Below the pieces are notes generated by a model. The model ran no database searches. It was given only the letters and a program-made list of their open reading frames with translations, and was not told the DNA's origin. A DNA stretch of 32,297 nucleotides from Syntrophaceae bacterium (GTDB taxonomy: Bacteria > Desulfobacterota > Syntrophia > Syntrophales > Smithellaceae). Below, one piece after another: positions 1 through 32,297 of this stretch. The translations under genes and the position numbers were made by a program. The stretch is from assembly GCA_003141615.1 (NCBI GenBank), contig PLMV01000101.1, positions 3,363 to 35,659 on the forward strand. The letters run 5' to 3'. Numbering within the stretch: the first letter of the stretch is position 1; every line of letters starts with the position of its first letter.

Positions 1-66
1 CCAATGATAATTCTTTTGAGAAGGGAATGGAAATTTAATAATCGCCTGTTTGAGGTTGGGGAGTAA
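1..66 (+). other. Possible 3' tail of an upstream gene
   Basis: Frame 1 is open from the window edge to a TAA at 64-66 (21 codons). The other two forward frames close sooner. It may be the end of a gene lying outside the window, or chance. The predicted residues are mixed basic and hydrophobic and no family is recognisable. Confidence 0.15.
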
Positions 67-122
67 AGAACTCAGGTAAGAGGTTAATGGAAGGGTACAC
101 GGGTTATTTTTGGAGACCCTAC

Positions 123-137
123 GCAGAAAAATTCTGC
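123..137. repeat. Short perfect inverted repeat (GCAGAA-AAA-TTCTGC)
   Basis: Six-base arms GCAGAA (123-128) and TTCTGC (132-137) flank three A residues. It lies upstream of a ribbon-helix-helix gene and a coupling-protein gene, the kind of place where an origin of transfer often sits. No known nick-site sequence was recognised, so the oriT idea is inference only. Confidence 0.35.
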
Positions 138-142
138 CCAGC

Positions 143-272
143 GTTAACAAAGGGATGAAAAAACGATTATTAGTGTTTGATATAATTAAATATTAACCGT
201 TAACATATTGTTAACACGGCAAATAAAAAATAGGACAATATCGTAATGAAAATATATATATACAAGGTTAAC
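143..272. promoter_or_regulatory. Four GTTAAC sites, candidate operators
   Basis: The palindrome GTTAAC occurs at 143-148, 199-204, 210-215 and 267-272. Start-to-start spacings are 56, 11 and 57 bp. Site 1 lies upstream of the extended -10 element, sites 2 and 3 just after the predicted start of transcription, and site 4 next to the start codon at 275. The arrangement suggests autoregulation by the adjacent ribbon-helix-helix protein, or relaxosome accessory binding. Both roles are inferred; only the sites are seen. Confidence 0.5.
178..186 (+). promoter_or_regulatory. Extended -10 promoter for the conjugation module
   Basis: TG at 178-179, one spacer base and a perfect TATAAT at 181-186 form an extended -10 element. 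No good -35 hexamer is present at the expected distance, which is common for extended -10 promoters. Transcription would start near 193 and leave a leader of about 80 nt before the first gene at 275. Confidence 0.45.
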
Positions 273-274
273 GG

Positions 275-601
275 ATGAGGAAGGTTATTGGAACAAGGAT
301 AATTGGTGAGCTAAGGGCGAGAATGGATAGGGAAGCGGCAGAGAAAAAATGCTCACTGGCAGAATTAATCCGGCAAAAAATAATATTTGCTTATGAGCAG
401 GAAGAAAAAGAAAAAACGATCATAAATTTAAAAATAATAGAAGGCGATCTTAAATCATTAATAAATTTGCTCATCATGACTTCCGCTCTTATATCTGAAG
501 ATATTCGTAAAGAAAAAGGTGCAGATACTTGGGTGGAGATTTTTAAAAACGCGAAGGAAATATTGGACGAGTATAAAAAGACAGGAAGGCTCGCTATATA
601 G
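275..601 (+). CDS. Ribbon-helix-helix DNA-binding protein (relaxosome/regulator-like)
   Basis: This 108-aa protein begins with a short basic strand, then an amphipathic helix and a turn with SLAELIR. That is the usual layout of Arc/MetJ-type ribbon-helix-helix proteins such as TraY and MobC-like accessory factors. The rest (about residues 45-108) is mostly helical and charged and could mediate dimer or tetramer contacts. An AAGG-like ribosome site lies just before ATG 275. The gene is 18 bp upstream of a TraD/VirD4 coupling-protein gene, so a role in relaxosome assembly or autoregulation is likely. The four GTTAAC sites upstream are plausible targets. The exact family is not certain, and an antitoxin-type regulator cannot be excluded. 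Confidence 0.6.
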   Translation: MRKVIGTRIIGELRARMDREAAEKKCSLAELIRQKIIFAYEQEEKEKTIINLKIIEGDLKSLINLLIMTSALISEDIRKEKGADTWVEIFKNAKEILDEYKKTGRLAI

Positions 602-619
602 CATTACATTGAGTGAATT

Positions 620-2467
620 ATGGATAATAAACATAACAGGAAAGCATTCAAGGGATTTGAAACTTGGATCAGTTATTTTCAAATGAACTTGAAAATGTTC
701 AAGTGGATTTTTATCGTCTCCGGTTTGGTGAGCGCAGTTATTACATTAATAACTATTTTCAATTTAGGTGATTGGGATTTTTATTTTTTTAAGATACCTA
801 ACGACAGGTTCTGCCAAGTAAGTGTTTGGTGTTTTAAAAATATGTGGTGGGGACTTGTTAATGATTCAATGAAAGTTTGCCAATCGGCATGGAATATTTT
901 GGGGCAGGAGTTTTTCCAGATTCTGCCATTTTATCTATCAATATTTATCATCGTATTGACAGCAATTACAGGACTCATTCTTCATTATTTTAGAAAAAGA
1001 TCCATGAAACAGGAAGAGGATAAATATATCGACGGTGCAAAATTTATTTCTTTAAGCAAATTATTAAAACTCTTGAGTCAAGAAAAGACGTCAATACCCA
1101 TTGCCGATATTAAAACTCCCTTTGACGACGAGACAAAGCATTTTTTTATTGTGGGAAGAACAGGGTCAGGTAAAACTCAAACTCTCAAAAGAGTCGTTAC
1201 TCATTTACAAACTAGCGGATCAAAAATTATTCTCTACGACAACAAGGGTGATTATATTCCGACAAATTACAACGAGAAGAGGGATAAAATATTTAATCCT
1301 ATTGATGAAAGATCAGCGCGATGGACAATCTTTAATGATTGCACATCGAAAATGGATATTGAACAAGTTATATGTCACGGAATGATACCCGGGTCGGGCG
1401 GAAGCAGAGATCCATTTTGGGCTAATGCTTCCAGAGAAGTATTCCGGGGCATATTGTATTATTGTTACCGCAACGAAATGTATTCTAATGCAAAAATATG
1501 GGACGTGTTGTCATCGGGAGCAAGCAAAATTGTGAAAATATTAAACACAATCCCGGAGGGAAGAACCGGCAGGGAAATGATTTTAGATTCATCTTCGAAA
1601 CAGACACAAGGCATTATGGCGATGCTTTTGCAATATACAGCTATTTTAGAATTAATGGCGACAGAGGATGGTGGTTTTTCCATTAGAAAATGGCTGCATG
1701 ATCCGCAGCCCGGCACTTTATTTTTGGTTAATCACAGTAAGAGTAAAGACGTTTTAAAACCTATTTTAACATTGCTCTTGGAAATGGCCAGCCACGAAGT
1801 GTTATCCATGCCGGATGATTACAATCGCAGAATATATTTTTTTCTGGATGAATTTGGATCGCTTAATCATATGAGTTCGATAATAGAATTATTGACACGG
1901 GCGCGATCAAAGGGCGCTTCCGTATGGATTGGAACGCAGGAAATTGGACAAATAGAAAAAGTTTATGGAAAAGAAAGCAGGCAGTCCATTGTTAATGGAT
2001 GCGCATCTAAATTAATACTCTCCATTGCCGAACCGGAAACGGCAAAATATTTTTCTGAGGCGATAGGCCAAACTGAAGTATTGGAATCCAGTGAATCTGT
2101 GTCTATGGGTCCTTCTAACATAAGAGATGGCCTTTCTTTTACCAGGAATTCAAAAACGAAGCCTCTAGTATTGCCATCTGTATTTCAGCAATTTCCGGAT
2201 ATGGAAGGGATATTAAAATTAAGTAATTATGATTATTGTAAGGTGAAAGTTCCCTATGTTTCATATCCGGTATTGAATGAATATTTAAAAATTAGAAATG
2301 ATATGCTTTTAGAAAGTTTGATTAAGAAAGTTGATATTTATAAAAAGACAGTGGAAGATTCAGATAAGATTGTTTTGGGTACAGATGAACGTATTAATAA
2401 ACCTGATAATCCCAGAGGGCAGTTGGATATCTTTTTTAATAATGAGAGAAAAGTATGGCTAAAATAG
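620..2467 (+). CDS. traD: Type IV conjugative coupling protein, TraD/VirD4/TrwB family
   Basis: A 615-aa inner-membrane ATPase of the family that brings the relaxase-DNA complex to a type IV secretion channel. Two hydrophobic segments lie at about residues 29-49 and 101-123, followed by the cytoplasmic motor domain. Walker A is GRTGSGKT (179-186). Walker B is IYFFLDEFG (405-413), followed by the [13 protein letters not shown] region typical of TraD/TrwB motors. Length fits the family. It follows the ribbon-helix-helix gene by 18 bp and overlaps the transglycosylase gene by 13 bp, so the three are probably cotranscribed. No relaxase or mating-pair genes are in the window, so it is either the edge of a larger element or an orphan remnant. 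The reading frame is intact. Confidence 0.88.
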
Positions 2468-2889
2468 TATCAAAATATTTATTGATTCTGATTATTATAA
2501 TATTTTATTTTTCATCTGACGCTTTTTGTTATTGCTTTGATGAAGCAGCCTGCCGGTATAATATTTCTGCTGATATTTTATATGCAATTGCAAGGGTAGA
2601 GTCTAATTTTGATCCGGGTGCCGTTAATTGGAATAAAGATGGATCTTATGATTACGGTATAATGCAAATCAACTCCAGATGGTATAAAGTTCTTGGTGCT
2701 GATGCATGGTCACAATTAGGAGATTCTTGTTATAATGTCAATGTTGGGGCATGGATTTTAGCCGGATGCATGAAAAGATATGGTTATACTTGGGAAGCAG
2801 TCGGTTGCTACAATGCGAGTAGCAAAAATAAGCGTAACAGGTACGCTTATAAAGTATGGCGTACTATAGCTAAAATGAAGGAGAAGTAA
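2455..2889 (+). CDS. Lytic transglycosylase, SLT/VirB1 type
   Basis: A 144-aa exported protein with an N-terminal hydrophobic signal segment (about 7-22), followed by a compact SLT domain. The catalytic glutamate is E49 in ARVESNFDP. It is followed by the GIMQIN and CYNAS motifs usual in IagB/VirB1/PilT-type enzymes, which open the peptidoglycan locally for secretion or conjugation machines. Several cysteines (near 25, 27 and 33, plus later ones) could form disulfides in the periplasm. The start overlaps the end of the coupling-protein gene, with a GAGAG ribosome site inside it. Context supports a conjugation role over wall turnover. Confidence 0.85.
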
Positions 2890-3396
2890 CATCCTTTAAA
2901 AACATACAATGAATGGAATTCAACATACTGAATCGATATCGTCTGAAGCAAGTGCATACACATCATACGCTCTTTTACATTTGTATGCTGCAGGAAAAAT
3001 TGTTTTGACTAATCAAAAAATGGTTGAACTCTAACTTAACATGTGGTCCAAGCATTCAGGGCAGTTCAACATTATCATAGCCACCGTCTCCTAATTGTCT
3101 AAGATCAGGACGACGACTTATTAGTTGCTGTAAAATCAAAGATAATTCCTTTTTAATTTTACCATCTCACCATCAATATAGATTCCCGTAAATCTGTTGA
3201 CTAATCAATCACTTGTCCCGACAGGCAAAATACTGAAGTTAAAACTGAAAATACCACTTGTAAATGGCACATTATTCAGTTATAAAGCATCGATTTTTTA
3301 TTTTGTTTTAACATTACAAGGGACCATTTTCACAAGCGTTTTCTTGAAGTGTTACTAGATATATTTAAATATTAATAAAAGGTGAGGGAGGGAAAA
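2890..3396. other. Non-coding stretch with decayed reading frames
   Basis: No intact gene is visible. A short + strand ORF (2909-3034, 41 aa) has no clear ribosome site. On the minus strand an open frame at about 3056-3166 reads a plausible peptide containing RRPDLRQLGDGGYDNVELP. A neighbouring minus frame further upstream contains TGIYIDGEMVKL. The two could be joined by one frameshift in an A-rich run, which suggests a decayed gene of unknown family. The stretch separates the conjugation fragment from the MFS gene. Confidence 0.3.
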
Positions 3397-3429
3397 ATGG
3401 CAAATTAAAATTTAGAAAGTAAGAGGTGG

Positions 3430-4689
3430 TTGATTGCCATCGCCGCTGTTGTAATTCAGCTGTGTCTTGGCACTGTGTACGCATGGTCGGTTTTTAAAAT
3501 TCCATTGATGAAAATGCACGGCTGGGATGGAAAAACAGTTCAGTACACTTTTATGATTCTTATGGGCATTATCGGATTGGCTGCTGCTTTTGGTGGAACT
3601 TTGGTTGATAAAAAAGGTCCCAAGTTCGTGGCCACTATTGGTGGTATTCTTTTCGGTATCGGCACCCTCGTAGCCGGTTATGCTGATCAGGTTGGAAGTA
3701 TCGCTCTTCTTTATCTTGGATTCGGAGTAATTTGCGCATTGGGCAATGGTTTTGGCTACGTTACACCGATTGCCACACTGATTCGCTGGTTCCCGGATAA
3801 AAGAGGTCTGGTAACCGGTCTGGCCGTTATGGGTTTTGGCGCGGGCGCTTTCTTTATGGGCAAAATCGCCCCCATCATGATAAAATCCTATCAGCAGATT
3901 GACCCCACCGGAAAAATCATTGCTTCCGGTGTAGCCAACACTTGGTACATATGGGGTGTGATTTTTCTTGTTCTTGTGACAGGTTCCGCGCAGTTCTTTA
4001 AAAATCCCCCTGCAGGCTGGTTGCCTAAAGGCTTTAAACCCGCCGCCACAACTGTTTCCGCGGCCAATTCCTTTACTTTCGGCGAAGCCGTAAAAACTCC
4101 TCAGTGGTGGATGCTCTGGTCCATGCTTTGTCTTAACGTATCCGCCGGTCTTGGTCTCATTTCCCAGCACTCTCCGTTGGCTCAGGATATTTATAAAAAA
4201 ACCGAGGGATTAACCGGTACATTAACTCCGGAGCAAATAGCCATAGTAGCTGCAGCCGGTGGCGCTTGTGTCGCCTACGCGGCAATATTCAATGGTTTGG
4301 GAAGACTTTTCTGGGCAAAAATTTCCGATAATATCGGCCGTAAAATGGTCTTCTTAATAATGTTTGCCACTCAGGCAGTTTTGTATGTTCTGGTTGCCAA
4401 AGGTTTTGTTGCTACCTACTGGCTTTTTGTCATCGCTTCCTGCTATCTTCTTGCCTGTTACGGTGGTGGCTTCGCTACCATGCCTGCTTTTGCCGCCGAC
4501 GCTTTTGGCCCGGCATATATCGGCAAGGTGTATGGTTTTATGCTTACAGCATGGAGCACTGCCGGTCTTATCGGTCCCTATGTATTCGAGGTATTCAAAC
4601 CACAGGCGCTGATGATTGCAGCCGGTCTTTTAACAGTCGGTTTCTTTATCGCTTTGGTTTACAAAGCCCCTAAAGGTAAAAAAAGTTAA
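3430..4689 (+). CDS. OFA/OxlT-type MFS transporter, 5' end disrupted
   Basis: About 12 hydrophobic helices and the signature region NPPAGWLPKGF place this in the oxalate/formate antiporter (OFA) branch of the major facilitator superfamily, which moves small organic acids across the inner membrane. The substrate cannot be told. The natural start appears to be ATG 3397, behind a strong GGTGAGGGAGG ribosome site, but codon 4 is TAA (3406-3408). After it the same frame continues NLESKRWLIAI, a normal N-terminus for the family. The coordinates given begin at TTG 3430, the first usable start after the stop, but GAGGTGG lies too close to it for efficient use. The protein may be made weakly, by reinitiation, or not at all; a sequencing error is also possible. 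The rest of the frame is intact at 419 codons. Confidence 0.8.
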   Translation: MIAIAAVVIQLCLGTVYAWSVFKIPLMKMHGWDGKTVQYTFMILMGIIGLAAAFGGTLVDKKGPKFVATIGGILFGIGTLVAGYADQVGSIALLYLGFGVICALGNGFGYVTPIATLIRWFPDKRGLVTGLAVMGFGAGAFFMGKIAPIMIKSYQQIDPTGKIIASGVANTWYIWGVIFLVLVTGSAQFFKNPPAGWLPKGFKPAATTVSAANSFTFGEAVKTPQWWMLWSMLCLNVSAGLGLISQHSPLAQDIYKKTEGLTGTLTPEQIAIVAAAGGACVAYAAIFNGLGRLFWAKISDNIGRKMVFLIMFATQAVLYVLVAKGFVATYWLFVIASCYLLACYGGGFATMPAFAADAFGPAYIGKVYGFMLTAWSTAGLIGPYVFEVFKPQALMIAAGLLTVGFFIALVYKAPKGKKS

Positions 4690-4708
4690 TTTTTTATGAA
4701 TAAAATCT

Positions 4709-4747
4709 AAAGTCCCCTTCGGTCTTATGATCGAAGGGGACTTTTTT
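4709..4747 (+). terminator. Intrinsic terminator after the MFS gene
   Basis: A perfect GC-rich stem has arms AAGTCCCCTTCG (4710-4721) and CGAAGGGGACTT (4732-4743) around a 10-nt loop, followed by a run of T. It begins 20 nt after the MFS stop codon. Because the stem is flanked by A on one side and T on the other, it could also stop transcription from the opposite strand. Confidence 0.9.
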
Positions 4748-4962
4748 ATGCTTTACTCATATTGTCACATCTATATATTAAAAAAATTTTACTGATCTTC
4801 TTTTAGAGAATTTCTAATATCATGTTGACAAACAAATTTGATTATGATTAATGACGCGCACCATGAAAGATTCACTCTCTTTCTCGTGCGGTTGATGGAG
4901 TTCACCTTTAATCGCAACCAATGCTAATGACTCCTGCAAAATTTAATGACAGGAATTATTAT

Positions 4963-5193
4963 ATGGACAGTATTTATTTACTTACATCGTTTTGGTTCCT
5001 TGCCGCTGTTTTATCAACCATCCTTAATATTATTTCACAAGCTCTGTATTCCTACATCGTCGGTGCTGTATTTGCCAGTGCTGTTATACCAACGCTGATA
5101 GCTAATAAATTTTTCTTGCCTGAACATTTGTTGGAACCGCCTATGTTGGATGATCGGGCTCCTGATGAAAGAGATATTATTAGAAAATTATAA
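4963..5193 (+). CDS. Small membrane protein, unknown
   Basis: A 76-aa product with one or two hydrophobic segments (about residues 4-22 and 30-48) and a charged C-terminal tail ending in DERDIIRKL. ATG 4963 is preferred over ATG 4921 because AGGAA at 4951-4955 is well placed before it and no ribosome site precedes 4921. No family is recognised. It stands alone between the MFS terminator and the zinc-ribbon gene. Confidence 0.5.
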   Translation: MDSIYLLTSFWFLAAVLSTILNIISQALYSYIVGAVFASAVIPTLIANKFFLPEHLLEPPMLDDRAPDERDIIRKL

Positions 5194-5290
5194 ATTATCA
5201 TCTAAGGGAAAAAGTTTGTTTTTTTCGTGGCTTCGTTAATTAATCAAAAAGTCAGAACATAAAAATAATTTTAAAAATTAGAGAGCTAGG

Positions 5291-6175
5291 ATGATGGGTA
5301 AAGCTACCGTAAAATATAATTTTCAGGTTTGCACTCCTCGCCTGGCAAAGGAATGGCATCCCACAAAGAATGATAACCTAATACCTAAAGAGGTAACAAT
5401 TGGTTCCAATAAGAAAGTATGGTGGCAATGCTCGAGGGGACATGAATGGGAGGCTACAGTTAATAACAGGAACAGGGGGACAGGTTGTCCCTATTGTTCC
5501 GGTAAAAAAGTCAACAATGAAAACTGTCTTAAAACGGTTAATCCAACTCTGGCAAAGGAATGGCATCCTACAAAGAATGATAACCTAACACCGAAAGAAG
5601 TAACGGCTGGTTCCATTAAGAAAGTATGGTGGCAATGCTCGAGGGGACATGAATGGGAGGCGTACGTTTATAACAGAAGCAATGGGCATGGTTGTCCCTA
5701 CTGTTCTGGGAGAAAAGTCAACGATAGAAACTGCCTTAAAACGGTTAATCCCACTTTGGCAAAGGAATGGCATCCAACAAAGAATGACAACCTAACACCG
5801 AAAGAGGTAACAATTGGTTCCATTAAGAAAATATGGTGGCAATGCTCGAAGGGACATGAGTGGGAGACTACAGTTAACAGCAGACAACATGGTCATGGTT
5901 GTCCCTATTGTTCTGGTAGAAAAGTCAACGATGAAAACTGCCTTAAAACGGTTAATCCAACTCTGGCAAAGGAGTGGCATCTTACAAAAAATGGTAATCT
6001 AACACCGAAAGAAGTAACAGCAGGTTCCGGTAAAAAAGTATGGTGGAAATGTTCGAGAGGTCACGTATGGGAGGCATGCGTTTATAACAGGAGCAAGGGG
6101 AATAATTGTCCCTTCTGTTCTGGCCATAAATTTAGTAACTGCCTACAAAAAATTAATCCAACTCTGGCAAAGTAA
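5291..6175 (+). CDS. Tandem treble-clef/zinc-ribbon repeat protein (DUF4379-like), truncated
   Basis: The product is 294 aa, made of four tandem copies of an about 69-residue unit plus the start of a fifth. Each unit contains AKEWHPTKN, a central WWxCSRGHxWE and a CPYCSG knuckle. The spaced C, H, C and C residues are the likely zinc ligands. This matches the probable zinc-ribbon domain DUF4379 (PF14311), found in proteins often thought to act on DNA or as endonuclease partners. Its function is not established, and no catalytic domain is present here. GAGAG at 5281-5285 precedes the ATG pair at 5291/5294. The frame ends in unit 5 at a TAA directly followed by TAG, although the homologous coding sequence continues. 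Confidence 0.75.
   Translation: MMGKATVKYNFQVCTPRLAKEWHPTKNDNLIPKEVTIGSNKKVWWQCSRGHEWEATVNNRNRGTGCPYCSGKKVNNENCLKTVNPTLAKEWHPTKNDNLTPKEVTAGSIKKVWWQCSRGHEWEAYVYNRSNGHGCPYCSGRKVNDRNCLKTVNPTLAKEWHPTKNDNLTPKEVTIGSIKKIWWQCSKGHEWETTVNSRQHGHGCPYCSGRKVNDENCLKTVNPTLAKEWHLTKNGNLTPKEVTAGSGKKVWWKCSRGHVWEACVYNRSKGNNCPFCSGHKFSNCLQKINPTLAK
5333..6157 (+). repeat. 207-bp in-frame tandem repeats
   Basis: Repeat units start at about 5333, 5540, 5747, 5954 and 6155. The first full steps are exactly 207 bp (69 codons) and the last is slightly shorter. Long stretches are nearly identical between units, while the central region, roughly the 10-12 codons before the CPYC knuckle, varies more. This suggests recent expansion or ongoing recombination between units. 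Confidence 0.85.
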
Positions 6176-6322
6176 TAGCATCCTACAAAAAATGGTAGAC
6201 TAAAGCCGATAGACGTAATGGCGGGTTCCAACAAGAAAGTTTGGTGGAAATGCTCAAGAGGTCATAAATGGGAGTCGACAGTTATTAAAAGGTATGTCTT
6301 TGGATGTATTTATTGCTGTTAG
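6176..6322 (+). pseudogene. Cut-off fifth zinc-ribbon unit
   Basis: After TAA (6173-6175) and TAG (6176-6178) the same frame stays open for 47 codons to TAG 6320-6322. It encodes the rest of a fifth unit, with its HPTKNG, VWWKCSRGHKWES and GCIYCC parts still in register. In earlier units the codons at the two stops are GAA and TGG, so two substitutions explain the interruption. All zinc ligands are kept, pointing to recent loss. Confidence 0.7.
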
Positions 6323-6610
6323 CGTAAGCATCATCCTACTTTCTTTGATTCATCATTTTTTCAAACCCTATTTGAGAGATTTGACCTAATTTGGAATTGT
6401 AAGCCAAAAAATAAATTACTTCCTGCAATATTGTTTTTCTCATTTTACCTATCTATACAACATTTCAAACAGTAATAGGGATTGGAAAGCAATTTGTTGA
6501 AATCCGATAATGCGCTTCGCATCATCCACCATAAATATGGTGCATCTTTCATCGGGATTTTATGCCTGTCAACGGCTGCAGGTGTTAGATGCGGCAGACA
6601 AATATAGTAT
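6323..6610. other. AT-rich intergenic stretch with two short inverted repeats
   Basis: No convincing gene. Two small inverted repeats are visible: ATGCG-CTT-CGCAT at 6510-6522 and CACCATA-AA-TATGGTG at 6527-6542. Neither is followed by a clear T run in either direction. They lie downstream of the minus-strand SpoIIAA-like gene and could slow or end its transcription, but this is weak. Confidence 0.3.
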
Positions 6611-6970
6611 TTATTGCTCGACGAGCCAATCCAAGGCTTCTATTGAGTTCTTTAAAATCAGGTTTTGACGCCTTGTGTAAAGAACAATCGTGTCATATAT
6701 TACTTTTTTTAGGCCTTCAACCCCTAAGAGAGCGGTCATTTTCATATACGGTTCATTATGTTTGGTGAATTCTTTGAGTATCTGGGTTATTTTAGTATTG
6801 TATCTTAAGCCTTTGACATTACAGAGACATAATATTGAATGTGGAGGCTCCTTTTCAACAATCGGTTTTATGCGTTCTGTTATGTCTATTAACTCTTCGG
6901 TCGTTTGGACTGCGATGTCCATGTACAGAATCCTTTTACCTTTGTGTTGCGTCCATTGGCAACTCGGCAT
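6611..6970 (-). CDS. SpoIIAA-like (STAS/SEC14-like) protein
   Basis: A 119-aa cytoplasmic protein. It opens with a strand-rich segment (KGKRILYMDIAV), has a central hydrophobic strand (SILCLCNVKGLRY), then MTALLGVEGLKKVIYDTI, and ends EALDWLVEQ. This order matches the SpoIIAA-like family (PF11964), small STAS-fold proteins of unclear function that are common in Deltaproteobacteria-type genomes. There is no obvious phosphorylatable serine of the anti-anti-sigma type, so a partner-switching role should not be assumed. An AGGGATG sequence precedes the start on this strand. It stands alone and is not tightly linked to the OmpA-like gene upstream. Confidence 0.65.
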   Translation of the reverse strand: MPSCQWTQHKGKRILYMDIAVQTTEELIDITERIKPIVEKEPPHSILCLCNVKGLRYNTKITQILKEFTKHNEPYMKMTALLGVEGLKKVIYDTIVLYTRRQNLILKNSIEALDWLVEQ

Positions 6971-7067
6971 AATTCACATCCCTGGAGATTTTTATATAAT
7001 GTAACACCATAAGGCCTTTGTAACGGTCATGAGGTCTTCATCTTTTTAGTATAAACTTATTATAAAT

Positions 7068-7658
7068 TTACTTTGCCCTTACTTCTTCGATAACAGCCTC
7101 AGCTCTACGGTTCTGCTGCCGCCCTTCCTCCGTGTCATTGCTGGCGATTGGTTTATTAGGTCCATAACCAATAGTGGTAATGCGAGATCCATTTATACCG
7201 AATTTGTTAATCAGGTATTGTCGTAAACTTTTAGCGCGAGCTCTAGATAATCGCATATTATATGACTTCTTGCCGATACTGTCTGTATGACCTTTAATTA
7301 CAATCTTTGTATTAGGGTGTTCTTTCATGAAATCGGCCATTTTTTTGATGTCATCATGATATTTTTCCTTTATAAAAGACTTGTTGAAATCAAATTCCAC
7401 ATTAAGTCCTAAGGAAACATTCTCTTGTTTGTTTTTAACGACGTCGGAAGCCTTATGCTTTTTAGAATCTGAAGCCTTTTTTACCGGAATAGAGGGTTGT
7501 TCTGTAGGTGATGGACAATTGGGACAGTCTTTAATACTATCATCGATAATTAAAGGGGGTAAGCCACCGGCCCTATATTCTGTCCTAACTTTTGCCTGTG
7601 CTGTCATGACAACAGCCATAATAACCATAAACAATAACACTCCAATTTTTTTCATCAT
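7068..7658 (-). CDS. OmpA-family cell-wall-binding protein
   Basis: A 196-aa exported protein with a signal peptide (about residues 1-22, cleavage after AQA), a low-complexity linker with two cysteines (45 and 48) and a C-terminal OmpA/MotB domain (about 85-192). Peptidoglycan-binding residues are in place: the aspartate in GHTDSIG (about 126) and the arginines in QQNRRAE (about 184-185). It lacks a beta-barrel and a lipobox, so it is probably a soluble or loosely attached periplasmic wall binder. AGGAG precedes the double ATG start. It differs from the Pal lipoprotein encoded at 13761. Confidence 0.85.
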   Translation of the reverse strand: MMKKIGVLLFMVIMAVVMTAQAKVRTEYRAGGLPPLIIDDSIKDCPNCPSPTEQPSIPVKKASDSKKHKASDVVKNKQENVSLGLNVEFDFNKSFIKEKYHDDIKKMADFMKEHPNTKIVIKGHTDSIGKKSYNMRLSRARAKSLRQYLINKFGINGSRITTIGYGPNKPIASNDTEEGRQQNRRAEAVIEEVRAK

Positions 7659-7842
7659 ACTCTCCTTTCGTCCTAACTTTTTTTATGAATTGTTTTTTTG
7701 GAAAAACAATTTACATCTTTTTTTCAAAGTTGCATGTCTATTAAGATAATTTCTTATAATTCTGTACTCAAGAAACACATGAAACCGATTATTAGTAATA
7801 ATACCCCTTTCTGTTGTACAGCCGCCTTTTCAATCTTTTATG

Positions 7843-8361
7843 TCATTTTTGCTTATCAAGCTCTTCAACATTTGCATCTTGTGGCATATTAACTTCGGCT
7901 GATAGAATAAGTTTGGGTGGAATTCTTTGAGCGCCGAATATTTTGACTAACAATTTCATCGATCTATCAATTTCTATAAGATTGTTTGCTGAAATTTCCT
8001 CTAATCCGGAAACAAGTAAACCCTGCGCAACTTCCGGGGCTGATTTTATCAGATTATTCACTTTATCTGTCAATTCAATCCAAACGACACGACGATCATC
8101 TTTAGATCGTCTTCTTCTAACTAGATCTTGTTTTTCTAAACGATCAATAATGCCAACAACAGTGGTGGGGTGTAAATATAGCTTGTTGGCAAGATCTGAA
8201 ACTTTAACCGGTGAACTTTCATTAATTGTTTTTATTGTCCAGAGTTGAGCACTAGTTAATCCGGTTTCTCTTTCCACTTTTTTGGATTGCTCATTTAAAA
8301 TCTGGAATACTCTCCTCAAATTGTCGATAATGTTTGAGATAATAGGTTTCTTTTTGCTCAT
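7843..8361 (-). CDS. MarR-family transcription regulator
   Basis: A 172-aa protein with a winged helix-turn-helix core at about residues 25-115: LTSAQLWTIKTI, then VSDLANKLYLHPTTVVGIIDRLEKQDLV, then the wing RRRRSKDDRRVVWIELT. These are standard MarR features. The C-terminal tail (about 140-172) is longer than usual and polar. It is divergently transcribed from a secreted-protein gene at 8469 across a 107-bp gap, the classic layout for control of both itself and that gene. The ligand is unknown. Confidence 0.88.
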   Translation of the reverse strand: MSKKKPIISNIIDNLRRVFQILNEQSKKVERETGLTSAQLWTIKTINESSPVKVSDLANKLYLHPTTVVGIIDRLEKQDLVRRRRSKDDRRVVWIELTDKVNNLIKSAPEVAQGLLVSGLEEISANNLIEIDRSMKLLVKIFGAQRIPPKLILSAEVNMPQDANVEELDKQK

Positions 8362-8405
8362 GACTCATCCTTTTAAAAAAGTTCTTGCAATTTTGTAATA
8401 GCTAA

Positions 8406-8418
8406 TATACTTTGTATA
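8406..8418. promoter_or_regulatory. Candidate MarR operator
   Basis: TATAC-TTT-GTATA is a 13-bp inverted repeat in the middle of the divergent marR/8469 intergenic region. Its position suits a MarR dimer site overlapping both promoters. TTGCAA at 8385-8390 could be a -35 for the rightward gene, although spacing to TATACT is only 15 bp. AT-rich sequence makes chance palindromes fairly likely. Confidence 0.35.
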
Positions 8419-8468
8419 CGAATAATATGCATTGATAGTATTATATGTTGTTGTTGTAGGAAGTTAGC

Positions 8469-8960
8469 ATGATAAAATTTAAAAGTAAAGGACAATATTG
8501 CCCAACTGTTAATCTGATGAAGTTTTCAAATAAGTATGTTTTGATCATATCTATTATTTTCTGTGCTTTACTAAATAGTTCATTAGCTAACGGGCAAGAA
8601 CCGATCCCTTTTCTGACAGGTAAGTGGCTCGGAACAGTATTATATCAGGCAACTACCACCGGCTTTTCTTCATCAAAGGATTCAACAAGCCTTAATATTT
8701 TAGAACAATCTTTTTTAAAGTTTAAGGGAAATGCGGAAAGCATAAGTAATGGAAAAAAGACATTATGGGTTTTTGAAGGGTATTTAGGAAAAAGAGGTAG
8801 AAATATTTGTTTTATCAATCAGAATAATAAAAAGATGCTTGTAGGCTATGTGATTAACAACAATGGGGGTAACAATTTAATAAAACTTTATAGTTGGGAC
8901 GATGAAAACAATAGAGCAATTGTTTATATACTAAAAAAAATCGAGACCGCTAAAAATTAA
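8469..8960 (+). CDS. Secreted protein of unknown function
   Basis: A 163-aa product. A hydrophobic stretch (about residues 22-40) preceded by basic residues ends in SLANGQ and looks like a signal peptide. The mature part is polar and strand-rich (FLTGKWLGTVLYQ, then WVFEGYLGKRGRNICF), suggesting a small beta-structured periplasmic or exported protein. ATG 8469 has AGGAAG upstream. An internal ATG at 8517 would give a more compact signal peptide and is a real alternative. It is divergent from the MarR gene and probably its target. No family is recognised. Confidence 0.65.
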   Translation: MIKFKSKGQYCPTVNLMKFSNKYVLIISIIFCALLNSSLANGQEPIPFLTGKWLGTVLYQATTTGFSSSKDSTSLNILEQSFLKFKGNAESISNGKKTLWVFEGYLGKRGRNICFINQNNKKMLVGYVINNNGGNNLIKLYSWDDENNRAIVYILKKIETAKN

Positions 8961-9018
8961 AAAAAGAAATAATAGCTGAGACTTAATGACTTAACGCACC
9001 TAAAAACAGGATTGGGTG

Positions 9019-9257
9019 ATTGAGGAATGATATTATGCAACTAAATAGTTTGGAACATATAATTAATTTTACTGGAACAAAAATTTCCCGGATTACTTAC
9101 TTGCTAAATTTACAAAGAGGAAACGTGACAGTAATATTGCTTTCTGTTTTCTATTTTATATATCATTCACTCAAGGTCACTTTTTTTAACCTTCAATGTG
9201 CGGAAAAAGCAATAAAGAAAGATGATTAATTTAAAGCAGAGATACTCATTATCTCTG
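9019..9257 (+). repeat. Small-ORF/hairpin element, copy A
   Basis: Matches copy B (13493-13731) over most of its length, at roughly three-quarters identity by eye. The longest clear shared block contains GGAAACGTGACAGTAATA (9119-9136 here). Both copies carry a ribosome site, a start ATGCAA, a related small reading frame and a 3' hairpin CAGAGATA-N5-TATCTCTG (9237-9257 here). The loop differs (CTCAT here, CTAAT in B) while the arms are identical. Confidence 0.75.
9035..9229 (+). CDS. Small hydrophobic protein in the duplicated element, copy A
   Basis: A 64-aa ORF starting at ATG 9035 behind GAGGA. The product aligns with the 59-aa ORF at 13510: MQL, LEHI, RITYL, NL, GNVTVI and HSL are shared. 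The central segment is hydrophobic and could be membrane-associated. After HSL-x-x-TF the two frames part, because this copy has one more T in the run near 9180. No family is recognised. That two diverged copies keep the same frame argues for a real peptide, though a transcribed non-coding element is an alternative. Confidence 0.4.
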   Translation: MQLNSLEHIINFTGTKISRITYLLNLQRGNVTVILLSVFYFIYHSLKVTFFNLQCAEKAIKKDD

Positions 9258-9410
9258 AAAATAATTATATTGACCAACTGTAGGGAAGTGAAAATAAGTG
9301 GATACGTTTTAAAAGCATGATATTTAATAAAATACGGAGAAGAACCCTGCTCCTTCTGCAACCACTTCATCGCCCTCCTTCGTAAACGCTTCAACGATGA
9401 TAGTGGGTTT

Positions 9411-9441
9411 GATAGCCCCGGTACAGGAGACCGAGGCTATC
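9411..9441. repeat. Two-part stem-loop
   Basis: GATAGCC (9411-9417) pairs with GGCTATC (9435-9441), and CGGT (9419-9422) pairs with ACCG (9430-9433) around a 7-nt loop. There is no T run on either side, so it is not a standard terminator. It lies about 70-100 bp upstream of the kinase promoter. A protein-binding site or a remnant of a mobile repeat is possible. Confidence 0.5.
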
Positions 9442-9509
9442 AAAGATATCAACCATTCGGGTCTGACAAACATCAACACTCTATCTCGAATTTTACGGTC
9501 AATATTTAA

Positions 9510-9538
9510 TTGACATGCAAAACTTAAATTCTTATAGT
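9510..9538 (+). promoter_or_regulatory. Sigma-70-type promoter of the kinase/regulator operon
   Basis: A perfect TTGACA (9510-9515), a 17-bp spacer and TATAGT (9533-9538) give one of the best promoter matches in the window. Transcription should start near 9545, leaving a leader of about 110 nt before ATG 9658. Confidence 0.65.
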
Positions 9539-9657
9539 CCCAGAACTAATAAGCAGAGTTAAAAAGCAAAACGGCTCTGAGATGACAGATATTCACAGCT
9601 ATAAAGAAACCTGCAAAAAAAACGGCATTCAGATAGGTTTATCCGATAAGGTGTTAG

Positions 9658-11124
9658 ATGAAACTTGCAACCAAGCTTGTGGGGATAATTGTTTTGGGAA
9701 TAATAGTTATCCTGGCTATTGACGGTTATATCGCGATACAGCGCGACACGGAAATCCTTGAAGCAAACATGAAGAGGGATTCTCAGCTAATGGGACGCGC
9801 TTTGAAGGATTTGATAGCTGATGTGTGGCAGAAGAGAGGCCGGAAGCGTGCCCTTCAGCTCATTGAACAGGCGGATAAGGAAGAGTATATGGTAAAAATA
9901 CGTTGGGTTAGTTTGAATGCGCCGCCTAATGACCCTTACAGCCCCCGTATGCCTAGAGAAAAGCTCGGTATGGTTATGCAGGGACAGGAGATGTCCTTCA
10001 AGGAACGAAAAAAAGCTGGTGCTGGATATCTTTATACATATATTCCCATTAGAGTCGACGATAAAAAACTAGGAGCCCTCGAACTTTCCCAGTCTTTGTC
10101 TAGTCTCGATGAACGTGCTCACCATGCCGTCAATAGAATATTTATACTGGCAGTTATTCTACTGGTTTTAAGCGTCATAGCTGTGTTGTTGCTTGGTTTC
10201 GGTATGATTGGGCGGCCGCTGCATCGTCTGGTCGAGAAAATACGACGCATAGGAGATGGTGACCTGTCGGAGCCGCTGTCTCTTCGCGGGGGTGGTGAGT
10301 TTTCCGAACTGGCAACGGCGTTGAATACAATGTGCGAACAGCTTAATGATGCCCAGAAAAAAGTTCATAAAGAAACTGCTGCCCGGATCGCTGCTATAGA
10401 GCAACTGCGCCATGCAGACCGGCTGAAAACTGTCGGCGGACTGGCATCCGGTATTGCCCATGAACTCGGCACACCATTGAATGTCGTTTCCGGCAGAGCA
10501 GGTCTTATTACCACCGGAGACCTGACAAAACAGGAGATCATGGAAAGTGCAGAGATCATCAAAACTCAATCCGAACGCATGACGGCGATCATCCGGCAGC
10601 TTCTCAACTTTGCACGACGCAATTCACCTAAAAAAACGATGATTGATCTGCGGCAGATAGTACTCCAGACTATAAACCTTATGACTCCACTTGCTCAGAA
10701 GCAAAAAGCAAAATTATGTTTTGCTAGTGAGGATGTTACGGCTATGGCAAAGATTGATACAGGGCAGATTCAACAGGTTCTGACAAACCTTATCGTCAAT
10801 GCCCTGCAGGCTATGCCTCAAGGGGGCAACATAGAGGTGGGTATTCGTCCTGAACATGCTCAAAATCCGGAAAACAGCAAAGATTCCGGAAAGGAGTATT
10901 TCCGTGTTTATGTTCTGGATGAGGGAGTAGGAATTCAGGAAAAAAATATGCAGAATATCTTTGAACCTTTTTTTACGACGAAAGACACCGGCCACGGCAC
11001 CGGACTGGGACTTTCAATTGCCTACGACATAATTCAGGAACACGGCGGCTGGATAGAGGTTAAGAGCACACCAGGTACAGGAAGCTGTTTTTCATTCTAT
11101 TTACCGCGAGAGGTTGAAAAATGA
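9658..11124 (+). CDS. Membrane sensor histidine kinase, NtrB/ZraS type
   Basis: A 488-aa kinase. TM1 lies at about residues 7-27, followed by a periplasmic sensing region (28-158), TM2 (160-183), a HAMP linker (about 184-235) and a HisKA domain with phospho-acceptor H268 in GIAHELGTPLN. The C-terminal ATPase has the N box NLIVNALQAMPQGG, the G1 box DEGVGI and the G2 box GTGLGLSIA. It overlaps the NtrC-type regulator gene by 4 bp (ATGA), so the two proteins are almost certainly partners. The HELGTPLN box is the form usual in kinases paired with sigma-54 activators. The signal sensed is unknown. The periplasmic region is small, as in ZraS-like envelope or metal sensors. Confidence 0.92.
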   Translation: MKLATKLVGIIVLGIIVILAIDGYIAIQRDTEILEANMKRDSQLMGRALKDLIADVWQKRGRKRALQLIEQADKEEYMVKIRWVSLNAPPNDPYSPRMPREKLGMVMQGQEMSFKERKKAGAGYLYTYIPIRVDDKKLGALELSQSLSSLDERAHHAVNRIFILAVILLVLSVIAVLLLGFGMIGRPLHRLVEKIRRIGDGDLSEPLSLRGGGEFSELATALNTMCEQLNDAQKKVHKETAARIAAIEQLRHADRLKTVGGLASGIAHELGTPLNVVSGRAGLITTGDLTKQEIMESAEIIKTQSERMTAIIRQLLNFARRNSPKKTMIDLRQIVLQTINLMTPLAQKQKAKLCFASEDVTAMAKIDTGQIQQVLTNLIVNALQAMPQGGNIEVGIRPEHAQNPENSKDSGKEYFRVYVLDEGVGIQEKNMQNIFEPFFTTKDTGHGTGLGLSIAYDIIQEHGGWIEVKSTPGTGSCFSFYLPREVEK

Positions 11125-12491
11125 GCAGACGAATTCTGGTTGTTGACGATGACAAAAGCATGTGTGAACTTCTTGATGCTGATTTAAGCCGGCGCGGCTT
11201 TCAGATATTATACTGCACTTCCGCGGATGAAGCGTTCCGGGTATTGCAGGATAAAGAATTCGACACTGTATTGACCGATCTGCAAATGCCGGGCATGGAC
11301 GGGATTGATCTCTGTAACCGAATAGTATTGAACAGGTCGGACATACCCGTCATCGTAATTACCGCATTCGGTAGTATGGAAACCGCCATTGAAGCGATGC
11401 GTGCAGGAGCCTACGATTTTGTCACAAAGCCATTCGAGATGGATATACTCGCTCTGGCTCTGGAACGCGCCTTGAAACACCGATCTCTGCAGGAACAGGT
11501 TAAAACACTGAGCAGGGTTCTGGAGAAGGCTAAAAAGTACGACGAACTTATCGGCGCAAGCATGCCCATGCAGAAAATCTATGATCAGCTTTCGCGAATA
11601 GCAAATTCCGAATCCACGGTTCTGATTACCGGCGAAAGCGGAACAGGCAAAGAACTTGTTGCCAGGGCCATACACAGGCAAAGCAATCGGAATACCGGCC
11701 CGTTTGTTGCAATCAATTGTGCCGCATTAACCGATACACTTCTGGAAAGCGAACTTTTCGGGCACACGCGCGGCGCATTTACAGATGCAAAGACCGCCCG
11801 CAAAGGTCTTTTCCTGCAGGCTGAAGGAGGGACACTCCTTCTGGATGAAATCGGAGACTTTCCCCTGACCCTGCAACCAAAGCTTCTTAGGGCCCTAGAA
11901 GAACGTTCTCTCCGCCCAGTCGGCGGCGACACGGAAACCACTTTTGATGTAAGAGTAATTTCAACGACGAATCGTGATCTTGAATCGGCCGTGGAAGAAA
12001 AATTGTTTCGCGAAGCTCTCTTTTTTCGTATTAACGTTATACAGGTTGAGCTTCCTCCGCTTCGCGAACGTGGAACGGATATTCTGCTCCTGGCGCAGCA
12101 TTTCATCGAACAGTTTGCAACCCGCACTGATAAACGCATATCCGGCATATCAGACGCGGCAGCGGAGAAACTGCTTGACTATGCATGGCCGGGAAACGTA
12201 CGTGAACTGCGGAACGTCGTCGAACGGGCTGTGGCACTGACAAAATACGAAAAGCTTGCCGTTGATGATCTGCCGGAAAAAATCCGTTCTTACCACGGCA
12301 CGGAGATGATCATCGGCAGCAAGGCTTCCGAACTTGTTTCTATGGAAGAGACGGAGCGGCGTTATATACTTCATGTTCTGAAAGCCGTTGGCGGCAACAA
12401 AGCTCACGCTGCACGGTTGCTGGGTTTCGACAGAAAAACTTTATATCGCAAATTGCATTTTTACAAAATAGCCGAAAACGATAAGGAATGA
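11121..12491 (+). CDS. NtrC-family sigma-54-dependent response regulator
   Basis: A 456-aa three-domain activator. The receiver domain has D53 in VLTDLQMPGMDG. The AAA+ domain has Walker A GESGTGKE (171-178) and Walker B LLLDEI (239-244), followed by an arginine-rich sensor region. A Fis-type helix-turn-helix lies near the C-terminus (KAHAARLLGFDRKTLYRKL). The sigma-54-contact loop reads GAFTDA (218-223), not the consensus GAFTGA. Together with the overlapping kinase it forms a two-component system. Two sigma-54-type promoters in the window (12796 and 24906) are natural candidate targets, but binding is not shown. Confidence 0.94.
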   Translation: MSRRILVVDDDKSMCELLDADLSRRGFQILYCTSADEAFRVLQDKEFDTVLTDLQMPGMDGIDLCNRIVLNRSDIPVIVITAFGSMETAIEAMRAGAYDFVTKPFEMDILALALERALKHRSLQEQVKTLSRVLEKAKKYDELIGASMPMQKIYDQLSRIANSESTVLITGESGTGKELVARAIHRQSNRNTGPFVAINCAALTDTLLESELFGHTRGAFTDAKTARKGLFLQAEGGTLLLDEIGDFPLTLQPKLLRALEERSLRPVGGDTETTFDVRVISTTNRDLESAVEEKLFREALFFRINVIQVELPPLRERGTDILLLAQHFIEQFATRTDKRISGISDAAAEKLLDYAWPGNVRELRNVVERAVALTKYEKLAVDDLPEKIRSYHGTEMIIGSKASELVSMEETERRYILHVLKAVGGNKAHAARLLGFDRKTLYRKLHFYKIAENDKE

Positions 12492-12544
12492 TATTCAAAA
12501 ATTATCAAACAAATCTATTTTAATCAATAAAGAAACAGCAATTG

Positions 12545-12620
12545 CTCACGTAAACAATAATCACAATTTTTACCAAATATCTGGGGGTGGATTGTATCAA
12601 TACCCTGCTTTATACGTGAG
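12545..12620. promoter_or_regulatory. Distant inverted half-sites CTCACGTA / TACGTGAG
   Basis: CTCACGTA (12545-12552) and TACGTGAG (12613-12620) are exact reverse complements, 60 bp apart. They lie upstream of the sigma-54-type promoter at 12796 and could be paired activator sites. An eight-base match over this distance may also arise by chance. Confidence 0.3.
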
Positions 12621-12640
12621 ATGGGACATCAGGAACTAGC

Positions 12641-12673
12641 GGGGCATTTGTCTACAGTGTAGCATTATGCCCC
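12641..12673. promoter_or_regulatory. Nested palindrome, candidate activator-binding site
   Basis: GGGGCAT (12641-12647) pairs with ATGCCCC (12667-12673). Inside it CTACA (12652-12656) pairs with TGTAG (12658-12662) about a central G. The symmetry is exact for both arm pairs, with 4-nt interruptions on each side. Its centre is about 140 bp upstream of the -24 element at 12796, a normal distance for an NtrC-type enhancer site. No T run follows, so it is not an intrinsic terminator. Confidence 0.5.
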
Positions 12674-12795
12674 CTAAAAGCTGACCGGATAGAAGCAGAT
12701 ATTGGGAATAGAAGAAGGCTTTAATTTATCTTTCCTGTCTTGTATGTATTCTTAATTCTTGCAGGTTTTAAAATTCAAATCATCTTTCCTTCAAG

Positions 12796-12812
12796 TTGGC
12801 ATTCTCTTTGCG
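12796..12812 (+). promoter_or_regulatory. Sigma-54-type promoter
   Basis: TTGGCATTCTCTTTGCG fits the -24/-12 pattern. GG (12798-12799) and GC (12810-12811) are separated by exactly 10 bases, with TGGCA and TTGC cores. Transcription should start near 12823 and read into the receiver gene at 13024 through a leader of about 200 nt. The NtrC-type activator gene lies just upstream. Confidence 0.6.
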
Positions 12813-12863
12813 TTTCAATCCTAACGATTAAGTCGACAATAAAGAGCTGGTTAAATAGATAAG

Positions 12864-12956
12864 ATCCCTCTACGGCAGGAGCCAGAGGATTCCTGTAATA
12901 ACGCCACCCTCCGCGGGGTACGGTGCATTCCTCTCACGGCTTCAGCCGGGGGATTC
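12864..12956. repeat. Pair of related hairpins, REP/IS200-IS605-end-like
   Basis: Two directly repeated hairpins lie at 12864-12892 and 12927-12956. Each has the plan AT-Y-C-(C)TCT ... ACGGC - 4-nt loop - GCC ... GGATTC. Read on the minus strand they begin GAATCC and contain GGCT...GCCGT, resembling the terminal hairpins of IS200/IS605 (TnpB-type) elements or REP sequences. No tnpA or tnpB gene is nearby. They fall in the leader expected from the sigma-54-type promoter. Confidence 0.55.
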
Positions 12957-13023
12957 GCAAGTAGCGGGATTAATATTGTTCCGGATAATAGAGTGACAGA
13001 AGTTAAATTTAAGGAAAGAAATT

Positions 13024-13476
13024 ATGGCGGAGAAAAAAGTCCATAAGAAAACAGAAGATCACCTGCCGAGTAAGGCTTCTATAAGAAAGAAAATCCCGCA
13101 TATTCTGCTGGCGGAAGATAACTATGAGATGCGCAAGTTGCTGGCAATGTCACTCCGTAAAAACGGCTATGAAGTTACCGAATTTGCCGATGGCTCTAGT
13201 ATGCTTGAACGCTATTTTTCCGTTGATTCTGTCCAAAAAGAGGCGGCTTTTGATTTAGTCATCTCTGATGTCAGAATGCCAATCCTTACGGGTATAGAGA
13301 TTCTTGAAAGAACTTATGATCACAAAGGATTTCCACAGGTAATTTTGATTACGGCATTTGGTGACGAAGAAACACATAAACAGGCTTATCTCCTTGGGGC
13401 TGTAGCCGTGTTTGATAAACCTTTTAATATCGACGAACTGATAGCCAAGGTGCAGGAAATAGCGCCATCTTACTAG
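13024..13476 (+). CDS. Single-domain response regulator (CheY-like receiver)
   Basis: A 150-aa protein: a basic N-terminal tail of about 23 residues, then one receiver domain. The acidic pair is ED (31-32), the phospho-acceptor D82 in VISDVRMPILTG, the conserved T110 in LITAFG and K132 in FDKPF. There is no output domain, so it probably acts through protein contact or as a phosphate relay or sink. AAGGAAAG precedes the ATG. It sits behind a sigma-54-type promoter and 530 bp after the NtrC-type gene, so it may be a target or a partner of that system. Confidence 0.88.
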   Translation: MAEKKVHKKTEDHLPSKASIRKKIPHILLAEDNYEMRKLLAMSLRKNGYEVTEFADGSSMLERYFSVDSVQKEAAFDLVISDVRMPILTGIEILERTYDHKGFPQVILITAFGDEETHKQAYLLGAVAVFDKPFNIDELIAKVQEIAPSY

Positions 13477-13492
13477 TTGAACAGGATTGGAT

Positions 13493-13731
13493 GTTTTTGA
13501 GGTGATGTTATGCAATTAGATAATTTGGAACATATAAAGATTTTCATTATGTCAAAAGTTTTCCGAATTACTTACTTGATAAATTTACCAAAAGGAAACG
13601 TGACAGTAATATTTGTTTCTATTTTTTATCTTATATTACATTCGCTACGGGACACTTTTTTAACTCCCATTATGCGGCAGAAGCGATGAAGGAATATGTT
13701 AAATTTAGAACAGAGATACTAATTATCTCTG
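13493..13731 (+). repeat. Small-ORF/hairpin element, copy B
   Basis: The counterpart of copy A (9019-9257). It includes GGAAACGTGACAGTAATA at 13594-13611 and the hairpin CAGAGATA-CTAAT-TATCTCTG at 13711-13731. The hairpin ends 30 nt before the Pal start codon, so here it may lie in the pal mRNA leader. Copy A's 3' flank leads to the unrelated kinase region. Confidence 0.75.
13510..13689 (+). CDS. Small hydrophobic protein in the duplicated element, copy B
   Basis: A 59-aa ORF from ATG 13510, with GAGGTG well placed upstream, ending at TGA 13687. Shared blocks with the copy A product are MQL, LEHI, RITYL, GNVTVI, FY and HSL. Residues from about 18 to 46 are mainly hydrophobic. The C-terminal end is basic (MRQKR). 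Function is unknown. Whether it is translated is uncertain; the conserved frame and ribosome site are the evidence. Confidence 0.4.
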   Translation: MQLDNLEHIKIFIMSKVFRITYLINLPKGNVTVIFVSIFYLILHSLRDTFLTPIMRQKR

Positions 13732-13760
13732 TAAATAATAAATTATAAAGGAGTTAAATT

Positions 13761-14333
13761 ATGAAAATGAGAAAATCGATTATTTTTTTGTGTCTGACCG
13801 TCTTTGTGGTGGTTTACGCGGGATGTGCGGAAAAACATTTAACGACGAGTGAGGGAACCGCTTCTGCTCAAAACAATTCGGCAATCAAACAAAATGAGCA
13901 GCCCAGCACAGGCGGGTCATCAGCGAAACAAGAAGAATCGGCAAAACAAAGTATTAGCAAAGAACAAACAACAATGGAATCGGCAGCGTCACAGATTACA
14001 ACTGACTTTAAGGATATCCATTTTGATTTTGATCAATATAGCATCCGTCCGGAAGATAGGCAAATTCTTTCCGGTCACGCCGATTTACTTTTGAAAAACA
14101 AAAATTTCAAAATTGTCATTGAAGGAAATTGCGACGAAAGAGGAACGGATGAATATAATATGGCGCTTGGCCAGAGAAGAGCCGATGAAGCGAAAAAATA
14201 TCTGATCAATATGGGTGTTAATAAAAAGAGAGTTTCCACGATCAGTTACGGTAAAGAACGTCCTCTCGATCCTGATCATAATGAAGAAGCATGGGCAAAA
14301 AACAGAAGAGACCATTTTGTTGTTAGTAAATAA
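13761..14333 (+). CDS. pal: Peptidoglycan-associated lipoprotein (Pal-like)
   Basis: A 190-aa outer-membrane lipoprotein. The signal peptide ends in the lipobox VYAGC with C22 as the lipidated residue. A long Q/S/K-rich linker (about 25-78) follows, then an OmpA-type domain (about 80-188) with DIHFDFDQYSIRPE, IEGNCDERGTDEYN and NRRDHFVV. The GNCDERGT form is typical of Pal, which ties the outer membrane to peptidoglycan. AAGGAG precedes ATG 13761. The usual tol partners are not next to it, so it may be an additional Pal paralogue and not the housekeeping copy. Confidence 0.88.
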   Translation: MKMRKSIIFLCLTVFVVVYAGCAEKHLTTSEGTASAQNNSAIKQNEQPSTGGSSAKQEESAKQSISKEQTTMESAASQITTDFKDIHFDFDQYSIRPEDRQILSGHADLLLKNKNFKIVIEGNCDERGTDEYNMALGQRRADEAKKYLINMGVNKKRVSTISYGKERPLDPDHNEEAWAKNRRDHFVVSK

Positions 14334-14370
14334 ACTGGTTGTAAAATTGCCGGAAACAATTTCAATCAGA

Positions 14371-14400
14371 GCATAGCCCGTTACCTAAAACGGGCTATGC
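14371..14400 (+). terminator. Strong stem-loop after pal, terminator-like
   Basis: A perfect 12-bp stem has arms GCATAGCCCGTT (14371-14382) and AACGGGCTATGC (14389-14400) around a 6-nt loop, 37 nt after the pal stop. It lacks a T run, so it may end transcription with help from other factors or protect the 3' end of the pal mRNA. Confidence 0.5.
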
Positions 14401-14443
14401 TAGATGATAAGTAATGTTCGGTTTGAGTTGAGGAGTATGTGAG

Positions 14444-15430
14444 ATGACACTACATCGTATAGTTTTTTTCATATCGATATTGGTCATCATGGTGATTGGT
14501 TACTATGACTACCGGACCAGGACACAAATTTCGATGCTGCTGCTCTATGCCGTTCCGATCCTTGTTTCTTCCTGGTACTGCGGCAAGATGGAGGGCATTA
14601 TTGTTGCGGTTTTTGCGGCTGCCAGCTGGCTTATCGTTAATCTGGCTAATCAACCATATGGGGAAAGTGCTACCATTCTCTCGTGGGATGCCTTTACCCG
14701 GCTAAGTATCTTTGCCCTACTCTCCTACGCCGTTTCATTGCAGGCCCAATTGCGAAGGGCGCTTGAACGTGAAAAGCTACGAGCAAATACCGATAGATTG
14801 ACAGGGTTGTTAAACAAAGGAGCCTTCCGTGAACGGGTGGAGGAGGAGATACACCGGGCACGACGCTACAATCACCCCCTTTCACTTGCTTACATCGATC
14901 TGGATAATTTCAAGCAGGTCAACGACATCCAGGGACATGTGCGGGGGAACAAGCTCTTGCAGCAGATCAGTGAAACCATCATACATACCATACGAGGAAT
15001 CGATACCGCCGGACGTGTTGGTGGCGATAAGTTCGCCATCTGTTTACCGGAAACTGGTGACGAACAGGTATGCAAGGTCATAGATAAGTTAGCTAAGGCA
15101 CTGGACATCATGACCAGTCAATCTGGATGGCAGGTAACCGCAAGTATTGGAGTAATAACCTGCACGGAAATCTGTTTCACTGAAACCTACGACGTACTAT
15201 TGGGAAAGGCTGACAAGCTGATGTACGCTGCCAAGGAAAAGGGAAAGAACGCCGTGGAGTTTGAAACTATCGGTGCAGGCAAGAATGTAAACCGGCAAGA
15301 TGTTCAATTTCGTTTGCCCATATTGAGACACCCTTTTCCCCTTATTTTACCTTATGGTAAAGCAACCCCCACCTTCCATCAGCATCTGCTCGAAAAGAAG
15401 TCGCAGCTGAAGAAGAATGTCGCATTTTAA
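14444..15430 (+). CDS. Membrane GGDEF protein with GGDKF active site
   Basis: A 328-aa protein. Four hydrophobic segments (about residues 5-20, 28-44, 50-67 and 86-100) are followed by a GGDEF domain (about 113-275) and a 55-residue tail of unknown function. The domain has DRLTGLLNK and DLDNFKQVND, but the catalytic loop reads GGDKF (193-197) and the later GHxxGD motif reads GHVRGN. The inhibitory-site RxxD (R184-D187) is exactly five residues before the loop. It may be a weak diguanylate cyclase or only a c-di-GMP binder; sequence alone does not decide. GAGGAG precedes the ATG. The next gene starts 12 bp downstream and is probably cotranscribed. Confidence 0.85.
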   Translation: MTLHRIVFFISILVIMVIGYYDYRTRTQISMLLLYAVPILVSSWYCGKMEGIIVAVFAAASWLIVNLANQPYGESATILSWDAFTRLSIFALLSYAVSLQAQLRRALEREKLRANTDRLTGLLNKGAFRERVEEEIHRARRYNHPLSLAYIDLDNFKQVNDIQGHVRGNKLLQQISETIIHTIRGIDTAGRVGGDKFAICLPETGDEQVCKVIDKLAKALDIMTSQSGWQVTASIGVITCTEICFTETYDVLLGKADKLMYAAKEKGKNAVEFETIGAGKNVNRQDVQFRLPILRHPFPLILPYGKATPTFHQHLLEKKSQLKKNVAF

Positions 15431-15442
15431 AAGGGAGATAAT

Positions 15443-16006
15443 ATGGAATTGGGTTTTTCATCTATGGCCGGAGTGGCCGCAACTCTCTTTGGACTTGTGT
15501 TGGTGTCGCTCGTCTTTGCTTATAATACAGCTATTTCAAGAATAGACAGTATCGGTGATTTTTCACATTTCGCTTCGTGGGTATGGGCTGCCGGGTTTTC
15601 ATGCTTCCTCTATTTCTCCTGTTGTTTTCTTATTTCTTTTCGGTTGATGGAGGATGAAACTTGGGTTCCCGCCATTATGGGAATTGTCGTGGCTATTACC
15701 CTTTTACTGATCGTTTCCCTCTACAAAGAGCTGCACTGGCTTCGTATAATGACTCTTGAGGACCGGTCAGAATTTAGAGGATTGTACTGGACACAGGCAA
15801 TATTTCCAATCATTATTTTTATATTTTTCCAGATTATGATCTGGCGAGCCATCATGCGGCTATCCGTAAAGTCTTTTGAGTCGGCAATGTACACCGCATT
15901 GACATACACTCTTTTCTTCGCCGCTATGAGGGCTGTGATCCTGGTAGGAGCGTCATTTTCTGCAATTGTCAAATTGCACAACTGCCAAAATAGAAAGAAT
16001 GAGTGA
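15443..16006 (+). CDS. Multi-spanning membrane protein, unknown
   Basis: A 187-aa protein with about five hydrophobic helices (roughly residues 5-27, 44-68, 77-97, 115-135 and 152-178) and short charged loops. No family is recognised. AAGGGAG precedes the start. It begins 12 bp after the GGDEF gene, suggesting a linked role in that membrane signalling unit. Confidence 0.65.
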   Translation: MELGFSSMAGVAATLFGLVLVSLVFAYNTAISRIDSIGDFSHFASWVWAAGFSCFLYFSCCFLISFRLMEDETWVPAIMGIVVAITLLLIVSLYKELHWLRIMTLEDRSEFRGLYWTQAIFPIIIFIFFQIMIWRAIMRLSVKSFESAMYTALTYTLFFAAMRAVILVGASFSAIVKLHNCQNRKNE

Positions 16007-16147
16007 AATAAATCAACTGATTTTCTTAATTCATTTCTATATAATATGAGGAACTCACAATAAAGCATCAAAGCAAAGGCAACAATAGATGGGGAAAATT
16101 GTAATTGTAAATCATCTATATTTCAGTAAACGGGAGGACCATGATAC

Positions 16148-16516
16148 ATGGGTTTCGGTAATGCATTTTTGTACATTTTCACCGGTTTGTTGGCCGGATT
16201 ATTAAGTGGCCTTATCGGTATTGGTGGTGGAACTATTATAGTTCCGATTCTCGTAATTTTTTCCGGTCTTTCCCAAAAAATGGCCCAAGGAACAACCCTG
16301 GCTTTATTAGTTCCGCCAATAGGAATACTTGCTGCTTGGACATATTATAAACAAGGATATGTTGATTTTCCAATTGCTGCATTAATCTGCATTGGTTTTA
16401 TATTTGGCGGCTTAATTGGTGCAAAATTTGCCACCAATTTATCTAATCAAACATTGGAAAGAATATTCGGGATAGCATTACTGATCATCGCTATAAAAAT
16501 GATTTTTTCTAAATAA
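16148..16516 (+). CDS. TauE/SafE-family membrane protein, half length
   Basis: A 122-aa membrane protein beginning with a helix rich in glycine (GLLAGLLSGLIGIGGGTIIVPIL), followed by GTTLALLVPP and a third and fourth helix. These match the first half of TauE/SafE permeases, which are usually about 250 aa with two similar halves. The frame ends cleanly with no sign of a second half downstream, so it is probably a natural half-size form acting as a dimer. GGGAGG lies about 10 nt before ATG 16148. The substrate (often sulfite or sulfoacetate in the family) is not known. Confidence 0.75.
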   Translation: MGFGNAFLYIFTGLLAGLLSGLIGIGGGTIIVPILVIFSGLSQKMAQGTTLALLVPPIGILAAWTYYKQGYVDFPIAALICIGFIFGGLIGAKFATNLSNQTLERIFGIALLIIAIKMIFSK

Positions 16517-16639
16517 AGATTGATAAAAGCATTATTGAATGACAGTTGGATATTGTTTGCAAGGCACTCATGTGAAAATGGCTACAAAGATAAGTTAATG
16601 AATTAAGGAAATAAATTTTAGGGTAAAAGGAGTATCATT

Positions 16640-17389
16640 ATGAGACCTCTTGATTTGCAGAAAAGTATTTGTTTACATATTAAACCACTTCAAAAGATAA
16701 AAAAATGCCAAAGATCAAACTTCTTTGCCAAGATAGCTTTGGGGGCTTTTATTATCCTGTTCTTGCAAGCTTGTACCACGCCCGATCTTTATCACGCCAA
16801 TTTGAAGTATGAACCGACAGGAACATTCCCTGAGATGAAGAAAGCTGGATCGAACTCTCTTATAACTGTTGCCATGTTTAATGATATCCGGCAGATAGAT
16901 GACAAGCTGCAACTAGGAAGGGTCACGACTATGGGTGGCACCGTAGTTCCGATTTTTCCAGAATATATGAAAATACCCGATGCAGTAACGACGAGTATAA
17001 GGGAATATTTTTTCAAGTCAGGCTATAGGATTTCTAATGATGTTCCAATTTGGGATTTAAGGGAAGAAACCATTAATAAAGGCTGGGGGAAAATATTGGT
17101 TGGGGGTAATATTGATGAATTGGAGATTGTTTGTGATGATTCGTTTCCGGTGAAAACTTATCGTACCAAACTCAAATTGACCTTTGTTTTTGCTGACGTT
17201 ATTAAAAAGAGAATATTTTACCGTTCCAGCATAGAAAACAGCGCGTCATTGCAAGATATATCTTTTTCCGAGGAGATTTTAAACAAACAAATAAGCGCGG
17301 TGCTTTCTGGTGTCTTGGAAAAGATGTTTAATGATCCGGCTATGAGGAAGAGAATCGAAGATGCTTTGAAGATGAAGAATAAACATTAG
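16640..17389 (+). CDS. Outer-membrane lipoprotein of unknown function
   Basis: A 249-aa protein with an unusually long basic N-terminus (about 32 residues), then a hydrophobic segment ending in the lipobox FLQAC (C45). The mature part has SLITVAMFNDIRQ, a strand-rich centre and a helical C-terminus (ISAVLSGVLEKMFNDPAMRKRIEDAL). The general plan resembles YajG-type lipoproteins, but this is a weak inference. AAGGAG precedes the ATG. The last 35 codons have a diverged, truncated copy at 24581-24694, on the other side of the Bat operon. Confidence 0.7.
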   Translation: MRPLDLQKSICLHIKPLQKIKKCQRSNFFAKIALGAFIILFLQACTTPDLYHANLKYEPTGTFPEMKKAGSNSLITVAMFNDIRQIDDKLQLGRVTTMGGTVVPIFPEYMKIPDAVTTSIREYFFKSGYRISNDVPIWDLREETINKGWGKILVGGNIDELEIVCDDSFPVKTYRTKLKLTFVFADVIKKRIFYRSSIENSASLQDISFSEEILNKQISAVLSGVLEKMFNDPAMRKRIEDALKMKNKH

Positions 17390-17431
17390 ACAAATGCTGG
17401 GCAGGTGCCTTTTATATGATTACCAAGTCTT

Positions 17432-17471
17432 GAAATATAAGAAAAAGTAGCAGTGCTACATCTCATATTTC
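17432..17471. repeat. Stem-loop upstream of the Bat operon promoter
   Basis: GAAATAT (17432-17438) pairs with ATATTTC (17465-17471), and the inner GTAGCA (17447-17452) pairs with TGCTAC (17454-17459) about one G. It could end the lipoprotein transcript or bind a regulator next to the promoter at 17487. No clean T run follows on the + strand. Confidence 0.45.
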
Positions 17472-17486
17472 TTGGCAACAAGCATC

Positions 17487-17515
17487 TTGACATAAAAAGT
17501 AGTTATTCTTATATT
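17487..17515 (+). promoter_or_regulatory. Sigma-70-type promoter of the moxR-bat operon
   Basis: TTGACA (17487-17492), a 17-bp spacer and TATATT (17510-17515). Transcription would start near 17522, leaving a leader of about 145 nt before ATG 17668. The leader contains a small GGCTG/CAGCC hairpin near 17610-17635. Confidence 0.65.
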
Positions 17516-17667
17516 TTTTTAGATCAGAAGCAACATCTTATCAAAGGGCATCTCGTTCTATAGGGTTATTATAAAAGCTTGGAAATGTAGTTGGTGATAT
17601 AATAAATTTTTCTGGCTGTTGTCTAATCCAGCAGCCAAATTATTTTCTTTCAAGAAGGGAATGAATT

Positions 17668-18657
17668 ATGGATCAAGAAATAAAACTCATTGATGAAAAA
17701 GTTAAAGCCAAAAGTGAATTTGTGGAGAGAATCAATAAAACCATGGCAGGCACAATTATCGGTCAGAAAAATATTATCGATCGCCTGTTGATTGCCATGC
17801 TCTGCAACGGCCATGTTTTAGTTGAAGGAGTTCCTGGCTTGGCCAAAACCTTGATTGTCAAGACGCTGGCAGCAGCAATCGACGCTCATTTTTCGCGCAT
17901 TCAATTTACTCCGGATCTTCTTCCTTCCGATCTGATCGGCACTATGGTGCTCAATCCCAAAACCGGGGAATTTACTCCCCGCCAAGGACCAATCTTTGCC
18001 AATATCATTCTGGCAGACGAGATTAACCGCTCTCCTTCCAAGGTCCAGAGCGCTTTGCTGGAGGCTATGCAGGAGCATCAGGTAACTATTTCCAAAGAAA
18101 CGCATCGTCTGCCGGAGCCTTTCATGGTAATGGCAACGCAAAACCCAATTGAGCAGGAAGGAACTTATCCCTTGCCGGAAGCGGCCATTGACCGTTTCAT
18201 GCTCAAGGTCAGGATAACTTATCCCAGCAAAGAGGAAGAGATTCAGATCATTGACGCGGCCTTGATCGGTGAGGAACCAAAGGTGGAGAAAGTAATTAGC
18301 CCCCAGGAAATAATGGAGACCCGCAGCCTGATCAACCAAATCTATATTGATGAAAAATTAAAACATTATATTGTTACTCTTGCTAGAGCCACCCGCCAGC
18401 CGGAAGAATTCGGACTCAACGAAATAAAAGGTTTGATCCAGTATGGCGCTTCGCCTCGAGCTTCGATCTATCTGGCCCAGGCAGCCAAGGGTCATGCCTT
18501 TATCCGTCGCCGTGGTTATGTCACGCCGGACGATATCAAGAGTATTGGCATGGATGTGCTGCGGCATCGGATTATCCTGACCTACGAAGCTGAAGCCGAG
18601 GAGCAAAGCTCGGAAACAATCATTCAAAAAGTATTTGACGCTATCGAGGTGCCCTAA
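17668..18657 (+). CDS. moxR: MoxR-family AAA+ ATPase
   Basis: A 329-aa cytoplasmic ATPase with Walker A GVPGLAKT (54-61), Walker B IILADEIN (113-120) and the conserved MATQNPIEQEGTYPLPEAAIDRF block. A C-terminal lid follows. MoxR proteins are thought to act as chaperones that remodel or activate proteins with von Willebrand A domains, often encoded next door as here. AAGGGA precedes the ATG. It is the first gene of a seven-gene operon whose members overlap or nearly touch. Confidence 0.95.
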   Translation: MDQEIKLIDEKVKAKSEFVERINKTMAGTIIGQKNIIDRLLIAMLCNGHVLVEGVPGLAKTLIVKTLAAAIDAHFSRIQFTPDLLPSDLIGTMVLNPKTGEFTPRQGPIFANIILADEINRSPSKVQSALLEAMQEHQVTISKETHRLPEPFMVMATQNPIEQEGTYPLPEAAIDRFMLKVRITYPSKEEEIQIIDAALIGEEPKVEKVISPQEIMETRSLINQIYIDEKLKHYIVTLARATRQPEEFGLNEIKGLIQYGASPRASIYLAQAAKGHAFIRRRGYVTPDDIKSIGMDVLRHRIILTYEAEAEEQSSETIIQKVFDAIEVP

Positions 18658-18661
18658 GAAC

Positions 18662-19543
18662 ATGCTTGACCGGTCGATCTACAAAAAGATCAAGCAAATC
18701 GAAATCCGTTCGCACAAGGCGGTCAACCAGCTTTTTGCCGGAGAATACCGCAGCGTTTTCAAAGGACAGGGTCTGGAATTTTACGAAGTTCGCGAGTACG
18801 TTCCGGGAGACGATATCCGTCTAATTGATTGGAATGTCAGCGCCCGTCTGGGTTCTCCTTACGTCAAAAAATTTATCGAAGAGAGACAGCAAAGCATAAT
18901 ACTTTGTGTTGATGTAAGTGCTTCCCAGGATTTCGGCTCTCAGAAATTAAATAAGAACGAAGCCGCGGCCGAGATCGCGGCGGTGCTGGCTTTTTCTGCG
19001 ATCAAAAACAATGATCTGGTAGGCTTACTAATGTTTTCCGACCGGATCGAAAAATATATTCCTCCCAAAAGGGGAAGACGGCATGTACTGCTGGTGGTCA
19101 GGGAGATTCTTTCTTTTAGACGTCAGGGAAAAAGGACCGACATGGCGCAGGCCCTGCGCTATCTGAGCCGGGTCAATAAAAAGAGCTCCGTATTATTTGT
19201 TATTTCCGATTTTCTGGCTCAGGGGTATGAACAACCGATAAGGATTCTGGCGAAAAAACATGATCTCATTCCGATTATCATCAAGGACAGACTGGAAAAA
19301 AATTTGCCTGCACTGCCGCTGGTTTGTTTGGAAGATCCGGAATCGGGCGAATTGACGGAAGTGGATTTGCGGGATGAAAAACTGCGTAAGGTTTATGACG
19401 ACGCCTCTGCCAGCGAGCTGACTGGTTTACGGAGATTCTTCCGGTCGCTGAAACTTGATCATTTGGAACTGGGTTCTGATGGCGAATACGTCGCCGCGCT
19501 GAAGCAGTTTTTTAAAGTACGGGAAAGAAGGATAGCCCACTGA
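18662..19543 (+). CDS. DUF58 protein with von Willebrand A-like fold
   Basis: A 293-aa protein. The N-terminal half has GEYRSVFKGQGLEFYEVREYVPGDDIRLIDWN, split as usual for DUF58. Next is a vWA-like core with the metal site DVSAS and RGRRHVLLVVREIL. ATG 18662 is chosen over the upstream in-frame TTG 18635 because that one lies inside moxR and has no ribosome site. It begins 4 bp after moxR and ends in a 1-bp overlap (TGATG) with the next gene. DUF58 proteins usually accompany MoxR and are probable clients of it. Confidence 0.92.
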   Translation: MLDRSIYKKIKQIEIRSHKAVNQLFAGEYRSVFKGQGLEFYEVREYVPGDDIRLIDWNVSARLGSPYVKKFIEERQQSIILCVDVSASQDFGSQKLNKNEAAAEIAAVLAFSAIKNNDLVGLLMFSDRIEKYIPPKRGRRHVLLVVREILSFRRQGKRTDMAQALRYLSRVNKKSSVLFVISDFLAQGYEQPIRILAKKHDLIPIIIKDRLEKNLPALPLVCLEDPESGELTEVDLRDEKLRKVYDDASASELTGLRRFFRSLKLDHLELGSDGEYVAALKQFFKVRERRIAH

Positions 19544-20058
19544 TGCCGGAACAATTAAAAGATATTAAAGGGGTATTTTATATTTTTGATTGGGGGACGC
19601 TATTATTTTTTTTGTTCCTTGCTCTGCTTTTGGCTGTTTTGGGGTATTTTCTTTTTAAGTTTTTAAAAAAATGGCGCTTGAATCGTAGGACAGACCGGAA
19701 AGAAGCCGTCTCCGCCAGGCCATTCAATGAGCTTGCATTGGAAACGCTGATGAAAATTGATCCGGTCGAATATTTTGAAAAACGGAAAATCAAGGAATTC
19801 TATTTTGAAATAACCGACATCGTGCGCCAGTTTCTGACCGGCAATTACCATATCGATACCATGGATAAAACTTCTCTGGAAATAATTGAGGAACTGGAAC
19901 GGGTGGAACGTGATTTTAACAAAGTCAAAAATCTGGATCGCTACTTTAGCGATTGCGACATGGTGAAATTTGCCAAACTGAGGCCGGGGCTTGCCGAAAT
20001 GAAGCAAAAGAAGGTTGAATCGGAAAATATTATCAAGGAATATTTAAAAAGAGGATAG
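19543..20058 (+). CDS. DUF4381-like membrane-anchored Bat-operon protein
   Basis: A 171-aa protein with one transmembrane helix (about residues 18-41) and a cytoplasmic helical domain (about 60-170). In Bat operons this slot is usually held by a DUF4381 protein, and length and topology fit. Its soluble part resembles the C-terminal tail of BatD in this operon: both have a KEF...EI...YL/FL-type helix, a spacer and then CDMxxF. It may form part of a membrane complex with BatA, BatB and BatD. Translation is coupled to the upstream gene. Confidence 0.75.
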   Translation: MPEQLKDIKGVFYIFDWGTLLFFLFLALLLAVLGYFLFKFLKKWRLNRRTDRKEAVSARPFNELALETLMKIDPVEYFEKRKIKEFYFEITDIVRQFLTGNYHIDTMDKTSLEIIEELERVERDFNKVKNLDRYFSDCDMVKFAKLRPGLAEMKQKKVESENIIKEYLKRG

Positions 20059-20061
20059 ATC

Positions 20062-21057
20062 ATGCGTTTCCAGAGTTTCTGGTTAATTCTTTTATTGCTT
20101 GCTTTACCGTTCTTGTACAGGCATGTTATGAAAAAAAAGCCTGCCAGCCTGCCGCATCCTGACTTATTGAACAAGCTTAAAGACAAACTGCCGGATATCA
20201 GGATTAAGTCACGGTTGCCACTCTACATTCGCCTGGCAGCAATGGTTCTCTTGATCCTGGCCTTGATGCGGCCCCAGCAGGGTTTTGTGGCCGACACATC
20301 GAACCGCAACGGCGCTGATATCATGGTGGCGTTTGATGTAAGCACCAGCATGAACGCTGAAGACTTTAAACCGGACAGGATCACCGCAGCCAAAGATGTT
20401 CTGACCAAATTTATCCAGGGCCGGCCCCATGACCGCATCGGCCTCGTTGTTTTTGCGGGAAAAAGTTATCTACAATCTCCCCTGACTACTGACCACAATA
20501 CGGTTTTGAACTATTTGGATCAGGTTCATACCGGCATGATCGAAGACAGTACCGCTGTAGGAATGGGGCTGGCGACCTGCGTCAACCGGCTTAAGGATTC
20601 GGAGGCCAAGACCAAAATCATTCTTCTCCTGACCGATGGAGATAACAATGCCGGAGAGATCGATCCGGAAACAGCATCCAAGATGGCGCAAGCTCTGGGC
20701 ATAAAAATATATGCTATCGGCATTGGCGATCCCAACGGCGCACCGGTAAAAATTCAAGATCCCTGGGGCAGAATGGTCTATGCCCGCAACCCTGACGGCT
20801 CGCTCTTCCTGACCAGAATGAACGAAACAGGTCTGCGCCAGATCAGCGCTTTGAGCGAAGGCGGCTATTTCATGGCCAATGATGAAAATAAACTCAAAGA
20901 AATTTTTTCCGAAATCGACAAGAGGGAAAAGACCAAATTTAAAACCAAAGATGTATTTATTTATAATGAATATTTTGCCTGGTTTGTCTGGCCTGCTTTG
21001 CTACTGCTGATCCTGGAGTGGTCATACCGCCGGTTTTATTTAAGGAGCTTGCCGTGA
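20062..21057 (+). CDS. batA: BatA, von Willebrand A membrane protein
   Basis: A 331-aa protein with hydrophobic N-terminal segments (about residues 5-20 and 52-68), a vWA domain with the metal site DVSTS (92-96) plus the later TDGDNN motif, and a C-terminal membrane helix (about 306-322). This is the standard layout of BatA/BatB proteins, found in Bacteroides aerotolerance-type operons and many other phyla. GAGGAT lies before the ATG. It overlaps batB by 4 bp (GTGA). Confidence 0.92.
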   Translation: MRFQSFWLILLLLALPFLYRHVMKKKPASLPHPDLLNKLKDKLPDIRIKSRLPLYIRLAAMVLLILALMRPQQGFVADTSNRNGADIMVAFDVSTSMNAEDFKPDRITAAKDVLTKFIQGRPHDRIGLVVFAGKSYLQSPLTTDHNTVLNYLDQVHTGMIEDSTAVGMGLATCVNRLKDSEAKTKIILLLTDGDNNAGEIDPETASKMAQALGIKIYAIGIGDPNGAPVKIQDPWGRMVYARNPDGSLFLTRMNETGLRQISALSEGGYFMANDENKLKEIFSEIDKREKTKFKTKDVFIYNEYFAWFVWPALLLLILEWSYRRFYLRSLP

Positions 21058-22037
21058 TCTTTGGAGAGCCCATAAATCTCTGGTGGCTGTTGATCGCGAT
21101 CGGGCTTATCGGTCTAGAGATCGTGCTCTGGAATAAAAAGCGGCAACTGATCAACGTATTATTCCCGGGTGAATTAGCCGGCTTGATGCTCAGAAATTGG
21201 GATAAGAGAAAAAATTTAATCAAGCGTGTGTTTTTTGTTCTGGCGATTTTCTTTTTGGTTCTTGCGCTGGCCAGACCGCAATGGGGGCAAAAAACAGAAA
21301 TTTCCGGCCGGATGGGAATTGACGTGATGATTGCCATTGATGTTTCCAAAAGTATGTTAGCGCAAGACCTTTCGCCCAACCGTCTGGAGAATGCCAAGAG
21401 CTCTCTTAATCTGATCATTGATGAACTGGCGGGTAATCGGATCGGGCTTACCGCCTTTGCCGGATCGAGCTTTGTCAATTGTCCTCTGACCACTGATGTC
21501 GGCGCGGTAAAAATATTTTTAAAGTCTATCGACACGGAACTGATTCCGAATCCAGGGACGGATATAGGCGGCGCTATCCAGACATGCATGAAGGCTTTCG
21601 GCAAATCGACAAACAGCAAGGTGATTATTCTTTTGACGGACGGGGAAGAACTTTCCGGTTCTGCTTTATCTGCTGTGGAATTGGCCCAAAAGGAAGGCAT
21701 CAGAATATTTGCCGTAGGCATAGGTTCTTTAGAAGGTGCTCCGATTCCGGCTGAAGGCGGTTTTAAGAAAGACAAGGAAGGTAATGTTATTTTGACCCGT
21801 GTTAATCAGGAGCTTCTGCAGGCTTTGTCGGAAAAAACAGGCGGAAGGGTATTTCTAATCAGTCAGGACAGGACAGGGTTTCAAAAATTGTTCGCGGCTA
21901 TATCAGCCCTGCCCAAACAAAGGCTTAAGGGTAGCATGGCTTATCAATATCAAGATCGCTTTCAGATATTTGTTTTCTTAAGCCTGCTTTGTTTAGTCGC
22001 GGAAATGCTGATCACGGAGAGAAAACATGAAAAATAA
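21054..22037 (+). CDS. batB: BatB, von Willebrand A membrane protein
   Basis: A 327-aa paralogue of BatA with an N-terminal membrane helix, a second helix near residue 60, a vWA domain with DVSKS and LLTDGEE, and a C-terminal helix. GTG 21054 is the preferred start: AAGGAG is correctly spaced before it and it overlaps the batA stop as GTGA. An upstream in-frame start at 21018 lies deep in batA. It overlaps batC by 11 bp. Confidence 0.92.
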   Translation: MIFGEPINLWWLLIAIGLIGLEIVLWNKKRQLINVLFPGELAGLMLRNWDKRKNLIKRVFFVLAIFFLVLALARPQWGQKTEISGRMGIDVMIAIDVSKSMLAQDLSPNRLENAKSSLNLIIDELAGNRIGLTAFAGSSFVNCPLTTDVGAVKIFLKSIDTELIPNPGTDIGGAIQTCMKAFGKSTNSKVIILLTDGEELSGSALSAVELAQKEGIRIFAVGIGSLEGAPIPAEGGFKKDKEGNVILTRVNQELLQALSEKTGGRVFLISQDRTGFQKLFAAISALPKQRLKGSMAYQYQDRFQIFVFLSLLCLVAEMLITERKHEK

Positions 22038-22770
22038 AATATTTTTTATATCCACTAATCAAGCAATAATGAATTCAGTAAATATTTTTTGTTTTCTATC
22101 TTGTTTATTGGTAATTTCGCAAAGCGCCGTTGCTCTTCCTTTTCGCTCAGACTTAAATCGCGGCAACGATTTTTATAAAAAAGGAGACTATCCCCAAGCG
22201 GGACAGGTTTATAATAAAATCCTGCAAAAGAAAGCAAATGACCAGAGGGCTAAATTCAATCTGGGCGACTCATTATATAAAGAGGGGAAATATAAAGAAA
22301 GCCAAATAGTTTTTGAAGACCTCGCTGGAAAGACCGCAGATAAAGGGTTGCGCCAGGCATCGTACTACAATCTGGGCAATTCTTTCTTTAAACAAGAAGG
22401 CTATAAAAGCGCAATTGATGCCTATGAAGAAGCGTTGAAAATAGATCCGAAGGATAAAGACGCGCAATTCAATTTGGATCTTGCTAAAAAGATGCTGGTG
22501 ATGCCCAAACAGGAGAAAGAAAAGAATAACGAAAAACAGAAGAAGGAAGACGAAAAGAAAGAAAATCAAAAAAAGGAACAAGAAAAGCCTAACGATAAAT
22601 CCGGGAACAAGGATAAAGAAAAAGAGCAAAACCAGCAAAAGCAAACCAAACCCGGCCAGATGAGCAAAGAAGACGCACTGCGAATATTAAATGCTCTTGA
22701 GGATAAGGAAAAGCATAAAACGCAAAAAATGAAAGGTGGACGAGGTAGTGCCGATGTCAAGGATTGGTAA
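22027..22770 (+). CDS. batC: BatC, TPR protein
   Basis: A 247-aa exported protein: a signal segment (about residues 18-36), then two to three tetratricopeptide repeats (GNDFYKKGDYPQAGQVYNKIL, then KFNLGDSLYKEGKYKES, then YNLGNSFFKQEGYKSAIDAYEEAL). A long Lys/Glu/Gln-rich region (about 157-215) follows. BatC proteins are thought to bridge partners in the Bat complex. The charged stretch is low complexity and probably disordered. GGAGAG precedes the ATG. It overlaps batD by 17 bp. Confidence 0.88.
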   Translation: MKNKIFFISTNQAIMNSVNIFCFLSCLLVISQSAVALPFRSDLNRGNDFYKKGDYPQAGQVYNKILQKKANDQRAKFNLGDSLYKEGKYKESQIVFEDLAGKTADKGLRQASYYNLGNSFFKQEGYKSAIDAYEEALKIDPKDKDAQFNLDLAKKMLVMPKQEKEKNNEKQKKEDEKKENQKKEQEKPNDKSGNKDKEKEQNQQKQTKPGQMSKEDALRILNALEDKEKHKTQKMKGGRGSADVKDW

Positions 22771-24565
22771 AATAAGTTTAGTGATTAGTTTTGCATTTTT
22801 CATTTTCAGTACCGCCTTTGCGGCTGACGTAACCTTCAATGCCAGTGTGGATAAAACTACAGTGGCACTGGATGATACATTGCAATATACTGTATCGGTA
22901 TCGGGAAACTCTGCCGGTAATGCGCCCAGCCCGAACCTGCCTAAGTTTGTAAATCTAAATGTTATGGGGACATCCCAGTCTTCCAATATCTCAATTATTA
23001 ACGGCCAGATGAGTGTTTCCAAATCCTTCATTTACACACTTCAGCCGGAAAGAGTCGGTCAGGCGCACATCGGTTCGGCCAGCATCAATATTAACGGACA
23101 AACTTATACGACGGAACCGATTGATATAAAGATCACCAAAGCAGAAGGCAACAAAACACAGCATGGAACTCAAACAGGAGGTCGTTCAAGATTACCCGGC
23201 ATGTGGGATGATTTTGATGAATTCTTTAAATCGCCTTTCTCGCGCTTTCGCCAGCAGTCGGCAGTCAAGGATCCGGTCAAAGTCGATCTTAAAGCTTCCC
23301 AAACCACAGTCTATGTCAATCAGCAGATTCTTTTGACTTTCACTTTTTATAGAAGAGTAAATCTTTTTCAGAGTCCTTCATATTCACCACCTGATACTAC
23401 TGGATTCTGGGCGATTAATCTGCCGACAGATAAAAATTTACGCGAAGTTACGCTCAATGGGATTAAGTATATGGCCCAAGATTTTAAGACTGTTCTTTTC
23501 CCGACAACGGCCGGAGACTTTACCATTGGTCCGGCAACACTGGTCGTGCAGACCGATCCGTTCAATTCTGCTCAAACGATAAAAACCAATCCGCTGAAGA
23601 TCAAGGTTATGCCACTGCCGGAAAAAGGGAAGACGAATAATTTTTCCGGAGCAGTGGGCGATTATCAAATGGATGTCTCTCTCAAGCAAAATGAGATTGA
23701 AAGAGGACAGCCTGTCCAGATAACGGCAAAAATATGGGGAAAAGGAAATATCCAGACGATTTCCGAACCGGTAAGTTCTTTACCGGGAGAATTCAAAAAA
23801 CTCTCCGCCAATGGCAAAGAGGATCTAGTCAAAGAGCAAAACGGTGTATCCGGCAGCAAAAGCTTTGATATCGTCCTCATCCCCTTAAAAGATGGCAAGT
23901 TTACCCTGCCGCCTTTTGAATTTTCTTATTTTGATCCGGTCAAAAAAGAATACCACACCCTGAAGAGCCGTGAATTGGGACTGAATATTCTTCCATCCAA
24001 AGTTCCCCTGCCTCAGGAATATGAGAAAGGGCTGAACGATGAATCCGCTAAAAAGCAGACAGCGCTTATTATTATTCCATGGCAAAAAATCGGCGCCACT
24101 ATTTTTGCAATAGTGACTTCAGTATATTTTGGGCTGCCGGTTTTAGTGATCATCGTCCTTACAATAATTTTTGTTTCGTATAGAAGATATCAGAAAAGAT
24201 TAGTTGCCAATCCGACAAAACTGAGGCAAAAACAGGCGCTCAAGGTAGCCCAAAAAAGATTAAAAAAAGCTTTCCATATATTAAAGAAAAACGAATTGAA
24301 AGAATTTTTGGGAGAAATATTTAATTCCACAGCCAAATACCTGGGTGATAAATATGGATTTTCCGCCGCTGGAATAACCACCGATGGTTTAAGGGAAATA
24401 TTGAGCAATAAAGGTCTTTCACTAGAGGCACAAAAACAATTGGAGAGCTTTATTTTAGAGTGCGACATGCTACGTTTTACTCCATCTTCTTTGAACCGGG
24501 AAAAAGCCGTCGAACTATCGCAGGTGGCAGAGAATTTAATTATCACGATTGAAAGGGTTGGATGA
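22754..24565 (+). CDS. batD: BatD, periplasmic-domain membrane protein
   Basis: A 603-aa protein with a signal peptide ending near AFAAD (about residue 24) and a large strand-rich periplasmic region of repeated Ig-like parts. A membrane segment (about 448-475) and a cytoplasmic tail (about 480-603) follow. The tail resembles the DUF4381-like protein encoded at 19543. ATG 22754 is chosen because GAGGT precedes it; a GTG at 22736 is possible. BatD closes the operon. Confidence 0.88.
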   Translation: MSRIGKISLVISFAFFIFSTAFAADVTFNASVDKTTVALDDTLQYTVSVSGNSAGNAPSPNLPKFVNLNVMGTSQSSNISIINGQMSVSKSFIYTLQPERVGQAHIGSASININGQTYTTEPIDIKITKAEGNKTQHGTQTGGRSRLPGMWDDFDEFFKSPFSRFRQQSAVKDPVKVDLKASQTTVYVNQQILLTFTFYRRVNLFQSPSYSPPDTTGFWAINLPTDKNLREVTLNGIKYMAQDFKTVLFPTTAGDFTIGPATLVVQTDPFNSAQTIKTNPLKIKVMPLPEKGKTNNFSGAVGDYQMDVSLKQNEIERGQPVQITAKIWGKGNIQTISEPVSSLPGEFKKLSANGKEDLVKEQNGVSGSKSFDIVLIPLKDGKFTLPPFEFSYFDPVKKEYHTLKSRELGLNILPSKVPLPQEYEKGLNDESAKKQTALIIIPWQKIGATIFAIVTSVYFGLPVLVIIVLTIIFVSYRRYQKRLVANPTKLRQKQALKVAQKRLKKAFHILKKNELKEFLGEIFNSTAKYLGDKYGFSAAGITTDGLREILSNKGLSLEAQKQLESFILECDMLRFTPSSLNREKAVELSQVAENLIITIERVG

Positions 24566-24580
24566 CTAACAAAAATTCAT

Positions 24581-24694
24581 AAACAAATAAGTGCGGTGCT
24601 TTCTGGTGCTTTGGAAAAGATGTTTAATGATCAGGCTATAAAGAAGAAAATTGATGATGCTTTGAAGACGAAGAACAAACCAAACGTTAGGTAG
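24581..24694 (+). pseudogene. Truncated paralogue of the lipoprotein 3' end
   Basis: The frame reads KQISAVLSGALEKMFNDQA and on to TAG 24692-24694. It closely matches the last 35 codons of the gene at 16640-17389. Differences are mostly conservative (E/D, R/K, V/A), as if it was once under selection. Nothing upstream of it matches, so the 5' part is missing, and it starts right after batD. It is a remnant of a second, related lipoprotein gene. Confidence 0.75.
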
Positions 24695-24773
24695 ATATTG
24701 AAAGCAAAGAGACTACTTGGCGATCAATGCCCGGAGAAAACGTGATGGGAAATGGGTCACTCTTCCAAGTACC

Positions 24774-24807
24774 CCTCAATATATTGAGGCTCCACCAAAT
24801 ATTGAGG
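24774..24807. promoter_or_regulatory. Palindrome plus extra half-site, candidate enhancer
   Basis: CCTCAATATATTGAGG (24774-24789) is a perfect 16-bp palindrome. A further half-site, AATATTGAGG, follows at 24798-24807. It lies 120-130 bp upstream of the sigma-54-type -24 element, the usual position for the binding site of an NtrC-family activator. Confidence 0.55.
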
Positions 24808-24905
24808 TCAAACGAATCATTTCATGCTTTTCTATTATTCTCTCCTATTTATCTACTCCCTTGTTCTGAAAGAACGAATCCAAGTATTTGGCTCTTCTTC
24901 AGTTG

Positions 24906-24922
24906 TTGGCAGGTTATTTGCT
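24906..24922 (+). promoter_or_regulatory. Sigma-54-type promoter
   Basis: TTGGCAGGTTATTTGCT has GG (24908-24909) and GC (24920-24921) exactly 10 bases apart, with TTGGCA and TTTGCT cores. It is closer to consensus than the one at 12796. Transcription should begin near 24933, about 37 nt before ATG 24970. It may also drive the holin-like gene and the tal-pgm-glucan genes beyond. Confidence 0.7.
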
Positions 24923-24969
24923 ATCATATTATTAATGTTATTAAAAATTAAAAAAAAGGAGAAATTGCC

Positions 24970-25146
24970 ATGTCAGGAATCAATCTAACATCGAGGGAAG
25001 AAGAAGAGCTGCTACGGATTCTCGAAAGATATCTACCGGATCTGGAAAGAGAAATGGCGGATACGGACAGTAAGAAGTTCCTCCATGCACTGGAAGAAAG
25101 AGCAACCATAATGAGAGATTTGATAAAACGCCTGAAGGCGCAGTAA
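24970..25146 (+). CDS. Small helical protein, unknown
   Basis: A 58-aa protein starting MSGINLTSREEEEL. It is acidic at first and basic at the end, is predicted to be almost all helix, and has a regular hydrophobic pattern (ILERYLPDLE, ALEERATIMRDLIKRL) suggesting a helical pair or short coiled coil. AAGGAG is well placed before the ATG, and a sigma-54-type promoter lies 37 nt upstream of it, so expression is likely regulated. No domain family is identified. Confidence 0.65.
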   Translation: MSGINLTSREEEELLRILERYLPDLEREMADTDSKKFLHALEERATIMRDLIKRLKAQ

Positions 25147-25338
25147 TAGGCAGGTGATTTCTGTCTCTGCAAGGATCTGGCGGCAGAAAACGATTAACCC
25201 GCGTCAAGTTACGGGAAATGCGTTCGCCTGGGGGGAATTAGCCAAAATATTTCTTAAGGCAAAATATCGAGTACAAAACGTTTCCAACGTGCCTGAGGAA
25301 AGTTGCGGCGCTGGAATGATAAAAAAGGAGGATGTGCT
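25147..25338. other. Spacer between the small-protein and holin-like genes
   Basis: A 192-bp gap with no supported gene, terminator or promoter. Absence of a terminator is compatible with one transcript from 24933 onward. Confidence 0.4.
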
Positions 25339-25584
25339 ATGAAACTTAACACAAAGGCTTTCGGACTGACATTTGGGCTTTTATGGGGCTTCGGTTTGTT
25401 TTTCGGTACATGGTGGATGATAATTATAGGGAAAGCATTGGGAGCGCCGACGCTCATAAGCAAATGCTACATAGGGTACAGCATTACTCCCATAGGCAGT
25501 CTGGTAGGTCTAGTCTGGGCTTTTTTCGATGGTTTAATAGGCGGCGCAATTTTTGCCTGGTTATATAATAAACTCAGTTCCTAG
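25339..25584 (+). CDS. Small holin-like membrane protein
   Basis: An 81-aa membrane protein with two to three hydrophobic segments (LTFGLLWGFGLFFGTWWMIII and GSLVGLVWAFFDGLIGGAIFAWLY). The second motif and the length match a group of chromosomal proteins often annotated as bacteriophage holin, although no phage genes are present here. ATG 25339 is preferred over the upstream in-frame ATG 25303 because GGAGG sits 8 nt before it. Given the envelope-related neighbours, a stress or membrane role is as likely as lysis. Confidence 0.65.
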   Translation: MKLNTKAFGLTFGLLWGFGLFFGTWWMIIIGKALGAPTLISKCYIGYSITPIGSLVGLVWAFFDGLIGGAIFAWLYNKLSS

Positions 25585-25594
25585 GAAAAATAAA

Positions 25595-25630
25595 ATCCAC
25601 AGAGAATGAAAATGCGTAAAAGGTGTGGAT
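25595..25630. repeat. Spaced inverted repeat before tal
   Basis: ATCCACA (25595-25601) and TGTGGAT (25624-25630) are exact reverse complements, 22 bp apart, in the 125-bp gap between the holin-like gene and tal. They could be an operator or a weak hairpin in the transcript. No T run follows. Confidence 0.35.
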
Positions 25631-25709
25631 GTATGACCTGAAATGAATATGAACAAAGAATCTGCAATTATGCGTGATTTTCATCGAATCAAATAGCAGG
25701 GGCAAAATA

Positions 25710-26828
25710 ATGAAAGAGAATCCTTTGAAACAATTGGCAACACTCGGCCAATCCATCTGGCTGGACTATATCCGGCGCGATCTGATCGCCAGTGGTGAGC
25801 TTCGACGTTTGATTGAAGAAGATGGACTAAGAGGAATGACCTCGAACCCATCCATATTTGAAAAGGCAATAGCTGAAAGCAACCTTTACGATAAGGATAT
25901 TCGCGATATGGCCCTCAAGAAAATGGATGTTAACGCAATTTATGAAACTCTCAGCCAGCGCGATGTACAGAATGCGGCTGATGAGTTCAAGTCTGTGTAT
26001 GAAAAGACTGACGGCAAAGATGGATGTGTCAGCCTGGAAGTCAACCCTCATCTAGCGCATGACACCAAAGGTACAATTGAGGAAGCCCGACGATTATGGA
26101 CTGCACTGAACAGGCCCAACGTTTTAATCAAAGTCCCGGCGACGTCCGATGGTCTGCCTGCCATCCGTCAACTCATCAGTGAAGGGATCAATGTCAATGT
26201 GACATTGCTCTTTGGGTTGCCTCGTTATCGACAGGTTGCTGGATCATTCATTGCAGGTCTCGAAGCGCGCGCAGATCAAGGGAAGCCTTTGAACCATATA
26301 GCCTCGGTGGCTAGCTTCTTTTTAAGCCGTATTGACACCCTGGTGGACCCGCTGGTGGAGAAATTCCTTGATCCAGGCGGCAAGAAGACGGAAATTGCGG
26401 AAAAGGTGCATGGACAAGTGGCTATCTCAAGCGCTAAGGCGGCTTACCAAATCTATAAGGAAATTTTTGGCAGTAACAGGTTTAAGAAACTGGCTGATAA
26501 GGGCGCTCGTGTACAGCGACTGCTCTGGGCCAGCACAAGTACCAAGAACCCGGACTACAGCGATATAAAATATATTGAACCAATAATCGGTTCGGACACT
26601 GTAAACACAGTTCCGCTGAAAACCATCGACGCTTACCGTAATCATGGTGATCCGAAATTGCGCCTCGATCAAGATGTTGAGGAAGCCAACTGGATAATAG
26701 CACGATTGCCGGAACTCGGAATCAGCATCGGTAAGGTAACTCAACAGCTTGAAGACGAAGGCGTCAAGAAATTCGATGAACCATTCGAAAAGCTGATGGC
26801 GGCCTTGACAAAAAAGTCATCAGAATAA
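25710..26828 (+). CDS. tal: Transaldolase
   Basis: A 372-aa cytoplasmic enzyme of the non-oxidative pentose phosphate pathway that moves a three-carbon dihydroxyacetone unit between sugar phosphates. Diagnostic regions are GMTSNPSIFEKAI (42-54) and NVLIKVPAT (137-145), with Schiff-base lysine K141. Length fits the long bacterial transaldolase group. ATG 25710 is preferred over ATG 25674 because AGGGG is correctly placed. pgm begins 15 bp downstream, so the two are cotranscribed and together link glucose-1-phosphate to the pentose phosphate pathway. Confidence 0.93.
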   Translation: MKENPLKQLATLGQSIWLDYIRRDLIASGELRRLIEEDGLRGMTSNPSIFEKAIAESNLYDKDIRDMALKKMDVNAIYETLSQRDVQNAADEFKSVYEKTDGKDGCVSLEVNPHLAHDTKGTIEEARRLWTALNRPNVLIKVPATSDGLPAIRQLISEGINVNVTLLFGLPRYRQVAGSFIAGLEARADQGKPLNHIASVASFFLSRIDTLVDPLVEKFLDPGGKKTEIAEKVHGQVAISSAKAAYQIYKEIFGSNRFKKLADKGARVQRLLWASTSTKNPDYSDIKYIEPIIGSDTVNTVPLKTIDAYRNHGDPKLRLDQDVEEANWIIARLPELGISIGKVTQQLEDEGVKKFDEPFEKLMAALTKKSSE

Positions 26829-26843
26829 TTTAAAGGGAGAACG

Positions 26844-28526
26844 ATGAAAATAAGCTCTTATGCAGGAAAACCTGCCGAGCCAGCGATGCTTATTAACGTG
26901 CCCAAACTAATCACGGCTTATTATACTGAAGTGCCTGATCCGTCAGTGCCGGCGCAACGGGTTGCGTTTGGCACCTCAGGACATCGCGGTTCCGCCTTCG
27001 ATAAAGCATTCAATGAATGCCATATCCTCGCCATCAGTCAGGCCATTTGTATCTACCGAAAACAGCAGAAGATAGATGGTCCTCTGTTTCTCGGCATGGA
27101 CACACATGCGCTCTCCGTACCGGCTCTTGCCAGCTCTCTTGAAGTGCTGGCGGCAAACGGGGTGGAAGTCATGATCGCGGATAAAGATGAATACACTCCA
27201 ACGCCTGTTATTTCTCACGCGATTATTACATACAACCGTGGGCGCAAGACAGGACTTGCCGATGGTATAGTGATAACGCCTTCGCATAACCCGCCTCATG
27301 ACGGAGGTCTCAAGTATAATCCTCCTAACGGCGGACCGGCGGAAAGCGATGTTACCGATTGGATCGGGGCGAAGGCAAACGAATTTTTAGAAAATGGACT
27401 TCTGAGTGTGAAAAGGATTCCTTTCGAGAAAGCCCTTCGCGCCCCAACAACGCACCGGCACGACTATCTCAATACTTACATTGCTGATCTCGCCAATGTG
27501 CTCGACATGGACGTCATTCGCGGTGCGAGGATCAGCATGGGAGTCGATCCGCTCGGCGGCGCCGGAGTCCACTACTGGGGACCGATTGCCGAGCGCTACG
27601 GGTTGAACCTCACGGTCGTGAACGATGCCGTCGACCCGACTTTCCGTTTCATGACTGTGGATTGGGACGGCCAGATCCGCATGGACCCATCTTCAACCTA
27701 CGCGATGCAGAGATTAATCGGCCTGAAAGATCGCTTCAATATTGCTTTTGCCTGCGACACTGACCACGACCGGCACGGGATTGTCACCCGAAGCGGGGGG
27801 TTGCTTGCTCCCAATCACTACCTTTCTGTCGCTATTTTCTATCTTTTCCAACACCGGACGAAGTGGAGTAAGGGAGCGGCGGTCGGTAAGACGGTGGTGA
27901 GCAGCCGGATGATCGATCGTGTCACCACGAAGCTTGGCCGTAAACTCTACGAGGTACCGGTTGGCTTCAAGTGGTTCGTTGATGGCTTGCTTGACGGCTC
28001 GCTTGGCTTCGGCGGCGAAGAGAGCGCTGGGGCGTCTTTCGTTCGTCTGGATGGCAGCGCCTGGACGACGGACAAGGACGGAATCGTCCCGGCTTTGCTT
28101 GCGGCAGAGATCACAGCCCGAATGGGCCGCGATCCCGGCGAGATATACCGTGAACTCACACGCGAGTTTGGAGAGCCTGCCTATGCCCGCATTGAGGCAC
28201 CGGTCACCCAGGAGCAAAAAGAACTGTTGGCGAAGATCTCATCCCGGCAGGTTAAGATTACCGAACTGGCTGGCGAAAAAATTCGGACCATCCTTACCAG
28301 CGCGCCGGGCAACGGCGCGCCCATTGACGGGCTGAAGGTGTTAACCGAGAGTGGATGGTTCGCGGCACGTCCGTCAGGGACCGAAGACATCTACAAGATA
28401 TATGCGGAGAGCTTCCATGGAGCGGATCATTTGCGCCGCATCCTGGATGAAGCACAGACAATCGTCAACGACGCTCTTGCGGTAGGGGTGTCGCCAGGAA
28501 ATAGCTTGAGGAAAAAACATGATTGA
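26844..28526 (+). CDS. pgm: Phosphoglucomutase, alpha-D-glucose type
   Basis: A 560-aa enzyme interconverting glucose-1-phosphate and glucose-6-phosphate. It has the FGTSGHRG entry motif, catalytic serine S147 in VITPSHNPP, the metal loop DTDHDRHG (from about residue 305) and the sugar-phosphate site ARPSGTEDIYKIY near the end. GGGAG precedes the ATG. It overlaps the next gene by 8 bp, which couples it to the glucan-active enzymes and suggests that glucose-1-phosphate is made or used by them. Confidence 0.95.
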   Translation: MKISSYAGKPAEPAMLINVPKLITAYYTEVPDPSVPAQRVAFGTSGHRGSAFDKAFNECHILAISQAICIYRKQQKIDGPLFLGMDTHALSVPALASSLEVLAANGVEVMIADKDEYTPTPVISHAIITYNRGRKTGLADGIVITPSHNPPHDGGLKYNPPNGGPAESDVTDWIGAKANEFLENGLLSVKRIPFEKALRAPTTHRHDYLNTYIADLANVLDMDVIRGARISMGVDPLGGAGVHYWGPIAERYGLNLTVVNDAVDPTFRFMTVDWDGQIRMDPSSTYAMQRLIGLKDRFNIAFACDTDHDRHGIVTRSGGLLAPNHYLSVAIFYLFQHRTKWSKGAAVGKTVVSSRMIDRVTTKLGRKLYEVPVGFKWFVDGLLDGSLGFGGEESAGASFVRLDGSAWTTDKDGIVPALLAAEITARMGRDPGEIYRELTREFGEPAYARIEAPVTQEQKELLAKISSRQVKITELAGEKIRTILTSAPGNGAPIDGLKVLTESGWFAARPSGTEDIYKIYAESFHGADHLRRILDEAQTIVNDALAVGVSPGNSLRKKHD

Positions 28527-29847
28527 AAAGAAAAATGAGCATGATATTGAGCTGCAGCCGGACGCTGTTGCCGACGCTGAGCTGGAAAAGCTTCAGCACA
28601 AATCATTCAGCTACTTTCTGCATGAGACGAATCCGGACAACGGGCTGGTGATCGACAAGAACGCATCGGATTGGCCTGCCAGTATTGCCGCTACCGGCTT
28701 AGCGCTGGCGGCTTACCCGGTGGCTGTCGAGCGCGGATATATGTCGCGTGCAGCGGCGGCAAAACGAACGCTGATCACGTTGCGTTTTTTCTGGAACAGT
28801 CCACAAGGCCCTGAACCCGACGCTACCGGCTACCAAGGATTTTATTATCATTTTCTTGACATGCAGACCGGCCGGCGCGCCTGGCAATGCGAACTGTCAA
28901 CGGTAGATAGCGCTTTTCTGCTGGCGGGTGCGTTAGCTGCGGGAGTTTATTTTGACAAGGATACGGTAGACGAGCATGAAATCCGCACCCTCGCCGACGC
29001 GCTTTATCGCCGCGCGGATTGGCAATGGGCGCAAAACCTTGGCACAACGGTTACGCACGGCTGGAAGCCCGAAAGTGGATTTCTCGCATACCGTTGGGAA
29101 GGCTATGATGAGGCGATGTTGTTGTATATCCTAGGACTGGGCTCTCCCACTCACCCGTTGCCCGAGAGCTGCTACACCGTGTGGACTTCGACTTACCGGT
29201 GGGAACGCTGTTACGGATATGAATATCTTTACGCCGGGTCCTTATTCACGCACCAGCTCTCGCATGTCTGGATCGACTTTCGCGGCATTCAGGACGCATT
29301 CATGCGCGGCAAAGGCATAGACTATTTCGAGAACAGCCGCCGCGCGACTTATGTGCAACAGCAGTACGCGATGGACAACCCGCTTAAGTTCGAGGGCTAT
29401 GGCCGCAATTGCTGGGGAATTACCGCAAGCGACGGCCCCGGCCCAGACACAATCAAAGTGAACGGCATCGAGCGCCAATTTTTCGATTATCTGGGGCGTG
29501 GCGTACCGTATGGGCCCGACGACGGCACCATCGCGCCGTGGGCGGTAGTGACATCGCTGCCGTTCGCGCCGGAGATCGTGCTGCCCGCGATCGACTATCT
29601 GGTACACGAGATCAATTGGAAAATGGACCACCCCTATGGCTTCAAGGCGACATTCAATCCGACCTACCCGGTAAAATCGAGCAATCCCTTTGGCTGGGTA
29701 TCGCCGTGGCATTACGGGCTTAATCAAGGGCCGATTGTTTTGATGATCGAAAACTATCGTACCTGCTTATTGTGGCGATTGATGCGAAACTGCCCATACA
29801 TCGCCGGCGGCTTGAGGCGTGCTGGTTTTAGCGGGGGTTGGTTATGA
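28519..29847 (+). CDS. Glycoamylase-family protein (PF10091, GH144-like)
   Basis: A 442-aa (alpha/alpha)6-type protein. Recognisable blocks are FSYFLHETNPDNGLV near the start, GFYYHFLDM, SGFLAYRWEGYDEAM, HQLSHVWIDFR and the late PYGFKATFNPTY. These belong to the glycoamylase family, which includes endo-beta-1,2-glucanases (GH144) and the middle domain of cyclic beta-1,2-glucan synthases. There is no signal peptide, so the protein should be cytoplasmic, unlike many secreted glucanases. GAGG precedes the ATG. It overlaps the following gene by 4 bp. Because the next protein resembles the part of NdvB that normally follows this domain, it may be a separated synthase module or a degradative enzyme. 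Confidence 0.82.
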   Translation: MIEKKNEHDIELQPDAVADAELEKLQHKSFSYFLHETNPDNGLVIDKNASDWPASIAATGLALAAYPVAVERGYMSRAAAAKRTLITLRFFWNSPQGPEPDATGYQGFYYHFLDMQTGRRAWQCELSTVDSAFLLAGALAAGVYFDKDTVDEHEIRTLADALYRRADWQWAQNLGTTVTHGWKPESGFLAYRWEGYDEAMLLYILGLGSPTHPLPESCYTVWTSTYRWERCYGYEYLYAGSLFTHQLSHVWIDFRGIQDAFMRGKGIDYFENSRRATYVQQQYAMDNPLKFEGYGRNCWGITASDGPGPDTIKVNGIERQFFDYLGRGVPYGPDDGTIAPWAVVTSLPFAPEIVLPAIDYLVHEINWKMDHPYGFKATFNPTYPVKSSNPFGWVSPWHYGLNQGPIVLMIENYRTCLLWRLMRNCPYIAGGLRRAGFSGGWL

Positions 29848-32297
29848 ACCCTGAGCTTGTGGACAGCATGCTGGAAGCACCAGTGCGCGTTTTGTATGGT
29901 GCCACCACGCCGATACCGGCAGTGCAATTGCTGTCGAATGGCCGATACCACGTCATGATCACAAACGCGGGAGGCGGCTACAGTCGCTGGAAGGACATCT
30001 CGGTTACGCGCTGGCGCGAAGATAGCACACGAGACAATTGGGGCACGTTCTGCTATCTGCGCGATGTGGCGAACGGTGCGTTCTGGTCAACTACCTATCA
30101 ACCAGCACTCAATCCATCAGCGGCATATCGAACAAAGTTTTCGGAGGCGTGTGCGGTATTCCGGTGTTTGGAACAGGGCATGGATACATACACGGAGATT
30201 GCCGTTTCGCCGGAGGATGACGTCGAAGTACGGCGAATTGGCATCACAAACCGCTCAGGAGCACGCAAGGTAATCGACCTGACGAGTTATGCGGAAGTGG
30301 TTCTCGCATTGGCTGCTAGCGATGCTGCGCATCCCGCTTTCAGCAATCTTTTTGTCCGAACGGAGATCGTCCGTGAGCAGCAGGCAATCCTGTGTAATCG
30401 CCGGTCTGGCGCTGCCGACCATGCGTCACTGTGGATGTTTCACCTATTTGTTTCCAGTGAGTCGTTTCCGGGCGACATCTCGTATGAAACGGACCGGATG
30501 CGTTTCATTGGCCGCGGAAATACGCTTGTCAATCCGCAGGCGATGCTTAATGTCACGACGCTGTCGGACAGCGAGGGTTCCGTACTTGATCCGATTGTCG
30601 CTATCCGATACCGGATAACACTGGAATCGGAACAATCGGCAACAGTTGCTTTCATCACCGGCATCGGTGAGACCCGTGACGCATGCTTGAAACTCATCGA
30701 AAAATACCAGGATACGCATTTGACCGATCACGTCTTCGGCCTGGCGTGTACGCACAGCCAGTCGATCATGCGGCAGCTCAATGCGACCCAAGCCGACGCA
30801 CAACTCTATGGCCGACTCGCCGACTCTATTATTTACGCCAATGCTTCATTGCGCGCCGATCCTGACATTATTATCAAGAACCACAGGGGGCAATCCGGTT
30901 TATGGGGCAATTCAATTTCCGGGGATTTACCGATCGTGCTGTTGCAGATCGGGGAACCTGCCAATATGGATTTGGTGCGCCAGTTATTGCAGGCCCATGC
31001 TTACTGGCGTTTAAAGGGACTGACAGTCGATCTGGTGATCTGCAGCTCAGAAGGTGCCGGCAACCGGCAATCGCTTCACGATCAGATCGTGAAGCTGATC
31101 GCCACTGGCGCCGAAGCCGATCTTAGCGATAAGCCGGGAGGAATATTCGTGAGACTGGCAGGGCCTTTGTCCAGTGAGGACATGATTCTGCTTCAGTCGG
31201 TTGCTCGCGTGGTGCTCGATGACAGAGGTGGCACGCTTGCGGAACAGATCAACCGGCGCAGCCTTGCTGACGCCGTTGTTCCGCTTTTTATACCAACTCA
31301 AACCCTGCACACAGAACCAGTGGCGGCCGTCGAGTCTTCTCGCGGCAATCTGATGTTTTACAACGGGTTTGGCGGATTCACACCTGATGGAAGCGAGTAC
31401 GTCGTTACGATCGCACCCAGTCAGATGACACCGGCGCCGTGGGTGAACGTACTAGCGAATCCATCATTCGGCGCCATCGTTTCGGAAAGCGGCTGCGCCA
31501 ACACATGGAGCGAGAACGCGCAGGAATTTCTACTCACGCCCTGGTCGAACGACCCCGTAAGCGATTCCGGCGGCGAAGCCTTTTACCTGAGGGATGAAGC
31601 AAGTGGACACTTCTGGTCGCCTGCGCCCTGGCCCAGCCGCGGAGAGGGATATTACGTTTGCCGGCACGGATTCGGCTACAGCGTGTTTACCCATACAGAG
31701 GATGGTATTGACTCCGAACTACGGGTTTATGTGGCGTTGGATGCACCGGTCAAGTTCGCGGTGTTGAGGGTGTGCAACAAATCAGGCCGGTTGCGCCGCC
31801 TCTCCGTCACCGGATACATTGAATGGGTGCTGGGAGACCTGCGGCCAAAATCGATGATGCATGTGATCACGGAGATCGATCCCGACAGCGGCGCGCTCTT
31901 GGCGCGTAATGTATACAACGAGGAGTTCGAAACACGGGTTGCTTTTTTCGATGTGGACGATGCGACGCGAAGTTTCAGCGGTGACAGGACTGAATTCATT
32001 GGTCGCAACGGAACGCTACAGAATCCGACTGCTATGTCGTCATCGCGTCTTTCCGGCAGGGTAGGCGCGGCACTTGATCCCTGTGCCGCAATCCAGGTAC
32101 CGTTCAAGCTGGCCGATGGGCAAGAACGCGAGATCACTTTCAGGCTTGGGGCAGCTCGAAACGGCGATGATGTGTGCCAGGTAGTGCAACGTTTTCGAGG
32201 ATCTGTTGCAGCGCACAGCGCGCTCGAAGTCGTCACGAACTACTGGAAGCACACCCTCGGCGCGGTATACGTGGAAACGCCCGATCCATCCATCAAT
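29844..32297 (+). CDS. Cyclic beta-1,2-glucan synthase C-terminal/GH94-type protein, partial
   Basis: An 818-codon frame open to the window edge. The first part (about residues 15-300) is a beta-sandwich with NGRYHVMITNAGGGYSRWKD. A linker and helical region follow, then a second related sandwich from about residue 504 (FYNGFGGFTPDGSEYVV, then PSFGAIVSESGCANTWSEN, then PWSNDPVSD). Two successive sandwiches of this type characterise the C-terminal part of NdvB-like cyclic glucan synthases. The GH94 phosphorylase-like catalytic barrel would lie beyond the window. No signal peptide or membrane helix is seen. ATG 29844 overlaps the preceding stop as ATGA. It could act as a phosphorylase on beta-1,2-glucans or control glucan chain length. 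Confidence 0.82.
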   Translation, partial: MNPELVDSMLEAPVRVLYGATTPIPAVQLLSNGRYHVMITNAGGGYSRWKDISVTRWREDSTRDNWGTFCYLRDVANGAFWSTTYQPALNPSAAYRTKFSEACAVFRCLEQGMDTYTEIAVSPEDDVEVRRIGITNRSGARKVIDLTSYAEVVLALAASDAAHPAFSNLFVRTEIVREQQAILCNRRSGAADHASLWMFHLFVSSESFPGDISYETDRMRFIGRGNTLVNPQAMLNVTTLSDSEGSVLDPIVAIRYRITLESEQSATVAFITGIGETRDACLKLIEKYQDTHLTDHVFGLACTHSQSIMRQLNATQADAQLYGRLADSIIYANASLRADPDIIIKNHRGQSGLWGNSISGDLPIVLLQIGEPANMDLVRQLLQAHAYWRLKGLTVDLVICSSEGAGNRQSLHDQIVKLIATGAEADLSDKPGGIFVRLAGPLSSEDMILLQSVARVVLDDRGGTLAEQINRRSLADAVVPLFIPTQTLHTEPVAAVESSRGNLMFYNGFGGFTPDGSEYVVTIAPSQMTPAPWVNVLANPSFGAIVSESGCANTWSENAQEFLLTPWSNDPVSDSGGEAFYLRDEASGHFWSPAPWPSRGEGYYVCRHGFGYSVFTHTEDGIDSELRVYVALDAPVKFAVLRVCNKSGRLRRLSVTGYIEWVLGDLRPKSMMHVITEIDPDSGALLARNVYNEEFETRVAFFDVDDATRSFSGDRTEFIGRNGTLQNPTAMSSSRLSGRVGAALDPCAAIQVPFKLADGQEREITFRLGAARNGDDVCQVVQRFRGSVAAHSALEVVTNYWKHTLGAVYVETPDPSIN

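Follow-up and report, generated by a model that had tools for sequence, protein, structure and literature searches.

A short stretch of the genome of a Syntrophaceae bacterium raises the question of what a sigma-54-type promoter, placed behind a perfect palindrome, is doing ahead of a gene for a 58-aa protein. The promoter lies in a 32,297-nt stretch of DNA, here called the window (C123:3363-35659), of a 3.54-Mb genome (G000). An earlier note on the window had described one local promoter; it is in fact one of ten in this genome, and the regulon is spread across the phylum. We consider it likely, with a probability of roughly 0.85, that the window promoter belongs to a multi-operon sigma-54 regulon that has a dedicated enhancer-binding protein (EBP) and induces small, mostly membrane, periplasmic or stress-type proteins. 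A single sensor protein probably activates the modules.

The promoter module and its two small genes

The elements of the module and the two genes behind it are the following:

24774-24789, no strand: operator site 1, CCTCAATATATTGAGG, a perfect 16-bp palindrome that recurs in the same genome and in relatives
24792-24807, + strand: operator site 2, CCACCAAATATTGAGG, an imperfect palindrome conserved in all ten modules of the genome
24808-24905, + strand: spacer between operator and promoter, near-fixed in length and also conserved in sequence
24906-24922, + strand: sigma-54 -24/-12 promoter, TTGGCAGGTTATTTGCT (TTGGCA-GGTTAT-TTGCT), with exact GG-N10-GC spacing
24956-24961, + strand: ribosome-binding site, AAGGAG
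24970-25146, + strand: first gene of the module, for a 58-aa helical protein with homologs in 24 of 60 close relatives
25339-25584, + strand: gene for an 81-aa membrane protein, NCBIfam holin_4 (NF037947; 83.2 bits, cut-off 70)

Site 1, the second site and the -24/-12 box form one complete promoter module. Every element is located in the window sequence. The palindrome is perfect and the box TTGGCA-N6-TTGCT has its exact spacing, both as the earlier note had it, and there is strong support for its reading of a sigma-54 promoter preceded by an activator site. One of its details changes: the supposed half-site is a full second site, which lies 18 bp from site 1, centre to centre, and keeps its imperfect form throughout the modules of the genome. 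The 37 nt given for the interval before the start codon is the distance from the predicted transcription start (near 24933) to the ATG at 24970. The EBP presumably binds site 1 as a dimer.

The 58-aa ORF is a genuine gene, and its ortholog in one relative (G010, locus L040) is 88% identical and under the same kind of module. Since this G010 copy is the only one among the homologs in relatives to have a module, control of the 58-aa gene by the regulon is lineage-specific; operator control of the entire family was considered and rejected, the homologs in other relatives having neither operator nor promoter upstream. The 81-aa protein is a member of the holin_4 family, holin function being putative. 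Its G010 ortholog (L099, 95% identical) follows a DUF932 gene that another copy of the module precedes, and the holin-like gene therefore belongs to the regulon independently. The link drawn earlier between both genes and the module thus holds, with orthologs of each found downstream of a module of their own in a single relative. In the window, we infer that the two genes are co-transcribed across the 193-bp gap between them, in which no terminator-like site was found on the + strand.

Recurrence of the module and the genes behind it

The strict promoter pattern TTGGCANNNNNNTTGCW occurs 18 times in G000 and never in the reversed control, and so exceeds chance. A search with the palindrome only, allowing up to 2 mismatches, gave ten modules, each before a different operon (C120 at 444, 1880, 12748, 21099, 24794 and 30362; C123, the window copy; C143; C175; C22); the palindrome at C120:1880 has three mismatches and was counted since the remainder of its module is intact. 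In all ten, the palindrome is followed by the second site, which was not part of the search, and then by a sigma-54 box 130-132 bp downstream. Three of these boxes (C22, C143 and C120:12748) are variants, TTGGCT or TTGGCC, and fall outside the 18 strict matches. Palindromes at C28, C12 and C126 have no second site and no box at the module distance (C160 left out). The genome encodes rpoN (C21:5626-6102; PF04552, E 2.4e-64), and what we find in it is what makes a sigma-54 regulon: an activator operator upstream of the promoters and common to several operons.

Ten more strict sigma-54 promoters in G000 (L005, L006, L008-L015; on C69, C70, C88, C97, C154, C179, C184, C188, C206 and C216) have no module operator and are presumably under other activators. 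One of them adjoins an EBP gene (C188:9414-10286).

Among 60 close relatives, the tandem operator is present in 26 (up to 3 mismatches; reversed control 0), and a slightly relaxed form is present in 21 of 395 Desulfobacterota genomes (reversed pattern 0). The palindrome, whose lack of conservation in relatives had been named beforehand as an outcome that would tell against it, is conserved there. The largest count reaches up to 18 operator sites (G010). In a scan of a named collection, nearly all of the matches listed were Syntrophaceae, Smithella or other Deltaproteobacteria; a few records among them were named Kiritimatiellae or Taylorbacteria, and these may be misbinned. Site 2 has a recurrent variant (CCACCGCATGTTGAGG type), present at L139, L140, L052, L083 and similar loci, and the variant operator at L139 (CCGCAT type of site 2) has near it a different EBP, whose HTH is divergent; the variant site and the divergent EBP may mark a paralogous sub-regulon.

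We scanned 83 first genes behind modules, chosen by a simple start/RBS rule by which some assignments will be wrong. The families recovered were CsbD (6), DUF932 (5), ABM and histidine-kinase ATPase (4 each), OmpA, DUF3309, DUF5670 and DUF4398 (3 each), and BON, ice-binding-like, Usp, Big_5, YtxH and LTXXQ (2 each), with single matches that include fatty-acid cis/trans isomerase (Cti) and Band_7. The six C120 modules sit among genes for OmpA proteins, Spy-like LTXXQ, YtxH, Ysc84 and Usp, with PLD, DUF302, triple-BON and CsbD genes also around them. Both intact CsbD genes of G000 are under modules; a third CsbD gene, on C8, was tried and set aside, as there is no operator there and its frame has a stop. 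In other genomes, PAS histidine kinases are found under some modules.

These downstream genes look like an envelope or general-stress set. Because many of them are metabolic or of no known function, 'stress' is here a reading of gene names. The earlier note had tied the window genes to a specific stress or nutrient signal; the first fits the downstream gene set, and we found no evidence for the second. A real regulon with another role, such as remodelling of the surface or cell wall or a part in syntrophic interaction, in which CsbD and Usp would be incidental, is possible though in our judgement unlikely: many targets are outer-membrane or secreted proteins (OmpA, Big_2/Big_5 and ice-binding-like lipoproteins), and a penicillin-binding-protein-like gene and MORN_2 are among them, but CsbD, Usp, LTXXQ/Spy, BON, YtxH and Cti, families tied to stress in other bacteria, recur behind modules in different genomes.

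The candidate activator

Directly upstream of the operator there is often a gene for a sigma-54 activator of PAS, Sigma54_activat and Fis-type composition. This EBP has a variable number of N-terminal PAS domains, an AAA+ domain with GAFTGA and a C-terminal Fis-type HTH, and it ends in ...PSTLRARMHKLGI; in relatives it carries what is expected of a cognate EBP, namely PF00158 (Sigma54_activat; E 8e-71), GAFTGA and HTH_8. We searched for it independently of the operator, using a profile of its last 75 residues and counting matches above 98 bits. The family is present in 21 of 395 genomes of the phylum, and its distribution follows that of the operator (both in 19 genomes, operator only in 2, EBP only in 2, neither in 372; p=3.8e-28). 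The 60 close relatives agree: of the 26 with the operator 14 have the EBP, and of the 34 lacking the operator none does (p=5.6e-7). In 26 of 28 EBP genes, 11-62 bp separate the stop codon from the start of the operator. This count is biased because many of these 28 loci were retrieved via the operator; the phylum search is the unbiased test, and most of its matches, too, are followed by an operator after about 30 bp.

The window's own genome at first seemed to lack the gene, both at E 1e-12 and in a full-length search. The last 22 EBP residues (HPSTLRARLHKLGMVRPETKEQD*) then turned up at the very edge of a contig (C120:1-66; E=2.6e-8), and because of this the EBP gene is probably present in G000 and cut by the assembly. 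From this remnant to the next operator, the first on C120, the distance is 372 bp and not the usual 30 bp or so. An assembly gap accounts for the missing EBP in G000, but not in G021, a 100% complete genome with three operator sites and no recognisable EBP.

Adjacency and co-occurrence suggest that this EBP binds the operator. That the palindrome is instead bound by another regulator of a real sigma-54 regulon, the adjacent EBP being merely a frequent member of the cluster, we regard as improbable. Such a regulator would suit the 12 of 26 operator-positive relatives in which the EBP has no recognisable match at the cut-off used, the other EBP beside the variant operator at L139 and the PAS histidine kinases under some modules; it would leave unexplained the match of presence and absence over 395 genomes, the near-fixed adjacency of EBP and operator and the EBP's own Fis-type HTH.

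What we computed, namely recurrence, fixed geometry, EBP co-occurrence and adjacency, and gene content, suggests the following model for the EBP-driven regulon, which would be a feature of Syntrophales and occur patchily across Desulfobacterota. The EBP would bind as dimers to CCTCAAYATRYTGAGG-N2-CCACCAAATAYTGAGG, the tandem operator that precedes each -24/-12 box by about 131 bp; its PAS domains would sense a signal, upon which the EBP would oligomerise, contact sigma-54 polymerase by DNA looping and open the promoter. The expected outcome would be induction of proteins that are small and for the most part of membrane, periplasmic or stress type, the 58-aa and holin-like proteins included. 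Dimer binding, oligomerisation, looping and promoter opening are borrowed in this model from established sigma-54 biology, and binding by this particular EBP, sensing by PAS and an envelope or general-stress role are its putative parts.

A conserved spacer and comparison with known systems

Sigma-54 enhancers normally act over variable distances. Here, 124 of 158 non-identical modules have an operator-to-box distance of 131 or 132 bp, and all of them have one of 128-134 bp, in a search that permitted 125-138 bp. The spacer of ~97 bp is conserved at 0.5-0.9 bits per position across the 158 modules, against 0.01-0.1 in the flanks; the operator and box columns were chosen by the search, and the spacer columns were not. 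Conservation is at most 0.04 bits farther than 40 bp upstream of the operator, and it fades within about 40 bp downstream of the box. Among sigma-54 enhancers it is unusual for a spacer to be conserved in both length and sequence, and this is the module's most unusual trait.

Spacer identity is 57% within G000 and 55% to other genomes, and since the two are equal, the copies are not recent duplicates, which rules out a recent cassette duplication. A dispersed repeat or mobile cassette that carries a promoter-like sequence, with no regulon behind it, is a very improbable reading of the module: some 170 bp are conserved, spacer included, and six copies cluster on C120, but besides the equal identities, conservation ends near the operator and shortly past the -12 box, an RBS with start codon follows within 100 bp downstream in 62 of 158 modules (vs 13 of 158 within 120 bp upstream) and the module itself contains no ORF.

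IHF-like matches (8-9 of 9 consensus positions) occur in 72 of 158 modules, where 36 would be expected, and peak 24-25 bp before the box, which is no more than suggestive of an IHF site in the spacer. Phased A-tracts, as a source of intrinsic bending, gave no significant 10-bp period (p 0.37-0.68). In 21 of 158 modules an inverted repeat, ATTAA-N2-6-TTAAT, stands some 40 bp ahead of the -24 box.

More speculatively, many Desulfobacterota might handle general or envelope stress through sigma-54 and one PAS activator rather than through a stress sigma factor, using a 170-bp module of fixed geometry whose ~97-bp spacer would be conserved by further proteins or by a defined DNA path; we offer this as a tentative suggestion, and doubt it more than we believe it.

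Sigma-54/EBP regulons are already known as a kind. The main text of the Desulfovibrio vulgaris regulome paper, on another sulfate-reducing, deltaproteobacterial lineage, describes EBPs most of which control 1-4 operons, the largest controlling 12 (Kazakov et al. 2015, PMC4641369). As here, it describes one-component PAS EBPs and EBP genes that adjoin the sigma-54 promoters they control, and it includes EBP regulons for envelope stress (DVU1419, DVU3381); its stress EBPs are response regulators, whereas the present EBP has PAS sensors, and its largest regulon falls short of the 18 operator sites of G010. The CTCA/TGAG motif is absent from that main text.

Among curated families, the EBP's best equivalog match is the formate hydrogenlyase activator FhlA (NF011958), through AAA+ and HTH, but its 389.5 bits are far below the cut-off of 830, the EBP has PAS sensors and no formate hydrogenlyase genes were seen among the targets scanned; the EBP was therefore rejected as an FhlA equivalog. 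PspF of the phage-shock response is likewise a sigma-54 EBP and governs an envelope-stress response, but it has no N-terminal PAS sensors, the match to TIGR02974 (285.8 bits) is below the curated cut-off of 443.55 and no pspA was seen among the targets scanned, and PspF too was rejected. General stress regulons elsewhere have dedicated sigma factors (SigB, RpoS, EcfG). Their types of target are similar (CsbD, Usp, BON, YtxH, small membrane proteins), but in the present case the promoter of each operon is of the sigma-54 kind and comes with an activator operator.

In our literature search the motif string appeared in no paper, no paper combined sigma-54, enhancer-binding protein and Smithella, a looser search gave no Smithella paper among its first ten, and we found no described sigma-54 regulon for this group of uncultured or hard-to-culture syntrophs; the present regulon is apparently undescribed. 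It links dozens of orphan small proteins to a particular operator and a particular activator in one regulon, and offers a way to test how syntrophic Desulfobacterota may respond to envelope stress.

Three further features of the window were recorded, the first being all that an Rfam scan of the window returned:

4882-4943, + strand: fluoride riboswitch (RF01734, 45.6 bits)
11118-12488, + strand: a second, unrelated sigma-54 response regulator (GAFTGA, NtrC-like)
5342-6288: tandem array with a 207-bp unit, 4.6 copies and 81% matches

Because the 207-bp unit is a multiple of three, the array could encode a protein with 69-residue repeats.
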